DNA of 64,000 nucleotides. It comes from Pseudaquidulcibacter saccharophilus. GTDB lineage: Bacteria; Pseudomonadota; Alphaproteobacteria; Caulobacterales; Aquidulcibacteraceae. The translations under genes and the position numbers were made by a program. The stretch is taken from positions 887,856 to 951,855 of the forward strand of contig NZ_JAHWUS010000001.1 of NCBI RefSeq assembly GCF_019455445.1, written 5' to 3'. Below the pieces are notes generated by a model. The model searched no databases and was not told the origin of the DNA. It saw only the letters and a list, made by a program, of their open reading frames with translations. Below, piece by piece: positions 1-64,000 of the stretch; position 1 is the first letter of the stretch; every line of letters begins with the position of its first letter.

Positions 1-2
1 AA

Positions 3-470
3 GATGGTATTACCACACCTGTGCTTTTCCTTTCGGCCTTGGGCGATGTTGAACACCGTATCGAAGGTTTAAAAGCCGGCGGTGACGATTACCTTTCTAA
101 ACCTTATTCATCAGCCGAACTTGTGGCGCGGGTTGAGGTTTTGGGAAAACGTACCGACCCCGATAGCCGCCAAACAGTTCTAAAACTTGGTGAATTGGAA
201 ATGGATCTTATCACCCGCAAAGTTACGCGTTCTGGCAATAAAATTGACGTGCAACCACGTGAATTCCGCTTGCTTGAATATTTAATGCGTAATTCAGGGC
301 AGATTGTTACCCGTACCATGTTGCTTGAAAAGGTGTGGGACTATCATTTTGACCCACAGACCAACGTTATTGATGTTCACGTTTCAAGACTACGTTCAAA
401 AATTGACAAAGATTTTGACCATCCTATGCTACACACAATTCGTGGAACTGGTTATAGATTAGAAGCGTGA
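3..470 (+). CDS. OmpR-family response regulator (5' end outside window)
   Basis: This is the C-terminal part of a DNA-binding response regulator; the gene begins before the window and the frame is open from base 3. The first visible residues are the end of a receiver domain: the LFLSALG strand, the AGGDDYLSKPYSSAEL stretch containing the conserved Lys-Pro, then a linker. From about residue 60 a winged-helix Trans_reg_C domain follows, with VQPREFRLLEYLMRN and VIDVHVSRLRSKID. It would bind DNA once phosphorylated by its partner kinase. The stop is one base before the histidine kinase start, so the two are translationally coupled. The inducing signal cannot be told from sequence. Confidence 0.93.
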   Translation, partial: DGITTPVLFLSALGDVEHRIEGLKAGGDDYLSKPYSSAELVARVEVLGKRTDPDSRQTVLKLGELEMDLITRKVTRSGNKIDVQPREFRLLEYLMRNSGQIVTRTMLLEKVWDYHFDPQTNVIDVHVSRLRSKIDKDFDHPMLHTIRGTGYRLEA

Positions 471-471
471 T

Positions 472-1971
472 TTGAAAGTTAAACTAAACCAATATATTCA
501 AAAAATATCGCCCCGTTTAATAGAAAAACTGGGCGATATTCGCGCTTATATGGTTTCGATTATCCGCACCACCACTTTTAAAGTGGCGTTTGGTTTTGCG
601 GCGCTATTTTCGGCATTTGCACTTTTGCTTTTGGGTTATATTTACGTTGTGACGGTTGGGGTTTTATCCTTTAATGCCGACCGTATTGCCCGCGATGAAC
701 TTGCCGAACTTACACAAATTTGGGCGGAAAAGGGTGTCAACGCCCTTAATGGTGAGGTTATTGTTCGTGCCGCATCATCAATGGAAGATTTATTCGTTCT
801 GATAACTCCAGAAGGCAATATTTTATCAGGCAATATTGATGCCGTGCCGATGGATTTATCAAAAGTTCCGCGCCCTAAAAAAGGTGACAATCTTTTTGAA
901 ATTCCGGTTCGTTCAACCTCTTTTACCTATTTCCCACAAGATAATATAAACCGTAAACATGCCGCGCGCGGTGTGTTCTTGGCGGGGCCTGATGGTTATG
1001 GTCTTTTTGTTGCCCATGATCTTGGCCCTGGCTATACTTTGGCGGAAAAGGTCGTAAATGCGGTTTGGACAGGGTCTTTGGCGGTGTTGGCATTTGCGAT
1101 AATTGCCGGATATTTGGCGGCAAGGGGTGCTGCGCGACGGGTTGATGAATTATCGCAAACTACGCGCAAAGTTATGGCTGGCAACCTTTCGGTTCGTGCA
1201 CCGGTTAAAAATTACAATAATGGTTTGGGTGACGAATTTGATGTTTTAACCCAACATATGAATGCGATGCTCGATAGAACCGAGAAGCTAGTGCAATCAT
1301 CCCGCACAATCGGGGATTCAATTGCCCATGATTTGCGTTCGCCATTAACGAGGTTACGCGCCAATCTTGAAAATTCAATGATGGACGCAAAAAATGATGA
1401 TGAGTTACGTGAAACAATTGAAAATGCCATTTCAGAACTTGACCGCGTAGTTAGCACGTTTAACGGCGTGCTTCGTCTTTCTCGTCTTGAAGCCGGGCAG
1501 GGCGGCCACCTAAGCCGCCTTGATTTAAGCCTTATGCTTGATGAGATTGCCGAATTTTTTGAGCCAAGCGTTACCGATAAAGAGCTTGAGTTTGTCGTTA
1601 ATATTGAAACTGGTCTATTTGCCGAAATTGATGAATCCATGTTTGTACAGGCGGTAACTAACCTGCTTGATAATGCGGTGAAATATACTGAAAAAGGTAA
1701 AATTGAATTTTCTTCCCGTAAAGATCACAAAAATATTGAAATCCTAATTGCGGATAGCGGTATGGGTATTCCACCTGAACAACGCGCCGAGGCATTAAAA
1801 CGTTTTGTTCGCCTAGATGCCGCCCGTTCGTCACAGGGGACGGGGATTGGCCTTTCGCTTGCCCAAGCAATTGTCGAGGCGCACAAAGGAACAATGGAAT
1901 TGGTTGATGGCCTTAACCGCGAAGGTGGCATTGGTTTGGGCGTGAAAATTATAATCCCAATTGCCGATTAG
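472..1971 (+). CDS. Membrane sensor histidine kinase
   Basis: A 499-residue two-component kinase, partner of the adjacent OmpR-type regulator. A first membrane segment lies at about residues 36-65. A periplasmic sensor region of about 130 residues follows, then a second membrane segment at about 197-218 and a HAMP linker. The HisKA dimerisation helix has phospho-acceptor His286 (AHDLRSPLTRLRANLE). The C-terminal HATPase domain has the N box NLLDNAVKY near 397, DSGMGIP near 428 and GTGIGLSLAQ. The TTG start at 472 follows the regulator stop by one base. The periplasmic region has no motif that I can tie to a ligand. Confidence 0.93.
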   Translation: MKVKLNQYIQKISPRLIEKLGDIRAYMVSIIRTTTFKVAFGFAALFSAFALLLLGYIYVVTVGVLSFNADRIARDELAELTQIWAEKGVNALNGEVIVRAASSMEDLFVLITPEGNILSGNIDAVPMDLSKVPRPKKGDNLFEIPVRSTSFTYFPQDNINRKHAARGVFLAGPDGYGLFVAHDLGPGYTLAEKVVNAVWTGSLAVLAFAIIAGYLAARGAARRVDELSQTTRKVMAGNLSVRAPVKNYNNGLGDEFDVLTQHMNAMLDRTEKLVQSSRTIGDSIAHDLRSPLTRLRANLENSMMDAKNDDELRETIENAISELDRVVSTFNGVLRLSRLEAGQGGHLSRLDLSLMLDEIAEFFEPSVTDKELEFVVNIETGLFAEIDESMFVQAVTNLLDNAVKYTEKGKIEFSSRKDHKNIEILIADSGMGIPPEQRAEALKRFVRLDAARSSQGTGIGLSLAQAIVEAHKGTMELVDGLNREGGIGLGVKIIIPIAD

Positions 1972-1979
1972 ATTATAAA

Positions 1980-2822
1980 CTACCTGTCACGCCGTGCCAT
2001 AAAGGCCAAACGCTCGAATAATTGTAAATCCTGCTCATTTTTCAACAACGCACCGTAAAGCGGTGGAATAAGTTTATTAGGTGATTTTTCGCGCATGGTT
2101 TCAAGATCGATGTCATCGGATACCAAAAGCTTTATCCAATCTAATAATTCGCTTGTTGATGGCTTTTTCTTTAGGCCATTAACATTACGAATATCAAAAA
2201 AGCTTTTTAAGGCTGCATTAACAAGACGTTGTTTGATATCAGGGAAGTGAACCTTAACAATTGCTTCCATAGTTTCGGCATCGGGGAATGAAATAAAGTG
2301 GAAGAAACAACGGCGAAGGAATGCATCCGGTAATTCTTTTTCATTGTTTGAGGTAATGATAATGATAGGGCGGTTTTTTGCCTTTATGGTTTCGCCGGTT
2401 TCATAAACAAAAAACTCCATCCGATCGAGTTCTTGGAGAAGGTCATTAGGGAATTCGATATCCGCTTTATCAATTTCATCAATTAACAGGACGCATTTTC
2501 CATCTTGTGCAAACGATTCCCATAATTTGCCTTTTTTGATGTAATTCTTAACATCTTTGACGCGCTCATCACCTAATTGCGAATCACGAAGGCGTGAAAC
2601 CGCATCGTATTCATAAAGCCCCTGAACGGCCTTGGTGGTCGATTTTATGTGCCATTCAATTAGTGGCAAACCTAATGATTTGGCGATTTGTGCCGCAAGA
2701 ACGCTTTTGCCGGTTCCGGGTTCGCCCTTTATTAATAGGGGACGTTCAAGTTTTATCGCCGCATTAACCGCAATTTTTAAATCTTCGGTTGTTACATATT
2801 CATCAGAGCCGTTGAAATACAT
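1980..2822 (-). CDS. MoxR-family AAA+ ATPase
   Basis: A MoxR-type AAA+ ATPase of 280 residues. It has Walker A GEPGTGKS (about 33-40), Walker B VLLIDEIDKAD near 112, a sensor-1 region IIIITSNNEKELPDAFLRRC, and the usual opening YVTTEDLKIAVNAAIKLERPLL. I chose the ATG at 2822 because AGAAGGA sits just upstream; an in-frame Met 16 codons earlier lacks this and lengthens the protein beyond the family norm. MoxR proteins usually act as chaperones that mature a partner carrying a von Willebrand A domain, often encoded next door. No such partner is adjacent here. It is convergent with the histidine kinase and divergent from flbT. Confidence 0.9.
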   Translation of the reverse strand: MYFNGSDEYVTTEDLKIAVNAAIKLERPLLIKGEPGTGKSVLAAQIAKSLGLPLIEWHIKSTTKAVQGLYEYDAVSRLRDSQLGDERVKDVKNYIKKGKLWESFAQDGKCVLLIDEIDKADIEFPNDLLQELDRMEFFVYETGETIKAKNRPIIIITSNNEKELPDAFLRRCFFHFISFPDAETMEAIVKVHFPDIKQRLVNAALKSFFDIRNVNGLKKKPSTSELLDWIKLLVSDDIDLETMREKSPNKLIPPLYGALLKNEQDLQLFERLAFMARRDR

Positions 2823-2978
2823 ATTTTTCCTTCTCATTGCCTCATTTATACATGTTTTTATACATTTCAAAGATGTTTGAAAGCAATTTGTTAACCATGT
2901 TCTTTTAAAAATACCTAATAGGAGTGTGGTAGTTTCTGATTGTTCAGAAATAACGCGCCCTCACTTTTGGAGTTGGCA

Positions 2979-3416
2979 ATGCCTTTAAAGCTTTCATTGA
3001 AACCTAACGAGAAAATTGTTCTTAATGGCGCGGTTATTCAGAATGGCGACAGACGTACCACGATGTTGCTTCAGAATAAGGCTTCTGTTCTTCGTGAAAA
3101 GGACATTATGCAGTCGCATGAAGCAAACACGCCGGCGAGAAGAATATACTTCCCGGTAATGATGATGTATCTTTCAAGCGATGATGCTGCTGAAATATAC
3201 AATGAATTCGCACTCAGAATGACCGAGTTTATGTCTGCTGTCCGCCACGTCCCTATTCTAGAGGAATGTGTGGCGATTTCACGCGATGTTATTGCAGGTG
3301 ATTATTACAAAGCACTCTCAAGATGTCGCAAAGTAATTGATTTTGAGTCGGAGTTGTTGGGGAATGTCAATAAGAGCATATCAGAAGGTTCAACAAAGGG
3401 TAGAGACGCCGCGTGA
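2979..3416 (+). CDS. flbT: Flagellar biosynthesis regulator FlbT
   Basis: A small protein (145 residues from this start) of the FlbT family, recognised from PLKLSLKPNEKIVLNGAVI, RIYFPVMMMYL and the following helical region. In alphaproteobacteria FlbT acts post-transcriptionally on flagellin mRNA, lowering its translation or stability until the hook is finished, together with FlaF. The start at 2979 has GGAG eight bases upstream; an earlier in-frame TTG at 2940 has no such site. The 3' end overlaps flaF. No flagellin or hook gene is inside the window, so the pair is separated from the structural genes, at least locally. Confidence 0.92.
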   Translation: MPLKLSLKPNEKIVLNGAVIQNGDRRTTMLLQNKASVLREKDIMQSHEANTPARRIYFPVMMMYLSSDDAAEIYNEFALRMTEFMSAVRHVPILEECVAISRDVIAGDYYKALSRCRKVIDFESELLGNVNKSISEGSTKGRDAA

Positions 3417-3774
3417 AACGGAATACCGTCTGTTTACCGAAGTAACCCGTGCACTTAACGAGGTAAAAGCGCTTCCATCTACTGAATTGGGTGCAAAAAT
3501 GAAGGCACTTGATTGGAATCGACGCGTTTGGAATTTTCTTGCCATGGATTGTTCAAATGAACAAAATGGTTTGCCGGCACAATTGCGCGCTTCAATTATT
3601 TCATTATCAATGTTTGTGAGCAAATATACATCACAAGTTATTCGTGAAAACGAAGATATTGAGCCATTGATTGATATTAATATTGCAATCATGCAGGGGC
3701 TTGCGGCGCAAAATCAACTTGCACAGGCACAAAATGCAACCCCTGAAGGAATGCCACAGGCTGCGGCATCGTAA
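3364..3774 (+). CDS. flaF: Flagellar biosynthesis regulator FlaF
   Basis: A 136-residue FlaF protein with AYQKVQQRVETPRETEYRLF and WNRRVWNFLAMDC, both typical of the family. FlaF works with FlbT in flagellin production and secretion; FlaF is usually the positive partner. The ATG at 3364 lies inside flbT and in another frame, an overlap of 53 bases that implies coupled translation. An earlier in-frame start at 3337 would add nine residues unlike the family. A terminator follows at once, so flbT-flaF looks like a two-gene unit. Confidence 0.92.
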   Translation: MSIRAYQKVQQRVETPRETEYRLFTEVTRALNEVKALPSTELGAKMKALDWNRRVWNFLAMDCSNEQNGLPAQLRASIISLSMFVSKYTSQVIRENEDIEPLIDINIAIMQGLAAQNQLAQAQNATPEGMPQAAAS

Positions 3775-3791
3775 TTTATTGTTACAACAAT

Positions 3792-3830
3792 AAAAAAGCA
3801 CTGCAATCCACTATGGGGCAGTGCTTTTTT
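3792..3830 (+). terminator. Terminator after flaF
   Basis: Inverted repeat AAAAAAGCACTGC / GCAGTGCTTTTTT with a short loop and a T run. It lies 18 bases after the flaF stop and ends the flbT-flaF unit. Confidence 0.88.
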
Positions 3831-3869
3831 GTGTCTATTTATTGCCGTAATTATGCTTTATAAAAAAAC

Positions 3870-4646
3870 ATGGTCGCAAATTATCAGCGTAAATTGGTAT
3901 TAAAGCAATTGCTTTTCACGCTTCTCATTTTGATTGGCGTGGCATACCCATTAATTGCGCATTGTGAACCAAAACCCAAAAGCAGTTTTCCCGAATTTTC
4001 CAAACTTTTTCCATCCGCAGCGGTAAATAAAATACCCGATGTTGCGCATTTTAATGCGGGAAATAGTGGGTTTTCACTTGATAGAACCAAGCGCAAGCAA
4101 ATCTTATTTAAATTTGATAATGCCGATGAAGTTTGGGTTCTTAAATCGGTATCTGGGCCGCGCGGTGATGAGTTTTTGCGTAATGACGTTGGCCAAGTGG
4201 TATTACGAATTAATAGCCTTGGCGGCATCACAATCTTCAATAGTTCAGATAGTGGCGGCGTTGCCGCAGAGCTTACGGGGAAATCGCGTGGTATAAGCCC
4301 GCAAAATCAAGTTTTTAATGGCACTTTGCAATCGGCTGTTGATCGTTCTGCTGGGCGTTTTACTGGGCGATATTTACAGTCAGTTCGGATTGAGGTCACG
4401 GGCGGGCTGCAATCATATTTGGTTTATGATTCGCTTGAGCGAATTGCCGATGGGCTTTCACAAATTCCCCCCAAATATTTTAATAATAAAAAATATAAAA
4501 TTAAAAAGGTTCGCCTTAATCGTGCGCCAAACCCATTTGTGCTTTTGCAAGATGGAACTTTAGAAGTTGGTTTAACCCCAGGGATTGGATATTCGGGGCG
4601 CCCATCAAGTGCGGCAGTAAAACTATCTATTTTGGGTGCTAATTAG
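3870..4646 (+). CDS. Secreted protein, DUF4908-like
   Basis: A 258-residue protein with a likely Sec signal peptide: a basic N-terminus, a hydrophobic stretch at about 13-30, and a small-residue/Cys cleavage region near 30-32. The mature part contains FKFDNADEVWVLKSVSGPRGDEFLRNDVG followed by LGGITIF, which resembles the DUF4908 family that I associate with Caulobacter relatives; this assignment is from memory of family style. No catalytic motif is visible. No clear ribosome-binding site precedes the ATG. Its stop overlaps the convergent gene's stop by four bases. Function unknown; probably periplasmic. Confidence 0.7.
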   Translation: MVANYQRKLVLKQLLFTLLILIGVAYPLIAHCEPKPKSSFPEFSKLFPSAAVNKIPDVAHFNAGNSGFSLDRTKRKQILFKFDNADEVWVLKSVSGPRGDEFLRNDVGQVVLRINSLGGITIFNSSDSGGVAAELTGKSRGISPQNQVFNGTLQSAVDRSAGRFTGRYLQSVRIEVTGGLQSYLVYDSLERIADGLSQIPPKYFNNKKYKIKKVRLNRAPNPFVLLQDGTLEVGLTPGIGYSGRPSSAAVKLSILGAN

Positions 4647-5065
4647 TCGTTATGCCAACCGCCTGATTGTGCGATATTGGCAATCACGCCGGCAATCATA
4701 TCAAGCACGCACATCAGCATGAGCAAGAAAAAGGTTGAGGTTGAAAAATTCTCAAACAATACAAATGCACCCATTGCGCCAAGCGATAATAAAACACTTA
4801 TGGTGTGGTGAACGATGGCATAGGGTGACGCCGCAACCCCACGGATGGATTCGTAAAAAAAGACCAAAATTCCAAATCCAACCAGAATATTCCCGCCGGA
4901 AATTCCCCACGGCGCACCCGATGGCATGGTTATGATAAAGGCAGATTTTTCAAGATCGGTCGCAAATGTATCGACACTATTACCCGTTCCTGCCATTAAT
5001 GCGAATATCGCATATATGACGATAGGTATAAGCAACAAGGGAAATATGTCAAAAAAGCGCTGCAT
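4643..5065 (-). CDS. Small integral membrane protein, unknown
   Basis: A 140-residue protein with about four hydrophobic segments: residues 5-25, a middle stretch around 55-75, about 85-105, and about 110-130. They are separated by short polar loops. It ends in a polar GGWHND tail. I do not recognise a family. It is convergent with the DUF4908-like gene (four-base overlap) and sits downstream of the glycosyltransferase on the same strand, with an 82-base gap. Confidence 0.6.
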   Translation of the reverse strand: MQRFFDIFPLLLIPIVIYAIFALMAGTGNSVDTFATDLEKSAFIITMPSGAPWGISGGNILVGFGILVFFYESIRGVAASPYAIVHHTISVLLSLGAMGAFVLFENFSTSTFFLLMLMCVLDMIAGVIANIAQSGGWHND

Positions 5066-5147
5066 TCGCCCGTATCCAATTAAGAGGCGAATATGACTTA
5101 AAATTGGAAATACTTTGTTAACGATGTTTTATGCGTTTCGCCGTGCC

Positions 5148-5894
5148 TTAAACTTCTTTTACGCCTTCTGGGTTTTTGCGGCGGGTTCCAAGCCATATAA
5201 CACCAATTAAATCGGTAAGTGCAGCCACAAGGCGCCCAATATTGGTATATTTTGATTGCCCAGTTTCACGTGGGCGGTGGTGAACCTCGATAAATTGGGT
5301 TTCAAAACCCGCCTGTTTAACCAATGCCGCCATATAACGGTGCATATGATCGAAATATGGAAGGGTATCAAAAACTTCTTTACGTACGATTTTTATGCCA
5401 CAGCCGGAATCAACCGCACCATCATTCAAAAGTTTTTGGCGAACCGCATTGGCGATTTTTGAGGCGTATTTTTTCGCCTTGGTATCTTGTCGTTTAAGAC
5501 GCATCCCTTGCACCATTGCCAATTTTTTTGGTGCATCTGGCGCGGTTAAAATTCGCAACATTTTTGGAAAATCAACAGGGTCATTCTGCCCATCGCCATC
5601 AAGGACACCGATTAGTGGCGCGGTGGCAAATTGCAAGCCGGAATAAATTGCGCGGCTTTGGCCCGCGTTTTTGATATGACTAAAGACTTTAAGGTTTGGA
5701 TGCGTTGCCTTGGCATTTTGCAAAACTTCCAAAGTGTCATCTTTGGAGCAATCATCAACCACAATAATTTCATAGCCAAACCCAGAAAGTGCGGCTTCTA
5801 TTTCCTCGATTAAGGTAACGATTGCCCCGCTTTCGTTATGAACAGGGATAATTACAGAAACATCGGGCGAATTATTGGTTATTTCATTACTCAT
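5148..5894 (-). CDS. Family 2 glycosyltransferase (DPM1-like)
   Basis: A 248-residue GT-A fold glycosyltransferase of family 2. The N-terminal strand DVSVIIPVHNESGAI, the nucleotide-binding EIIVVDDCSKDDT, and the metal-binding DGDGQNDP are all present, with the late MHRYMAALVKQAGF region typical of polyprenyl-phosphate sugar transferases. The protein lacks C-terminal membrane helices, so it resembles soluble dolichol/undecaprenyl-phosphate mannosyl- or glucosyltransferases that charge a lipid carrier for envelope glycans. The acceptor and sugar cannot be read from sequence. It appears in the same orientation as the small membrane protein downstream. Confidence 0.87.
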   Translation of the reverse strand: MSNEITNNSPDVSVIIPVHNESGAIVTLIEEIEAALSGFGYEIIVVDDCSKDDTLEVLQNAKATHPNLKVFSHIKNAGQSRAIYSGLQFATAPLIGVLDGDGQNDPVDFPKMLRILTAPDAPKKLAMVQGMRLKRQDTKAKKYASKIANAVRQKLLNDGAVDSGCGIKIVRKEVFDTLPYFDHMHRYMAALVKQAGFETQFIEVHHRPRETGQSKYTNIGRLVAALTDLIGVIWLGTRRKNPEGVKEV

Positions 5895-5960
5895 GTGTTC
5901 CTATTACCAAGTTTTAGGTGAAAATCCACAATTTTCAGCAAGAACAAAACCGCCCAAAAG

Positions 5961-5995
5961 AAAAAGCCTGCCCCATTTGGTAAAGGCAGGCTTTT
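5961..5995 (-). terminator. Terminator after the PII gene
   Basis: Inverted repeat AAAAAGCCTGCC / GGCAGGCTTTTT, 20 bases beyond the PII gene stop. The A and T runs on both sides could let it work in both directions. Confidence 0.85.
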
Positions 5996-6015
5996 TATTG
6001 ACATAAATGGAATTA

Positions 6016-6360
6016 TTATCCCACCAATGCAGCAGAATCTTTTTCACCAGTTCTGATACGAAGGGCAGATTCAACATCAAGCACGAATACTTTGCCGTCA
6101 CCGATTTTAGATGTATTTGCAGCCGCAGTAATAACTTCTACAAGGCTGTCAACAACATCATCATTTACAACGGCTTCAACTTTTACTTTTGGTAAAAGTT
6201 TTACTTCATATTCGGCGCCGCGATAAACTTCGGTCTTGCCTTTTTGGCGACCATAACCGCGAACCTCGGTAACGGTAAGACCGGACACACCGGCATCGCC
6301 CACAGCGTCAAGAACCGCGTCTAATCTGCTAGGTTTGATGATTGCCATTACTAATTTCAT
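6016..6360 (-). CDS. glnK: PII nitrogen regulator, GlnK-type
   Basis: A 114-residue trimeric PII signal protein. Tyr51 in the T-loop (YRGAEYEVKL) is the usual uridylylation site. The ATP/2-oxoglutarate-binding segments GRQKGKTE and KIGDGKVFVLDVESALRIRTGE are intact. The KLVMAIIKP opening and the VESALRIRTGE end look more like GlnK than GlnB, but the distinction is soft. PII proteins report nitrogen and carbon status to targets such as AmtB, GlnE or NtrB. Neither amtB nor glnA is adjacent, so this is an orphan copy with its own terminator. Confidence 0.9.
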   Translation of the reverse strand: MKLVMAIIKPSRLDAVLDAVGDAGVSGLTVTEVRGYGRQKGKTEVYRGAEYEVKLLPKVKVEAVVNDDVVDSLVEVITAAANTSKIGDGKVFVLDVESALRIRTGEKDSAALVG

Positions 6361-6496
6361 TATCTACCCCTTCTCTTGCCCAATGATAAAGCTCAAGTGC
6401 TTCTCTCATAACTTAAATTGACTATAACAGATTTAACGGGAAATTGAATATCACAACAAAAATTAATCGGGAAAGAATGTTTAAGACTTTACCTGC

Positions 6497-7279
6497 TTAA
6501 TTTTTATGCTGTTTGGAATTGTGTTTGCTGAAATATGAGGCAGTGGCGATTTCGGTTTTCTGGTTTTTATTAAGTGCCGTCCTATCAGGCTCTATTGCAA
6601 TGCGCTTGGTGGCTTCAAAGAATAATAAACCCCCAAGGTGTGGTAGCAAAGTCTGCCCAATTTGTTCACAAATTTTGGCGGCCTTTTCATTTGCAATCTT
6701 ATTAACCGGCGGCAGGAAGAAAATCCGTTTGGCAATATTTATTTCAAACATACTGTCTTTTAAAAATTCCGAAAACTGGGTTCTTGAATATGGGCGACCT
6801 TGTCCGAACGGGGTATTATCTGTGCGCGCCATAAGCCCGCGACGATTGGGAACAATAAAAATTATTTTCCCTTCTGGACGTAAAACCCGCCATAATTCGC
6901 GCAACATTTTTTGCGGATTTGCCGCTTCTTCAAGGGCATGGCAAAGCAAGATTCTATCAAAGCTATTTTCGACAAAGGGCAGGTTTTCAGGCTCACCGAT
7001 TATTGTGATGTTTTTGCCAAATGGATTGTATTTTTGAACGCTTTTACCAATTAATTTATTATCAGGAAAATTATAATTTATAATCCGCCTTGGGTCTTTT
7101 GGCGGTAAATTATCCTCACAAATATAGTCAAGCAATGGGCAGGTGTAACCAAAACCCAAAATTTCCATATTTTGTAAATTGGCCCAAGTTTTTTTTATTT
7201 CTTCGGCGATAAATTTACTTGCAACTTTGCCATATTTGCCGCCATAAAAAGAAATTAGGTCATCAATAGTATATTGCAT
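6497..7279 (-). CDS. SAM-dependent class I methyltransferase
   Basis: A 260-residue Methyltransf_11-type protein. Motif I is degenerate (EILGFGYTCPLLDYI). The later motifs are clear: ENLPFVENSFDRILLCHALEEA and MLRELWRVLRPEGKIIFIVPNRRG, the usual beta4-beta5 region. It lies back to back with gloB, only 24 bases apart, an arrangement I associate with many alphaproteobacteria, suggesting a shared promoter region. The substrate is unknown. The last 30 residues are polar and probably disordered. Confidence 0.8.
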   Translation of the reverse strand: MQYTIDDLISFYGGKYGKVASKFIAEEIKKTWANLQNMEILGFGYTCPLLDYICEDNLPPKDPRRIINYNFPDNKLIGKSVQKYNPFGKNITIIGEPENLPFVENSFDRILLCHALEEAANPQKMLRELWRVLRPEGKIIFIVPNRRGLMARTDNTPFGQGRPYSRTQFSEFLKDSMFEINIAKRIFFLPPVNKIANEKAAKICEQIGQTLLPHLGGLLFFEATKRIAIEPDRTALNKNQKTEIATASYFSKHNSKQHKN

Positions 7280-7303
7280 TAATTATTTCCAAAAGGGCGT
7301 TTC

Positions 7304-8068
7304 ATGTTGCAAATATTACAATTCAAATGTTTAAAAGATAATTACGGTTTTCTTATCAAAGATTTGAACACCAATAAAGCATTATGTATTGATACACCCG
7401 ATTCAGGTGAGATTATGGCATTTGCAAAAAAAAATAATCTCATCATCTCTGAAGTATGGAATACCCATTGGCATGCCGATCATGCCGGCGGAAATCAGGC
7501 AATCAAGGACGAATTTGGCGCGGTTTTAAAAGGCCCCGAAGAGGTTTTAAAGCATGGCTTCCCATTAGATGAGGTGGTTTCACCCGGTGGCACGCTTTCT
7601 TTTGGTGGGCATATGGTCAAAATCCTAAACCTTGGTGGGCATACATTGGGGCAAATTGGTTATTATTTTATCGATTTAGGTTTTGTTTTTGTTGGTGATG
7701 CCCTGTTTGTTTTGGGCTGTGGCAGGTTATTTGAAGGCGATGCCAAATTGGCATGGGGCGGGCTTGAGGTATTGAAAACCTTGCCCCACGAAACCTTGGT
7801 TTATTGTGCGCATGAATATTCGGCGGCCAATGCGCGGTTTTGTGAAAGTTTGGGTCTTTCCAATGCGGAATTGGCGGCGCGCATCACGGAAATTGATGAA
7901 TTAACCGCAAAATCAATCCCAACCGTACCCACAACAATCGGCATCGAATTAAAAACCAACCCGTTTTTACTTGCGGATTATGAAAATCTAAAATCCGAAC
8001 TGGGGCAGGCGGGCAAACCAGATTTTGAGATTTATGGGTATATCAGGGGGTTAAAAGATAAGTTTTAG
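7304..8068 (+). CDS. gloB: Hydroxyacylglutathione hydrolase (glyoxalase II)
   Basis: A 254-residue metallo-beta-lactamase-fold hydrolase that splits S-D-lactoylglutathione to D-lactate and glutathione, the second step of methylglyoxal detoxification. The binuclear metal motif is THWHADHAGG (His55, His57, Asp59, His60), followed by GGHTLGQ, VFVGDALFVLGCGRLFEG and CAHEYSAANARF, and the C-terminal glyoxalase II substrate domain ending YGYIRGLKDKF. It fits with gshB and a GST elsewhere in the window, although they are not linked as an operon. Confidence 0.93.
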   Translation: MLQILQFKCLKDNYGFLIKDLNTNKALCIDTPDSGEIMAFAKKNNLIISEVWNTHWHADHAGGNQAIKDEFGAVLKGPEEVLKHGFPLDEVVSPGGTLSFGGHMVKILNLGGHTLGQIGYYFIDLGFVFVGDALFVLGCGRLFEGDAKLAWGGLEVLKTLPHETLVYCAHEYSAANARFCESLGLSNAELAARITEIDELTAKSIPTVPTTIGIELKTNPFLLADYENLKSELGQAGKPDFEIYGYIRGLKDKF

Positions 8069-8176
8069 GAAAGATTGATGGATACCAATATTGATTAATC
8101 AGGTTGAAATTTCACGCGTATGGCAAATTTCTTACTTATTCTTAGCCGCTAGAAGAGCTTGAAATTCATAAACGGT

Positions 8177-8377
8177 CTAATTGCAGGTTGTATTTGTTGT
8201 TGTAGAATTACCGTTTTTTATGGTCGTTGTAATGCAATCATCATTAGATAATTTTAGATAGGCATTTGCTGTTGCCAATACTAATATCAGTGCCGCAAAA
8301 GTACACACGGCAAAAGTTACTAATGAAGTAATGCCACCGTTTACTTTATTAATTTCATCTATTTTTTGCTCTTGCAT
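8177..8377 (-). CDS. Small single-pass membrane protein, unknown
   Basis: A 66-residue protein beginning MQEQKIDEINKVNGG, with one hydrophobic helix (about 15-38: ITSLVTFAVCTFAALILVLATA) and a short tail rich in Thr and Asn ending in Cys. I chose the ATG at 8377, which has AAGG about ten bases upstream; a TTG at 8443 would extend it by 22 polar residues. I do not recognise it, and it could be lineage-specific. Confidence 0.45.
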   Translation of the reverse strand: MQEQKIDEINKVNGGITSLVTFAVCTFAALILVLATANAYLKLSNDDCITTTIKNGNSTTTNTTCN

Positions 8378-8672
8378 CTGGTGCGCCTTGTGTGTACCCA
8401 AGGTGGGCTGTAATAATGTTTCGCGCCTTGATGGTTTTGTCAACCCGTAATTTTATTTTTATTGAAAATAATTTAAGCTAATTGGTGCTTGTTGAAATAA
8501 GAAACATATTATTGAGCAAGAATTCGGAGACATGATGTGAATTTGACGTTCATTTTGTTGAACAATTGATTGAAATTATAGACGTTGCAACCGTTTTGAT
8601 GTTGTTATAGAAAGTATGAATATTTGGAATGAGAGCTACCAAAGGCGTAAGTCATATCCTTTTTTCTTAAAC

Positions 8673-8724
8673 TTGCCCCCTCCGACTTACTTTGCAAGTC
8701 ACCTCCCCCGCTAAGCAGGGGAGG
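8673..8724. repeat. REP-like palindromic element, copy A
   Basis: Architecture: TTGCCCCCTCCG, a variable inner hairpin (GACTT...AAGTC), CACCTCCCCCGCT, a short loop and CAGGGGAGGA. The same outer blocks with a different inner hairpin recur at 38314-38373. The element resembles the intergenic palindromes common in alphaproteobacterial genomes. Confidence 0.7.
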
Positions 8725-8741
8725 ACAAATCCCGCACTCAT

Positions 8742-8798
8742 GCTCCCCTGTTTACGGGGGAACTGTCACGATTTATTGTGACTGAGGGGGTAAACCCC
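8742..8798. repeat. REP-like palindromic element, copy B
   Basis: Begins GCTCCCCTGTTTACGGGGGA, then an inner hairpin GTCAC (8765-8769) / GTGAC (8778-8782), and ends TGAGGGGGTAAACCCC. It is adjacent to copy A and has the same plan of C-rich and G-rich arms around a variable stem, though the blocks differ. Confidence 0.6.
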
Positions 8799-8881
8799 TA
8801 ATCCATCTATCCCCCCGCCAATGAAACCCTTTATTATTCAAATTGGTTTGGTTTAGACGGCACAAATGGTGAGGGGGTGAA

Positions 8882-9007
8882 ATGTCAGGATTTGTCAGGG
8901 TTTTTGGGCGGTGCATGGATCATTGGGCGCATTATTTGTTTTTTCCAATGTCAACAAATGTCAACATTTTTCGGATGCCGCAAGAAAATGCCGAAAAATT
9001 TATTTAA
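8882..9007 (+). CDS. Possible mini-ORF, 41 codons, repeated at 30.4 kb
   Basis: ATG at 8882 with a good purine-rich site (GAGGGGGTGAA) immediately upstream. The peptide starts MSGFVRVFGRC and later has MSTNVNIFR. A separate locus (30422-30529, minus strand) encodes MSGNVRFFGGC and MSTNVNIFR in the same order. Between the two copies several nucleotide differences leave the residue unchanged (TTT/TTC for Phe, CGG/AGG for Arg, GGG/GGC for Gly), a weak hint of coding. At DNA level the blocks are tandem 9-nt repeats (TGTCAGG twice, TGTCAAC twice), so it may instead be a protein-binding repeat. No family known to me. Confidence 0.3.
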   Translation: MSGFVRVFGRCMDHWAHYLFFPMSTNVNIFRMPQENAEKFI

Positions 9008-9098
9008 ATAACTGAATAATAATGATTTTCTTGACAAGAATCGCGGTTACAAATTGTCACAAATATGGAAAATACGATTTTAAAAGGAGGTATTATAT

Positions 9099-9398
9099 TT
9101 AAATCACGGCCAATAGATTGGTGTAATTATTTCTTACGCCTGAATATGCCTTCATGCTGGCTTTTAAATCGACTTCTTGTTCAAGATTTTCGGCTTCACG
9201 AAGGATGTGGGCGGCAAAGAATGGGTTAAAGCCTTGGTACTGGCTTTGGTTTCTTTGTTGTTGTTGCTCTTTATGCTCATAAACATTGATGCGTGTCGCA
9301 TCGGGATTCATTTCAATGCTTTCCACGCGCGTAATTGCCGGAACATTGTTCCGTTTTGATACGCCTGAGGCAGAATATGAAGAAATCCCGTTTATCAT
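9099..9398 (-). CDS. Hypothetical protein, 99 residues
   Basis: A 99-residue hydrophilic protein opening MINGISSYSASGVSKRNN, with a Gln/Glu-rich middle (EHKEQQQQRNQSQYQG) and a C-terminal half, FNPFFAAHILREAENLEQEVDLKASMKAYSG, that should be helical. No signal peptide or membrane segment. I do not recognise a family. It is transcribed away from the EAL gene; a 162-base region separates them. Confidence 0.55.
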   Translation of the reverse strand: MINGISSYSASGVSKRNNVPAITRVESIEMNPDATRINVYEHKEQQQQRNQSQYQGFNPFFAAHILREAENLEQEVDLKASMKAYSGVRNNYTNLLAVI

Positions 9399-9560
9399 AT
9401 GCCATATCCCGCAGTTTTCGTGCCAAATAATTTGGGTTTAGAATCACTGCTGCACTGCAATATGTAAAATAATTTACCATTTGTTAACTATAATCTTCAC
9501 CTTAATATTAAATCATGTCATCTATTCTGTTCTGGTTTTGCAAGGGGCAGTCTAACCACG

Positions 9561-10688
9561 ATGAATTCGCCAATTAAAAATGTTGCTGATAGGCAAAATA
9601 TTGTTCATGCCGAAAACCTGTTTTTCAGCACTAATGAGCATGAAAGACGGTTATTATGGTCGGCATTAAATCTGCTTGAAACCATGGTCTGTCTTGTTGA
9701 TGGCAATGGTGGTTTGAAATGGATTGGAAATTCGGCATTTAAGTTTGGGACAAGCCTGTTTAACCTTGCGCCCTTGCCGCAAAATCTTGATGAACTTGGT
9801 TCGTTTTTTGGCGTGAATGATTTTGGGAATAAATTGCGTCAATGCCATAATAATTATGGTGTAAGGTTGTTTAAACCTGATGGAGTGCATTTTGAAATCC
9901 GTGAAGAAGTTGAAAGCGGGATTGTAACCCTGCGCCGGACTAATTCTGGTTATCAAAGTGATATTGCCAATGACAAAGAGGCACAGGCATTATTGGCGGC
10001 ACTTGATGAAAATCGTATGTGCCTTTTCCGTCAACCGATTATTGACACCAAAACCGGAAACATTCGCCAATATGAATGTTTGGCACGTATGTTGCGCCCT
10101 GATGGCTCTATTGCCAGCCCGATTGAATTTATCCCTGCGGCAGAGCGGGCGGGGCTTATTGCAAGACTTGATCTAAGCGCGCTTAGCCTTGCTTTGGGTC
10201 AGTTAAAAACCAACAGCGATATAAGGCTTGCGGTAAATGTTTCGGCGGCAACCATTGCCGATGAGGCGGCGCGTCAAGAATTTTTGGGCATTCTTGTTAA
10301 TGATACAACCCATGACGAACGCCTTACAATTGAAATCACCGAAACCATTGCGATTCACGACCTTGATGTTGCCGCTAATTTTGCACAGGCGGTAAAGGAT
10401 TCGAATGCACGCATTGCGCTTGATGATTTTGGGGCGGGCTATACTTCATTCCGGTCATTAAAAATATTGCCGCTTGATGAGGTTAAAATTGATGGCAATT
10501 ATGTTGAGGCAATCAATGAGCGCAAGGATAATCAGGCGTTCGTAAAAGCAATCAATACATTGTCCCATGATTTGGGTTTTGAAACCATTGCTGAACGGGT
10601 TGAAACCGAAATGGAGGCCGATATTTTACGTGAAATCGGCGTAAGCGGTTTGCAAGGCTATTTATTCGGTCGCCCACAAAAAGATTAA
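9561..10688 (+). CDS. EAL-domain cyclic-di-GMP phosphodiesterase
   Basis: A 375-residue soluble protein. Residues about 25-135 look like a PAS-like sensor region (LWSALNLLETMVCLVDGNG); about 145-372 is an EAL domain. The signature is YECLARM (Glu172). Downstream catalytic residues are kept: NVSAATI (Asn), EITETIA (Glu), LDDFGAGYTSF (Asp-Asp), EVKIDGNYV (Lys), ETIAERVE (Glu) and GLQGYLFGRP (Gln). It should therefore hydrolyse c-di-GMP to pGpG and favour motility over attachment. No GGDEF domain and no membrane helix. AAGGGGCAG lies about ten bases upstream of the ATG. Confidence 0.9.
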   Translation: MNSPIKNVADRQNIVHAENLFFSTNEHERRLLWSALNLLETMVCLVDGNGGLKWIGNSAFKFGTSLFNLAPLPQNLDELGSFFGVNDFGNKLRQCHNNYGVRLFKPDGVHFEIREEVESGIVTLRRTNSGYQSDIANDKEAQALLAALDENRMCLFRQPIIDTKTGNIRQYECLARMLRPDGSIASPIEFIPAAERAGLIARLDLSALSLALGQLKTNSDIRLAVNVSAATIADEAARQEFLGILVNDTTHDERLTIEITETIAIHDLDVAANFAQAVKDSNARIALDDFGAGYTSFRSLKILPLDEVKIDGNYVEAINERKDNQAFVKAINTLSHDLGFETIAERVETEMEADILREIGVSGLQGYLFGRPQKD

Positions 10689-10699
10689 TTCTTTTCGCA

Positions 10700-10766
10700 A
10701 TTGCAGCATTTGAGACCATAGTTCTATTGAAAAATAGTGATTTTCCTGATTTAGCTATTGCAGCAT
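10700..10766. promoter_or_regulatory. Direct repeat upstream of mcd
   Basis: ATTGCAGCAT occurs twice, at 10700-10709 and 10757-10766, in the short region between the EAL gene and mcd. A CTATT/AATAG hairpin lies between them. It could be an operator pair for a regulator of mcd, but no known consensus is matched. Confidence 0.25.
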
Positions 10767-10789
10767 AAATACATCAGGGGAAGATGACC

Positions 10790-12463
10790 ATGTCACAAGC
10801 AGCAGAAAATGTGCAAAATCAAATCAATGAATTACCCGCACTATTAACTAGTGCCGTAAAGGAATTAAAACCGGTTCGCGATGCGGCAGTAAACTTTGCC
10901 AAGGCAAAAGTTGTTGTTGACGGTAAGATTGACCGCAAATTGGTTGATAAAGAACAGCATATCTTGCATGGCTTGGCATGGTATCAAACCTATATTTCAA
11001 CTTTGACCGAAACTGCAAAATGGGCAAATGAGCTTGCCTCTGCAGGCGCATTTACAGAAATTGAAGCCAATCTTTGCGTGGTTTTGTTTGCCGATTATCT
11101 ATCTGATATTGCCGCCGGCATTATGATGACCCAGGTGGAGCGTATAAGACCAACCGACCTTGGCATAAAATCTGTGGCCCAAGCCGCAATTGATGGCGAG
11201 ATTTGCCAAAAAATTATCGCCCTTAATACCCAAGAGCTAAAAACCCGCACCGCGGAATTAATCCACCAAGTGCAAGGGCGTGCTACAATTGAAAATACCG
11301 GCCTTGATGAAACTTTGGAAATGGTGCGCGATACTTTCTTTGCTTTCGCCAATGAAAAAGTTAAACCATTTGCCCATGAATGGCACCTTAAAGATGATTA
11401 TATTCCGATGGAAATCATCGACGAACTTGCCGAACTTGGGGTTTTTGGTCTTACTCTCGAAGAAGAATATGGTGGTTCGGGCCTTGGCAAGCGCGCAATG
11501 TGCGTGGTGTCAGAGGAATTATCACGCGGTTATATTGGTGTTGGCTCACTTGGAACGCGCGCTGAAATTGCGTGTGAATTAATTATCAATGGCAATGATG
11601 AAGAGCAAAAGGCGCATTATTTGCCAAAGATTGCTTCGGGCGAAATTTTGCCAACGGCCGTTTTTACCGAACCGAATACTGGTTCTGATTTGGGTTCTTT
11701 GCAAACCCGCGCGGTTAAAGAGGGTGATAAATATGTTATCACCGGCAACAAAACTTGGATTACCCATGCCGCACGTGCTGATTTGATGACGCTTTTGGTG
11801 CGCACAGATCCAAACACCAATAATTTCAAAGGTCTTTCAATGCTTTTGGCAGAAAAAGAGCGCGGCACAGATGAAAACCCATTCCCAACCAAGGGTATGA
11901 CGGGGGGTGAAATCCACGTTCTTGGATATCGTGGTATGAAGGAATTTGAACTTGGCTTTGATGGCTTTGAAGTGCCAACCAAAAACCTGCTTGGCGGGGT
12001 TGAGGGTATGGGCTTTAAACACCTTATGGCGACTTTTGAATCGGCGCGTATTCAAACTGCGGCACGTGCAATTGGTGTTGCGCAAAATGCCCTTGATATC
12101 GGCCTGCAATATGCCACCGAGCGTAAACAATTCGGCGATTATATTTATGCCTTCCCACGGGTTCATAATAAAATCGTACAAATGGCGGCGGAAATTATGG
12201 GTGTTCGTCAACTTACCTATTTTGCCGCTTTGGAAAAAGATACAGGCGCACGATGCGACCTTGAGGCAGGTATGGCAAAACTTTTGGCGGCGCGCATTGC
12301 ATGGGCGTGTGCCGATAATGCGCTACAAATTCATGGTGGCAATGGCTTTGCGCTTGAGTACCAAATTTCACGCGTATTGTGCGACGCCCGCATCTTGAAT
12401 ATTTTCGAAGGCGCAGGCGAAATTCAGGCACAAGTCATCGCAAGACGTTTGTTAGAGGAATAA
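10790..12463 (+). CDS. mcd: (2S)-methylsuccinyl-CoA dehydrogenase
   Basis: A 558-codon flavoprotein of the acyl-CoA dehydrogenase superfamily with an extra N-terminal domain of about 165 residues. The long form and sequence style match methylsuccinyl-CoA dehydrogenase, which makes mesaconyl-CoA in the ethylmalonyl-CoA pathway for acetyl-CoA assimilation. ACAD hallmarks: FTEPNTGSDLGSLQTRA (FAD/substrate), GNKTWITHAARADL, ERKQFGDYI, LQIHGGNGFALEYQISRVLCDARIL and the C-terminal FEGAGEIQAQ, whose Glu occupies the usual catalytic-base position. The second Met (10790) has better spacing from AGGGGAAG than the ATG at 10784. Other pathway genes (ccr, ecm, mch) are not in the window. Confidence 0.85.
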   Translation: MSQAAENVQNQINELPALLTSAVKELKPVRDAAVNFAKAKVVVDGKIDRKLVDKEQHILHGLAWYQTYISTLTETAKWANELASAGAFTEIEANLCVVLFADYLSDIAAGIMMTQVERIRPTDLGIKSVAQAAIDGEICQKIIALNTQELKTRTAELIHQVQGRATIENTGLDETLEMVRDTFFAFANEKVKPFAHEWHLKDDYIPMEIIDELAELGVFGLTLEEEYGGSGLGKRAMCVVSEELSRGYIGVGSLGTRAEIACELIINGNDEEQKAHYLPKIASGEILPTAVFTEPNTGSDLGSLQTRAVKEGDKYVITGNKTWITHAARADLMTLLVRTDPNTNNFKGLSMLLAEKERGTDENPFPTKGMTGGEIHVLGYRGMKEFELGFDGFEVPTKNLLGGVEGMGFKHLMATFESARIQTAARAIGVAQNALDIGLQYATERKQFGDYIYAFPRVHNKIVQMAAEIMGVRQLTYFAALEKDTGARCDLEAGMAKLLAARIAWACADNALQIHGGNGFALEYQISRVLCDARILNIFEGAGEIQAQVIARRLLEE

Positions 12464-12466
12464 AAT

Positions 12467-13555
12467 TTACTTCTTCACACCCTCTTGGGTTAATAGATAA
12501 ACCGCAAAGGTTCCAAGCCAATGTCCGCCTTCATAATGTTCCCCCGTAACATTGGGAAGGGCGGCATCGGCGTGGGTTTTGGCGGTAGCATGTAGTGATT
12601 TGATGCGTGCATCGCCCTTGGGTAAATAGCTGGCAATTGTATTTAACATCCAGGCACGCGATAGGTTTAAGCCATCCAAATGCGCTAGTTTTGGATCGGA
12701 TCTGTCGGTAACAATTGCGGGTTTAAGCCAATTTGCGGTGCCATCCTTTGGAATTTGCGGCAAAAAGGTTTTTAGCCATTTGGCAAATTCTGCGGGTGGC
12801 AAAATGCGCGCCATAAGGCTGGCTTCACCTAAACATGGCGATAAAAATGCTTCGCCATCTGGTTCATAGGCAAGTGGGCAGTTTTTATCATTCGCATAAT
12901 AATATTTACCACGTGCTTTTATAAGTTCGGCAAAATCTTTTTCACCCGCTACAATTGCCCAATCATAAGCAAGACCAAGGCCAAAAGCGGTTTGATTATG
13001 TTCGCCAATACGAATTGGATAGTTTAGTTTTGGCAACCATGATTTCATTTTCTCGGCTGATGCTTTTGCCAATGGTTCAAAAATAGGGGCAAGTGCGCGT
13101 AAATCGGCATCTTTGGAGGTCAAAAGCTCTTTATGTAATTGTAATGCCCAAGCCAAACCATAGGGGCGTTCAAATGATGCCCGCCCTGGTGTTTTTAAAT
13201 ATGCAACTTCACCGGCAATATTTTCAGGTGTAATTGATTGTTTTAAGGTTGCTTTTGCATCTGCTGCATATGGGGCATCAGGATAGGTTCCCGCAAGTTT
13301 GGCCAAAAGCCAATGCCCATGCACAGATGAATGCCAATCAAAACAGCCATAAAATGCCGGATATAAAACATGTGGTTCTTGAGCATCTTTTGCGGAATTA
13401 AGCGCATGTGAAATATGGTTTGGATATTCGCTATGCGCACATTTTAATGCAAGGGCGGCAAAACGTTCGGTTGGTTTATAATCTTGGGCAAGGGTTGGCG
13501 TATTAAAAAAGGCCTGCGCAACAAAAGCGGCCAACAGCATTTTTGACAATTTCAT
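12467..13555 (-). CDS. DUF2891 family secreted protein
   Basis: A 362-residue protein with a clear signal peptide (LLAAFVAQAFFNTPTLAQ, cleavage near residue 23). The mature part has the DUF2891 pattern: HVLYPAFYGCFDWHSSVHGHWLLAKL, RPYGLAWALQLHKEL, IGEHNQTAFGLGLAYDWA and SPCLGEASLMARIL. It is mostly helical, like alpha/alpha toroid hydrolases, and the conserved Asp-Trp-His cluster suggests an active site. Biochemical function is not established to my knowledge. It is convergent with mcd, with only three bases between the stops. Confidence 0.85.
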   Translation of the reverse strand: MKLSKMLLAAFVAQAFFNTPTLAQDYKPTERFAALALKCAHSEYPNHISHALNSAKDAQEPHVLYPAFYGCFDWHSSVHGHWLLAKLAGTYPDAPYAADAKATLKQSITPENIAGEVAYLKTPGRASFERPYGLAWALQLHKELLTSKDADLRALAPIFEPLAKASAEKMKSWLPKLNYPIRIGEHNQTAFGLGLAYDWAIVAGEKDFAELIKARGKYYYANDKNCPLAYEPDGEAFLSPCLGEASLMARILPPAEFAKWLKTFLPQIPKDGTANWLKPAIVTDRSDPKLAHLDGLNLSRAWMLNTIASYLPKGDARIKSLHATAKTHADAALPNVTGEHYEGGHWLGTFAVYLLTQEGVKK

Positions 13556-13741
13556 TTGAGAACCTGTGTGAATTTATATGTTGGCGCAACTATTTTACGA
13601 TTTTGAAAAATTTACAAGCAAGAAATAATTTATCGCTTCGATAAAAAATTTAATAAAAATAACAAATTATAATTTAAGGTTTATATTTTGTTAATTACTT
13701 GTGGGTAGTTTATCTGAACCTTAATAGTTTAAAGGTGTATC

Positions 13742-14356
13742 ATGGAAATAAATGCTGTAAACGCGTCAAATAATTTTTTGACCAATGTTGACCCATTGGT
13801 TTTCAATAAAGCCTCTGATGCAACCAATGAGAATGTTGCACAGGCATCCGATCCACTTAAGTTTGATGACACTGTTGATTTATCAACAACCGCACATGCA
13901 ATTGTTGAATGGATAAGTTCGTATAAAACAACATTGGGCAGCCATATTGGAACTATTCATTATATGAATGTTGATAGTGATGTTGGTCTTGTGGTTGATA
14001 AGAAATTGTTAGAGGCAAATAAAAACCTTCTAAACTATCTTGAGAGTGCTAGTATCGCGGAAAAATCTAGCCGTGAGTATCAAGATTACGTCAATAAACT
14101 TAGAATTTATATTGCCAAAATTCAAAATGCGCTTTCCGAGGCCGAACAAAGTGCAAGTGATGACGCTAACGCCTCGCAAGCAACCACCGAAATTAGTACA
14201 AATGACACAAATTCCGCCGTTGATAATGGTAATGAAAAGCCCGCTAATAACTCACTTGGTGCATTTTTAACCAAATCGATGGGCGAATTCCGCGATAAGT
14301 TGAAAGAATTCCTTTTACCAAGTGTCGCAAGTTCGCAAAATGAGGCGCAAGATTAG
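13742..14356 (+). CDS. Hypothetical acidic protein, 204 residues
   Basis: A 204-residue protein with no signal peptide or membrane helix. The first 50 residues are Asn/Asp/Ala-rich; residues about 50-140 are helical (TAHAIVEWISSYKTTLGSH, then YQDYVNKLRIYIAKIQNALSEAEQ, a probable coiled coil). A low-complexity Ser/Asn/Asp/Thr stretch (about 140-175) and a last amphipathic helix FLTKSMGEFRDKLKEFLLPS follow. I do not recognise it. It starts 187 bases after the divergent DUF2891 gene. Confidence 0.55.
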   Translation: MEINAVNASNNFLTNVDPLVFNKASDATNENVAQASDPLKFDDTVDLSTTAHAIVEWISSYKTTLGSHIGTIHYMNVDSDVGLVVDKKLLEANKNLLNYLESASIAEKSSREYQDYVNKLRIYIAKIQNALSEAEQSASDDANASQATTEISTNDTNSAVDNGNEKPANNSLGAFLTKSMGEFRDKLKEFLLPSVASSQNEAQD

Positions 14357-14414
14357 AATTAGAATATTTTGTGAAAAGGGGTGACAAACCAATTGAAAAC
14401 CATTATCATTTGGC

Positions 14415-14987
14415 ATGGTCACGTTAAACAAAATCTATACTAAAACTGGTGACAAGGGGACAACGCGTCTTGCCACCGGCGAACTTGTCAATAAAACCAA
14501 TCCCCGCCTTGCAGCATATGGAAGTGTTGATGAATGCAACGCTTTTATTGGTGTTGCGCGGCTCTATACCGAAAAAGACAAGGTTTTGGATGAAATTCTT
14601 GCTCGCATTCAAAATGATTTATTCGATTTAGGTGCTGATTTGGCGACGCCCGATAGCCCCGCAATAACTTGGACCCCACTTAGAATTATTGAAACCCAAG
14701 TTACGCGCCTTGAAAAAGAGATTGATTTAATGAATGAGGTTCTTGAGCCACTTGATTCATTCATTCTTCCTGCTGGGTCAAAATTGGCAAGCAATCTTCA
14801 TGTTGCGCGCACAATTGCCCGCCGTGCCGAACGCGAAATAGCCGCATTAATTGAGGCAGGTGAAGCCGTTTCCGAACCCGCAATGCAATATATAAATCGC
14901 CTTTCAGATTTATTATTCGTTGCCGCGCGTCGTGCCAATGGCAATGGTGCGTTGGACGTTAAATGGGTTCCCGCGAAGAATCGTTAA
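14415..14987 (+). CDS. Cob(I)alamin adenosyltransferase, PduO type
   Basis: A 190-residue ATP:cob(I)alamin adenosyltransferase of the PduO/MMAB family, making adenosylcobalamin. The ATP-binding N-terminus is IYTKTGDKGTTRLATGE. The SVDECNAFIG helix and RTIARRAEREIAAL followed by YINRLSDLLFVAARRAN are the family signatures. No cobalamin biosynthesis cluster is nearby, so it may serve salvage and supply B12-dependent mutases such as ethylmalonyl-CoA and methylmalonyl-CoA mutase, in line with the mcd gene 2 kb upstream. Confidence 0.88.
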   Translation: MVTLNKIYTKTGDKGTTRLATGELVNKTNPRLAAYGSVDECNAFIGVARLYTEKDKVLDEILARIQNDLFDLGADLATPDSPAITWTPLRIIETQVTRLEKEIDLMNEVLEPLDSFILPAGSKLASNLHVARTIARRAEREIAALIEAGEAVSEPAMQYINRLSDLLFVAARRANGNGALDVKWVPAKNR

Positions 14988-15020
14988 AATAAAGCGTTAG
15001 TTTAACCGTTAATTTTCCTT

Positions 15021-15046
15021 GCACTTTTTCATTAAGTGCTTTATAC
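15021..15046 (+). terminator. Weak hairpin after the adenosyltransferase gene
   Basis: GCACTT / AAGTGC stem (15021-15039) followed by TTTAT. It may be a weak terminator; the same stretch can also be read as a TTGCAC-N17-TATACG promoter (15019-15047). Confidence 0.4.
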
Positions 15047-15058
15047 GCCCGTAGCTTC

Positions 15059-15097
15059 AAGCCCTTCGCAGCGATTCAATGCTGCGGGGGCTTTTTT
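15059..15097 (+). terminator. Strong hairpin and T run in the carB upstream region
   Basis: AAGCCC with CGCAGC, an 8-base loop, then GCTGCG and GGGCTT, followed by six T residues. It lies 55 bases before the carB ATG. It is either the terminator of the adenosyltransferase unit or, if transcription starts at the possible promoter just upstream, an attenuating hairpin in the carB leader. Confidence 0.7.
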
Positions 15098-15151
15098 GCG
15101 AAATATAGTTCTGAAAACCAAGACAAACGCAAACCATAGTGGGAATTTAAA

Positions 15152-18100
15152 ATGCCAAAGCGCACGGACATAAAATCAATTCTAATCATCGGGGCGGGAC
15201 CAATTGTTATCGGTCAAGCATGTGAGTTTGATTATTCAGGCGTGCAGGCTTGTAAGGCGTTAAAGGAAGAGGGTTACCGCGTAATTCTTGTAAACTCCAA
15301 CCCTGCCACCATTATGACCGACCCTAATTTGGCGGATGCGACCTATATCGAACCAATTACCCCCGATGTAGTTGAAAAAATCCTTGAAAAAGAACGTCCG
15401 GATGCAATCTTGCCAACCATGGGTGGGCAGACCGCGCTAAATTGTGCGCTTGCGCTTAATAAACGTGGCGTTCTTGAACGTCTTGGCATCGAAATGATTG
15501 GCGCAAAACCTGATGCGATTGAAAAAGCCGAAGATAGACAGCTTTTCCGCGATGCAATGGATAAAATTGGCCTTGAAAGCCCGAAATCATATGTTGCCCA
15601 TACTTTAGAACAAGCAGAGGCTGCATTGTTACAAGTTGGTTTGCCGGCAATTATCCGCCCATCATTCACATTGGGGGGTACTGGTGGTGGTATTGCCTAT
15701 AACCAAGAAGAATTTAAAGAGATTTGTACGCGTGGACTTGATGCGTCTCCTACCACTGAAATTCTGGTCGAAGAATCTGTTCTTGGCTGGAAAGAATATG
15801 AGATGGAGGTTGTTCGCGATAAAAACGACAATTGCATTATTATCTGTTCAATCGAAAATATTGACCCAATGGGTGTGCATACCGGTGATTCCATCACTGT
15901 GGCGCCTGCATTGACCCTAACCGATAAAGAATATCAACGTATGCGTGATGCATCGATTGCGGTATTGCGGGAAATTGGGGTTGAAACCGGTGGTTCAAAC
16001 GTGCAATTCGCGCTTGATCCAAAAACTGGGCGTATGACGGTTATCGAAATGAACCCGCGTGTTTCACGTTCATCTGCGCTTGCGTCAAAGGCAACAGGTT
16101 TCCCAATTGCCAAAGTTGCGGCAAAACTGGCGGTCGGATATACTTTGGACGAAATCGCAAACGACATTACGGGTGGTGCAATGCCGGCGGCATTTGAGCC
16201 GACAATCGATTATATCGTAACCAAAATCCCACGTTTTGCTTTTGAAAAATATAAGGGTGCGGATACCACATTAACCACCCAGATGAAATCAGTTGGTGAG
16301 GCGATGGCAATCGGCCGAACTTTCAATGAATCTTTCCAAAAAGCACTTCGTTCTTTGGAAACTGGCTATGATGGTCTTGATGCGGTTAATGAGTACGAGG
16401 ATCGTGACGAATTATTGGCGGCCTTGGCAAAACCAAAGGCAAGCCGCATTATGCGCGTTGGTCAGGCCTTCCGCATGGGATTTAGTGTTGAAGAAATTCA
16501 CAATGTTTCCAAAATTGACCCTTGGTTCTTGCGTGAAATTGAAAAAATTATTTCAATTGAAGACTTGCTTAAAAAACATGGCTTGCCAGATAATGCCGAA
16601 GATTTCCGACATGTGAAATCAAATGGCTTTGGCGATGCGCAAATTGGAAAAATTCTTGGCCTAAACCAAAATGATGTTGCAAAAGCACGCCGTGCTTTGG
16701 GCGTTGTGCCATGCTTTAAACGGATTGATACATGCGCCGCAGAATTCCGCGCGACCACACCTTATATGTATTCAACCTATGAAATGCCTGCTGCTAACGG
16801 TGTTGTAGATTGTGAAGCCGAAACCTCTACCCGCCAAAAAATTGTTATTCTTGGTGGCGGTCCAAACCGTATTGGACAAGGTATTGAGTTTGACTATTGT
16901 TGTTGCCACGCGGCATTTGCCTGCGAGGACATGGGCATTGAATCAATTATGGTCAACTGTAACCCTGAAACCGTATCAACTGATTATGACACTTCGGACA
17001 GATTGTATTTTGAACCATTGACCCAAGAGGACGTTATTGAAATTATTCACCGCGAACAACAAAGCGGCGAATTAATGGGCGTTATCGTGCAATTTGGCGG
17101 TCAAACCCCGCTTAAACTTGCGAAGCCACTTGAAGATGCTGGCATCCCAATTCTTGGTACAAGCGTTGATTCAATCGACATCGCCGAAGACCGCGAACGT
17201 TTCCAAGAACTTCTGCACGAAATCAACCTTATTCAGCCGCGCAATGCAACCGCGCGCACAGAAGAAGAGGCGCTACAAGGCGCTGCCAAAGTTGGTTATC
17301 CAATTGTTGTTCGCCCATCCTATGTTCTTGGTGGTCGTGCGATGGAAATCGTCCACGATGAAAGCAGCCTTAAACGCTATGTTCGCGAGGCGGTGATTGT
17401 TTCTGGTGATAACCCTGTATTGATCGACCAATATCTTCGTGATGCCATTGAGGTGGACGTTGATGCGCTTTGCGATGGTGAAAATGTTTTCGTTGCCGGT
17501 ATTATGGAACACATTGAAGAAGCGGGTATCCACTCTGGTGATTCTGCTTGTGCATTGCCGCCATATTCGTTGCCAGAAAAAATTGTCAAAGAAATCGAGG
17601 TGCAAACCATTAAACTTGCCCTTGCACTTAAGGTGAAAGGTTTGATGAACGTACAATTCGCGGTAAAGGATGAGGAAATCTATGTCCTTGAAGCCAATCC
17701 CCGTGCGTCACGTACTGCGCCATTCGTTGCCAAGGCTGTAAATATTCCGGTTGCGTCAATTGCCGCAAAACTTCAGGCCGGTGAGAGATTATCTGCATTT
17801 AATCTTAAACCTAAAAAGCTTGAACACGTGGCAGTTAAAGAAGCCGTATTCCCATTTGCCCGTTTCCCTGGTGTTGACCCAATTTTGGGACCAGAAATGA
17901 AATCAACCGGTGAAGTGATGGGCCTTGATAAAGACTTTGATATGGCATTCTTAAAGTCGCAAATGGGCTCTGGTATGGTTCTGCCAACTGGCGGCACTGT
18001 ATTTATTTCGGTAAAAGAAGGCGATAAAAATGCCATTATCGAAGTCGCAAGAAAATATGAAGAAGCAGGGTTTAATATCCTTGCCACTGAAGGTACTGAA

Positions 18101-18382
18101 CGGGCGTTAACTCAAAATGGTATCAAGGCAAAACGCATTAATAAGGTGCTAGAAGGTCGCCCGCACATTGTTGATGCCATAATCGACGGCAAGATTCAGA
18201 TGGTAATCAATACCACAGAAGGTAAGCAGTCGCTTTCAGATTCATATTCAATTCGTCGTAATGCGTTGATGCAGTCAATTTCTTATTACACGACTGTTGC
18301 CGGTGCGCGCGCCGCCATTCGTGCCATAATTGCGGAGAAGGAAAAACCAATAGAGGTTAAACCACTGCAAGCATATGCTTGA
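15152..18382 (+). CDS. carB: Carbamoyl phosphate synthase large subunit
   Basis: Full-length 1076-residue CarB. It builds carbamoyl phosphate from ammonia (supplied by CarA), bicarbonate and two ATP, for arginine and pyrimidine synthesis. It has the two homologous ATP-grasp halves: [24 protein letters not shown] starts the first and [22 protein letters not shown] starts the second near residue 556. [17 protein letters not shown] and [16 protein letters not shown] are the metal/ATP sites of each half. The last about 130 residues form the MGS-like allosteric domain. carA is not in the window. The argF, argD and argB genes in the window use or parallel its product. Confidence 0.97.
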
Positions 18383-18432
18383 CGAAACGTAAAACTATAA
18401 CCAATTTACTTTTTTAATCAGGAATTCCTAAA

Positions 18433-18906
18433 ATGGAAAAAATACCAATGACTGAGGAGGGGTACAAACTCCTCGATGCAGAATTAAAAAAATTAAAAAC
18501 TATTGAAAGACCTGCAATCATCGCGGCAATTGCTGAGGCACGCTCGCATGGTGATTTGTCGGAAAATGCTGAATATCATGCTGCAAAAGAACGCCAAAGC
18601 TTTATCGAGGGCCGCATCGGCGAGCTTGAAGACAAAATGGCGCGTTCGCAAATCATCGATATTTCACATTTGTCGGGTTCAACTGTAAAATTTGGCGCAA
18701 CCGTAAAAGTTCTTGATGAAGATACTGAAGAGGAAAACACTTATAAAATCGTAGGTGAAGATGAATCTGACGTTCGTTCAGGCAAAATTTCGATTGCATC
18801 ACCAATTGCCCGTGCATTGATTGGCAAAGAAGTTGGTGACGTGGTTGAGGTTACAACGCCATCTGGTATTCGCTCGCTTGAAATTATGGATGTTGAGTGG
18901 AAATAA
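18433..18906 (+). CDS. greA: Transcription elongation factor GreA
   Basis: A 157-residue GreA. The N-terminal coiled coil carries [18 protein letters not shown] and the tip region [22 protein letters not shown] with the acidic residues that enter the RNA polymerase channel. The C-terminal FKBP-like domain ends [22 protein letters not shown]. It rescues backtracked polymerase by stimulating transcript cleavage. It lies 50 bases after carB on the same strand and is probably co-transcribed, an order seen in several alphaproteobacteria. AGGAATT precedes the ATG. Confidence 0.96.
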
Positions 18907-18965
18907 TCGCGTCTTATTAGGGCTTTGATTATTTAGAACATTTAATTCCGCATTTTGTAATTGTC

Positions 18966-18986
18966 ATGCCGCATTTATTGCGGCAT
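18966..18986. repeat. Stem-loop repeat ATGCCGCA-TTTAT-TGCGGCAT
   Basis: Perfect 8-bp inverted repeat between greA and the ELM1-family gene, without a T run. The inner palindrome CCGCATTTATTGCGG also occurs at 23972-24003 with other outer bases. A relative with an altered stem is at 21894-21912. Confidence 0.6.
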
Positions 18987-19056
18987 CTTGCGTATGATAG
19001 CCTAGCAGAAAAAGCAGGGCAAAAACTTGCAAAAGTTGGTACGTAAAGGAATTAGC

Positions 19057-20010
19057 ATGACCACAATCTGGGCATTATCCGACGGGCGTGCAGGGATTGA
19101 AAAACAAGCAATCGCGTTCGCCAATGCCATCGCGGAATATATTCCCGATGCGGAAATAAAAATTGTGCGAATTTCCCCGCGCGCACCACAGGTTTATTTA
19201 CCACCAGAAATATGGCCATTTCCTCTTGGCGCTTTGCCAAAAGATGAGAGGGCGATTTTTGACAATCCACCTGATATTTTAATCGCCAATGGGCGGCGCG
19301 CGATTGCCTATTCTTTGCTATTAAAGAAAAGGTTGGGGGATAAAATCCTTACAATTCAATTGCAAGACCCCAAAATTCCAACTGAAAAGTTTGACTTTGT
19401 AATTGCGCCCAAACACGACAACGTAAAGGGTGATAATGTCTATGAAACGCTTGGCGGATTAGTTTATTATTCAGAGGCCGCAATTGAAAATGCGCGTGCG
19501 CAATATGAAAAACATAAGCCATTAGCAATTGTGATTTTGGGCGGAGATTCCAAAACTCATAAATTTACCGAAGGCCGTGCAGGGGAAATAATTGCCCAAT
19601 TAAAATTATTGGTTGGTTATCATATTTGTATAACAACTTCACGCCGTACACCGCCAAAGGTGGAGCATGAATTTGCAAAATTTGCACGTGCAAAAAACTA
19701 TGAATTCTATACACCAGAAACTGGCGGCAACAATCCGTATTTGTCATGGCTTGCCAATGCCGATATTGCCTTTATAACCGAAGACAGTGCAAATATGCTA
19801 GCGGATGCGGCGTTTTTTGGTTTGCCGATAAATATTTTGCGGCTTTCAGGTGGTTCCAAGAAGTTTAATGACCTTCACCAAAGCTTTATCCAAAGCGGCA
19901 GTGCGGAATTTTTTAACGGCAAGGTCTTTAAAAACGCAAATGTCCTGCCAAATAACATAAAATCAATTGCAAATGACATTGTCAATCATTGGCAAAAGCG
20001 TCAAAACTAA
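19057..20010 (+). CDS. ELM1/GtrOC1 family protein (DUF1022)
   Basis: A 317-residue protein of the ELM1 family, named after a plant mitochondrial fission factor; bacterial members look like GT-B type nucleotide-sugar enzymes. Typical segments: TTIWALSDGRAGIEKQAIAFANAI, PDILIANGRRAIAYSLLLKK, TIQLQDPKIPTEKFDFVIAPKHD, VILGGDSKTHKF and ITEDSANMLADAAFFGLPINIL. The ATG at 19057 has AAAGGA upstream; a start at 19027 lacks it. The role in bacteria is unsettled, and a glycosyltransferase for the cell envelope is the simplest inference. Confidence 0.85.
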   Translation: MTTIWALSDGRAGIEKQAIAFANAIAEYIPDAEIKIVRISPRAPQVYLPPEIWPFPLGALPKDERAIFDNPPDILIANGRRAIAYSLLLKKRLGDKILTIQLQDPKIPTEKFDFVIAPKHDNVKGDNVYETLGGLVYYSEAAIENARAQYEKHKPLAIVILGGDSKTHKFTEGRAGEIIAQLKLLVGYHICITTSRRTPPKVEHEFAKFARAKNYEFYTPETGGNNPYLSWLANADIAFITEDSANMLADAAFFGLPINILRLSGGSKKFNDLHQSFIQSGSAEFFNGKVFKNANVLPNNIKSIANDIVNHWQKRQN

Positions 20011-20049
20011 CTAAATTAGTTGTTTGAAATATAAGAAGGAATTCAGGCG

Positions 20050-20997
20050 GTGGAAACAAAACACACCCAGATTTTGATAATTGGTTCTGGCCCTGCGGGC
20101 TATTCGGCGGCAATCTATGCGGCGCGCGCAATGCGCTCTCCTATCATCCTTGAAGGACCGCAACCGGGGGGGCAGCTTACCATTACTTCTGAGGTGGAAA
20201 ATTACCCTGGTTTTGAACATGAAATCCAAGGCCCATGGCTTATGGAGCAAATGCGCGCCCAAGCCGAACGCATGGGAACCGAAATCATTGCCGATTGGAT
20301 TATGGAAGTTGATTTATCATCACGCCCATTCAAAGCAATTGGCGATAGCGGCACTGTTTATACCGGTGATGTTTTAATTATCGCAACCGGCGCACAGGCG
20401 CGTTGGTTGGGCTTATCAGAAGAAGAAGGTTTACGCGGTTTTGGTGTTTCAGCATGCGCAACATGTGACGGCTTCTTCTATCGTGGTAAAGAGGTTGTTG
20501 TAGTTGGCGGTGGCAACACTGCTGTTGAAGAGGCGATTTTCCTTACTAATTTTGCCTCAAAAGTTACGTTGGTTCACCGCCGCGATGAATTACGTGCCGA
20601 AAAAGTGATGCAAAATCGTTTGTTCAATAACCCAAAAATTGAAGTTTTATGGAATAAAGGCGTTGAAGAAATTCTTGCCGATTCCGAACCGCGCGGCGTT
20701 ACTGGTGTTCGTCTAAAAGACACTGTAACTGGCGACCTATCAGAGGTTAAATGTGACGGCGTATTTGTTGCCATTGGTCATTCCCCTGCTACTGAAATCT
20801 TTAAAGGTAAGGTCGGAATGAAAGAAAATGGCTATATCATCGTTGAGCCTGGCACATCAAAAACTAATGTAGAGGGTGTTTTTGCTGCTGGTGACGTTAC
20901 CGATGAAAACTATCGCCAAGCAGTGACCGCTGCTGGCATGGGCTGTATGGCGGCACTTGATGCCGAAAGATTTTTAGAAAGTGTTGGTCATGATTGA
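20050..20997 (+). CDS. trxB: Thioredoxin-disulfide reductase
   Basis: A 315-residue FAD/NADPH flavoenzyme that reduces thioredoxin. FAD site IIGSGPAGYSAAIYAARA; redox pair Cys136-Ala-Thr-Cys139 (ACATCDGFFYRG); NADPH motif VVVVGGGNTAVEEA; second FAD motif VFAAGDVTDENYRQAVTAAGMGC. It starts with GTG at 20050, AGAAGGA lying about ten bases upstream. Its end overlaps the LysR gene by eight bases, so the two are co-translated; this pairing suggests but does not prove redox-linked regulation. Confidence 0.96.
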   Translation: METKHTQILIIGSGPAGYSAAIYAARAMRSPIILEGPQPGGQLTITSEVENYPGFEHEIQGPWLMEQMRAQAERMGTEIIADWIMEVDLSSRPFKAIGDSGTVYTGDVLIIATGAQARWLGLSEEEGLRGFGVSACATCDGFFYRGKEVVVVGGGNTAVEEAIFLTNFASKVTLVHRRDELRAEKVMQNRLFNNPKIEVLWNKGVEEILADSEPRGVTGVRLKDTVTGDLSEVKCDGVFVAIGHSPATEIFKGKVGMKENGYIIVEPGTSKTNVEGVFAAGDVTDENYRQAVTAAGMGCMAALDAERFLESVGHD

Positions 20998-21883
20998 TTG
21001 GGATAAATTACGCACATTTCATGCATCTGCTGACACTGGTTCATTAACTGCGGCAGCGGAAAAAGTTGGTCTTTCGCAATCGGCGGTTTCGCGCCAAATT
21101 GCGGCATTAGAAGAAGATTTGGGCGTGCCATTGTTTCACCGCCATGCACGTGGTCTTATCCTAACTGGGCCGGGCAAGGTTTTGCAACAATCTACATTGC
21201 AAATGGCAACTATTGCGGCGGTGGCAGAATCCAATCTGAAAGACGCACGCGATCGCCCACAGGGGGAGTTGTTGATAACCGCGCCAATCGGCTTTGGTTC
21301 AACTTGGCTTGCTCCACGCCTTGGTGAATTTATGGATGCCTATCCAGAAGTAACACTACGTCTTATTCTCGATGACCGCGAGCTTGATTTAACCACACTA
21401 GAGGCTGAATGTGCCGTAAGGCTTTGGCAGGCAACCCATGCCGATCTTATTCAACGTAAATTATTCTCGGTAAAAACTGCGCTTTATGCCTCTAAATCCT
21501 ATGTTGAGGCGAATGGCGCACCACAAACACTTGCAGATTTAGACAAGCATCGCATTATTGCCTATGGCGCAAGCGATTCTGATGAAATGAAGCGCCTTGA
21601 CTTTGCGCTTACTATGGGGCGTGATAGTCAAAAACCACGCACTGCCGCCATGAGCATTAATAACATCACCGCGCTGGTTACATCGGTTGCGGCAGGTTTA
21701 GGGATTGGCGGTTTGCCAACCTATTTGGCGGAAAAACAAACGGATTTGGTGCCAATTTTACCTGAAAACCCTGGTCCGGAACTTGATGTATTCTTTATCT
21801 ATCCTGCCGACTTGCGCCGCTCAAAACGTATCGCGGCATTTAGGCAATATTTGATTGAACAATCAACGGATTGGAAAAAATAA
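20990..21883 (+). CDS. LysR-family transcriptional regulator
   Basis: A 297-residue LysR protein. The N-terminal winged helix is DWDKLRTFHASADTGSLTAAAEKVGLSQSAVSRQIAALEEDLGVPLFHRHARG. The periplasmic-binding-like effector domain follows (RPQGELLITAPIGFGSTWLAPRLGEFM). The ATG at 20990 lies within the end of trxB. It could control its own unit or a distant target; no effector can be named from sequence. Confidence 0.92.
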   Translation: MIDWDKLRTFHASADTGSLTAAAEKVGLSQSAVSRQIAALEEDLGVPLFHRHARGLILTGPGKVLQQSTLQMATIAAVAESNLKDARDRPQGELLITAPIGFGSTWLAPRLGEFMDAYPEVTLRLILDDRELDLTTLEAECAVRLWQATHADLIQRKLFSVKTALYASKSYVEANGAPQTLADLDKHRIIAYGASDSDEMKRLDFALTMGRDSQKPRTAAMSINNITALVTSVAAGLGIGGLPTYLAEKQTDLVPILPENPGPELDVFFIYPADLRRSKRIAAFRQYLIEQSTDWKK

Positions 21884-21893
21884 TACCTTGTAT

Positions 21894-21912
21894 TGCCATA
21901 TTTGTTATGGCA
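21894..21912. repeat. Stem-loop repeat TGCCATA-TTTGT-TATGGCA
   Basis: A 7-bp inverted repeat between the LysR gene and the receptor gene, ending GGCATC like the copy at 18966. The stem bases have changed on both arms while pairing is kept. Confidence 0.5.
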
Positions 21913-21922
21913 TCTTAAGGTT

Positions 21923-23971
21923 ATGAAATATGTTTTTGCGACCTCTTTTTTATGTGTGTTTATGTATGCAAATGCAGCATTCGCACAAGAGGTTGTCCCA
22001 TCGGGTGCTACAACCAGCAATACAAATGAGGAAGTCGTTGTTGTTACGGCAAAAAGACAAGATGCAAAGGTCAAAGTTGATCGCATCGTCTATAATGTAA
22101 AAACCCGACCCGATGCCATAAGCCTTGATGCCAGCGACATATTAAAAAAAGTGCCGAATGTTTTTGTTTCGGCAACCAAAAATGTAACCATGAATGGTGG
22201 TGCATATGTTAGCTTTTTGGTAAATGGGCATCCCGTAAAAAGCTCTATTGCGCTTAATATTCCTGCAAGTCAAATTAAACAAATTGAAGTTGTGTCAAAC
22301 CCCGGCGCTGAATTTGCTTCTTACACGCAGGCAGTAATAAATATTATAACCATAAAAGATTTTAAGCCGGGATGGGTGGGGTCAATAAGCGCCAAGGCAG
22401 ATACATTGGATGGTTACCGTTTAGGGTTGGATATAACGCACGGCGGTTTAAAATGGGATTTTAACGGAAGTTTGTCATTTCGCCATTCGCCTGAAGATGT
22501 AAAAACTATTGGCGTTTCAAGTTTTGATATGCCTCAAAATGACGGATATATATTACAAAATAGTTCTACCAATCAAAATGCCGGCTTTGATTATATTAGG
22601 TCAAATGCAAAATGGCTTCGTAATTATTCTGAAGATAGTAATTTAAGCCTTGAATTGGGAATAAGCAAAAACCTATTTCGCAATAAAACCAACCAAAGCG
22701 AGCAATTCACGGGTAACGGAATTAATCGCCAAGAAACATATATAATGCATCAACGCTTTACCGATCTTCGGCATTTTGGCACAATCGGCTATGAAAATAA
22801 TAAGCCAGATGATTACCGCTTAACCGCAAGTCTTAATGCTGATATATCTAAGTGGCGTGCTACAAGCAATTATGATGGTGTATATGCCCGTTCATCAAGG
22901 CTTAATACCGATTACTGGTATGGTGACGCCAAAACTGATGTCGAGAAAAAGTTAAATGGTGATAAAACACTTTTCTTTGGTTTAAGTGATTTTATAATTT
23001 CGGGCAAAGACAATCAAAGTTTCGCAAATTATACAGTAATTGGGCAAACCCAAAATTATCTTCTTGATTATACGGATAATCATTTTGCGGCCTATGTACA
23101 AATTCAAGCAAAAATAAAAAGCATAGATATCAAGCCAGGGCTTCGGTATGAGTTGATAAGCAGGGATTTGAAAAATAGTTTTGGCTCAATAAGTGGGATA
23201 ACCGATACCAATCTTTTACTACCATCTATCCATGTTTCAAAAAATTTGAATGATGAAAGCAAATTGATGGCAAGCGTAACCTTACGTTCTGATATGCCGG
23301 ATATTACTGTTCTTAATCCTGCACCAATGTATAACAGCCTTTATGCAGTTACGCAGGGTAATCCAAACCTAAAAACCGCACAAAAATTACAAAGTGAATT
23401 AAGCTATATTTACGATAATAAGGCGTTTTCAATAAACCAACGCATATATTACCGTGATACAAAAGATGACATTAATCAATATACAATTTTGCACGCAAAT
23501 GGCGTTTATGTAACATCTTATATTAATGCTGGCTCTTCCAATACTTATGGTTATTCAGCATCTTTGAAAAAGAAGTTTTCAAACAAATTGGATGCAAGTT
23601 TTGATTTTGAAATATTCCACAGTGAAGTTTCTGCACCGACAACATTATTAGATTTTTCGATACTAAAATATGAAAGCGGTAATTCAAAAATCAATGTCAA
23701 TTATAACCCAAATAAAGCCAATTCATTTACTTTTATGATTGGCTATAATGGCAAAAGTAATGGTTTAGGCATGGATACTTCCGCCCAATTGGAAACAGAA
23801 TTGGAATATAATCACAATTTTGCGCGCGGCGTGTCTTTGCAGATTAATTTGATAAATTTTGGCGTATCTGAAAACGTTACGCGGCACATATATGGTGAGG
23901 GATATAACAATGTGCAGCGAGTGAAAACACCATCACGGCTTTTACGAATAGGGCTTTCGAAGGCGTTTTAA
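21923..23971 (+). CDS. TonB-dependent receptor-type outer-membrane protein
   Basis: A 682-residue outer-membrane protein with a signal peptide (YVFATSFLCVFMYANAAFAQ, cleavage near residue 22). A plug-like domain follows: EEVVVVTAKRQD resembles a TonB box/plug start, then DASDILKKVPNVFVSATKNVTMNGGAYVSFLVNGHPV and IKQIEVVSNPGAEFASYTQAVINIIT. A long barrel with alternating aromatic strands ends in Phe (LLRIGLSKAF). It belongs with the OMP_b-brl_3 style of TonB-dependent receptors. The substrate is unknown. The ATG at 21923 has TAAGG upstream. Barrel codons are AT-richer than neighbours such as trxB, a possible sign of acquisition. Confidence 0.85.
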   Translation: MKYVFATSFLCVFMYANAAFAQEVVPSGATTSNTNEEVVVVTAKRQDAKVKVDRIVYNVKTRPDAISLDASDILKKVPNVFVSATKNVTMNGGAYVSFLVNGHPVKSSIALNIPASQIKQIEVVSNPGAEFASYTQAVINIITIKDFKPGWVGSISAKADTLDGYRLGLDITHGGLKWDFNGSLSFRHSPEDVKTIGVSSFDMPQNDGYILQNSSTNQNAGFDYIRSNAKWLRNYSEDSNLSLELGISKNLFRNKTNQSEQFTGNGINRQETYIMHQRFTDLRHFGTIGYENNKPDDYRLTASLNADISKWRATSNYDGVYARSSRLNTDYWYGDAKTDVEKKLNGDKTLFFGLSDFIISGKDNQSFANYTVIGQTQNYLLDYTDNHFAAYVQIQAKIKSIDIKPGLRYELISRDLKNSFGSISGITDTNLLLPSIHVSKNLNDESKLMASVTLRSDMPDITVLNPAPMYNSLYAVTQGNPNLKTAQKLQSELSYIYDNKAFSINQRIYYRDTKDDINQYTILHANGVYVTSYINAGSSNTYGYSASLKKKFSNKLDASFDFEIFHSEVSAPTTLLDFSILKYESGNSKINVNYNPNKANSFTFMIGYNGKSNGLGMDTSAQLETELEYNHNFARGVSLQINLINFGVSENVTRHIYGEGYNNVQRVKTPSRLLRIGLSKAF

Positions 23972-24003
23972 ATATCCACCCCGCAATAAATGCGGGGTGA
24001 TAT
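23972..24003. terminator. Hairpin between convergent genes
   Basis: CACCCCGCA / TGCGGGGTG (9 bp, loop ATAAA), extended with ATATC/GATAT around one bulged C. It sits exactly between the convergent receptor and aminotransferase genes and may stop transcription from both. It contains the repeated CCGCATTTATTGCGG core (on the minus strand). Confidence 0.6.
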
Positions 24004-24021
24004 GGGCGTAAATTTTATGGG

Positions 24022-25407
24022 TTAAATCTTTAAAAGTTCTGCTTTGGCTTCGTTTAAAGATTTCTCGATAATATCAACCATTTTATCGATGCCTGCGGTA
24101 TCAATTACTAATGGTGGGCACATGACGATTGAATCGCGAATACCGCGTACCATAAGCCCGTTTTTGATGCAGATATCGCGAACGATTGGTCCGGCTTTGC
24201 CTTCTTTGCCGCCAAAGCGCTTGTTAGTACCTTTTTCGGCAACGATTTCAACCGCGCCCAGAAGACCTTTTGAGCGTGCCTCGCCAACTAATTCATGGCT
24301 TTCAAGACGCTTTAATGCCTTTGCAAGATGTGGCGCAGTGATGTCACGGGTTTTGGCAACAAGGTTTTCATTTTCCATAATTTCAAGGTTTTTCAACGCA
24401 ACTGCCGCACACATTGGGTGCCCAGAATAAGTATAACCATGCACGAAATCTTCGCCTTTGGTTTTTAAAACTTCGAAAATATCGCTTGAAATAATGGTTG
24501 CCGAAATTGGCGCATAGCCGGATGAAAGCTGCTTCGCGGTAGTAATTATATCCGGTGTAACGCCATAGGTTTGGTGACCAAACCATTCGCCAGTACGACC
24601 ATAACCACAAATAACTTCATCGCAGACCAAAAGCACACCGTATTTACGGCATACTGCCTCAATCTTTTTCCAATAGCCCTCTGGTGGGATAATAACCCCA
24701 CCCGCGCCTTGGATTGGTTCGGCAACAAAGGCGGCAACCTTGTCTGCACCTAGTTCAAGGATTTTATCTTCCAATGATTTTACCGCGCGATCGCAAAATG
24801 CCTCTTCGGTTTCATCAAAACCTAGGTTGAACTTATATGGCTGCATAATATGATGCATATCGGGAACTGGCGCATCATCCATTGCGTGCATCGCGCTCAT
24901 GCCGCCCAAAGATGCGCCCAAAACTGTTGAGCCATGGTAACCATTGGTGCGGGCAATAAATGCCTTACGCTCAGGCTGGCCCATAAGCGCGTGATAACGG
25001 CGCACCACGCGGTACATAGTATCAACCGATTCTGAACCTGATGAGTTGAAGAACACATGCTGTAACTTTCCGCCCGCAATGCCAGCAATTTTGGTTGCAA
25101 GTTCAATTGCCGGCACGTTTGCCGTTTTAAAGAATGAGTTATAATAAGGAAGTTCCAACATCTGTTCATAGGCAACTTCAGCAAGCTCTTTACGACCATA
25201 ACCAACGGCAACGCACCAAAGCCCAGCCATGCCATCAAGATATTCTTTGCCATCAATATCATAAAAATTGCAGCCATCAGCGCGCGTGATAATGGTAGAG
25301 CCACCACGCGCCTCAATATGCGAATAATCCGCTTGGGCGGGCATATGGTGGGCAAGATCTTTTTTAATTAATTCAGCTTTGTTATAATTTCTTTTTGGTG
25401 CGCTCAT
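24022..25407 (-). CDS. Class III aminotransferase (omega-amino acid/putrescine--pyruvate type)
   Basis: A 461-residue PLP-dependent aminotransferase of fold type I, class III. Key parts: GLWCVAVGYGRKELAEVAYEQM, FFNSSGSESVDTMYRVVRRYH (PLP phosphate), ARTNGYHGSTVLGASLGGM, VAAFVAEPIQGAGGVIIPPEGYW, LLVCDEVICGYGRTGEWFGHQTYGVTPDIITTAK with the Schiff-base Lys near 290, and GYTYSGHPMCAAVALKNLEIM. The sequence fits the subgroup using beta-alanine, putrescine or related omega-amines with pyruvate. The exact amine cannot be decided from context. Confidence 0.87.
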   Translation of the reverse strand: MSAPKRNYNKAELIKKDLAHHMPAQADYSHIEARGGSTIITRADGCNFYDIDGKEYLDGMAGLWCVAVGYGRKELAEVAYEQMLELPYYNSFFKTANVPAIELATKIAGIAGGKLQHVFFNSSGSESVDTMYRVVRRYHALMGQPERKAFIARTNGYHGSTVLGASLGGMSAMHAMDDAPVPDMHHIMQPYKFNLGFDETEEAFCDRAVKSLEDKILELGADKVAAFVAEPIQGAGGVIIPPEGYWKKIEAVCRKYGVLLVCDEVICGYGRTGEWFGHQTYGVTPDIITTAKQLSSGYAPISATIISSDIFEVLKTKGEDFVHGYTYSGHPMCAAVALKNLEIMENENLVAKTRDITAPHLAKALKRLESHELVGEARSKGLLGAVEIVAEKGTNKRFGGKEGKAGPIVRDICIKNGLMVRGIRDSIVMCPPLVIDTAGIDKMVDIIEKSLNEAKAELLKI

Positions 25408-25507
25408 AATGGCCTCTTATATAAATTGTTATAACAAATTTAGAGTAAAATATGTTTTGGTCAACATTTTTTATGCAATCTTACTGAAATTCTGCTAAAT
25501 AATTCTC

Positions 25508-26251
25508 GTGAATCTATTATTGTTTAAAAAGTTCCCATTTTTTGAGACTTTTCACCTTGATGGTGGGCGGGTCGTTCGTGCTGAAATCCGCCTTAACCGC
25601 GGTGGGCGCAATATGCGTATGCGCATGAGCCGCGATCATCAAAGCGTTATAATAACTGTCCCCCGTTTTATTGACATGTCGGCGATTAAAAAGTTTGTGG
25701 CGGGTAATGGTGCATGGCTTGACCGTAATTATAACATTGCCAAGAATGTGGTTGCATTTGCCCCCGGCGCAATAATTCCGATTTTGGGTTTTACTACCTT
25801 GCTCGAGATTTCGCCGCCACGCACAAAATTGCAATTTATTAGGTGTGATGATGGGGGGGATTATCAAGCGCGCCTTATTATTCCGTCATCGGAAATTAAT
25901 TTTGCCGAAAAAACCCGCGTAGCACTTCGTAAAATGTCATTACAAAAAGCGCATGAATTGGTTGATGCATTTGCCCCAAAGCTTAATCGTATCCCTGCCA
26001 AGGTTGCGGTGCGCGATACAAAAAGTCGGTGGGGGTCATGTAATTCAAAGGGTGATTTAATGTTTGCTTGGCGTCTTATATTTGCGCCAGAAGCGGTATT
26101 TAAAGAGGTTGTGGCACACGAATTAGCGCACCTAAAGGAAATGAACCATTCCCGCGCATTTTATGCCGAGCTTGAACGAATTATGCCTGATTATAAAAAA
26201 TACAAAGATTGGTTAAAGCATAATGGTCGCGGGCTACATTTGATTGGATGA
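25508..26251 (+). CDS. YgjP/M48-like zinc metallopeptidase
   Basis: A 247-residue protein with a YgjP-like (DUF45/WLM) metallopeptidase domain. The zinc motif is VVAHELAHLKEMNHSRAFYAELE (HExxH plus downstream His). The preceding VRDTKSRWGSCNSKGDLMFAWRLIFAPE is a hallmark of the family. The N-terminal half has the RGGRNMRMRMSRDHQSVIITVPRF strand region. It starts with GTG at 25508 and overlaps the AraC gene by four bases. Substrates of this group are not known to me. Confidence 0.85.
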   Translation: MNLLLFKKFPFFETFHLDGGRVVRAEIRLNRGGRNMRMRMSRDHQSVIITVPRFIDMSAIKKFVAGNGAWLDRNYNIAKNVVAFAPGAIIPILGFTTLLEISPPRTKLQFIRCDDGGDYQARLIIPSSEINFAEKTRVALRKMSLQKAHELVDAFAPKLNRIPAKVAVRDTKSRWGSCNSKGDLMFAWRLIFAPEAVFKEVVAHELAHLKEMNHSRAFYAELERIMPDYKKYKDWLKHNGRGLHLIG

Positions 26252-26895
26252 AAATGGCAAATCACGAGCTTGTACATTGGAAATATCACTCAAGCTGTGG
26301 TGAATTTATCGAGGTTCCGCCTGATGGCTGCAATGATATTATCTTCACAATTGGAGAAAGGGGAAATTTGGCATGGCATATAACTGAACTCCCCGAAACG
26401 TGCGATAGTTTTAAAATTTCCGAAGCCACATATCTTGAAGGTATAAGATTTAACCCCGCGACCCAAATTAATCGTACGAAGATGCTTGATTATATGCGCA
26501 ATACAACGCGCCCGGCAGATGAATTAATAAAGACGGCGGGCGAGTTTGTTTCATTCGATGAGAATTTGCATCAGGCGCTTATGGCATTAGGTGAAATAGA
26601 TTTGAGTATTGAAAAATGTGCCGCCAATCTTGGGGTTGGTTTGCGCTCTTTACAGCGTTATACATTGGCACAAACAGGTAAAAGCCCAAAATATTGGCGG
26701 CAGTTGGCACGGGCAAGAATTGCGGCACGAACACTTTTCAGATGTGGGCAAATTTCTGAAACCGCATATATTTGCAATTATGCCGACCAATCACATCTTA
26801 CCCGCGCCATGAGGAAATGGTTTGGGCGCACACCTAAACAAATTATTGAAGATGTTGCCTTTAATAAGCTTATTCTTGGGGATGCATATTTTTAG
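26248..26895 (+). CDS. AraC-family helix-turn-helix regulator
   Basis: A 215-residue AraC-type regulator with a short N-terminal domain (EFIEVPPDGCNDIIFTIGERG) and a C-terminal double HTH: CAANLGVGLRSLQRYTLAQTGKSPKYWRQLARARIAART followed by YICNYADQSHLTRAMRKWFGRTPKQI. The start ATGA overlaps the metallopeptidase stop, so the two are co-translated. Its stop overlaps the convergent VOC gene. The inducer is unknown. Confidence 0.88.
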   Translation: MKMANHELVHWKYHSSCGEFIEVPPDGCNDIIFTIGERGNLAWHITELPETCDSFKISEATYLEGIRFNPATQINRTKMLDYMRNTTRPADELIKTAGEFVSFDENLHQALMALGEIDLSIEKCAANLGVGLRSLQRYTLAQTGKSPKYWRQLARARIAARTLFRCGQISETAYICNYADQSHLTRAMRKWFGRTPKQIIEDVAFNKLILGDAYF

Positions 26896-27278
26896 GCATC
26901 CAATATTGGTGAACAGATTTCGATTAAAAACCCATCCAAATCGGCAACATATGAAACCATTTGATTCCACGGCATCATAACTGGTTCTGATATTGGTTTT
27001 GCGCCATTGGCAATTGCCTTGTTATAGGCGGCTGGTACATCATCGGTTTCAAAGGCGATTTCCGAAACCGGTGTTTTGGGATTTGCCTTTAATGTTTCTT
27101 TGCCCATTTGGGTCATTAAAGAACGTGCGCAAAATGATAATGAGGTTTCACCAGTTTCCATTTCCGCATATTCACCAGATCCATGTAGCATTTTTAACCC
27201 AAGGCCCAAGGCATCCTCATAAAATTTAACGCTTGCGGCAACATCATCAACATAAAGAATTGTATATTTTAATTTCAT
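26892..27278 (-). CDS. VOC (glyoxalase/bleomycin-resistance fold) protein
   Basis: A 128-residue vicinal-oxygen-chelate protein with the two beta-alpha-beta-beta-beta units: YTILYVDDVAASVKFYEDALGLGLKML and VSEIAFETDDVPAAYNKAIANGAKPISEPVMMPWNQMVSYVADLDGFLIEICSP. The C-terminal metal-ligand Glu (FLIEICSP) is present. The reaction (glyoxalase, dioxygenase or resistance protein) cannot be decided. It ends four bases into the AraC gene. Confidence 0.85.
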   Translation of the reverse strand: MKLKYTILYVDDVAASVKFYEDALGLGLKMLHGSGEYAEMETGETSLSFCARSLMTQMGKETLKANPKTPVSEIAFETDDVPAAYNKAIANGAKPISEPVMMPWNQMVSYVADLDGFLIEICSPILDA

Positions 27279-27415
27279 GATTTTTCCTTTCGAAACGGAA
27301 AATAATTTTGTTTTGGCACGATTTCTTGAATAAAAACGACAAACCGCAGTTAGGTGTAATATATAAATTGAACAATCAAGCCTGAATAACTAAATAAGCA
27401 TAAAAGGAAAAAATT

Positions 27416-28378
27416 ATGACCAAACTTCGTGTTGCACTGCAAATGGATCCCATTGAAAACATCAATATCACCGGCGATACATCATTCGCAATGGCGGAAC
27501 AGGCGCAAAAGCGTGGTCATGAATTATGGATTTTCCAGCCAGAACATGTGTTTTACGAAGAAGGCATTGTTTCTGCCTATGCCAAGCCTTTAAAAGTAAA
27601 GCGTGAACAGGGTAATCATTACGAATTAGGCGAAGAGAAAATTATAAATCTTGCCGATGATTTGGATGTTATCTTGCTGCGCCAAGATCCACCATTTGAT
27701 ATGAATTATATTTCTTCGGCGCATTTGCTTGATATGGTTGCCGCCGAAACCCTTGTGGTTAATGATCCGTTTTGGGTAAATAATAGCCCGGAAAAGATTT
27801 TCCCGCTGCACTTTCCGGAATTAATGCCACCAACCTTGGTAACAAAAAATCGCAAAGCAATTGATGACTTCCGTGCCAAGCATGGCGATATTGTTATCAA
27901 GCCTTTGTTTGGCAATGCGGGTGCGGCGGTTTTCCGTATTAAACCAGAAGATGGCAATCTGCATGCCCTTTTGGACTTGTTCTTTTCGGCATCAAATGAA
28001 CCATTAATGGTGCAAGCCTTTGTTAAAGAAGTATTTGCTGGCGACAAGCGTATTTTCCTTATTGATGGCGAACCTGCTGGTGTTATCAACCGTATTCCAA
28101 AGGGGAATGATATTCGTTCCAACCTTGCTGCTGGCGGCTCTGCTGCGGCCACAGAATTAAGCGAGCGGGACTTGGAAATCTGTGCCGCAATTGGCCCGGC
28201 ATTAAAAGAGCGCAATTTATTATTCGTTGGTATCGATGTAATCGCGGGTCGCTTGACCGAGATTAACGTAACCTCGCCAACTGGTGTTCGTGCCTATCTT
28301 GGCTTTACCGGTATTGATTTGATGGAAAAATATTGGGACGTGATTGAGCAGAAATTTAAAAATGAATATGCTGAATAA
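27416..28378 (+). CDS. gshB: Glutathione synthetase
   Basis: A 320-residue ATP-grasp enzyme that joins gamma-glutamylcysteine and glycine. Diagnostic stretches: RVALQMDPIENINITGDTSFAMAEQAQKRGHELW, VILLRQDPPFDMNYISSAHLLD, NDPFWVNNSPEKIF, IVIKPLFGNAGAAVFRI (ATP), IPKGNDIRSNLAAGGSAAATELSERD and FVGIDVIAGRLTEINVTSPTG. AAGGAAAAA precedes the ATG. The 3' end overlaps the convergent methyltransferase by 23 bases. It feeds the same cofactor used by gloB and the GST in this window. Confidence 0.96.
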   Translation: MTKLRVALQMDPIENINITGDTSFAMAEQAQKRGHELWIFQPEHVFYEEGIVSAYAKPLKVKREQGNHYELGEEKIINLADDLDVILLRQDPPFDMNYISSAHLLDMVAAETLVVNDPFWVNNSPEKIFPLHFPELMPPTLVTKNRKAIDDFRAKHGDIVIKPLFGNAGAAVFRIKPEDGNLHALLDLFFSASNEPLMVQAFVKEVFAGDKRIFLIDGEPAGVINRIPKGNDIRSNLAAGGSAAATELSERDLEICAAIGPALKERNLLFVGIDVIAGRLTEINVTSPTGVRAYLGFTGIDLMEKYWDVIEQKFKNEYAE

Positions 28379-28928
28379 TTCCAATAACACCAACTGTTAA
28401 AAACCACCATAAAGCATCATATAATGAACTAAACAGACGTTTTGGGTCGGTTTCAATCAATGCAGGGGCGTGATATTGCCCTAGATTAGGGATAAAGCGC
28501 GGCACTTTTTCACAAAAGTCGGCATATTCTTGACCAAATGTTTCAAGTAAAAATGCCTCTTCGCGTTTTACCAAGAAGTGATAAATAATTATTGTTCCCA
28601 ATGGGGCAATAATTATTATTCCCAATCTTTGGCTAACAAGGCTAACGCCCATAACGCCGATTATTGAAAACACATATAATGGGTTTCTAACCACCGAGAA
28701 TGGACCATAATTAATCACTTTTTGGTTTTTATGCCCGCCCAAAAAGGCAGTTGTGAATATGCGCCCCATCACGCAGATTAGGACAAGAAAAATCCCGCCA
28801 AGCCGGATGATTTCATACCCCAAGCTACCCTGTACAGTTAGTGGCTTGGTAAATAAAAGCAATAATGCGCATATAATAAATAATGCCCATGATTCTAACA
28901 TACGATTTTTATTTAACTTGACTGCCAT
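28356..28928 (-). CDS. Isoprenylcysteine carboxyl methyltransferase-like membrane protein
   Basis: A 190-residue protein with about five membrane helices and the ICMT/PEMT signature: GPFSVVRNPLYVFSIIGVMGVSL, then KREEAFLLETFGQEYADFCEKVPRFIP, where the Arg-x-Pro and Glu-Glu residues bind SAM. Bacterial members methylate small lipids or thiols, and the substrate here is unknown. It overlaps the 3' end of gshB and is divergent from folC, with 45 bases between the starts. Confidence 0.85.
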   Translation of the reverse strand: MAVKLNKNRMLESWALFIICALLLLFTKPLTVQGSLGYEIIRLGGIFLVLICVMGRIFTTAFLGGHKNQKVINYGPFSVVRNPLYVFSIIGVMGVSLVSQRLGIIIIAPLGTIIIYHFLVKREEAFLLETFGQEYADFCEKVPRFIPNLGQYHAPALIETDPKRLFSSLYDALWWFLTVGVIGIIQHIHF

Positions 28929-28973
28929 ATTTAACCTAACCTATTAAGTCCGATTACAACAAGTGTCACTTTT

Positions 28974-30239
28974 ATGTCAAATTCAAATTCTGCTGAAATA
29001 TTTTATGCCTTTGACCGTGTTATTGATTTATCCCTTGCGCGGATGCAATCTGCACTTAAATTGCTTGGCGATGTTGAAAAAAAGCTGCCGCCAATAATTC
29101 ATGTTGCGGGAACCAATGGAAAGGGGTCAACTATTGCCTTTCTTCGTGCAATTCTGGAGGCGGCGGGCAAAACCTGCCATATTTATACTTCGCCGCACTT
29201 GGTAACAATTCACGAAAGATATGTGATTGCGGGCAAACAAATCTCCGAGGCAGAGCTTTTTGAATATGCGAAACGCGTAAAAGAAATTTCAAAACAAATC
29301 CCCCTAACAATTTTTGAGGCCGAGACATTGGCCGGTTTTTTGGCATTTTCGGAAAACCATGCCGATTATCTTTTGCTTGAAACCGGTCTTGGCGGTCGCC
29401 TTGATGCCACCAATGCAGTGAATAAAAAACTTCTAACCATCCTAACTCCAATTGATTATGATCATAAAGAGTTTTTGGGCGATGATTTGGGCGGGATTGC
29501 GCGCGAAAAATGCGGTATTCTGCGTGCGAATACGCCCGTAATCGTGGCGCGGCAAAATGAAATCGCCTTTGACGCCATTGAAAACGAGGCGGAAAAAATC
29601 GGCGCAAAACCTTACTTTTTTGGGCGCGATTGGGATTGTTATCAATCATATGGAAAAACCTGTTTTCAAACTAATGATGTCTTTATGGAATTGCCAAAAC
29701 CATCTTTGCACGGCGCGCACCAATATGAAAATGCGGGCAATGCCATTATGGCGGCGCAGTTTTTGGGCATTGATGAGGGGGCAATTGCCAAGGGTATAAA
29801 AAGCGCGGTTTGGGCTGCAAGAATGCAACCCCTAACCACTGGTATTTATGCCGAAATTGCGAATAAAGCTGGGGCAGAGCTTTGGCTTGATGGCGGGCAT
29901 AACCCACACGGTGCCATTTCCGCCAGGAATTTCATTGCCTCATTACCGCCCAAGCCATTGGTTTTAATTACCGGGCAATTGGCGAATAAGGATAGTGACG
30001 GGTTTTTCAAAATCTTTGCCGAACTAAACCCCTTTGTTATAACCATCCCCATTAAATCCACACCCAACGCTGCCACCCCGGAAAATTTGGCGGCAATTGC
30101 CAAGCACCACAACCTCGAAGCCACCCCAATGAACGATGCCAAAAGTGCTGTCGAACTTGCGGCGGGTAAACACAATGGCGCCCGCATCCTTATTTGTGGG
30201 TCATTATATCTTGCGGGCGAAATATTGGGGGAAGGGTAA
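28974..30239 (+). CDS. folC: Folylpolyglutamate synthase / dihydrofolate synthase
   Basis: A 421-residue Mur-ligase-like enzyme that adds glutamate to (dihydro)folate. IIHVAGTNGKGSTIAFLRAILEAAG is the P-loop; HIYTSPHLVTIHERY, DYLLLETGLGGRLDATNAV, TPIDYDHKEFLGDDLGGIAREKCGIL and WLDGGHNPHGA are the family motifs. In alphaproteobacteria it commonly follows accD and trxA-type genes, none of which are here. No SD-like sequence is obvious before the ATG. Downstream is a repeat-containing gap. Confidence 0.95.
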   Translation: MSNSNSAEIFYAFDRVIDLSLARMQSALKLLGDVEKKLPPIIHVAGTNGKGSTIAFLRAILEAAGKTCHIYTSPHLVTIHERYVIAGKQISEAELFEYAKRVKEISKQIPLTIFEAETLAGFLAFSENHADYLLLETGLGGRLDATNAVNKKLLTILTPIDYDHKEFLGDDLGGIAREKCGILRANTPVIVARQNEIAFDAIENEAEKIGAKPYFFGRDWDCYQSYGKTCFQTNDVFMELPKPSLHGAHQYENAGNAIMAAQFLGIDEGAIAKGIKSAVWAARMQPLTTGIYAEIANKAGAELWLDGGHNPHGAISARNFIASLPPKPLVLITGQLANKDSDGFFKIFAELNPFVITIPIKSTPNAATPENLAAIAKHHNLEATPMNDAKSAVELAAGKHNGARILICGSLYLAGEILGEG

Positions 30240-30261
30240 AAGTTAGGAATTAAGAATTTAA

Positions 30262-30307
30262 CTCCTTCCCTTGAGGGAAGGTGGACGCGAAGCGGACGGA
30301 AGGGTGG
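30262..30307. repeat. Dispersed repeat, copy C
   Basis: CTCCTTCCC-TTGA-GGGAAGG palindrome followed by TGGACGCGAAGCGGACGGAA and GGGTGG. The right part aligns with 30670-30706. It resembles the common alphaproteobacterial intergenic repeat built around GCGAAGCGGA. Confidence 0.65.
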
Positions 30308-30421
30308 CTTTGTCATACCAATAAACAGCTCCCATTATTTCACATAATGTAATCATTTTCCCCCTGCTTTACCCGTTTGTAACATCGATTAATTCAAATA
30401 AAACTATTGCTAATCAATGTT

Positions 30422-30529
30422 TTAAGTCGCTTGTTGGTGCGTATTTTTGCATCTCCTGAAAATGTTGACATTTGTTGACATGCAGAAATCAAATGAGCAG
30501 CCGCCAAAAAACCTGACATTTCCTGACAT
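30422..30529 (-). CDS. Possible mini-ORF, 35 codons, related to 8882-9007
   Basis: ATG at 30529 on the minus strand opens a 35-codon frame with MSGNVRFFGGC and MSTNVNIFR, the same blocks in the same order as the 8.9 kb ORF, but with a shorter spacer and an unrelated end. The upstream sequence has only a weak purine stretch. Coding is uncertain; a DNA motif (tandem TGTCAGG, tandem TGTCAAC, each at 9-nt period) is an equal explanation. Confidence 0.28.
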   Translation of the reverse strand: MSGNVRFFGGCSFDFCMSTNVNIFRRCKNTHQQAT

Positions 30530-30619
30530 ACCCAAGCCGCACTAATTAATTCAGCCAAAATACTTATGAATATTAATGGCATTTATCAAAGCGGGGATAG
30601 GTATGGAAATATCACTTCT

Positions 30620-30706
30620 TCTCCCTCCCGTAAGGGGCGGTTAGAGTTTGACGTGTTTTGCTTCCACTCTGAAGGATAGTTGATGCGAAGTGGATTTAAG
30701 GGTGAA
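30620..30706. repeat. Dispersed repeat, degenerate copy D
   Basis: CTCCCTCCC...GGGGCGG at the left, then GAAGGATAGTTGATGCGAAG and TGGATTTAAGGGTG at the right, which aligns with copy C with several substitutions. Longer and more decayed than copy C. Confidence 0.55.
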
Positions 30707-30737
30707 AAATAATTACGAGTTAAGGATACATCTTCTA

Positions 30738-30965
30738 TTATTCTTTATATGCATATTTATTTTTTATGTGTTGGCTTATATATCCAGTTAGCCCCTTACC
30801 TGCATCTGCTAGCTCTTTCATTTTTTCTATTTTTTCTTGCCCAGCAGATTCATAAGTGTACACGTAAACTGCATCGGTTCTATTAAATTTCACTTTAATG
30901 AAATCATCACCATAATCATAAGAATGAACACCTGCATTGCCACTCAGATTTTTATAAATTTGCAT
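30738..30965 (-). CDS. KTSC-like small protein
   Basis: A 75-residue protein: NLSGNAGVHSYDYGDDFIKVKFNRTDAVYVYTYESAGQEKIEKMKELADAGKGLTGYISQHIKNKY. The order of a short beta region with a Tyr-Tyr strand, then a helix and GKGLxxYI, resembles KTSC-type small domains; this is from pattern memory only. The KTSC tetrad itself is not present. Codon use is AT-rich. It sits alone between a repeat and an AT-rich gap, a likely accessory gene. Confidence 0.55.
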   Translation of the reverse strand: MQIYKNLSGNAGVHSYDYGDDFIKVKFNRTDAVYVYTYESAGQEKIEKMKELADAGKGLTGYISQHIKNKYAYKE

Positions 30966-31284
30966 AAACGACCTCCGATTTAACTATACTTTAATATAGC
31001 TAATAGTTAAGGATAAATCTAGCGATAATTTACCGAAGGTAGAAATTTATTTTAATGGACGATGTTTAAATCCTTTAAGTTTTTTGTGGTCATCAATTTT
31101 TTATAAATTTATTAGACATCCCAGCATTCCTAAACCTTCTTGCAATCTCTAAATCAGATTTTTCGAAATTTATGGAATGAGTTTCCATTAATTTATACCT
31201 TAAAAGCCATATTTCAGTAATGCCGCATTTGTTAATTGACGAGCGTTCATCTCAACAAACCTATAATCAAAATTTCTTTAAATT
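30966..31284. other. AT-rich intergenic gap with a possible 31-codon ORF
   Basis: This 319-base stretch has no clear gene. On the minus strand, ATG at 31188 opens a 31-codon frame (METHSINFEKSDLEIARRF...) ending at 31093, preceded by AAGG about ten bases upstream. It could be a tiny protein or a remnant of a larger gene. The motif AATGCCGCATTTGTTAATTG at about 31215 recalls one arm of the stem-loop repeats elsewhere. Confidence 0.3.
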
Positions 31285-31611
31285 TTAATCCAAAGACAGC
31301 AACTTTTCAGTCTTCTTTAAAAAGTTTTCTAATTCGACTTCGGCATTTAAATTACTTCTTTCTGCTAAAATCATCAGCCACCACATACATTCCCCAATTT
31401 TATGGCGTAATTCTTCATTGCTATTTTCTTTTGGCCATCTTCCTTCATGTGACATGATGTTTCTGCCGACTAAACCGGCATCAGTAATAAATGCCAGAGC
31501 ATCTTCTTCTAATGTCCATTTAGATGAGTGCATTTTTTCTTCTAATGAATGGTATTTTTCACGAATTGCAAGTGACCGTTCAAGATAGTTATTAAAAATT
31601 TTGCTATTCAT
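31285..31611 (-). CDS. MazG-like protein
   Basis: A 108-residue all-helical protein. WTLEEDALAFITDAGLVGRNIMSHEGRWP and ELRHKIGECMWWLMILAERSNLNAEVELENFLKKTEKLL resemble the EExxE-type and ExxD-type helices of MazG-like nucleotide pyrophosphohydrolases, though only some of the acidic metal ligands are evident. It would remove unusual NTPs if active. It has its own small transcription unit in an accessory stretch. An unrelated MazG-like gene lies at 47542. Confidence 0.5.
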   Translation of the reverse strand: MNSKIFNNYLERSLAIREKYHSLEEKMHSSKWTLEEDALAFITDAGLVGRNIMSHEGRWPKENSNEELRHKIGECMWWLMILAERSNLNAEVELENFLKKTEKLLSLD

Positions 31612-31967
31612 TATATTTACTCTTAATTTGTGTTGGTTTGGTGGATTTTAAAGCGTGTCATTAAATTATCAAAATAATTGAGGTGAAAATTTCAGATTTT
31701 TCAATGATTGTATTTTAAAACATTACAGATATTTCCATTAATCAAGTTCATGCGTCATTAACGGGCGTTGTTTTCGCCGCATTACCACATTAACCAAATA
31801 TAAACTGTAATTGCTTGTTTTTGGGCTGAAAAAGGTGGTTTTGGTGTCCCAAAATAAACCATTTATTTTCAATTTTATATTATCTTGCATCGTAACAAAT
31901 TAAAAAAGTGGTCCAATGTGACCCGAAATTAAGAACCAGAAGGTTCTTTTGGTATGGTGGAAGAATT
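31612..31967. other. Region upstream of the tacA-like gene
   Basis: A 356-base AT-rich non-coding region. Just before the start codon region is the inverted repeat AAGAACC-AGAA-GGTTCTT (31931-31948), then GGTGGAAGA as ribosome-binding site. No sigma-54 type (GG-N10-GC) promoter is evident, and I see no other gene. Confidence 0.45.
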
Positions 31968-33461
31968 ATGACTAAAACGATATTAATCGTTGACGATGAC
32001 CCTGCGCAACGTCGCCTTTTACAAGCGGCCGTAGAGCGTCAGGGTTTTGCAACACGCCTCGCAGAAGATGGTTCACAAGCAGTCGCACAGGCAAATGATC
32101 CGGCGGTTGATGTGGTTCTGCTAGATTTAATCATGCCAGGGGTTTCCGGCATGGAGGCGTTGGAACAAATTCGCAAAAAACGTGATGATTTACCAGTTGT
32201 GGTTTTAACTGCTTCGGGCGGTATTGATACAGTGGTCAAAGCGATGCAGGCGGGCGCGACCGATTTCTTTGTGAAACCGGCAAGCCCAGAGCGTGTCTTG
32301 GTATCAATCCGCAATGCCTTGAAGGTTGGGGAACTAACAGGGGAAGTCCGCAGACTTAAAAAGAAAGCTGCCGGACAGATGACCTTTGACGATATGGTTG
32401 CGGGGGCGGCCAGTATGCGTCAAGTCATTAAAATGGGTAAGCGGGCGGCAACCGCCAATATACCGGTTCTGATTTTGGGAGAGTCAGGTGTCGGTAAGGA
32501 GGTTATCGCCCGCTCTATCCATGGTGAAAGTGATCGGGCGCACAAGCCGATTATCACCGTAAACTGTGGTGCTATTCCTGAAAACCTTGTTGAATCAATT
32601 CTTTTTGGTCACGAGAAGGGGGCATTTACCGGCGCCAATGAACGCCATATGGGTAAATTCCAAGAGGCAGACGGCGGCACATTATTCCTTGACGAAGTTG
32701 GTGAATTACCGCTTGAGATGCAGGTGAAACTACTTCGTGCCTTACAAGAGTCTGAGGTTGACCCAGTGGGCGCAAAACGCCCCATTAAGGTTGATGTGCG
32801 CATTATTGCCGCCACCAACAAAGATTTGGCGCGCCTTGTCCATGATGGCTTATTCCGCGAAGATTTATTCTATCGCCTTAATGTCTTTCCAATTGATGCG
32901 CCACCACTTAGGGAGCGTAAAGAAGACATTCCGGCACTTTGTAAGCATTTTATCGCGCGCTTTAACTCTGAAATGGGTAAAAAGGTTTTGGGCGTTGCGC
33001 CAAGCACAAATGGCCTATTACAAGCCTATGAATGGCCAGGTAACGTGCGCCAGCTTGAAAACATGCTTTATCGCGCGATGGTGCTTTGTGATAATGATTA
33101 CCTAACCACAGAGGATTTCCCGCAGCTTGAGGCAGCCATGCCAGATTTAACGTTGCGCGCCGCAAATTCAGAGCCAGAAATGGAATTTGCCGAAATCGCC
33201 AATTCGCCAAATGGTATTCCAATGCTTATGCCAAAAGTGGCGGCAAATGGCGAAGTTCCACAGTTCATCCCAATGTTTGATGATGGTGGGCATTTGCGCA
33301 AATTAGAACAAATTGAACGTGATTTAATTCAATATGCCATTGACCTTTATGCCGGGCATATGACCGAAATTGCGCGTCGTCTTGGAATTGGTCGTTCAAC
33401 ACTTTACCGAAAACTAAAAGAATATGATCTTGAAGAGTTTTTGTTAAAGATTTCGAGTTAG
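31968..33461 (+). CDS. tacA: Sigma-54-dependent response regulator, TacA-like
   Basis: A 497-residue NtrC-class regulator. Receiver domain with Asp53 as phospho-acceptor (VVLLDLIMPG) and the stretch VVLTASGGIDTVVKAMQAGATDFFVKPASPERV, which I recall as very close to Caulobacter TacA. The AAA+ domain has Walker A GESGVGKE near 171, the sigma-54 contact loop GAFTGA near 220, and GGTLFLDEVGELPLEMQVKLLRALQE. The C-terminal Fis-type HTH is EIARRLGIGRSTLYRKLKEYDL. In Caulobacter TacA activates stalk and swarmer-to-stalked genes via a phosphorelay (ShkA-ShpA), not in the window. Another NtrC-class identity is possible. Start at 31968 has GGTGGAAGA upstream. Confidence 0.85.
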   Translation: MTKTILIVDDDPAQRRLLQAAVERQGFATRLAEDGSQAVAQANDPAVDVVLLDLIMPGVSGMEALEQIRKKRDDLPVVVLTASGGIDTVVKAMQAGATDFFVKPASPERVLVSIRNALKVGELTGEVRRLKKKAAGQMTFDDMVAGAASMRQVIKMGKRAATANIPVLILGESGVGKEVIARSIHGESDRAHKPIITVNCGAIPENLVESILFGHEKGAFTGANERHMGKFQEADGGTLFLDEVGELPLEMQVKLLRALQESEVDPVGAKRPIKVDVRIIAATNKDLARLVHDGLFREDLFYRLNVFPIDAPPLRERKEDIPALCKHFIARFNSEMGKKVLGVAPSTNGLLQAYEWPGNVRQLENMLYRAMVLCDNDYLTTEDFPQLEAAMPDLTLRAANSEPEMEFAEIANSPNGIPMLMPKVAANGEVPQFIPMFDDGGHLRKLEQIERDLIQYAIDLYAGHMTEIARRLGIGRSTLYRKLKEYDLEEFLLKISS

Positions 33462-33487
33462 CCTGTATTTGTAATCATCGATTACCT

Positions 33488-33518
33488 GCCTCTGGAGTAA
33501 TATCCAGAGGCTTTTTTT
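33488..33518 (+). terminator. Terminator after the tacA-like gene
   Basis: Perfect 9-bp stem GCCTCTGGA / TCCAGAGGC, loop GTAATA, followed by seven T. It isolates the tacA-like gene from the DUF1287 genes. Confidence 0.92.
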
Positions 33519-33576
33519 CTTGTATTTCAACAAGATTGGTTTAATAAAGCGGCGTAATTTCGACATTGTTAGTGCC

Positions 33577-34113
33577 ATGAAACATAAAGAGTTTTTGATT
33601 GGTCTGATTTTTTCTTTAATAATTGGAACCAATTTTTCATTCGCCCAAATACCTTATTCCAATAAACCAATGCTTTTTGTAAATGCGGTGGAGGCACAAA
33701 TTGGCGCGCCGTTACCTGTGGGTAATAGTGAATGTGATTATATCATAAACGCCTATAAGGCAGGCATCGGAATTGATATAAATTCGGCTGCGGCGGTTGA
33801 TATTAAATCTAATCACAAAAGCTCGCTTAAAAAAAGCAAGCAAAAATCCCCAAAATCATGTGTGGCGGACTTGCAAAAATATTTTGCAGCACAGGGCGCG
33901 CAATTACCAATCCCAATTGATTACCGTGATTATTCCGCAGGCGATATTGTGGTTTTTAAAATAAAATCAAAAGCACACTTTGCCGTTATCGCAGGTGACT
34001 TTAACGGTTGGCGTACGCAAAATCTTGTAATCCATAATAATGGTGATGCAATTGTAAAAGAGGATATTTTACGCAAATACCCAATTATTGCCCATTATAG
34101 ATTTGGTTTGTAG
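33577..34113 (+). CDS. DUF1287-related secreted protein, divergent copy
   Basis: A 178-residue protein with a signal peptide (FLIGLIFSLIIGTNFSFAQ, cleavage near residue 22). It aligns with the next gene over AVEAQIGAPLPV, NAYKAGIGIDIN, DLQKYFAAQGAQL, YRDYSAGDIVVFK, VIHNNG and PIIAHYRFGL. It retains a Cys (SECDYI), a His (HFAVI) and VIHN corresponding to the DUF1287 Cys/His/His set, but the central IDHRRVPN part is replaced by a Lys/Ser-rich stretch. DUF1287 proteins have an NlpC/P60-like fold and probably act on the cell wall. Start at 33577 avoids an unlikely N-terminal extension. Confidence 0.75.
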   Translation: MKHKEFLIGLIFSLIIGTNFSFAQIPYSNKPMLFVNAVEAQIGAPLPVGNSECDYIINAYKAGIGIDINSAAAVDIKSNHKSSLKKSKQKSPKSCVADLQKYFAAQGAQLPIPIDYRDYSAGDIVVFKIKSKAHFAVIAGDFNGWRTQNLVIHNNGDAIVKEDILRKYPIIAHYRFGL

Positions 34114-34151
34114 CGTCATATTTTTGCCCAAATAAATATTAATAAGAATAT

Positions 34152-34757
34152 ATGGGCAGTATAAATCGCAAAGAATTTATTTTTGGCCTTGCCGCACTTT
34201 CATTGATGGCGGACAAGGCATTGGCGGATGTGCAAACATCAAAATCAAGCCGCCTTGTAAAGTCTGCTACGGCGCAAATTGGGGTTACTGTGCAATATGA
34301 CCCCGCTTATACGGTTTTGAAATATCCGGGTGGCGATGTGCCGCGTTTTAAGGGTGTTTGCACCGATGTGGTAATCCGTGCCTATCGTGATGCGCTTGGG
34401 CTTGATTTACAACAGCTTGTGCATGATGATATGGCGGCAAACTTTTCAAAATACCCGAAAAATTGGGGCTTGAAGGGGCCGGATAAAAATATCGATCATC
34501 GCCGCGTTCCAAATTTACGCCGCTTTTTTGAAAGACAAGGGGCGGCGTTATCAGTATCTGATAAAGGTTCTGATTACCGCGAAGGCGATATTATTACCCA
34601 AAGTGTGCAGGGGCTTCCGCATATTGGCATTGTATCGGGTGACAAGGCATTATTAAACGGCAACCCCCTAATCATCCATAATATCGGTTGGGGCACGAAA
34701 AAGGACGATGTCCTTTTTGCCTTTCCCATCACTGGGCATTATCGGTTTGGGGTTTAA
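34152..34757 (+). CDS. DUF1287 family protein
   Basis: A 201-residue secreted protein with a typical DUF1287 core: AQIGVTVQYDPAYTVLKYPGGDVPRFKGVCTDVVIRAYR, the putative catalytic Cys in GVCTD, KYPKNWGLKGPDKNIDHRRVPNLRRFFERQGA, DYREGDIITQSVQGLPHIGIVS (His), LIIHNIGWG, and FPITGHYRFG. The N-terminus (FIFGLAALSLMADKALAD) is a weak signal peptide. It lies 38 bases after its divergent paralogue; the two are probably co-transcribed and arose by duplication. Function not established; a peptidoglycan amidase/peptidase is the inference. Confidence 0.87.
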   Translation: MGSINRKEFIFGLAALSLMADKALADVQTSKSSRLVKSATAQIGVTVQYDPAYTVLKYPGGDVPRFKGVCTDVVIRAYRDALGLDLQQLVHDDMAANFSKYPKNWGLKGPDKNIDHRRVPNLRRFFERQGAALSVSDKGSDYREGDIITQSVQGLPHIGIVSGDKALLNGNPLIIHNIGWGTKKDDVLFAFPITGHYRFGV

Positions 34758-35134
34758 ATGTAATGTAAAAGGGGCAAGACAGTTAAAACAATGCCGCAAA
34801 TCAACACTGCAGATATAATTATAATCCTTGCGCCAAGTTTACCGTTTTCTTTTGCGTTAATTACCGATTTTGCATTTTCTTCAAGTGAAACCATAAGGTT
34901 TGCATAAAACATTTCACGTTTCATAAGGCGCCATGCCACAAAGGCACATAATATTTGCCCGATTCCCATTGCGGCATATGTTATTGGTTCTTGGGCGTGA
35001 ATGCTAAAAATAAATAAAGTTAAAAATGTAAGCGACCAAACCCCGCAAAATGCGATTACGGCAAAGAATAAACCGCTAAAATGAAGACGGTGGCGGCTAT
35101 AATTTTCATATTGATGTTGTGGTTCAAGCGCCAT
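34754..35134 (-). CDS. Small membrane protein, unknown
   Basis: A 126-residue protein with three membrane helices (about 18-43, 52-68 and 100-122), a charged N-terminus (LEPQHQYENYSRHRLHF) and a cytoplasmic helix region KREMFYANLMVSLEENAKSVINAKENG. I do not recognise it. Its stop overlaps the DUF1287 gene's stop by four bases. Confidence 0.55.
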   Translation of the reverse strand: MALEPQHQYENYSRHRLHFSGLFFAVIAFCGVWSLTFLTLFIFSIHAQEPITYAAMGIGQILCAFVAWRLMKREMFYANLMVSLEENAKSVINAKENGKLGARIIIISAVLICGIVLTVLPLLHYI

Positions 35135-35237
35135 TATATTGCCTCTTTATCGGTCGAAATATTATTAAGTTCTACCTATAATAACATTTAAAAGAATTTT
35201 CAATACGTTTAGGTTTTAAATTGGGTCATAAATCCGA

Positions 35238-36137
35238 TTATAATTTGATGCCATTTATATAATCGCGCAATTCATTCGCTAGTTCGCGGAAAATTGTGAT
35301 ATAGCGTTTTTGATTTTTTAGATTTTCGTGCATTGCGATATATGCCGGAATTTTTATATTAATTTCGTCTTTTAATATTCTTTTTAGGCCATATTCATTG
35401 GCGATACCCGCTTGGCAAAAACCAATGCCCACACCCCTTAAAATTAGTGATAATTGCACCGCAGGGGACGCTGCGCGATATTTAAAATGCGCGCTTTCAA
35501 TGATTGGAAATTCTTGCGTAAAGGGAATAAGAAATGGCGACAAAGCATCATAAAAAATCATATCGTGGCGCGTCAAATCATCAATATTTTCAGGCATTTC
35601 ATTGCTTTCAAAATATTTCTCATTGGCATAAGCGCCAATTGCAATTTCACCGATTTTTTGTGCCAAAAGTGCGTTTTGCGTGGGTTTTGCCATTCTTATG
35701 GCTATGTCGGCCTCCCGTTCGGTAAGGTCGGAAATCTCATCAGAGGCAATGATTTCAAAATCCAAACCATCATATTTTTTGCCAATTTTCTTTAATAGTT
35801 CAGGCAAAATATAAATGCCGACTATTTCGCTGGTACTAATTCGGATTGTGCCTTTGATTTCGTTGCCCATCGCACTGGCAACGCGGGTAAAGGTTTCGCA
35901 ATTTATGCCCATTGCCCTCGTATATTGCGCAAGTTCTTTGGCGGCATCGCTTACGACAAGACCTTTTGTGGTGCGCGTGAATAATTGATAGCCTAGTTTT
36001 TCTTCAAGCCCTTCGATGGCGCGGCTTATGGTTGGTTGGGATATGCCAAAGGCTTTGCCAGCGTGTGAGAAATTACCGGTTTCCACCACTTTGCCAAAAA
36101 TCTTAAGTGCGTTCCAATCTATATCCTGCATTGTCAT
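35238..36137 (-). CDS. LysR-family transcriptional regulator
   Basis: A 299-residue LysR regulator. N-terminal HTH: DWNALKIFGKVVETGNFSHAGKAFGISQPTISRAIEGLEEKLGYQLFTRTTKGLVVS; effector domain from about 90 (IKGTIRISTSEIVGIYILPELLKKIG). It is transcribed divergently from the epimerase gene, with 82 bases between the starts, and a LysR-type palindrome overlaps its own start. That makes the epimerase gene its most likely target together with autoregulation. Confidence 0.92.
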   Translation of the reverse strand: MTMQDIDWNALKIFGKVVETGNFSHAGKAFGISQPTISRAIEGLEEKLGYQLFTRTTKGLVVSDAAKELAQYTRAMGINCETFTRVASAMGNEIKGTIRISTSEIVGIYILPELLKKIGKKYDGLDFEIIASDEISDLTEREADIAIRMAKPTQNALLAQKIGEIAIGAYANEKYFESNEMPENIDDLTRHDMIFYDALSPFLIPFTQEFPIIESAHFKYRAASPAVQLSLILRGVGIGFCQAGIANEYGLKRILKDEINIKIPAYIAMHENLKNQKRYITIFRELANELRDYINGIKL

Positions 36138-36149
36138 TCAAATATGAAT
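36136..36149. promoter_or_regulatory. Likely LysR operator palindrome
   Basis: ATTCA-AATA-TGAAT in the divergent LysR/epimerase promoter region, containing the T-N11-A shape of LysR boxes. It overlaps the LysR start codon, suiting autorepression. Confidence 0.4.
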
Positions 36150-36219
36150 AACAGAACTAATTATAAATTCAATTACATTTATCAAATTACTCGTTATGGA
36201 GGCTTATCAGGAGATTTAA

Positions 36220-37152
36220 ATGAAAAATATACTTATTTTGGGGGCAACTGGATCATTGGGTGGGGCGTTTATGCGTGAATGTCTTGTCCGTGGTTGGAAT
36301 GTGCGCGCCCTAAGCCGCAAGAAATCAGGTTTTGCCGATGGCGTTGAATGGATTTTGGGCGATGCCGAAAATTTGGGTGACGTAATGGCGGCCGCCAATG
36401 GGGTTGACGCAATATTCCATGCGGTAAATCCCGCCGGTTATAAAAATTGGGAAGTATCACCCGAATTAATGCTTGAAAACACTATTAAGGCAGCCAAAAA
36501 GGCGGGTGCAATTATTCTATTCCCTGGGAATATTTATAATTATGCGCCAATCTTGGGCGAAAATATTGCCGATAATTCCCCGCAAAACCCAATTTCCGAA
36601 AAGGGACGAATCCGGGTACGGCTTGAGAGACTTCTTGAAAAAGAAGCCGATATAAAAACCATAATATTGCGTATGGGCGATTTCTTTGGCCCACAAAGTG
36701 GCTCAAGCTGGCTTACCGAAGGCATTATTCAAAAAAACAAACCTATTAATTCAATAAGCTCACCATCTAAAACCCCAAATATTCGCCACCAATGGGCATA
36801 TTTGCCTGATTGCGCAAAATGCTTTGCCGAACTTTTGGAAAAGGCGGATGGTTTGCCCAATTTTTCACGCTTTAATTTTGATAATCACTATTTTTCAAAT
36901 GCCGAATTGGCGGGGGTAATTGGTGAAATTACGGGGCGTAATATAAAAATAAAGCAATTGCCGTGGTGGCTTTTCACCCTAATTGCGCCTTTTAACAAAA
37001 CCATTAGTGAGATTATCAAGATGCGTTATTTATGGGATTATGAAATGCGCTTTGATGGTGCGGGGCTTAAAGAAATTTTGGGCAACAACATCCCGCATAC
37101 GGATTTAAAACCCGCATTGAGGGAGACCTTGAAATATTATGGTTGCTTGTGA
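36220..37152 (+). CDS. NAD-dependent epimerase/dehydratase-like protein (extended SDR)
   Basis: A 310-residue Rossmann-fold protein. The NAD(P) motif is ILILGATGSLGGAFMREC (GxTGxxG). The extended-SDR catalytic Tyr-x-x-x-Lys is not obvious: the expected region reads FPGNIYNYAP and lacks a matching Lys, so it may be an atypical SDR that binds nucleotide without classic catalysis. The second half (FADFFGPQ-like RMGDFFGPQSGSSW, HQWAYLPDCAKCFAELLEKA) matches NAD-dependent epimerases. Divergent from the LysR regulator and convergent with dnaJ (adjacent stops). Confidence 0.8.
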   Translation: MKNILILGATGSLGGAFMRECLVRGWNVRALSRKKSGFADGVEWILGDAENLGDVMAAANGVDAIFHAVNPAGYKNWEVSPELMLENTIKAAKKAGAIILFPGNIYNYAPILGENIADNSPQNPISEKGRIRVRLERLLEKEADIKTIILRMGDFFGPQSGSSWLTEGIIQKNKPINSISSPSKTPNIRHQWAYLPDCAKCFAELLEKADGLPNFSRFNFDNHYFSNAELAGVIGEITGRNIKIKQLPWWLFTLIAPFNKTISEIIKMRYLWDYEMRFDGAGLKEILGNNIPHTDLKPALRETLKYYGCL

Positions 37153-38292
37153 TTACTTCTTCAAGCCTTCCCAAAACTTCTTGGCTTTGTCGAAAAAGCC
37201 TTGGGTTTCGGGGTGGGAGGCTTCGCAGCAATCGGCATGAAACTCTTCAAGCAATTGACGCTGTTTAGGGGTCAATTTGCGTGGGGTTTCAACAAATAAT
37301 TCAACATACATGTCGCCACGTAATGCCGATTTTAATTGTGTCATGCCATGCGCACGAAGTTTGATGCGTTTACCGGTTTGTGAGCCTTCTGGCACTTCAA
37401 TTTCGGCTTTGCCGCCATCAATCACTGGAACTTCGATTTTGCCGCCCAATGCCGCCTTGGTCATGGGGACGGGCATACGCATATATAAATCACGCCCATC
37501 ACGTTCAAAAATGGCATGTTTCTTAATGCTAAGGAAAATGTATAAATCGCCTTTTGGACCGCCACGTGCGCCGCGCGCACCTTCACCGGCAAGGCGAATG
37601 CGTTGACCATCCTCAACCCCCGCAGGGATGGAGACAGACAATTTACGTTCAATTTCAACCGCACCTTTGCCACGACATTTTTTACATGGGTGGGAAATGA
37701 TTGTGCCGCGTCCGTGGCAATGATGACAAGTGCGCGTCATCATAAAGAAGCCATTTTGCACACGAACTTGCCCCGCACCGCCACAGGTTGGGCAGGTTTC
37801 GGGTTTGTGCGGTGGTTCTGCACCACTTCCATCACAATGTTCGCAGGTTTCTTCGGTTGGAACTTTTATCTCGGCTTCGACACCTTTGAAGGCTTCTTCA
37901 AGGGTAATGTCATAATCCATGCGTAGGTCAGCACCACGCGCCGGCCCTTGTTTACGACCGCGACCGCCGCCGAAAACATCGCCAAAAATATCACCAAAAA
38001 CTTCGGAGAATATGTCAGATGGATCACCACTAAAGCCGCCACCACCCATGCCGCCCATGCCGCCATTAACACCCGCGTGACCAAAGCGGTCATATGCGGC
38101 GCGTTTCTGTTCATCGGACAGCACAGAATAAGCCTCGTTAATCTGTTTAAACTTTGCTTCGGCTTCAGGATTATCAGGGTTGCGGTCGGGGTGATATTTC
38201 ATCGCCGCTTTGCGGAACGCAGATTTGATGGTCGCGCCATCGGCATCGCGTGAAACTTCCAAAAGTTCGTAATAACAGGTTTGGGTGGTCAT
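37153..38292 (-). CDS. dnaJ: Chaperone DnaJ
   Basis: A 379-residue type I J-protein that delivers substrates to DnaK and stimulates its ATPase. J domain with the HPD motif (MKYHPDRNPDN), Gly/Phe-rich segment (GVNGGMGGMGGGGFSG), four zinc-binding repeats CEHCDGSG, CPTCGGAG, CHHCHGRG and CKKCRGKG, and the C-terminal peptide-binding domains. It follows dnaK on the same strand after 96 bases that contain a REP-like element, which might lower dnaJ relative to dnaK. Confidence 0.97.
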   Translation of the reverse strand: MTTQTCYYELLEVSRDADGATIKSAFRKAAMKYHPDRNPDNPEAEAKFKQINEAYSVLSDEQKRAAYDRFGHAGVNGGMGGMGGGGFSGDPSDIFSEVFGDIFGDVFGGGRGRKQGPARGADLRMDYDITLEEAFKGVEAEIKVPTEETCEHCDGSGAEPPHKPETCPTCGGAGQVRVQNGFFMMTRTCHHCHGRGTIISHPCKKCRGKGAVEIERKLSVSIPAGVEDGQRIRLAGEGARGARGGPKGDLYIFLSIKKHAIFERDGRDLYMRMPVPMTKAALGGKIEVPVIDGGKAEIEVPEGSQTGKRIKLRAHGMTQLKSALRGDMYVELFVETPRKLTPKQRQLLEEFHADCCEASHPETQGFFDKAKKFWEGLKK

Positions 38293-38313
38293 GGCTTTGT
38301 GAATATTCTTTGT

Positions 38314-38373
38314 TTGCCCCCTCCGTCATTTTGTTCACACAAAACGACACCTCCCCCGCTTTCGCAGGGGAGG
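38314..38373. repeat. REP-like palindromic element in the dnaK-dnaJ gap
   Basis: TTGCCCCCTCCG, inner stem GTCATTTTG / CAAAACGAC (one mismatch), CACCTCCCCCGCT, then CAGGGGAGGA. Same outer blocks as the copy at 8673-8724, different inner hairpin. Confidence 0.75.
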
Positions 38374-38388
38374 ATATAAGGGCGTTAA

Positions 38389-40302
38389 TTACTTTTTATC
38401 GCCGTCAACGTCTTCGAATTCAGCGTCAACAATATCATCGCCATCAGCTTTGGCAGCCGCCGCAGCATCAGCATGAGCCGCAGATTCTTCGGCTGCTTGC
38501 TGTTCTTTGTACATGATTTCGCCAATTTTCATTGCCGCTTGCATCAATTCGTTGTTAGCAGCCTGAATTGCCGCAACATCGCCACCTTGGACAGCGTCTT
38601 TGGTTTTTGCGATTGCTGCCTCAATTGCGCCTTTGTCACCTGCTTCAAGTTTAGAACCATATTCAGCAAGCTGTTTTTCAATCGAATGGATTGATGCTTC
38701 GGCTTGGTTTTTAGCTTCTACTTCTTCACGGCGTTTTTTGTCGGCTTCGGCATTTGCTTCTGCGTCTTTTACCATTTGCTCAATATCGGCATCAGACAGA
38801 CCACCGTTTGCCTGAATACGGATTGATTGCTCTTTATTGGTTGCCTTATCTTTTGCTGAAACAGAAACGATACCGTTTGCGTCAATGTCAAAAGTAACTT
38901 CGATTTGTGGAACGCCGCGTGGTGCCGCAGGAATACCCAACAAGTCAAATTGACCAAGCAATTTGTTATCGGCCGCCATATCGCGTTCACCTTGGAATAC
39001 GCGGATGGTAACAGCAGATTGGTTGTCATCAGCAGTTGAGAAGGTTTGCGATTTTTTGGTTGGGATGGTTGTGTTACGCTCGATTAAACGGGTGAACACG
39101 CCGCCCAAAGTTTCGATACCAAGTGAAAGTGGGGTAACGTCAAGAAGAAGAACGTCTTTAACGTCGCCTTGAAGAACGCCGGCCTGAATTGCCGCACCAA
39201 TTGCAACAACTTCGTCTGGGTTCACACCTTTGTGTGGCTCTTTACCAAAGAATGCTTTAACCGCTTCTTGAACTTTTGGCATACGGGTCATACCACCCAC
39301 AAGCACGATTTCATCAATCTCGCTTGCCGCCAAGCCAGCATCTTTAAGAGCAGCTTTACAAGGTTCAATTGTGCGGTTGATAAGATCGTCAACCAATGCC
39401 TCAAGCTTAGCACGAGTAAGTTTAAGGTTAAGGTGAAGCGGACCAGAAGCGTCCATTGTGATGAACGGAAGGTTTACTTCATATTGAGTAGTGGTTGAAA
39501 GTTCTTTTTTCGCTTTTTCAGCTTCTTCACGAAGACGTTGCAAAGCCAATTTATCGTTACGAAGGTCGATACCTTTGTCTTTTTTGAACTCTTCAGCCAA
39601 ATAATCAACGATACGCATATCGAAGTCTTCACCACCAAGGAATGTATCACCGTTAGTAGAGCGAACTTCAAACACGCCGTCACCAATTTCAAGAACTGAA
39701 ACGTCGAATGTACCGCCGCCAAGGTCATAAACCGCAATTGTACGGTTGCCACCTTTATCAAGGCCGTATGCAAGCGCTGCTGCGGTCGGCTCGTTGATGA
39801 TACGAAGAACTTCAAGACCAGCGATTTTACCCGCATCTTTGGTTGCTTGACGTTGTGCGTCATTGAAATATGCAGGAACGGTAATAACCGCCTGGGTTAC
39901 TTCTTCACCAAGATAGGCTTCGGCAGTTTCTTTCATTTTGGTCAAAGTCATGGCGGAAATTTCAGCAGGTGAATAGTCTTTATCACGACCTTTTACCCAC
40001 GCATCGCCAGATGGACCTTTTACAATTTCGTATGGAACAAGTTTTTTGTCTTTTTCAACCATTGGGTCGTTAAAATTACGACCAATCAAACGCTTGATTG
40101 CGAAAAAGGTTTGATCCGGGTTGGTTACTGCCTGACGGCGCGCCGGTTGACCAATCATACGCTCACCGTCAGCGGTGAAGGCAACTACTGAAGGGGTAGT
40201 ACGCGCACCCTCAGAGTTTTCGATAACTTTTGCGGCTTTGCCGTCCATAATGGCAACGCAAGAGTTGGTAGTTCCCAAGTCAATACCAATAATTTTTCCC
40301 AT
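38389..40302 (-). CDS. dnaK: Chaperone DnaK (Hsp70)
   Basis: A 637-residue Hsp70. Start at 40302 ([20 protein letters not shown]) with AGAAGGAAAG upstream; earlier in-frame starts add an unrelated leader. ATPase signatures: [30 protein letters not shown], and [17 protein letters not shown]. The linker is [19 protein letters not shown]; the substrate-binding and helical-lid regions follow, ending with an Asp-rich tail ([12 protein letters not shown]). It folds nascent and stress-damaged proteins with DnaJ and GrpE. A heat-shock-type promoter lies about 170 bases upstream. Confidence 0.98.
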
Positions 40303-40474
40303 TTTTACTTTCCTTCTGCATGGCTTTAAAAGCCCACGCTTTTTTAGATTTGGCATTGCCCGCATTAAGGCGCAAGCCAGTTAAGATTAAACCTTATATG
40401 ATTACGAATTATGGGCGTTTCAAGACCTTTAAGTTCATGCTGCCCATTCCCCAATAACCATAATGAACACGGGG

Positions 40475-40503
40475 AATATGGGAAAGTTTTTGATGTCTTC
40501 AAG
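40475..40503 (-). promoter_or_regulatory. Sigma-32-type heat-shock promoter for dnaKJ
   Basis: On the minus strand: -35 CTTGAAG, 13-base spacer, -10 TCCCATATT. This is very near the CTTGAAA-N13-CCCCATNTA consensus. It would give a 5' leader of about 160 bases before dnaK. Confidence 0.65.
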
Positions 40504-40768
40504 GGGTAAATGAAAAAATGGTGTGATTTATGACAGGAAATTGCAGAAGGTTATAATGTTAATTATATTGAATGAGAAATCTGATATTTTTCTTAAAGAT
40601 ATATATGGGGCATCTAATGCTTTCGCAAACCAGATATTGAATATTTTGTTTCACAAAATTCTGGTGTGGTAAGAACGGATTTTTAAATAAACCAAGGTTT
40701 TGCGCAAAAAAGTTTCGCATAATCTTTTCAAGTCATTATTTTATATACAAAAATTGCAATAATTGCCG

Positions 40769-40797
40769 TTGACATGAAATAATTTGTTGGCTAGTTG
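40769..40797 (+). promoter_or_regulatory. Promoter of the asd leader
   Basis: TTGACA (40769-40774), then GCTAG at 40790-40794, matching the Caulobacter housekeeping pattern TTGAC...GCTA. Transcription would start at about 40803-40805, at or next to the ATG of the leader peptide. Confidence 0.6.
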
Positions 40798-40804
40798 GCG
40801 CGTG

Positions 40805-40885
40805 ATGACAAACCAAATGATTACAAAGATTACCATTAAACCAACTCGCTGCGGCGGGGTGGGTTTGTATGGGCGCGTAATTTAA
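40805..40885 (+). CDS. asd leader peptide rich in Thr, Ile, Lys and Met
   Basis: A 26-codon frame starting MTNQMITKITIKPT and ending at TAA (40883-40885). Of codons 2-14, eleven are Thr (4), Ile (3), Lys (2), Met (1) or Asn (1), all made from aspartate semialdehyde or aspartate, the pathway served by the downstream gene asd. The composition recalls the ThrL leader of enterobacteria. No ribosome-binding site precedes the ATG, but the predicted transcription start is at the ATG, so it is probably translated leaderless, as described for some alphaproteobacterial attenuator peptides such as TrpL. Confidence 0.6.
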   Translation: MTNQMITKITIKPTRCGGVGLYGRVI

Positions 40886-40978
40886 GGGCAATCATACAGA
40901 CAACAACCCCGCGAAAGATGCGGGGTTTTGTTTTTCCCGCATCTCGCAACGCAAATTACTTGCAGGCAAAGGAGATGC
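40854..40978 (+). promoter_or_regulatory. Transcription attenuator of asd (alternative helices)
   Basis: Terminator: AACCCCGC (40905-40912) with GCGGGGTT (40920-40927), then TTGTTTTT. Antiterminator: GCGGGGT (40854-40860) with ACCCCGC (40906-40912), extended by 40863-40870 with 40894-40901 (8 pairs, one G-U); the leader stop codon is in its loop. A ribosome slowed at the Thr/Ile/Lys codons leaves the antiterminator free to form; one reaching the stop would open it and let the terminator form. A further helix, AGATGCGGG (40916-40924) with CCCGCATCT (40936-40944), competes with the terminator, and GCATCTC (40939-40945) can pair with GAGATGC (40972-40978) over the asd ribosome-binding site. Confidence 0.65.
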
Positions 40979-40981
40979 AAA

Positions 40982-42019
40982 GTGTTAGAAAATAATCCAC
41001 CAAATATCGGTATCGTTGGCGCAACTGGCTTGGTTGGCGAAATGATGCGCGAAATTTTATTAGAGCGTAACTTTCCATTCAATCAATTACGGCTTTTTGC
41101 CTCTGCTCGTTCGGCTGGCAAAGTTGTAAAATGCGGTGATAAAGATATTGTGGTCGAAGATGCCGCAACCGCCGATTTTAATGGTCTTGATATCGTTTTC
41201 TTTTCAGCGGGTGGATCAACCTCCAAAGCATTGGCGCCAAAAGTTGCGGCTGCGGGCGCTGTGGTGATTGATAATTCATCGGCATGGCGCGATGATTTGG
41301 ACGTTCCATTAGTGGTTGCCGAGGTTAACCAACATACATTAAAATCAATTCCAAAGGGGATTGTTGCCAACCCAAATTGCACCACAATGGCGGCAATGCC
41401 GGTTTTAAAACCATTACATATGGCTGCGGGTCTAAAACGCCTAACTGTAAGCACTTATCAGGCGGTTTCTGGTGGTGGCGTTGAAGGTTGCCAAGTTTTG
41501 GAAAGCCAAATTCAGGCCGTAAGTGATAATTGTGGCGAACTTGCCCGCCATCCGGAAAATGTATCATTGCCAGAGGCAAAAAAATGGGCGGTTCCAATTG
41601 CCTATAATGTTGTGCCGCTAAATTATGTTTATGTTGAAGATGGCTTTACCGAAGAAGAAATCAAATTGCGCAACGAAAGCCGCCGTATTTTGGAAATTCC
41701 AGAACTTCCAGTGGTCGGCACATGCGTTCGCGTTCCTGTTTTCTCTGGTCACTCATTATCAATTAATGCCGAGTTTGAGAATGAAATTTCGGTGCAAAAG
41801 GCGCTTGAATTACTTGGCGCTGCCGAAGGTGTCGCAGTGGTTGATATTCCAAATCCATTGGATGCAACCGGCAAAGACCCTGTGTTTGTTGGGCGGGTTC
41901 GCAAAGATCCAACCGTTGAACATGGCTTGGCGCTGTTCCTATCCAATGATAACCTTCGCAAGGGCGCGGCATTGAATGCGGTACAAATTGCCGAAGTATT
42001 ATTAAGCGGCAAATACTAA
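40982..42019 (+). CDS. asd: Aspartate-semialdehyde dehydrogenase
   Basis: A 345-residue enzyme that reduces aspartyl phosphate to aspartate semialdehyde, the branch point to lysine/diaminopimelate, threonine, isoleucine and methionine. NADP site IGIVGATGLVGEMMREILLER; catalytic Cys in NPNCTTMAAMPVL; substrate region TYQAVSGGGVEGCQVLESQ; late GHSLSINAEFE with the active-site His. The GTG at 40982 has GGAG eight bases upstream; an upstream in-frame ATG at 40928-40930 overlaps the attenuator hairpin and is unlikely. Expression is probably set by the attenuator upstream. A bidirectional terminator follows. Confidence 0.95.
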   Translation: MLENNPPNIGIVGATGLVGEMMREILLERNFPFNQLRLFASARSAGKVVKCGDKDIVVEDAATADFNGLDIVFFSAGGSTSKALAPKVAAAGAVVIDNSSAWRDDLDVPLVVAEVNQHTLKSIPKGIVANPNCTTMAAMPVLKPLHMAAGLKRLTVSTYQAVSGGGVEGCQVLESQIQAVSDNCGELARHPENVSLPEAKKWAVPIAYNVVPLNYVYVEDGFTEEEIKLRNESRRILEIPELPVVGTCVRVPVFSGHSLSINAEFENEISVQKALELLGAAEGVAVVDIPNPLDATGKDPVFVGRVRKDPTVEHGLALFLSNDNLRKGAALNAVQIAEVLLSGKY

Positions 42020-42024
42020 TAAAA

Positions 42025-42060
42025 AAGGGTGGTATTTTATTCAAAGATACCACCCTTATT
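42025..42060. terminator. Bidirectional terminator between asd and the GST gene
   Basis: Perfect 11-bp stem AAGGGTGGTAT / ATACCACCCTT with an A run on one side and TTATT on the other, between convergent genes. Confidence 0.88.
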
Positions 42061-42072
42061 CATTTGATAATA

Positions 42073-42717
42073 TTATAAATCGCGGTCCGTTGGTGCCCCA
42101 AGCGGAAAATAATTGCGAAACGCGCGCGCATTATCAAATGCCCGTGCATAGGATGGGCGTTTTAATAATCTTTGGCGATATGCGTGCAAATTTGGATATT
42201 CATTAGAAATTTGATGTGCCCAATCCGCATAAAGTAAAGAAGGGGCGGCGGCACAATCGGCAATTGTGAAATCATTGCCACAAGCCCATTGCCGCATTTT
42301 CATTCTGTCATCAATTATTTTATAGGCTTTTTCAAGTGCCAATACCCATCTGTCATGATTATCAGCTTCACGTCCCAATGCAGTATCAACCAAATGCTGC
42401 ATGGGGGACATGACATAATTATCAAAAAACCTATCCCACATTCTTGCTTCTTGTGCGGCAAAAGCATCTTGTGGGATTAGTTGTGTGGTTTGTGGAAACT
42501 TAACTTCCAAATATTCGATAATTGCGGTGGCTTCAAAAATGAAATTGCCGTCATCCATAAGGATTGGGAAACGACCGATTGGCCATATTTCATTGAATTT
42601 TTGGGTTATTTCTTCACCACCATCTAAAATCATTGAATTGAATTCAATGTTCTTTTCATAAAAAGCCATAAGTGCTTTTTGTGAGTAAGATGAAAACGGA
42701 TGAAAAAATAAATCCAT
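42073..42717 (-). CDS. Glutathione S-transferase family protein
   Basis: A 214-residue GST. N-terminal thioredoxin-like domain: DLFFHPFSSYSQKALMAFYEKNIEF, NEIWPIGRFPILMDDGNFIFEATAIIEYLE (cis-Pro in FPIL, then the Glu-Ala/Ser-like glutathione contact). C-terminal helical domain with FTIADCAAAPSLLYADW, the N-capping box. The active-site residue could be Ser9 or Ser10. It ends the argB-nucleotidase-dapD-gst run, starting three bases after dapD's stop. Substrate unknown. Confidence 0.88.
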   Translation of the reverse strand: MDLFFHPFSSYSQKALMAFYEKNIEFNSMILDGGEEITQKFNEIWPIGRFPILMDDGNFIFEATAIIEYLEVKFPQTTQLIPQDAFAAQEARMWDRFFDNYVMSPMQHLVDTALGREADNHDRWVLALEKAYKIIDDRMKMRQWACGNDFTIADCAAAPSLLYADWAHQISNEYPNLHAYRQRLLKRPSYARAFDNARAFRNYFPLGAPTDRDL

Positions 42718-42720
42718 TAA

Positions 42721-43569
42721 TTAGTCCCGCAATAATTCATTAATTCCGGTTTTTGAGCGGGTTTGCGCATCAACACGTTTTACAATCACCGCACAATAAA
42801 GGCTTGGACCACCTTTAGGGTCAGGTAGTGAACCCGGAACAACCACGGAATAAGCCGGAACTTCGCCACGGAAAACTTCGCCAGTTGCGCGGTCAATAAT
42901 TTTGGTGGATGCGCCAAGATAGACACCCATTGAAATTACCGCACCTTCACGAACGATGACGCCTTCGGCAACTTCGGCACGCGCACCAATAAAGCAATTG
43001 TCTTCGATAATAACTGGGCCGGCCTGAAGTGGTTCAAGCACGCCACCAATACCAACACCGCCAGAAAGGTGAACATTCGCACCAATTTGCGCGCAAGAGC
43101 CAACGGTTGACCATGTGTCAACCATGGTTTTTTCACCAACATATGCGCCAATATTTACGAATGATGGCATCAAAACCGCATCTTTGGCAATGAAAGAGCC
43201 ATGGCGCACAACCGCACCCGGAACCATGCGGAAACCAGCATTGCGGAAGTCATCCTCATTCCAGCGCGCGGTTTTAAGTGGCACTTTATCAAAAGAGCGC
43301 CCTGCGGGTTGAATAAGGTGTCGGTCATGTTCAGGGTCAATCACCATATTGTCATTTAGACGGAAAGAAAGCAGAACCGCTTTTTTAAGCCATTGATTAA
43401 CAACCCAGTCGCCATCATTCTTTTGCGCCACGCGGAATTCGCCGCGATCAAGACCTGCAAGAGCGTAATCAACCGCATCACGAACTTCGCCAGTGGTTGC
43501 AATATTGATTTCGGCACGGTTTTCCCATGCGTTATCGATAGTGGTTTGAAGTTGCTGGGTATCAGTCAT
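42721..43569 (-). CDS. dapD: Tetrahydrodipicolinate N-succinyltransferase
   Basis: A 282-residue left-handed beta-helix acyltransferase; it succinylates tetrahydrodipicolinate in the diaminopimelate/lysine pathway downstream of asd. Hexapeptide repeats: [41 protein letters not shown] and [49 protein letters not shown] is the substrate region. It overlaps the upstream nucleotidase gene by one base and so is translationally coupled. Confidence 0.96.
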
Positions 43570-44282
43570 TATTCTTTTCCCTGTTTAATTACGTTTTCGA
43601 TAAAACCGCCAAGGTTATCAGTGTTAAAATGGATATGCTCTTTTTCGGTGTCCTCTAAACCCGCTGGCTTGTGGCCTTCTGGTTCATCGTTCCAATCATG
43701 ATGTGACCATACCAAAAGCGTCATAAAGCCCATTTCATGTGCGGTTACAAGATTTTTCGATAAATCTTCGACCATTACCGCAGATTGCGGGTTTATATCA
43801 TGGGTTTTAATAAGAGTTTCAAAAGCACTTTTTTCGGGCTTTGGTTTAAAATCGGTGGCGGCAATATCGATTAAATCGTGAAAAATACCTTCAAGTCCAA
43901 GCGCCTTGAGCGCATTTTCGGCATGTTTACGTGAACCATTGGTAAAAACCGTCTTACGCGCAGGTAATGCGTTTATAGCATCACGAAGGCGTGGATCAGG
44001 TTTTAAAATTGAATAATCAATATCATGCACGTGGTGCAAATAATCATATGGATCAATATCATGATGAAGCATTAAGCCATTAAGCGTTGTGCCATGTTCA
44101 ACATAATATTTTTTTTGAATTGCGCGTGCCTCATCAAGTGGAAGCCCAAGAAAATCGGCAACATAGCGGTTCATCTTTACCTGAATTTGCGGAAAAAGCG
44201 CACATTCTTGCGGGTAAAGCGTGTTATCAAGGTCAAAGACCCAGTCTTTTGCCGCATATAGTTTTTCTAGACCGTCTATCAT
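43569..44282 (-). CDS. HAD-family pyrimidine 5'-nucleotidase
   Basis: A 237-residue HAD hydrolase. Motif [13 protein letters not shown] (Asp nucleophile), motif [13 protein letters not shown], motif III Lys in [12 protein letters not shown] and motif [19 protein letters not shown]. Overall the sequence matches bacterial and yeast Sdt1-type pyrimidine 5'-nucleotidases that remove phosphate from UMP/CMP or related nucleotides. Its start overlaps argB by four bases (ATGA) and its stop overlaps dapD, so argB, this gene and dapD form one operon. Confidence 0.87.
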
Positions 44283-45205
44283 GCCTTTATCAGAGTGCCG
44301 ATACCGGTTGAGGTGAACAATTCCATCAAGATTGAGTGGTGTTGACGACCGTCAAGGATTACAACCGCCTCTACACCGGCCTCAATCGCCGCGATTGCGG
44401 TTTCAAGTTTTGGAATCATGCCGCCAACTGCCGCACCGGTTTCAATTAATTCACGGGCGCGTTTTACATCCATTTCGCGGATTAATTCTTTATTTTCGTC
44501 CAAAACGCCTGCAATATCGGTCAAAAGTAAAAAGCGTTTTGCCTTTACTGCGCCTGCCAATGCACCTGCTGCGGTGTCGGCATTTACGTTGAATGTTGAA
44601 CCACTTTCATCAACGCCAATTGGTGCGATTACAGGAACATAATCATGATCCGCACTTAGAAGTGACATCACAAGTTGGGCATCAACCTTTGCCGGATCAC
44701 CAACAAAGCCCAAATCAACCACGGCTTCGATATTAGAATCAGGATCTTTTTTGGTGCGTGTAACTTTTTCAACTTTGAAAAGATTGGCGTCTTTACCTGA
44801 AAGACCAACCCCGCGCACATCTGCTTCACGTCCTGCATCGGTTATAAGGTGCGCAAGCTCTTTATTAACTGCACCAGATAAAACCATTTCGGCAATTTCC
44901 ATGGTTTCTTTATCGGTAACACGTAAACCATCGATAAAACGGCTCTCAACACCCGCTTTTTTAAGCATTGCAGAAATTTGCGGGCCACCACCATGAACCA
45001 CAATCGGATGAATCCCAACCAGCTTCAAAAGCACCACATCGGCGGCAAATTTCTTTGCGCTTTCACTGTCGCCCATTGCATGGCCACCATATTTTATGAC
45101 CACGGTTTCGCGGTCATATTTTTGGATATATGGCAATGCCTCGGCAAGGGTTTTTGCGGTGGTTTTTGCGTCTTCAAAAGGGTTGTTAATAGCGTCTTTA
45201 GTCAT
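44279..45205 (-). CDS. argB: Acetylglutamate kinase
   Basis: A 308-residue amino-acid kinase that phosphorylates N-acetylglutamate, the second step of arginine (ornithine) synthesis. Motifs: [14 protein letters not shown] (phosphate Lys and Gly-Gly), [70 protein letters not shown] and [19 protein letters not shown] chose the ATG at 45205; a 45241 start adds a hydrophobic leader unlike the family. PII proteins regulate this enzyme in some bacteria and cyanobacteria; whether the PII here does so is unknown. Confidence 0.95.
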
Positions 45206-45459
45206 GGTGTGCGCAATAGCCACAAAAAACGTCAAAAGCAAATAAAAAATATTATTTTGACCTGTTGTTAGTTATCTATTTACCTTGTTTTAGACCTTGC
45301 AACATTTTGTACTTATAATTGCAATGAATCTATTGCTCAAATATAGTTAATTCTGATTGCAAAATAATTCGATTTGTAGCAAAAGTGCCGTTGAGAGGGT
45401 GGGGATTCTTAAGAGAATTTCTAAACGCCTAAGGGCGTATTTAGTATCAGGAGATATTT

Positions 45460-46932
45460 ATGGCTGGAAAGAAAATTGTGGATGAGGCAAAAGACGCTGC
45501 ATCTGCTGTAACAAAAAAGACTAAAGCTGCTGTTACAAAGACGGCAGCAAAGGGTGCAAAAGCGGCAAAAGAAGTTGCTGATAAAGGTGCGGATGTTGCC
45601 AAAGATGTAACTAAAAAAGCAACTAAAGCGGCCGCAAAAGGTAAAGACGCAGCAAAAGGTGCTTTGGGTGCTGCTGCTGGCGTTCTTGGCAAAGTAAAAG
45701 ATAAAGCTGTTGATGTTGCCGGCGATGTTGTTGACGGTGCAAAAGATGTTGCCGAAAATGCTGCTGAGGCTGCTGGAAATGTTACTGAAAAAGTAACCAA
45801 GGGTGCAAAAGCTGCTGCTGCTAAGGCTGCGGAAGCTGCAAAAGACGTTGTTGAAGATGCGGGCGAGGTTGCTGCAAAAGTGACTAAAGGCGCAAAAGAC
45901 GCGGCCGAAAAAGTTGGTGATGTTGCCGAAGATGTTGGTGACGCAATTAAAGACGGCGTTGAGAAAATTGGCGGCGTGGGCGTTGCGGCGCTTGGTGCCG
46001 GTGCGGCGGCTGTTGGTGGTGTTGCTGCTGCGGCGGGCGACCTTGGTAAAGGTGCGGCTGACTTGGCTGACAAAGGTCTTGATGCGGCACAAGATGTTGC
46101 CGAAAAAGGTGCTGCCCTTGCCAAAGATGCGGTTGCTGGCGTTGGTGCTGCTGCAACTGGCCTAGTTGAAGAAGGCAAAAAAGGCGGTGGCATTCTTATT
46201 CCATTGCTTTTGATTGTCGCTGTTGGTGGCCTTGGTTGGTATGCCTTGACCAAAGGTAATGCAAAAACTGAAACCCCTGCGGTTACTGCCGAAGTTAAGG
46301 CGGAGCAACCAGCATGGTTTGGCGCAATCACCGAAGAGCTTAAAGCCAAATTCCCTTGGTTAAGCCTTAAATTAAATGGAACTTCGTTGATCGCTTCTGG
46401 TGAGGCAGCGGACAAAAATGCGAAAGATGCGGCACTTGCAGATCTTTCTATGGGTCTTGAAACTTCTGAAGGTAAAGGCACTTTGGTTATTGATGATATC
46501 AAAGTTGCTGGCTCTACTGAGGCACCAATTGGTGCGGCATTGGCGGCTTTGGGTGAAAATCCTGATGCGGCGGCTTGTACAAAAGCTTTCACCGACACTA
46601 TGGCGGGGCGCACCATTAATTTTGCAACCGGTGCAGCAACTGTGAACAGTGATTCTGCTAATTTGCTTAATGTTCTTACTGGTATCGCAACCGCATGTAA
46701 GGCACATAAAATCGAAGTTGCTGGACACACTGATGCACGTGGTAATGCCGATGATAACCTTAAACTTTCACAATCTCGTGCCGATGCGGTTAAAGCATTC
46801 TGGGTAGAGAAGGGGGTTCCTGCTGAGGGGCTAAGTGCAAAGGGATATGGCGCGACCAAGCCGCTTGATCCTGCTGCTACTGAAGAGGCATATGCAAAAA
46901 ATCGCAGAACTGAATTCACAGTTACTGATTAA
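45460..46932 (+). CDS. Helical-repeat, membrane-anchored OmpA-domain protein
   Basis: A 490-residue protein of three parts. Residues 1-235 are Ala/Lys/Asp/Val-rich repeats such as KDVAENAAEAAGNVTEKVTKGAKAA, AEKVGDVAEDVGDAIKDG and KGLDAAQDVAEKGAALAKDA, giving amphipathic helix like LEA or histone-H1 tails. A hydrophobic helix (about 240-262, ILIPLLLIVAVGGLGWYAL) follows. Residues about 285-490 include a BON-like region and a C-terminal OmpA-like peptidoglycan-binding domain: RTINFATGAATVNSDSANLLNVL, IEVAGHTDARGNADDNLKLSQSRADAVKAFW and YGATKPL...NRRTEF. A spacer linking inner membrane to peptidoglycan is the inference. CAGGAG lies upstream of the ATG. Terminator at 46951. Confidence 0.8.
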   Translation: MAGKKIVDEAKDAASAVTKKTKAAVTKTAAKGAKAAKEVADKGADVAKDVTKKATKAAAKGKDAAKGALGAAAGVLGKVKDKAVDVAGDVVDGAKDVAENAAEAAGNVTEKVTKGAKAAAAKAAEAAKDVVEDAGEVAAKVTKGAKDAAEKVGDVAEDVGDAIKDGVEKIGGVGVAALGAGAAAVGGVAAAAGDLGKGAADLADKGLDAAQDVAEKGAALAKDAVAGVGAAATGLVEEGKKGGGILIPLLLIVAVGGLGWYALTKGNAKTETPAVTAEVKAEQPAWFGAITEELKAKFPWLSLKLNGTSLIASGEAADKNAKDAALADLSMGLETSEGKGTLVIDDIKVAGSTEAPIGAALAALGENPDAAACTKAFTDTMAGRTINFATGAATVNSDSANLLNVLTGIATACKAHKIEVAGHTDARGNADDNLKLSQSRADAVKAFWVEKGVPAEGLSAKGYGATKPLDPAATEEAYAKNRRTEFTVTD

Positions 46933-46950
46933 TATCAATTAGATTGAATA

Positions 46951-46977
46951 AAAGCCGCCCATTGGGCGGCTTTTTTT
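46951..46977 (+). terminator. Terminator after the OmpA-domain gene
   Basis: AAAGCCGCCC / GGGCGGCTTT with short loop and seven T. Confidence 0.92.
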
Positions 46978-47023
46978 ATGTTTTATGGTTTTGTAAAAAC
47001 CGCCCCCAAAAGCCGCCAAACAC

Positions 47024-47051
47024 AAAAAAACCCGAAGGCGTAACCTTCGGG
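47024..47051 (-). terminator. Terminator after the 47.1 kb gene
   Basis: CCCGAAGG / CCTTCGGG stem with loop CGTAA and a T run on the minus strand; it ends the small membrane protein gene at 47078. Confidence 0.85.
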
Positions 47052-47077
47052 CTTAATTTGAGATATTACTTAAATGA

Positions 47078-47350
47078 TTATGCTTTTTTGAAAAGAGAAA
47101 TCAAAGAAGCACCAAAGGCAGCCACAGCAACATAGCAATATGGGCAGTGTCCGATTAAACCCATTTCATGGAAGCCGTTACCGCTATTTGTAAACAAAGA
47201 GCAGAAAGCTTGTCCTGAAATTTGTGCCTCAGGTGAAAGGGTCGTCAAGTAGGTTGAAATAAGGCCTACTATTGCCCACAAAACAGATGTCATAATGCCA
47301 GATTTAGAAAAACCGATTTCCAAATTCATAGCTCTAGCGATTGATTTCAT
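47078..47350 (-). CDS. Small membrane protein, unknown
   Basis: A 90-residue protein with two hydrophobic helices (about 18-38, IMTSVLWAIVGLISTYLTTL, and about 67-85, GHCPYCYVAVAAFGASLISLF). It contains HCPYCY, a CxxC within the second helix start, plus another Cys in the loop (QAFCSLF), which may bind metal or form a disulfide. I do not recognise the family. ATG at 47350 preceded by GGGGG; an in-frame start at 47377 would add nine residues. Confidence 0.55.
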   Translation of the reverse strand: MKSIARAMNLEIGFSKSGIMTSVLWAIVGLISTYLTTLSPEAQISGQAFCSLFTNSGNGFHEMGLIGHCPYCYVAVAAFGASLISLFKKA

Positions 47351-47541
47351 ATTCGCCCCCAAAAAACTAACCCGCATGCAATAGGATATAATGTCCTACT
47401 CGTAAATACTGAATCTGCTAAAACCAAGCGCGACAATTGCGCGCAATTTGTGTTAATTGCTTTTTACGCTTTTTGTTGCGTCCGTTTGCGACATATATAA
47501 GCACATATAATATATATGAACTGTTATGTTTGGGTAAGCAG

Positions 47542-47844
47542 ATGGATAGCAAAGAATTAACGCAAAAAATCATTCAAGTTTCGGATATTTATGCCAATCG
47601 TTTTAATATTGCGCGTGACAAAGATTGGTATTTCTATAAATTTATAGAAGAAGTTGGCGAAATGACCAAAGCCTATAATGATTATTGTGGTCGTGGTCGC
47701 AATGCCCCGACAAAAGAATCAGAACAACAGTTTAGGGATGAACTTGCCGACGTGTTTGCGCATTTAATATTGTTTGCAAAGGCACATGATATAGATTTTG
47801 AAGACGTTATAAAAGAAAAATGGTTTCAATATCTCGAAAAATGA
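47542..47844 (+). CDS. MazG-like nucleotide pyrophosphohydrolase
   Basis: A 100-residue all-helical MazG-like protein. FYKFIEEVGEMTKAYNDYCGRGRN carries the EExxE-type motif, and QQFRDELADVFAHLILFAKAHDIDFEDVIKEKW the ExxD motif (EELADV-style), so both metal-binding helices are present. It should hydrolyse (d)NTPs to monophosphate and pyrophosphate. ATG at 47542; an upstream in-frame frame extends to 47437 but has no matching protein features. Confidence 0.8.
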   Translation: MDSKELTQKIIQVSDIYANRFNIARDKDWYFYKFIEEVGEMTKAYNDYCGRGRNAPTKESEQQFRDELADVFAHLILFAKAHDIDFEDVIKEKWFQYLEK

Positions 47845-48033
47845 TTCTTTATATTCTTGTACTAGAGGCATACACCTTAAGTATTTAGTTTTTTATTCAA
47901 TGTTACAGAAGTCCAGACTTGGACGGAATGTCCACTTGTAATTTGCATAAAAATTTTTCCCAATAGCAGTAAAAAACCGTGATGCGACATTAAGTCATGT
48001 CCCATTAATATTAAAAATAGCGCATTGGAAAGG

Positions 48034-48047
48034 TTGATTTCCATCAC
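48034..48047 (+). promoter_or_regulatory. FNR/FixK-type box upstream of ccoN
   Basis: TTGAT-TTCC-ATCAC, nine of ten matches to TTGAT-N4-ATCAA, centred about 58 bases before the ccoN ATG. It suits activation of the cbb3 operon when oxygen is low. Confidence 0.6.
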
Positions 48048-48097
48048 CGTAGTATTATACGGATGGAATCTATGTGTTATTTATTAGGGGTGGTTCA

Positions 48098-49783
48098 ATG
48101 ACTGATGCTACACAATCTGCACCGTTGCGATTGACAGGCTTTGGTAAACCAGGGGTTAGAATCGACATTTATGTTGTCGCTCTTCTAGCTGCTCTTGGTT
48201 TGCTTTGGGGTGTTGCGGCAACGGCTTTTGCACATGATCTTGGAATGAGGGTCATGGCAGTTGAGTTAACATTGTTTTTTGCTTTAGGTCTTTTCGGCAT
48301 TGCATTCGCAGCGTCAAAAGGAAAATTGGCAATTGACGAAAGCCGCTATGATGATGAACTCATCAAAGTTGGTATTTTTGCGGCAACTTTCTGGGGTGTT
48401 GTTGGTATGTTGGTTGGCGTGATTATCGCTTCCCAGCTTGCTTTCCCAGAGTTCCTTTATTTTAAAGAATTTGGTTTCTTAAACTTTGGTCGTTTGCGCC
48501 CTGTTCACACTTCTGGTGTGATTTTCGCATTCGGTGGTAACGTTCTTATCACTACAAGCTTTTATGTAGTTCAACGTACCAGCCGCGCGCGTATTTTCGG
48601 TGGCTTGCTTCCTTGGTTTGTTACATTGGGTTGGAACTTCCTTGTAATCGTTCCTGCTGCTACTGGTTACGTACTTGGCGTTACTGGCGGTCAAGAATAT
48701 GCAGAACCAAACTGGATCAGCGATATTTTGATTACAGTTGTTTGGGTTGTGTATCTTGTAACCTTCCTTGGAACTATTTGGAAACGTAAAGAACAACATA
48801 TTTATGTTGCGAACTGGTTCTATCTTGCGTTTATCGTAACAATTGCGATCCTTCACCTTGTAAACAACCTAGAAGTTCCTGCAAACGTTTGGTCTTCTAA
48901 GCAATATTCATTGATGTCTGGTGTTCAGAACGCAATGACACAATGGTGGTATGGTCACAACGCGGTGGGCTTCTTCCTAACTGCTGGTTTCCTTGGCATC
49001 ATGTACTATTTCGTTCCAAAACGTGCGGAACGTCCGGTATATTCTTACCAATTGTCAATCATCCACTTCTGGGCATTGATCTTCACTTATATGTGGGCTG
49101 GTCCTCACCACCTTCACTATACTGCGTTGCCTCAATGGGTTCAAACTTTGGGTATGACTTTCTCAATCATCCTTTGGATGCCTTCATGGGGTGGTATGAT
49201 TAACGGTCTTATGACACTTTCAGGCGCTTGGGACAAACTACGTACAGACCCAGTTCTTCGTATGCTTGTTACTTCTGTTGCATTCTACGGTATGTCAACA
49301 TTCGAAGGTCCTGCAATGTCAATTCGTGCGGTTAACTCATTGTCACACTACACTGACTGGACCGTTGGTCACGTTCACTCTGGTGCTCTTGGCTGGGTTG
49401 GTATGGTATCTTTCGGTGCTCTATACTGCATGACCCCTTGGGTTTGGAAACGCCAACGCTTGTATTCAGTTAAATTGGTTGAAGTACACTTCTGGCTATC
49501 TACCATCGGTATCTTGTTCTACATCACTGCAATGTGGGTATCTGGTATCATGCAAGGTCTAATGTGGCGTGCTTATAACGAGTTTGGCTTCTTGGAATAC
49601 AGCTTCGTTGAAACTGTTAAAGCAATGAAACCTTACTATATGATCCGTGCTCTTGGCGGCTTGTTGTTCACCACTGGTGCTGCGATTATGGCATATAACC
49701 TATGGCGTACTGCAAAAGGCGACATCGCTGCAAAAGAACCTCTTGCTGCAGCTGCTGAAGCTAAAGCGGTTCCAGCTGAATAA
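48098..49783 (+). CDS. ccoN: cbb3-type cytochrome c oxidase subunit I
   Basis: A 561-residue heme-copper oxidase catalytic subunit with about 12 membrane helices. [15 protein letters not shown] gives the low-spin heme ligand region, [26 protein letters not shown] the CuB His and cross-linked Tyr region, [20 protein letters not shown] the further CuB His pair, and [20 protein letters not shown] the heme ligands. It reduces oxygen to water with high affinity. First of ccoNOQP, preceded by a FixK-type box. Start at 48098 has TAGGGGTGG upstream. Confidence 0.97.
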
Positions 49784-49800
49784 TTGGGGGGGATTGAAAT

Positions 49801-50541
49801 ATGTCATTATTAAGTAAACATGGTGTTTTTGAACGTCACTCTCTAGTTCTTCTCCTTGGTATTATTATCATGGTAAGCATTGGTGGCCTTATCGAAATCG
49901 CACCACTTTTCAAAATCGAGTCAACCATTGAAAAAGTACAAGGCGTTCGTCCTTATACACCTTTGGAATTGGTTGGTCGCAACGTTTACGTTCGTGAAGG
50001 CTGCTATACATGCCACTCACAAATGATCCGTTCTCTTCGTGACGAGGTTGAACGTTATGGTCACTATTCATTGGCTGCAGAGTCTATGTATGACCATCCG
50101 TTCCAATGGGGTTCAAAACGTACTGGTCCTGATTTGGCGCGCGTTGGCGGCAAATATTCAGATGCTTGGCACGTTGAACACTTGACCAACCCTCGTTCGG
50201 TTGTTCCAGAGTCTATTATGCCTCCGTATGCATTCTTGAAAACTAAGATGGTTAATCCAACTTTCATTCAAGATGACATCAATACCAATAAAATCGTTGG
50301 TGTTCCTTACACCAAAGAAGATATTGCAAGCGCGAAAGATGACTTGATGGCTCAAGCAGATCCAAATGCTGACAGCTCTGGTCTTCAAACCCGCTATGGC
50401 GGCAAAGTAAACGTTCGTGACTTTGATGGTGATCCAACAAAAGTTACTGAAATGGATGCTTTGGTAGCATACCTTCAAGTCTTGGGTACTATGGTTGATT
50501 TCTCAACTTATGAACCTAAGAAAGCTGATGGTATCCGTTAG
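49801..50541 (+). CDS. ccoO: cbb3 oxidase monoheme subunit II
   Basis: A 246-residue membrane-anchored monoheme cytochrome c. One N-terminal helix (about 14-36); heme motif CYTCH (Cys68, Cys71, His72) in [16 protein letters not shown]; the later [11 protein letters not shown] holds the Met ligand. It transfers electrons from CcoP to CcoN. It starts 17 bases after ccoN; its stop is followed by ccoQ after one base. Confidence 0.96.
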
Positions 50542-50542
50542 G

Positions 50543-50710
50543 ATGTCGTACGAAGCCCTTGCGGCTTTTGCTCAGAAGGGCGGATCTATATACTTTGTAG
50601 TTATATTTCTCGCTGTATGTATTTACGCCCTCTGGCCTAAGAACAAAACAAAATTCGATGAAGCGGCGCATATGCCGTTGGAAGACAAAGATGATGATAG
50701 ACCTTTATAA
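50543..50710 (+). CDS. ccoQ: cbb3 oxidase subunit CcoQ
   Basis: A 55-residue single-helix subunit (SYEALAAFAQKGGSIYFVVIFLAVCIYALWPKNKTKFDEAA). It stabilises the oxidase complex and is often poorly annotated. Start at 50543 just after the ccoO stop; an in-frame upstream extension is unlike CcoQ. Confidence 0.9.
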   Translation: MSYEALAAFAQKGGSIYFVVIFLAVCIYALWPKNKTKFDEAAHMPLEDKDDDRPL

Positions 50711-50737
50711 GGTTAGTCATCTGATTGGAGAATTGTA

Positions 50738-51628
50738 ATGGGAAAACGCGAAGTTGACGATCACTCTGGCGTTGAAACCACCGGTCATGAGTGGGATGGT
50801 ATTCGGGAATTAGACAACCCGTTGCCTCGTTGGTGGTTGTATATATTATACGGCTGTATTGCCTGGGCAGTAGTATATTGGTTAGTTATGCCTGCTTGGC
50901 CTATGCTTAACGACTATACGCACGGTCTAAAAGTTGCTGCATTACCTGACACGGTTAAAGTTGACCGTATCCGTGTTGATGCAGAAGTTAAAGCTCTTCA
51001 AGACAAACGTGCACCATTGTTTGCTAAATTGGTTGCAACCCCTCTTGATCAAGTTAAGAACAATCCTGAATTGTTCCAATTTGCGCAAGAAGCAGGTAAA
51101 GCAACATTTGGTGACAACTGTTCAACTTGCCACGGTGCAGGTGGTCAGGGTTCAAAAGGTTATCCAAACCTTGCAGACAATGATTGGCTTTGGGACGGCA
51201 CTTATGCCGGCATCAAACAAACTATTCAGTATGGTATTCGTTCTGGTCACGCACAAGAACGTCTAAGCCAAATGCCACATTTTGGTACTGATGGCTTGCT
51301 TGACGCAACTCAAATCAATAACCTTACTGATTATGTTATGACTTTGTCTGGCGTAAAAGGTGCGGATGCAAAAGCTGCTGCTGCTGGTGCGCCATTGTTC
51401 CAAGAACAATGTTCATCATGCCACGGTGCAACTGGTACCGGTGACCACCTTCAAGGTGCGCCTAACCTTACTGATAAGATTTATCTATATGGCGGTACTC
51501 GTGAAGACATCCACAACCAGATCTATAATGGTCGTGGTAACGTGATGCCTACTTGGGAAGCACGTCTTGATGAAGGCACTATTGATGCATTGACTGTATA
51601 CATCCACTCATTAGGTGGTGGACAGTAA
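50738..51628 (+). CDS. ccoP: cbb3 oxidase diheme subunit III
   Basis: A 296-residue diheme cytochrome c. One membrane helix (about 32-52, WWLYILYGCIAWAVVYWLV) and two heme motifs: CSTCH at 128-132 and CSSCH at 225-229, each followed by a Met-containing segment (MPHFG, MPTWE). It receives electrons from soluble cytochrome c or the bc1 complex. A terminator follows, so ccoNOQP and ccoGHIS are probably separate units. Confidence 0.96.
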   Translation: MGKREVDDHSGVETTGHEWDGIRELDNPLPRWWLYILYGCIAWAVVYWLVMPAWPMLNDYTHGLKVAALPDTVKVDRIRVDAEVKALQDKRAPLFAKLVATPLDQVKNNPELFQFAQEAGKATFGDNCSTCHGAGGQGSKGYPNLADNDWLWDGTYAGIKQTIQYGIRSGHAQERLSQMPHFGTDGLLDATQINNLTDYVMTLSGVKGADAKAAAAGAPLFQEQCSSCHGATGTGDHLQGAPNLTDKIYLYGGTREDIHNQIYNGRGNVMPTWEARLDEGTIDALTVYIHSLGGGQ

Positions 51629-51650
51629 GTCTATTAAAATTTATGCGAAG

Positions 51651-51677
51651 GCGGCATTGGAATCCAATGCCGCTTTT
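51651..51677 (+). terminator. Terminator after ccoP
   Basis: GCGGCATTGG / CCAATGCCGC, loop AAT, then TTTT. It lies 23 bases after the ccoP stop. Confidence 0.8.
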
Positions 51678-51819
51678 GCTATTTCAGGGATATAAAAACC
51701 TTTTCTTAAGTAAGGTATTTTAGAATAATAATATTGCGGTCAATAAATACATATATCCTGCGACCCGCGTCATTCTGTCTAATGGTAAACACCATTTCTA
51801 GAGATTAATAAGTGGCATC

Positions 51820-53322
51820 ATGAATACTACAATTGATAATCACGAAAAAAAAGATACTGTCCACTCAGCTGAAGGTGTGGTTCAGGAAAATGTAAGTGCG
51901 GTTAACTCTGCCAAGACCCGCGAGCTTTACAATAAACGCCAACAAATTTATCCGAAGAATATTTCGGGTACATTCAGAAAGCTTAAATGGGCGGTTCTAA
52001 CTGTCCTTTTGGGTATTTATTATATTCTTCCATTCTTGCGCTGGCCACGTGAAGGTTCTGGTTCTGACCAATTCGTATTGGCTGACTTTGAACATAGACG
52101 TTTTTATTTTGGTCCAATCGAAATTTGGCCACAGGAAGTTTATTATATTACCGGTCTTCTGATTTTGGCTGGTGTTGGTCTTTTCCTTGCAACATCATTG
52201 TTTGGTCGTGTTTGGTGTGGCTATGCCTGCCCGCAAACGGTTTGGACCGATTTATTCATTTGGGTTGAACAATTATTTGAAGGCGATCGTAACCAACGTA
52301 TCCGCCTTGATAAAGCACCATGGTCTTTTGATAAGGCGTGGCGTAAAATTGGCAAGCATACGGTCTGGTTGATTATTTCATTAATGACCGGTGGCTGGTT
52401 CGTTATGTATTTTAACGATGCCTATGAGGTTTTGGGTGGCTTCTTAACTGGTAAAGCACCTTTTTCAGCCTATGTTTTTGCTGGCTCTTTGACATTTACA
52501 ACCTATGCACTTGCGGGAACATTGCGTGAGCAGGTTTGTACTTTCATGTGCCCATGGCCGCGTATCCAAGCGGCAATGCTTGACCATGAAGCATTATCAG
52601 TAACCTATAAGCATGACCGTGGTGAACCTCGTGGTCCACATAAAAAAGGTCAAAGCTGGGAAGGTCGTGGCGATTGTGTTGATTGCCGTCAATGTATCGC
52701 GGTTTGCCCTGCTGGTATTGATATTCGTGAAGGTTTACAGATTGAATGTATTAACTGCGCTCTTTGTATCGATGCCTGTGATGAAATCATGGACAAAGTT
52801 GGTCGTCCAAGAGGGTTGATTGGTTATGACACAGAAGACAACATCAATCGTCGTCTAAAAGGTCAAACGAGCCAATTTAATTTCATTCGTCCAAGAACGA
52901 TTTTCTATGGCACTATCTTTGCAATTGTTTCATGCGCAATCCTATATGGTCTATTAACCCGCCATACTATGGGCGTGAACGTTATTAGAGACCGCGCACC
53001 GTTGTTTGTTACCCTTTCTGACGGAAGTGTTCGCAATGCCTACACATTAAAGATTCTTAATATGTCGGGTGCGGACAGAAATGTTGCCGTCTCAATCGAA
53101 GGCGTGACAGATGGTCACCTAGAAGCGGAAACAGGCAAGATTGAAAACAATGAAGTTTTGATGGAAACAAAACCTAATAAAGTTTCAGTTGTTCGTATGT
53201 TTATGGTTGCCCAACCAGAGCAACAAAAGGGTAAATCCATAAATATTAAAGTTAAAGTACGTGACTTGAAAACTAAAGAAGTTGCTACTTCAAAATCCGT
53301 CTTTATTACCGGAACAGAGTAG
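51820..53322 (+). CDS. ccoG: cbb3 oxidase accessory protein CcoG (FixG/RdxA)
   Basis: A 500-residue membrane protein with about five helices and ferredoxin-type [4Fe-4S] clusters: GDCVDCRQCIAVCPAGIDIREG and ECINCALCIDACDEIMDK. The early GRVWCGYACPQTVWTD and LREQVCTFMCPWPRIQ are hallmark Cys motifs. The C-terminus is an Ig-like periplasmic domain. CcoG reduces copper for CuB insertion into the oxidase. First gene of ccoGHIS. Confidence 0.95.
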   Translation: MNTTIDNHEKKDTVHSAEGVVQENVSAVNSAKTRELYNKRQQIYPKNISGTFRKLKWAVLTVLLGIYYILPFLRWPREGSGSDQFVLADFEHRRFYFGPIEIWPQEVYYITGLLILAGVGLFLATSLFGRVWCGYACPQTVWTDLFIWVEQLFEGDRNQRIRLDKAPWSFDKAWRKIGKHTVWLIISLMTGGWFVMYFNDAYEVLGGFLTGKAPFSAYVFAGSLTFTTYALAGTLREQVCTFMCPWPRIQAAMLDHEALSVTYKHDRGEPRGPHKKGQSWEGRGDCVDCRQCIAVCPAGIDIREGLQIECINCALCIDACDEIMDKVGRPRGLIGYDTEDNINRRLKGQTSQFNFIRPRTIFYGTIFAIVSCAILYGLLTRHTMGVNVIRDRAPLFVTLSDGSVRNAYTLKILNMSGADRNVAVSIEGVTDGHLEAETGKIENNEVLMETKPNKVSVVRMFMVAQPEQQKGKSINIKVKVRDLKTKEVATSKSVFITGTE

Positions 53323-53327
53323 GCTAT

Positions 53328-53858
53328 ATGGTAAATATGCCTACTGATTTACCAGAAACAAACGCCAACCCCGCCGCGAGCAAAGGCACGCTTACGGGTT
53401 GGCATATTCTTACTATTTTCATCGTTGGATTTGGGATTGTCTTTACCGTAAATGGTATTTTCATTTACAAGGCAATTTCTACTAATTCCGGTGAAATTCA
53501 ACACGCCTATATGGAAGGGTTGAAATTCAACGAGACCCTTGAAACGCGTGAAAAACAAAAAAACCTTGGCTGGGATATGACCTTGTCAATGAAGCGTGGC
53601 GCGGGTGGTGATGCGCTATTTACCGCCCAAATGCTTGATAAAGCAAATCAGCCAGTTGCCGGTCTTAATATGAATGGTATTCTTTATCGCAATACCGAAA
53701 ATAAAGATGACCATAAGCTTGTATTCAAAGAAGTGAAAACCGGAATTTATGAGGCGGTTGTTCCTCAACTTGGTCCTGGTAAATGGCTTTTTGAAGCAAA
53801 AGCAACCAAAGCCGGTGAGCCGGACTTTACTACGGAGACGTCGCTATCAATACGTTAG
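53328..53858 (+). CDS. ccoH: FixH-family protein (CcoH)
   Basis: A 176-residue protein with one N-terminal helix (about 23-45, WHILTIFIVGFGIVFTVNGIFIYKA) and a periplasmic beta-rich domain (LFTAQMLDKANQPVAGLNMNGILYRNTENKDDHKLVF, then GKWLFEAKATKAG). CcoH is an assembly factor of cbb3 oxidase. It begins six bases after ccoG, and its end overlaps the apparent N-terminus of CcoI. Confidence 0.9.
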   Translation: MVNMPTDLPETNANPAASKGTLTGWHILTIFIVGFGIVFTVNGIFIYKAISTNSGEIQHAYMEGLKFNETLETREKQKNLGWDMTLSMKRGAGGDALFTAQMLDKANQPVAGLNMNGILYRNTENKDDHKLVFKEVKTGIYEAVVPQLGPGKWLFEAKATKAGEPDFTTETSLSIR

Positions 53859-53899
53859 CAGGAAATAATTTTGATGAGGCACGTGGCTGTCCATCAGGT

Positions 53900-56077
53900 T
53901 TGGATATTGCTGCACCTGAAAGAAGTGCAGCAGATCCTAAAGCATTTGTGCGCAAAGGTGACAAAGGCGAATATAGCCTTGAACTACTTGTAAAAGGCGC
54001 AAAATGCGTAAATTGTCTTGGTAAAATTGAGCGCGGCGTTAGCGAAATCCCTGGTATTGAACAGGCGCGCCTAAACCTTTCGACTGGTCGTTTCATTGCG
54101 GGCTGGCATGATAAAAATCTTGACCCCGCCAAAATTGTTCAAAAGATTATTGACCTTGGCTATGGCGCAATTCCATTCCAAAGTGACATTGCCCAAAGCG
54201 TTAGCGATACCGAGGCCAAGAAGCTATTAATTTATATGACCGTGGCGGGCGCATCAATGATGTTCGTCATGATGTTGGTTGAGCCGGTTTGGCTTGCTGG
54301 CATTTTTGGTGAAATGGGGCCGGGGACACGGACATTCTTTCATTGGCTTGCGGCCATGATTGCTATTCCTGCGGGCGCATATGCGGGCATTCCATTCTTT
54401 TCTAGTGCATGGAAAAACCTTAAAAAAGGCCATGCAAATATGGATGTGCCAATTTCATTGGCGCTTATTCTTACGGCTGCGCTTAGCCTATGGGCGACCG
54501 CAAACTTCCGCGAACATACGTTTTTTGAAGCGATTGTTATGCTTGAATTCTTCTTGCTTATCGGTCGCTATCTTGATCATAAACTTCGTCAGAAATCACG
54601 TATTGCCGCCCAAGAACTTCTTGCGTTGCAGGCGGTTACCGCAAACGTAATTCAGGGTGATGGCACGATTAAATCGGTCAAAGTTTCTGAAGTTAAAGAA
54701 GGCGAAATTATTGAAATCCTACCGGGTGATAGAATTCCGGTTGACGGCGTGGTTATTCAGGGCGTTTCACAAGGTGATTTTTCACTTATTACAGGTGAAA
54801 CACAAGCAATTGATATTGGCATCGATAGCCATTTGCGCGCTGGCTCTTTAAACCTTACTGGCAAACTGCTTATGAAGGCAACCAAGGTTGCCGATGATAG
54901 TTTCTTGGCGCAAATTGCCCGCCTTGTTGAGGCCGGTGAACAATCAAAATCGGTTTATGTTCGTTTGGCGGATAAGGCAGCGCAGCTTTATGTTCCTGTG
55001 GTGCACGGCGCGGCGCTTTTAACTTTTATCGGTTGGCTTATCGCCGGCAAAGGTTTTGAAGTCGCTATTTGGAATGCCTGCGCGGTTTTGATTATTACAT
55101 GCCCTTGTGCGCTTGGTCTTGCTGTTCCTGCTGTGCAGGTGGTGGCAAGTGGCCGCTTATTTAAAAATGGTGTTTTGGTGAAATCTGGTGACGCCCTAGA
55201 GCGTTTGGCAAATATTGATTATATCGTATTTGACAAAACCGGTGTCCTAACCCGTGGTCAGCCCAACCTTATTAATCGTGGTGAAATCAGTGATGAAAAC
55301 CTTGCGGCGGCGGCAATGCTTGCGCGGGCATCACGGCACCCACTTGCACGGGCGATTGCCCGCCTTGCTGGCCCTGGGCCAAGCATTAAAGATGCCCAAG
55401 AAGTCCCCGGATTTGGCGTTGAGGCCGATGTTGACGGTGTCAAAGTTCGTATGGGGCGTGCCGAATGGGTTGGTGCGCAATCGGATAATAGCGAAACCGA
55501 AATGTGGTATCGCAAAGGCGATGATATGCCGGTTAGGTTTGCTTTCTCTGATACTTTGCGCGACGATACCATTGCAACAATCGCCAAATTGAAAAAGTTG
55601 GGATTGGGTATCGAGGTTTTATCAGGTGATAAATTAGGTGCGGTAGAGACCGCCGCAAAGGCTGCGGGAATTGAAAAATTCACCGCCCAAGCATCCCCAT
55701 TTGACAAAGCGGCGCGCCTTGATGAATTAAATGCCCAAGGTCGTAAAACTCTTATGGTTGGTGATGGCCTTAATGATGCGCCGGCACTTGCCAAGGCATT
55801 GGTTTCAATTGCCCCTGGTGCGGCGGCTGATGCATCGCAATCGGCATCTGATATGGTGTTTTCTGGTGAAAATCTGAATTCAGTTTATGAATCCATTATG
55901 GTTAGCCGTATGGCAAAATCACGGGTTCTTGAAAACTTCTGGTTTTCGGCATTTTATAATTTGATAACCGTGCCAATTGCTATTTTTGGCTTTGTTACCC
56001 CGCCAATTGCCGCATTTGCAATGTCAATGTCATCAGTAATTGTTAGTTTGAATGCATTGCGCCTTTATAAAAAATAA
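53900..56077 (+). CDS. ccoI: Copper-exporting P1B-type ATPase CcoI (FixI)
   Basis: A 725-residue P-type ATPase that supplies copper to the cbb3 oxidase. Metal-binding domain with KCVNCLGKIERG, copper channel motif TCPCALG, phosphorylation motif DKTGVLT (the more common form is DKTGTLT), and GDGLNDAPALA. The only canonical start in frame is this TTG. The frame stays open upstream to 53819 and encodes RGCPSG, a motif I expect near the start of CcoI proteins; the true start may be a non-canonical ATC at 53846, which has GGAG eight bases upstream. Confidence 0.92.
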   Translation: MDIAAPERSAADPKAFVRKGDKGEYSLELLVKGAKCVNCLGKIERGVSEIPGIEQARLNLSTGRFIAGWHDKNLDPAKIVQKIIDLGYGAIPFQSDIAQSVSDTEAKKLLIYMTVAGASMMFVMMLVEPVWLAGIFGEMGPGTRTFFHWLAAMIAIPAGAYAGIPFFSSAWKNLKKGHANMDVPISLALILTAALSLWATANFREHTFFEAIVMLEFFLLIGRYLDHKLRQKSRIAAQELLALQAVTANVIQGDGTIKSVKVSEVKEGEIIEILPGDRIPVDGVVIQGVSQGDFSLITGETQAIDIGIDSHLRAGSLNLTGKLLMKATKVADDSFLAQIARLVEAGEQSKSVYVRLADKAAQLYVPVVHGAALLTFIGWLIAGKGFEVAIWNACAVLIITCPCALGLAVPAVQVVASGRLFKNGVLVKSGDALERLANIDYIVFDKTGVLTRGQPNLINRGEISDENLAAAAMLARASRHPLARAIARLAGPGPSIKDAQEVPGFGVEADVDGVKVRMGRAEWVGAQSDNSETEMWYRKGDDMPVRFAFSDTLRDDTIATIAKLKKLGLGIEVLSGDKLGAVETAAKAAGIEKFTAQASPFDKAARLDELNAQGRKTLMVGDGLNDAPALAKALVSIAPGAAADASQSASDMVFSGENLNSVYESIMVSRMAKSRVLENFWFSAFYNLITVPIAIFGFVTPPIAAFAMSMSSVIVSLNALRLYKK

Positions 56078-56096
56078 GTGGGGCTAAAGGAATAAT

Positions 56097-56249
56097 ATGG
56101 AAACCCTAATTTTTCTAATTCCAATTGCTTTTGGCGTTGCGGGTCTGGCAATGGTTGCCTTTATTTGGACCGTAAAAAACAGACAATATGAAGATCCAAA
56201 AGGCGATGCCAGCCGGATTTTGCTTGAAGACGAAGACAAGCCTTTATAA
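56097..56249 (+). CDS. ccoS: cbb3 oxidase assembly protein CcoS
   Basis: A 50-residue protein: an N-terminal helix (LIFLIPIAFGVAGLAMVAFIW) followed by a short acidic tail containing NRQYEDPKGDASRILLEDED, the CcoS pattern. It is required for cofactor insertion into cbb3 oxidase. It is short and easily missed. It starts 19 bases after ccoI and completes ccoGHIS. Confidence 0.93.
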   Translation: METLIFLIPIAFGVAGLAMVAFIWTVKNRQYEDPKGDASRILLEDEDKPL

Positions 56250-56267
56250 ATAATATAATTGCGCAAC

Positions 56268-56300
56268 AAAAAAGGCTTGGGAATTTCCCAAGCCTTTTTT
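56268..56300. terminator. Bidirectional terminator between ccoS and gcrA
   Basis: AAAAAAGGCTTGGGAA / TTCCCAAGCCTTTTTT, a perfect stem with A and T runs on both sides, between convergent genes. Confidence 0.93.
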
Positions 56301-56320
56301 TGTTTGAATTAGAAGACGGA

Positions 56321-56893
56321 TTAAAGCGCCTTACGGATTTTTGCTTCTTCTTCGGTATCAACCGCAGTTGTAATGGTTTGACCTTGTGCAGCACCTTTGT
56401 TTTTGCTTAGCTGTGGTTGGTATGCAACCGCACCATGTTCTGCGCAATATGGCCAGTTACCGTGGGTCTTTGCACCACAGAAACCAAATTCAGCATCGGT
56501 AGGGTCGCCGATTGGCCATTTACACATGCAGGTTCCAAGTTCTAACACGCTAAGTAGCTTGCCAGATTTTGCACGGCTCTCGTCACGAAGGTTGGTAAAT
56601 GCCGCTTCGGTATGGATTTTAACAGGCTCTTCAAGAACAGGTTTAACAACAGGTTCTTTAACTTCAACCTTTTTAATTGGTGGTGCTTCTGCCACAACTG
56701 CCGGACGTGCAGGTCTCGTTGGTCGCTTCGCTGGGCGTGACGGTGTGGCACGACCTGCAAGGCCAAGGCGGTGAACTTTGCCAATAACGGCGTTTCTGGT
56801 CACACTACCCAATTGTTTAGCAATTTGACTTGCGGATAGTCCATCAATCCACAATTTTTTTAACGTCTCAACCCGTTCATCGGTCCAGCTCAT
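56321..56893 (-). CDS. gcrA: Cell-cycle regulator GcrA
   Basis: A 190-residue GcrA. N-terminal DNA-binding domain SWTDERVETLKKLWIDGLSASQIAKQLGSVTRNAVIGKVHRLGLAGR; a Pro/Lys/Glu linker; the sigma-70-interacting C-terminal domain with TCMCKWPIGDPTDAEFGFCGAKTHGNWPYCAEHGAVAYQP and its Cys cluster. In Caulobacter it activates sigma-70 promoters at methylated GANTC sites and oscillates with CtrA and DnaA. A DnaA-box and a CtrA-like site lie upstream. It is divergent from argD. Confidence 0.97.
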   Translation of the reverse strand: MSWTDERVETLKKLWIDGLSASQIAKQLGSVTRNAVIGKVHRLGLAGRATPSRPAKRPTRPARPAVVAEAPPIKKVEVKEPVVKPVLEEPVKIHTEAAFTNLRDESRAKSGKLLSVLELGTCMCKWPIGDPTDAEFGFCGAKTHGNWPYCAEHGAVAYQPQLSKNKGAAQGQTITTAVDTEEEAKIRKAL

Positions 56894-57034
56894 AAAAAGA
56901 CCCCATCAGTTATACAACAATATATAGTATTATAGGCGATTTTACGAAGAGTGCAGTTTGTTGTACCTTGACCTCTTCATTATACAATTTATCGTATGAA
57001 AACTTTTATCCAACCACAAGCCCTAGTAAGGAAC

Positions 57035-57043
57035 TTTTCCACA
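57035..57043. promoter_or_regulatory. DnaA box upstream of gcrA
   Basis: TTTTCCACA, fitting the TTWTNCACA DnaA-box consensus, 142 bases before the gcrA start codon. Confidence 0.5.
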
Positions 57044-57088
57044 GGCAAATCACGGTCACGGGAACTAATCTCTAAATCTAGTATTTGG

Positions 57089-57104
57089 TTAATGATTGGT
57101 AAAC
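57089..57104. promoter_or_regulatory. CtrA-like site upstream of gcrA
   Basis: TTAA-TGATTGG-TAAAC; the CtrA consensus is TTAA-N7-TTAA(C), so one base of the second half differs. Confidence 0.35.
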
Positions 57105-57256
57105 GTTGATTTATATAGGCTTTAGAATAGTTAAGTTCAACTGTTAAAAGTCTGTTATAACGAAAATTAACACTGGAAAATTACAGTTATAAGGGCTAAA
57201 AGATGCGGCTTGTTGGATTGATTGGTAACAAGCTTCCACAAAATTTATATTGTTTG

Positions 57257-57290
57257 TTGGCGATGATATTTTGTCGCCAATTTTGTTTTT
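57257..57290 (+). terminator. Terminator-like hairpin in the argD leader
   Basis: TTGGCGA / TCGCCAA (loop 10 bases) followed by TTTTGTTTTT, 55 bases before the argD ATG. A second, weaker hairpin AAAGTTTTT-CA-AAAAACTTT follows at 57296-57315. No gene ends just upstream, which suggests a leader element. Confidence 0.5.
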
Positions 57291-57344
57291 ATAGTAAAGT
57301 TTTTCAAAAAACTTTTTGTAAAACTTTTTATTGGGAGAGAGTAA

Positions 57345-58535
57345 ATGTCGCAATCGCCTTTGATGCCTGTATATCCACCGTCACCAGCAAATTTTGTTGA
57401 GGGACGCGGTGTTGAATTATTTGATGACAAGGGTAACCGATATTTAGATTTTGTTGCCGGTATTGCTACTAATTGCCTTGGCCATGCGAGCCCAATTTTG
57501 GTTGATGCGCTGACTAAACAGGCAAATAAATTATGGCACGTTTCCAATTCATACCAAACTGAATTGCAAAAAACTTTGGCGGAAAAATGGACATCTGTCA
57601 CTTTTGCTGATGTGGTTTTCTTTACCAACTCTGGTACCGAGGCAATTGAAGCATGTTTGAAAACTGCACGTAAATATCATTTTGAAAAAGGTAAGCCTGA
57701 GAAGATTGATATTATCGGGTTTGATGGTGCATTCCACGGTCGTTCATATGGCGGTATCAATGCGGCGGCAAATCCAAACTATCTTCATGGTTTTGGTCCT
57801 GCTTTGCCTGGCTTTAAACAATGCAAATTTGGCGACCTTGATGCGCTAAAAGCAATGATTGACGAAAAAACCGCTGGTATCATTCTTGAACCAATTCAGG
57901 GTGAGGGTGGTTGCCGTGCCGCAACTGATGAATATCTAAAAGGCATCCGCGAGCTTTGCGACGCCAATGACATTCTTTTGATTTATGACGAAGTTCAATC
58001 TGGTGCTGGTCGTTCTGGTAAATTATTTGCCCACGAATGGTCTGGTGTTACCCCTGATATTATGGCGGCTGCTAAGGGTATTGGCGGCGGCTTCCCAATG
58101 GGTGCGTGCCTTGCCACTGAAAAAGCGGCTGTGGGCATGGTAAAAGGTGTTCACGGTTCAACATTTGGTGGTAACCCACTTGCGATGGCGGTTGGTCATG
58201 CGGTATTTGGCGAAATCACCAAGCCTGAATTCCTTGAAAACGTAAATGCAATGGCAAATTCAATTGCCCAAGCATTTGAGGGTTTAAAAGATACTTATCC
58301 TGAATTAATCGAAGAAGTGCGCGGCAAAGGTTTGTTGCGTGGTATTAAATTGACGATTGATCCACAAATCGTTCGCACCAAGGCATTTAATAATGGTCTT
58401 TTGGTTGCGGTTGCCGGCGGTAATGTGTTAAGGGTTGTTCCACCATTAATCATTACCCAAGACGACGTTTCAGAGGCGGTTGCAATTCTTGACAAGGCGC
58501 TTGCTGAAACTAGAGAAGAATTAAAAAACAAATAA
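57345..58535 (+). CDS. argD: Acetylornithine aminotransferase
   Basis: A 396-residue class III PLP aminotransferase: GIATNCLGHASPILVDALTKQ, FFTNSGTEAIEACLKTARKYH, FDGAFHGRSYGG, GIILEPIQGEGGCRAATDEY, YDEVQSGAGRSGKLFAHEW and IMAAAKGIGGGFPMGACLA with the PLP Lys. It converts N-acetylglutamate semialdehyde to acetylornithine and may also serve as succinyl-DAP aminotransferase, linking it to dapD. It is followed after 15 bases by argF. GGGAGAGAG precedes the ATG. Confidence 0.95.
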   Translation: MSQSPLMPVYPPSPANFVEGRGVELFDDKGNRYLDFVAGIATNCLGHASPILVDALTKQANKLWHVSNSYQTELQKTLAEKWTSVTFADVVFFTNSGTEAIEACLKTARKYHFEKGKPEKIDIIGFDGAFHGRSYGGINAAANPNYLHGFGPALPGFKQCKFGDLDALKAMIDEKTAGIILEPIQGEGGCRAATDEYLKGIRELCDANDILLIYDEVQSGAGRSGKLFAHEWSGVTPDIMAAAKGIGGGFPMGACLATEKAAVGMVKGVHGSTFGGNPLAMAVGHAVFGEITKPEFLENVNAMANSIAQAFEGLKDTYPELIEEVRGKGLLRGIKLTIDPQIVRTKAFNNGLLVAVAGGNVLRVVPPLIITQDDVSEAVAILDKALAETREELKNK

Positions 58536-58550
58536 AAGGCCTCCCCCACC

Positions 58551-59471
58551 GTGAGACATTTTCTTGACATTGACGCGATCGACGCGAGCGAGCTTAAAAA
58601 TATTCTAAAAATGGCGCATGATATGAAAAATGCGCGCATCGGCATGCCCAAAGGGGCGCACGACAATGGTGCGCCTTTGGCGGGGCATATTTTGGCGATG
58701 ATTTTTGAAAAAAGCTCAACCCGAACCCGCGTTTCATTTGATGTTGGGATGCGTCAACTCGGTGGTTCTGCGGTATTGCTGGAAACCAGCACTTCGCAAT
58801 TGGGGCGTGGTGAAACCATTGCCGACACTGCGCGTGTGCTTTCACGCATGGTGGATGCAATTATGTTGCGGGCAAATTCACACAAAAGTTTGGTCGAACT
58901 TGCGCGTTGGGCGTCTGTTCCGGTGATTAACGGCCTTACTGATAAATCACATCCATGCCAGATTATGGCGGATTTGATGACCGTGGAAGAGGCGGGGCTT
59001 AATTTAAAAGATGCCCGCCTTGCATGGGTTGGTGATGGCAACAATGTTTTGACCTCTTTCATCGAGGCATCGGCTGTTTTCGGCTTCTCGCTTGTGGCCG
59101 CATGTCCGATTGGTTATCAGCCAGATAATAAAATCGTCAATAAAGCTATTGCCAAAGGTGCCAAGATTGAGGTTTTGACCGATGCCGCACTTGCGGTTAC
59201 TGGTGCTGATTGTGTGGTTACCGATACTTGGGTTTCTATGGGCGACACCAATGTTAGTGAGCGCATGCAGGCATTGAGCCCTTATCAAGTTGATGAGGAA
59301 TTGATGGCAAAGGCAAATAATGGTGCAATCTTCATGCACTGCCTTCCGGCACACCGTAATGAAGAAGTAACAGATGCCGTAATTGATGGCGCTTCTTCTA
59401 AGGTTTTTGACGAAGCCGAAAACCGTATTCATGCGCAAAAGGCAGTTTTACGCTGGTGTCTTGAGAAATAA
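58551..59471 (+). CDS. argF: Ornithine carbamoyltransferase
   Basis: A 306-residue transcarbamylase forming citrulline from ornithine and carbamoyl phosphate (product of carB). Carbamoyl-phosphate site [25 protein letters not shown]-like [26 protein letters not shown], and the ornithine motif [14 protein letters not shown] start at 58551. argD-argF in one unit, with hslO 40 bases downstream, is a common alphaproteobacterial order. Confidence 0.96.
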
Positions 59472-59511
59472 CTATTTGCGTAAAATAAAAAAATAAGTGT
59501 ATTATTTGCGC

Positions 59512-60447
59512 ATGGATGATGCTTCGCACGATATTTTTATAAATTCAGATGATATTGCCTTCAGTTTTGTGTTTGAAGGGGCAGCAGTTCGCGGAGAATT
59601 GGTGCGCCTTGGCCCTGCAACGGCTGATGATATTATAACCCGTCATGCTTTGCCCGATGAATTGGGGCGGCTTTTGGGTGAGATGTTGGCGCTTTCGGCG
59701 CTATGTGGCGCATCATTGAAATTTAATGGCCGCATGATTGTTGAATTGCGTGCCGAATATCAAAACGAAGAAACCCCGCTTGAATTCATTGTTGCCGAAT
59801 TTAATACCGATGGCACTTTGCGCGGTATGGTCAAACGCCGTCCGGTTTTTTATGATGAATTTTCCCATTCGGGCTTACCGCATACTCTCCCAAACCTGTT
59901 TGGAATGGGCATTTTGCTTATTACCATTGATCAAGGCGCGGGTATGGAACGTTATCAGGGGCAAGTTGCCATTGAGGCCGATAGCATTGCCGAGCTTGCA
60001 GAAACCTATTTCATGCAATCGGAACAAATCCCAAGCAAAATCATTCTTGCGGCACGTAAATCAGATGATAAGCACGCCGAATGGTCATCCTATGGCTTTA
60101 TGATACAGCGCGTCGCCGCAGATATTACGCGCGGTGTTACCGAAGATTTGTGGGATGAAGCGGTGATGAAGTTTGAAACCCTATCACCAGATGAATTGCT
60201 TGATCGCGAAATTGCGCCGGGGGAAATCTTGCACCGCCTTTATCACGAAAATGAAATTGTGGTGTTTAAACCGAAATATTTGCTTGCGCGTTGCACCTGC
60301 AACCGTGAGAAATTGGTGCTTTTGATGTCGCAAATGCCAAAAGAGGATACAGAGTTTTTAATCGAAAACGATGGGCAAATCCACGCGCGCTGTGAATTTT
60401 GCAATACAACATACCACATTGATCCAAGTGAGTTGAAGGCGCGTTAG
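59512..60447 (+). CDS. hslO: Redox chaperone Hsp33
   Basis: A 311-residue Hsp33. N-terminal domain with LGEMLALSALCGASLKFNGRMIVELRA; C-terminal zinc site CTCNREK and CEFCNTTY (four Cys). Zinc loss and disulfide formation switch it on as a holdase under oxidative stress. The ATG at 59512 is preferred over a GTG at 59497. Probably in the argD-argF unit. Confidence 0.93.
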   Translation: MDDASHDIFINSDDIAFSFVFEGAAVRGELVRLGPATADDIITRHALPDELGRLLGEMLALSALCGASLKFNGRMIVELRAEYQNEETPLEFIVAEFNTDGTLRGMVKRRPVFYDEFSHSGLPHTLPNLFGMGILLITIDQGAGMERYQGQVAIEADSIAELAETYFMQSEQIPSKIILAARKSDDKHAEWSSYGFMIQRVAADITRGVTEDLWDEAVMKFETLSPDELLDREIAPGEILHRLYHENEIVVFKPKYLLARCTCNREKLVLLMSQMPKEDTEFLIENDGQIHARCEFCNTTYHIDPSELKAR

Positions 60448-60526
60448 CTTCCCCAACCTTACCCAAATGTAATTTTATTGTTGCGTAATAACCCTATCTT
60501 TACCCATTTATGAGACAAAGTTCGTC

Positions 60527-61645
60527 ATGGGAAAAGATATGGTTGAATATAAACTAATAAAAAGAAGCAATATTACAAAAGAAGAAGAAAGTATTTGGCG
60601 CGATATGTGTGCCAAAACTATGCGTTTTGCTTCACCAGTATTATTACCACAATTTAGCGCAATTATAGATGAAATTCGCGGTGATGTTGAGGTTCTTGTG
60701 GCGCGTGAAAATGATGTGCCGGTTGGGTTTTTGGCGCTTCATAAACGCTCGTCAAAAATTGCGCGACCTGCGGGGGCGCCATTTTCGGATTATACCGCAT
60801 TTGTTTCATACGAAGGCGCAAAAATCAGCCTTCCCGATGCCTTGGAGGCGGTCGGAATAGATAGATTGCAAGTTATCGGCCTCGTTGACCCATATGGTGT
60901 TTGCGGCACAATAAAGGGTGAAGAGGAATTGGCATATGGCATTGATGTAAAATCTGATGTTGTTCCCAATAGTCTTAGTAAAAAGCACCAAAAAAACTAT
61001 CGCCGGATTAAACGCCATTTGATTGATGATTATGGCGAAGAGCATTTTATTTTTAATGATAAAAGCGAAGAACACTTCCGCAAAATGATTGAATTTAAAC
61101 GCGCGCAAACCGTTCACACTGGCGTGCATGATTTCTTGGCGCCTGAATGGGTCGAAAAATTGATGGAAAAATTATTCTTTTCCAAAGATCCTGAATATCA
61201 CGGCTGCATGATAAGTTTGATGACCCATGAAACGCCAATTTGCTTCCAATTCGGGCCGCGTATTGGGCGACGTATGCACCCATGGATTGCGACCTATGAT
61301 CAGGACTTTTTCCAATATTCGCCTGGGCAGATTTTCTTGGTTGAAATTTTGGATGTCTTAAAAGAGCAAGGTATTGATTATTACGATCTTTCGGTTGGCG
61401 AAAGCCGTTATAAATCAACGTTTTCCAACGATTCACATCTGGTTCGGCATGGCAAGATTTGCCGTACAGGGCTTGTTTCCAAGCAGGATAATGAGATTTG
61501 GAACGAAGAAACCAAAATTGGCAAGATACATAATAAATTAAGGCGTCGCATCGACCAGATTGCATGTCTGGAACTTGAACTGTCGGGGAGAATAAAGGGT
61601 ATCAGTTTTGCATTGGCCAATGCCGCAAAGCGGATAAAAAATTAA
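60527..61645 (+). CDS. GNAT/CelD-type acetyltransferase, HfsK-like
   Basis: A 372-residue protein of the GNAT superfamily resembling CelD/BcsL and FemAB-type transferases. VEVLVARENDVPVGFLALHKRSS begins the first domain; KKHQKNYRRIKRHLIDDYGEEHFIF and YSPGQIFLVEILDVLKEQGIDYYDLSVGESRYKSTF are the classic motifs of the second. In Caulobacter, HfsK of this kind modifies the holdfast polysaccharide and binds c-di-GMP. Whether this protein does so is inference. A second ATG at 60539 is possible. It precedes the cupin-like gene by 19 bases. Confidence 0.75.
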   Translation: MGKDMVEYKLIKRSNITKEEESIWRDMCAKTMRFASPVLLPQFSAIIDEIRGDVEVLVARENDVPVGFLALHKRSSKIARPAGAPFSDYTAFVSYEGAKISLPDALEAVGIDRLQVIGLVDPYGVCGTIKGEEELAYGIDVKSDVVPNSLSKKHQKNYRRIKRHLIDDYGEEHFIFNDKSEEHFRKMIEFKRAQTVHTGVHDFLAPEWVEKLMEKLFFSKDPEYHGCMISLMTHETPICFQFGPRIGRRMHPWIATYDQDFFQYSPGQIFLVEILDVLKEQGIDYYDLSVGESRYKSTFSNDSHLVRHGKICRTGLVSKQDNEIWNEETKIGKIHNKLRRRIDQIACLELELSGRIKGISFALANAAKRIKN

Positions 61646-61664
61646 AATAATTCTGGAGTATGTA

Positions 61665-62606
61665 ATGGGTAATATTATCGAGTGGGAACAGGACACTCTT
61701 AAAAACTTTACGCATGATGATTATTTGGTGAAGCATAACCTTCATGAGCATCCGATTTTTTCGGACGAGGGGCTTATTAAAATCCTTGATGCTTATCCAC
61801 GCGATAAATTAGAAGTTTTCACAATGGGCAAAGATCCGCATGGTTGGGGGCAATGGTGCCTTGGTCGCCACAATAACCTTAGCGGGGCCGAACTTATGGA
61901 GGCCGTAAAGAACGGTCGCATCTGGCTTAACTTGCGCGGCACAAATAAGGCCGCACCCGAAGTAAACGAAGTTTGCGAAGCCTTATTCAATGAAATTGAA
62001 CAAAAGACTGGCGTAAATACCTTCAAACATGACATGGGTATGTTGATTTCATCGCCCAATGCACAGGTTTATTATCATGCGGATATGCCATTGGTTTTAT
62101 TGGTGCAAATTCGCGGAACTAAAAAAGTTTATTTATATCCGCCAGAAGATCCTTACCTTACTGATGAACAGATGGAAAGCATCGCCATCAAAGAAAAGGA
62201 CGAGCAATTACGCCCAAAACCAGAATGGGATAATGATTGCCTTTTAATTCATGATTTAAAACCAGGTGAGCTTCTAACATGGCGGCAAAATGCACCGCAT
62301 CGCATTGAAAACCACGACTGCGTCAATGTCTCTTTCTCAACCGAATTTTTGACAACCGAGGCTTTGATACGTGCCAACACGCTTTATGCCAATGGCTGTC
62401 TTCGCCGTTATTTTGGCTTGAAGCCGTCTTTTAAAAATTCACCATCTTTTGTGAATTATCTAAAAGTTATTTATGCGCGCATTGTAAAACTTATGGGCGG
62501 GTATAAGGGAAAAAATACGTTGCCGGTTCCTCATTTTACGCTTGATAAAGAGAATTTAGGCAAGTTGAACTTTGATAAAGACTATGATGCCAGCGTTTTG
62601 AATTAA
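61665..62606 (+). CDS. JmjC/cupin-like Fe(II)/2-oxoglutarate oxygenase-type protein
   Basis: A 313-residue double-stranded beta-helix protein. YYHADMPLVLLVQIRGTKKVYLYPP supplies the HxD metal pair (His138, Asp140), and LTWRQNAPHRIENHDCVNVSFSTEF the distal His212, so an iron site is intact. Residues 1-110 form a helical lead domain (WLNLRGTNKAAPEVNEVC). It probably hydroxylates a small molecule, peptide or polysaccharide precursor. Same orientation and adjacent to the HfsK-like gene, suggesting a shared surface-modification role. GGAG precedes the ATG. Confidence 0.7.
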   Translation: MGNIIEWEQDTLKNFTHDDYLVKHNLHEHPIFSDEGLIKILDAYPRDKLEVFTMGKDPHGWGQWCLGRHNNLSGAELMEAVKNGRIWLNLRGTNKAAPEVNEVCEALFNEIEQKTGVNTFKHDMGMLISSPNAQVYYHADMPLVLLVQIRGTKKVYLYPPEDPYLTDEQMESIAIKEKDEQLRPKPEWDNDCLLIHDLKPGELLTWRQNAPHRIENHDCVNVSFSTEFLTTEALIRANTLYANGCLRRYFGLKPSFKNSPSFVNYLKVIYARIVKLMGGYKGKNTLPVPHFTLDKENLGKLNFDKDYDASVLN

Positions 62607-62647
62607 TAAACGCGGTAACTTAAAATATAGTTTTGTTTTAAAGCTAC

Positions 62648-62675
62648 AAAAAGGGGGCGTCATTCGCCCCTTTTT
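62648..62675 (+). terminator. Terminator after the cupin-like gene
   Basis: AAAAAGGGGGCG / CGCCCCTTTTT with loop TCATT. Confidence 0.88.
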
Positions 62676-62938
62676 ATTATTTATAGATATAGTATAAATG
62701 AATATTTTTCAAATATTAACAAGTCTATATTGTATGAATATATGATATTTGCGATTTATTAAGTATAACTATAATGTAAATGCGCTATATATTACTTGAT
62801 TTGGTGGAAAATATGTCGCCAAATCTTTTATAAAATTAATTGTATTTAATCTATATTTTTAACATTAATTAAACATTGTATTGATACTTTAGTAGATAAA
62901 ATAATAAACTGGGCAATATAATAAGTTGGGTTGAAAAT

Positions 62939-64000
62939 ATGTATGCGTTAAAAACTGCCATGGAGTATGTGGCAAGATTACAGCGTGGCTTTATAAAACT
63001 ATCAAAAAATAGCCGCGCGAACGTTGCAATTTTATTTGCGCTTGCGAGTATTCCAATTGCGGGTTTCATCGCAACTGGCGTTGAGATTGCGCGCATCACA
63101 AACGCTAAACAACAGCTTCAGGCCGCAACAGATGCTGCCGCAATTGATAACACAACAAATGGTCGCGGTAGCGATGCCGATGCCGTAGCCTATGCAAAGA
63201 ATTTCGTTAAAGCATCTATCGGTGCAAATGCACAAGTTGGTGATATCACAATCGGTAAATATACCGAAAACGGCACAGAAATGATGGGTCTTGTAGTTGA
63301 TGCAAAGCTGGACTCAATTTTTGCCGGTGTTATTGGCATCGATAAATTTGATATTAAAACCAGCTCTGGCGCAACCGCAGCGATGGGGCCAAATGAGATT
63401 GTTTTTGTTCTCGATACCACTGGTTCAATGGCGCAAAATAACCGTATGGTGAACCTAAAAGCGGCCGTTAAAAACGTTTTAAGCCAATTGCAACCGCAAA
63501 GTGCCAATGGCAATGTAAAGGTTGGTATCGTGCCATTCAATACAATGGTTAAGATGCAGCCATCAACATCATATAATAATGTGAATTATGGCAGTGCGGA
63601 CACTTGGTATGGCTGTGACAGCACAAAAGGCTCAACATCATGGCCTAGTTGCTGGGTGGCATTTGCGCAACGCGATGCAATGTGTAAAAACGCAACCAAT
63701 CGTGTGGCTTGTAATGATAATGCCGTTTATTATGAAACCAAGGTTACATGGTCTGGCTCAAACGCAACTTATTATCAGGTTGCAAAATCTTATGAGATGA
63801 TAAACGGCAAATATACCATTTATGTTCAAAGCGCTAAATGGTCATATTATGGTGGTTCTTGTAATAATTCATATACCGATGAAACTGGTTATCATTGTAG
63901 CTCAAGTAATTCATCAGAAAAGCTAACCAATGAATCATATACCGTTTACACAAATCAGGCAAACCTAAGCAATTATAATTCGAACCCTGGTGCTCAATAT
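62939..64000 (+). CDS. TadG-like pilus protein with von Willebrand A domain (3' end outside window)
   Basis: An open frame of 354 codons runs to the window edge. A short basic N-terminus precedes a membrane helix (about 25-48, NVAILFALASIPIAGFIATGVEI) and the TadE/TadG-type stretch NAKQQLQAATDAAAIDNT. From about residue 140 a vWA domain with MIDAS motif DTTGSM (FVLDTTGSMAQN) begins. The following segment has many Cys, Trp and Tyr. TadG-like proteins act in Flp pilus assembly or at the surface. ATG at 62939 is inferred; a later Met at 62962 is possible. It is preceded by a 263-base AT-rich gap. Confidence 0.85.
   Translation, partial: MYALKTAMEYVARLQRGFIKLSKNSRANVAILFALASIPIAGFIATGVEIARITNAKQQLQAATDAAAIDNTTNGRGSDADAVAYAKNFVKASIGANAQVGDITIGKYTENGTEMMGLVVDAKLDSIFAGVIGIDKFDIKTSSGATAAMGPNEIVFVLDTTGSMAQNNRMVNLKAAVKNVLSQLQPQSANGNVKVGIVPFNTMVKMQPSTSYNNVNYGSADTWYGCDSTKGSTSWPSCWVAFAQRDAMCKNATNRVACNDNAVYYETKVTWSGSNATYYQVAKSYEMINGKYTIYVQSAKWSYYGGSCNNSYTDETGYHCSSSNSSEKLTNESYTVYTNQANLSNYNSNPGAQY

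Follow-up and report, generated by a model that had tools for sequence, protein, structure and literature searches.

Dispersed decamer-tandem elements in an alphaproteobacterial genus share words and a 5′ block with solitary small-terminase-like genes

Within a 64,000-nucleotide stretch of the Pseudaquidulcibacter saccharophilus genome, referred to here as the window, a short block of repeated words occurs twice in opposite orientations, which raises the question of whether it is a gene for a tiny protein, an RNA or a DNA element. The initial annotation described the same order of blocks at both copies, and we confirmed this, with the second copy on the minus strand (Table 1). The tandem repetition that it described is real, but its true period is 10 nt (a 7-letter word plus 3) and not the 9 nt claimed. 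The full element exceeds the span noted earlier, extending over about 8808-9051 (copy 1) and 30599-30378 (copy 2); copy 2 possesses all element parts, and the integration host factor (IHF) block of copy 1 is degenerate. The pattern TATC[AC][AC]-N15-18-TA[AT][AT]AT has three matches in the window, two of them at the elements. No sigma-70 consensus promoter or terminator was found in 8700-9200 around copy 1, and the 5′ block is therefore promoter-like by place and shape only. Across the whole window, the IHF consensus WATCAANNNNTTR occurs 15 times versus 6.9 expected, with none of 100 shuffles containing as many. REP-like palindromes are found at window positions 8742-8783 and 30262-30310 (CTCCCCTGTTTACGGGG..TGTCACGATTTATTGTGAC and CCTTCCCTTGAGGGAAGG), and similar ones lie beside several other elements of the same genome.

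Table 1. Parts of the two element copies in the window
Feature	Position	Strand	Basis
Copy 1, 5′ promoter-like block TATCCCC-(24 bp start to start)-TATTAT	8808..8837	+	pattern search
Copy 1, unit1, decamer tandem TGTCAGG-ATT-TGTCAGG = TGTCAGGATTTGTCAGG	8883..8899	+	sequence, family alignments
Copy 1, unit2, decamer tandem TGTCAAC-AAA-TGTCAAC = TGTCAACAAATGTCAAC	8949..8965	+	sequence
Copy 1, degenerate IHF-type block, 2 mismatches to YAANNNNTTGATW, outside the consensus	9005..9018	+	by eye; family offset
Copy 1, GGTTACA in the position of the conserved TGTTACA, 96 bp from unit2	9045..9051	+	by eye
Copy 2, 5′ promoter-like block TATCCCC-(24 bp)-TAATAT	30570..30599	-	pattern search
Copy 2, unit1 TGTCAGG-AAA-TGTCAGG	30512..30528	-	sequence
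Copy 2, unit2 TGTCAAC-AAA-TGTCAAC	30464..30480	-	sequence
Copy 2, IHF consensus AATCAATGTTTTA (WATCAANNNNTTR); on the element strand YAANNNNTTGATW	30412..30424	+	consensus scan
Copy 2, TGTTACA, 96 bp from unit2	30378..30384	-	sequence

A whole-genome search, proposed in the initial annotation, did reveal further copies. The genome from which the window comes (G000; 2.84 Mb, 12 contigs) contains the 17-mer of unit2 17 times and its reversed pattern not at all, and TGTCAN5TGTCA occurs 39 times whereas its reversal occurs 0 and 1 times on the two strands, so the repeats are not due to chance. A sequence model (R1) was built from 16 of the 17 unit2 copies, leaving out the copy within a coding gene, and produced 25 matches in 24 places (E up to 0.1; weakest E 0.026), two of the matches (L077 and L079) being neighbors in one place. 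Twenty-one of the 25 matches overlap no open reading frame (ORF) of at least 70 aa by more than 60 bp, three overlap ORFs of 70-97 aa, and one lies within a gene resembling those of terminase small subunits (TerS). The elements share one order, promoter-like block, unit1, unit2, IHF-consensus site and TGTTACA, at nearly fixed distances. This geometry was counted over 51 rows with units, 24 from G000 and 27 from its congener G018 (UBA1933, Hyphomonadaceae): in 34 rows TATC[AC] precedes the first unit by 55-80 bp, the IHF consensus YAANNNNTTGATW lies 54-60 bp after the units in 36 (16 from G000 and 20 from G018), and TGTTACA is found at 94-99 bp in 33. In the elements of both genomes, TATC[AC] is followed after 24 bp by TATAAT, TAATAT or similar, and the units lie ~50 bp downstream of this −10-like block. 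Even spacing of the elements along the chromosome was considered and dropped, the coefficient of variation not being clearly below random (P 0.14 and 0.07 in G000 and G018); the smallest gap between elements had P about 0.03 in both genomes.

At 19 of the 27 loci compared in G018, a neighboring gene matches the surroundings of a G000 element, indicating that element sites are inherited. Sequence identity was compared in 16 of these 19 pairs, with motifs located in the G018 sequence; L091, L093 and L111, which lack an exact unit2 on the G000 side, were omitted. Identity between the two genomes was 269/272 for unit2, 161/170 for unit1, 84/90 for TTGATT and 93/98 for TGTTACA, whereas the rest of the element sequence was identical at 2010 of 3418 positions (59%, versus 95-99% for the units). 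We read this as the mark of purifying selection on the element words at retained sites. The family, its geometry, its inheritance and its constraint are well supported, and the possibility of a DNA element has thus held up: the copies are dispersed and inherited, and their words are conserved beyond the sequence around them.

The peptides reported for the two copies, MSG-x-VR to MSTNVNIFR, can be read in both as claimed, and the two blocks share one frame because the distances between unit1 and unit2 (66 and 48 nt) happen to be multiples of 3. A tiny protein family, the first option of the initial annotation, is refuted by frame variation, short frames and the lack of a conserved Shine-Dalgarno sequence, and its probability is next to nil even though ATG starts 76 of 80 unit rows and the element peptides recur in TerS-like proteins. 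The frame check that the annotation had suggested was made on the 31 G000 and G018 elements in which both units are exact (one place counted twice, the TerS gene once): the distance between units, modulo 3, was 0, 1 and 2 in 11, 5 and 15 elements, the distances being 44-48 bp in nine, 64-68 bp in 19, and 26, 58 or 83 bp in the others. Open frames after the first codon of the units have medians of 31 and 16 codons, and the ATG is part of the DNA word itself. The ribosome-binding site described as strong at copy 1 is not a family feature, a Shine-Dalgarno-like string preceding 6 of the 80 unit rows in G000 and G018. STNVNI and SGNVRV are nevertheless genuine peptides of TerS-like genes in the genus, because the DNA word is embedded in those genes too. 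A structured RNA family was also rejected: an alignment of 16 copies folded with RNAalifold gave seven pairs, none with a two-sided change, and Rfam produced no match in the window at gathering scores.

One element copy in G000 and one in G020 (contigs of HYPHO1) lie inside genes that match terminase small subunits, and two TerS-like genes are present in four of the five genomes of the genus. None was found in G021 (290 contigs, 92% complete), although that genome has units. Two of the eight TerS-like proteins were scanned against profile collections, matching PF03592 (Terminase_2) at 1.3e-4 (below the cut-off) and 8.6e-8 (above it) and phrog_51 at 7.9e-12 and 1.2e-14, with no match in NCBIfam, and a profile of all eight matched the Pam5 small terminase (PDB 21di) at E 1.4e-23. 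The AlphaFold model of a genus TerS protein alone was poor (pLDDT 56), and no viral relatives were found for that protein or for a Microcystis-phage TerS. The G000 TerS-A gene adjoins an isocitrate-dehydrogenase gene and the G020 TerS-A gene a dihydrouridine-synthase gene; none of the 10 neighbors scanned around these two encodes a phage structural or packaging protein, and two of them match PHROGs of unknown function or nucleotide-sugar metabolism.

A decamer tandem is present in all eight TerS-like genes of the genus, always in the same place and with 6-8 of 10 positions matching; the word sits at the codons for R-[LM]-x-x-N-x-x-[IV], at the end of helix 3. At the motif codons, the TerS-A genes of G000 and G020 read TGTCAACAAATGTCAACATTTT, which is the unit2 word, and the TerS-A gene of G018, located before the same dehydrogenase gene as in G000, reads TATCAGGAAATGTCAGGGTTTT, which is unit1 with one mismatch; this exchange of a unit2 for a unit1-type word alters three residues, STNVNI to SGNVRV. 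Of 44 element loci checked, 4 also contain the variant TATCAGG. The corresponding codons are TGATAGCAAATGATAG(C/T) in the TerS-B genes and TGATATTAAATGATATGG in the TerS-A gene of G019. Away from TerS, G020 and G021 each contain two copies of the TerS-B word TGATAGCAAATGATAGC, three of these four sites lying in no open frame of 80 codons and the fourth (L248) under two overlapping unsupported frames. In G019, the dispersed units are TGTTAGC, versus TGATAGC and TGATATT in its TerS genes. The word TGATAGCAAATGATAGC also lies within a gene of G000 and G018 that by eye is truB-like, in the same frame (L244:1501-1517 and L245:1501-1517; LIANDSISA), and 3′ of a G019 TerS-like gene (L227) the string TGCTATCATTAATGCTATCATT, an inverted doubled TerS-B word, directly precedes the ATG of what by eye is an antitoxin-like gene.

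The 5′ block of the elements also recurs at these genes. With a profile of two boxes derived from 34 elements, the best placement is 36-38 nt before the ATG in all eight, and the scores of seven are equaled by just 0-4 of 1142 background windows, whereas the G020 TerS-A gene scores poorly (315 of 1142 as good). A stricter one-piece profile was weaker, with 0, 1, 1, 7, 8, 17, 84 and 445 of 1199 background windows as good. Both the 5′ block and the TerS word matches were noticed first and scored afterwards. Upstream of the TerS-like genes (L222-L229), the ATG closely follows a −10-like hexamer, which suggests leaderless transcripts.

Sharing of this kind could also arise if the elements were a MITE-like or otherwise mobile repeat that spread in the past and entered the TerS-like and truB genes by insertion or conversion. 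The dispersal of the copies, their two 5′ subtypes, adjoining REP-like repeats and an exact unit pattern confined to one genus (3 of 60 genomes of the family: G000 with 34, G018 with 46 and G020 with 2) would all suit such a history. Against it stand the flanking genes common to the two species at 19 of 27 sites, the conservation of the words while the rest of the element is at 59%, the lack of common ends in the element alignments, and a TerS alignment without length change at the word, and we therefore disfavor this reading and give it only a slim chance.

A looser pattern has 37, 49, 2, 8 and 2 matches in the five genomes of the genus and none when reversed. Most of the loose matches in G019-G021 are TGTTAG-type and partly form arrays of two or three with other words; one G020 match, in a coding stretch, looks like chance. 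A class-wide sample yielded matches in 2 of 385 genomes (G000 and G120), the exact unit2 extended to 21 letters had no match in IMG/VR, and a 21-letter pattern was also matched in unrelated genomes (6 of 32 stretches). Beyond the genus, BS150m-G7 (G060), a Black-Sea alphaproteobacterial MAG, contains elements built from runs of two to four TGTYAAC decamers, accompanied by IHF-consensus sites that resemble AATCAATGAYTTA. Its 5′ block, TTGAC..AGGAATATTWTC, differs from that of the genus, and the block AGGAATATT[AT]TC precedes both the elements and its TerS-like gene. A search for this block, covering 105,722 bases of loci, mostly from G060, found 10 places in BS150m-G7, seven with TGYYAACA decamers within 260 bp, two without and one at the TerS-like gene, and one further match in G061. 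The single TerS-like gene of BS150m-G7 (E 4.4e-16) is preceded by two versions of the local element block; its codons lack the word, with a tandem score of 1 of 10. BS150m-G7 is an independent lineage with analogous elements that share the 5′ block of its TerS-like gene.

Several BS150m-G7 elements carry CTCTTTGACA, which we take to be boxA-like, after the 5′ block. Together with a promoter-like block at a nearly fixed place, this is what would be expected if the elements were small untranslated RNA genes, under a promoter common to terS, whose decamers act in RNA. The 16 aligned copies showed no covarying structure, no Rfam match was found, and the units are separated by distances that differ by tens of bases, all of which make RNA genes of this type very unlikely.

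As an independent test of the in-gene tandem, we aligned TerS sequences other than those of the genus, 175 rows in all (160 from IMG/VR loci, 11 from GenBank phages and plasmids, three from other genomes of the family, and the BS150m-G7 gene), which formed 48 clusters at 65% identity; the IMG/VR sample had been seeded with peptides overlapping the motif, so some words are favored in it. In 21 N-type clusters, whose motif contains N, period 10 at the motif (offsets −3 to 0) was the top of 9 periods × 121 offsets, matching at 6.5 of 10 positions against a mean of 2.57 (sd 0.61), and in the other 27 clusters period 10 was also top, weakly (4.1). When the halves of each tandem were swapped between genes, own halves matched better than swapped ones in all 48 clusters together (4.92 versus 3.14 of 10), in the 21 N-type clusters (6.43 versus 3.93) and in the other 27 (3.74 versus 2.67), with 0 of 20,000 permutations as extreme in each set, and in the eight genus genes (7.38 versus 5.43; 27 of 20,000 permutations). 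The TerS peptide motif by itself accounts for some of the tandem, with 3.8-4.3 of 10 positions expected to match. Drawing synonymous codons for 59 distinct N-type words gave an expected match of 3.76 against 6.47 observed, 34 words having p up to 0.05; for 44 words without N in the motif, the difference was weak (2.65 expected, 3.23 observed). The tandem within terS genes is thus statistically strong. Since its period of 10 is not divisible by three, the codon length, we read it as a constraint on the DNA.

The words themselves differ between phages (TGACAAGGAA, TGAAAGCAAA, TGAGAACGAA, TGATGACAAA and TGTCAACAAA), and the STNVN word is used by several Pam5-like sequences. Further copies of a gene's own word near 20 phage-type terS loci were in no clear excess (mean 1.35 versus 1.04 for foreign words). 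In an AlphaFold model of the Pam5-like L274 protein (25 sequences, pLDDT 81), the motif codons correspond to residues 41-47, which span the end of helix 3 (35-42), a turn and the start of helix 4 (45-62); the best PDB matches of this model are small terminases at E 0.035 and above. Searches of open-licence PMC papers with a limited set of terms showed nothing on dispersed elements of this kind or on a repeat within terS codons.

Decamer direct repeats fit the binding sites of OmpR/PhoB-type response regulators in general. The units could accordingly be tandem half-sites of such a regulator acting with IHF, whose consensus lies at a nearly fixed offset, and the match to TerS could be a by-product of a peptide motif that alone scores about 4 of 10. 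Such a regulator is unlikely, however, because the units are located downstream and not upstream of the −10-like block, because unit1 (with one mismatch), unit2 and TGATAGC each occur both in TerS-like genes and at non-TerS sites of the genus, and because the elements show no common target gene: among 22 G000 loci, the nearest ORF of at least 120 aa on the downstream side has the orientation of the element at 11 and the opposite one at 11. The Pho box, the site of PhoB, consists of TGTCA direct repeats with an 11-bp period. This candidate was rejected, since the 16 aligned copies, which had been found with a period-10 word, have period 10, and the only TGTCAN6TGTCA in the window lies apart from the elements.

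As a ligand for the decamers, the likeliest candidate would be the solitary phage-derived, small-terminase-like TerS of the same genome, together with IHF. Our prediction, which we hold at even chances, is that the dispersed, inherited and mostly intergenic elements are bound by such a solitary, domesticated TerS with IHF; the putative link to TerS binding rests on the shared words and the shared 5′ block. By analogy, we infer that the tandem within terS may be a pac-like TerS recognition site. In phages of this TerS family, terS itself would then carry the recognition site, in the codons that end the recognition helix, and the bacterium would have retained the in-gene site along with about two dozen chromosomal copies under the promoter block of the TerS gene. 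IHF binding, promoter activity and a function of the elements we likewise infer: nucleoprotein sites formed by TerS on the elements may control TerS itself and co-regulated transcripts, or may mark the chromosome, and they might alternatively serve as decoys for phages with the same word or as packaging starts.

A TerS ring whose outer helix-turn-helix domains meet the DNA once per turn would suit the decamers. Passages of a review describe phage TerS as forming rings, mostly nonamers, and doubt DNA-wrapping models; purified phage TerS are said there mostly to bind DNA weakly and without specificity, and TerS recognition of DNA is called unclear and controversial (PMC9611059). We have also considered a wider formulation in two linked claims: that throughout a large tailed-phage family the recognition site is a phage-specific decamer tandem in the terS codons for the end of the recognition helix, with one DNA stretch fixing both the site and part of its reader protein, and that some Alphaproteobacteria have domesticated a TerS of this type and spread its site along the chromosome as IHF-assisted elements, at a density of about one per 90 kb, from which a gene transfer agent (GTA) starts packaging or which act as decoys against phages that share the TerS word. 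We regard this joint formulation as distinctly unlikely. The hidden tandem in terS would allow the recognition site to be predicted at the sequence level for many phages and, if the reading is true, the chromosomal copies would represent a new cellular use of a phage packaging protein, as a regulator, a decoy or a GTA start system.

An RcGTA-type cluster is present about 12 kb before the window (G000:C4:863.2-875.5 kb; L271), with TerL (PHROGs), portal, HK97 capsid and megatron genes and with TIGR01537, TIGR01554, TIGR02217, TIGR02218 and NF048004 over their cut-offs. The TerL family PF03237 is found in all five genomes of the genus and had no match in BS150m-G7. The cluster shows the GTA itself and not that the elements belong to it. 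In G000, a 91-aa ORF overlaps the TerL start, where, in the portion of a report concerned with these genes, GTA terS genes usually lie (PMC6854486), so the solitary TerS genes are not needed as a GTA small terminase, and that role for them appears weakened. The same portion describes RcGTA TerS as binding DNA weakly, with no clear preference (PMC6854486), and an excerpt on the type-case GTA reports that no discrete packaging starts were found (PMC7947584). A relation between the elements and a GTA promoter was rejected: the block upstream of TerL in G000 and G018 is weak, with 4 of 1142 background windows as good, and was the best of several stretches.

Among known systems, the Caulobacter GTA is regulated within the same bacterial class, and a section of its description records IHF at 18 of 20 dispersed GafY regions (PMC11150451). 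G000 resembles it in also having an RcGTA-type cluster. Unlike the GafY element, which, in that section, lies upstream of its promoter, the elements described here showed no sequence likeness to it, and the G000 GTA has its own 91-aa ORF. The P22 pac site is, in the passages cited above, a 22-bp asymmetric recognition sequence inside the small-terminase gene (PMC9611059). The 17-22 bp word inside the terS-like genes of the genus is similar, a likeness that fits the in-gene word and not the other copies; unlike pac, it is a decamer tandem, and it is accompanied by about two dozen sites with an IHF consensus and a promoter-like block. In lambda cosB, the TerS sites R1-R3 are combined with an IHF site. 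The elements likewise place repeated, presumed TerS sites beside an IHF consensus, and a possible cosB-type layout would be one or two units plus the consensus, which lies at 54-60 bp in 36 of the 51 rows and is absent from window copy 1; they differ from cosB in having no known cos nick site, in sequence, and in being chromosomal and multicopy. Finally, the RIB/RIP repeats of Escherichia coli combine REP with IHF sites. The elements, too, are dispersed intergenic repeats with an IHF site, but in place of a palindrome their units are direct decamers, and they carry a promoter-like block.
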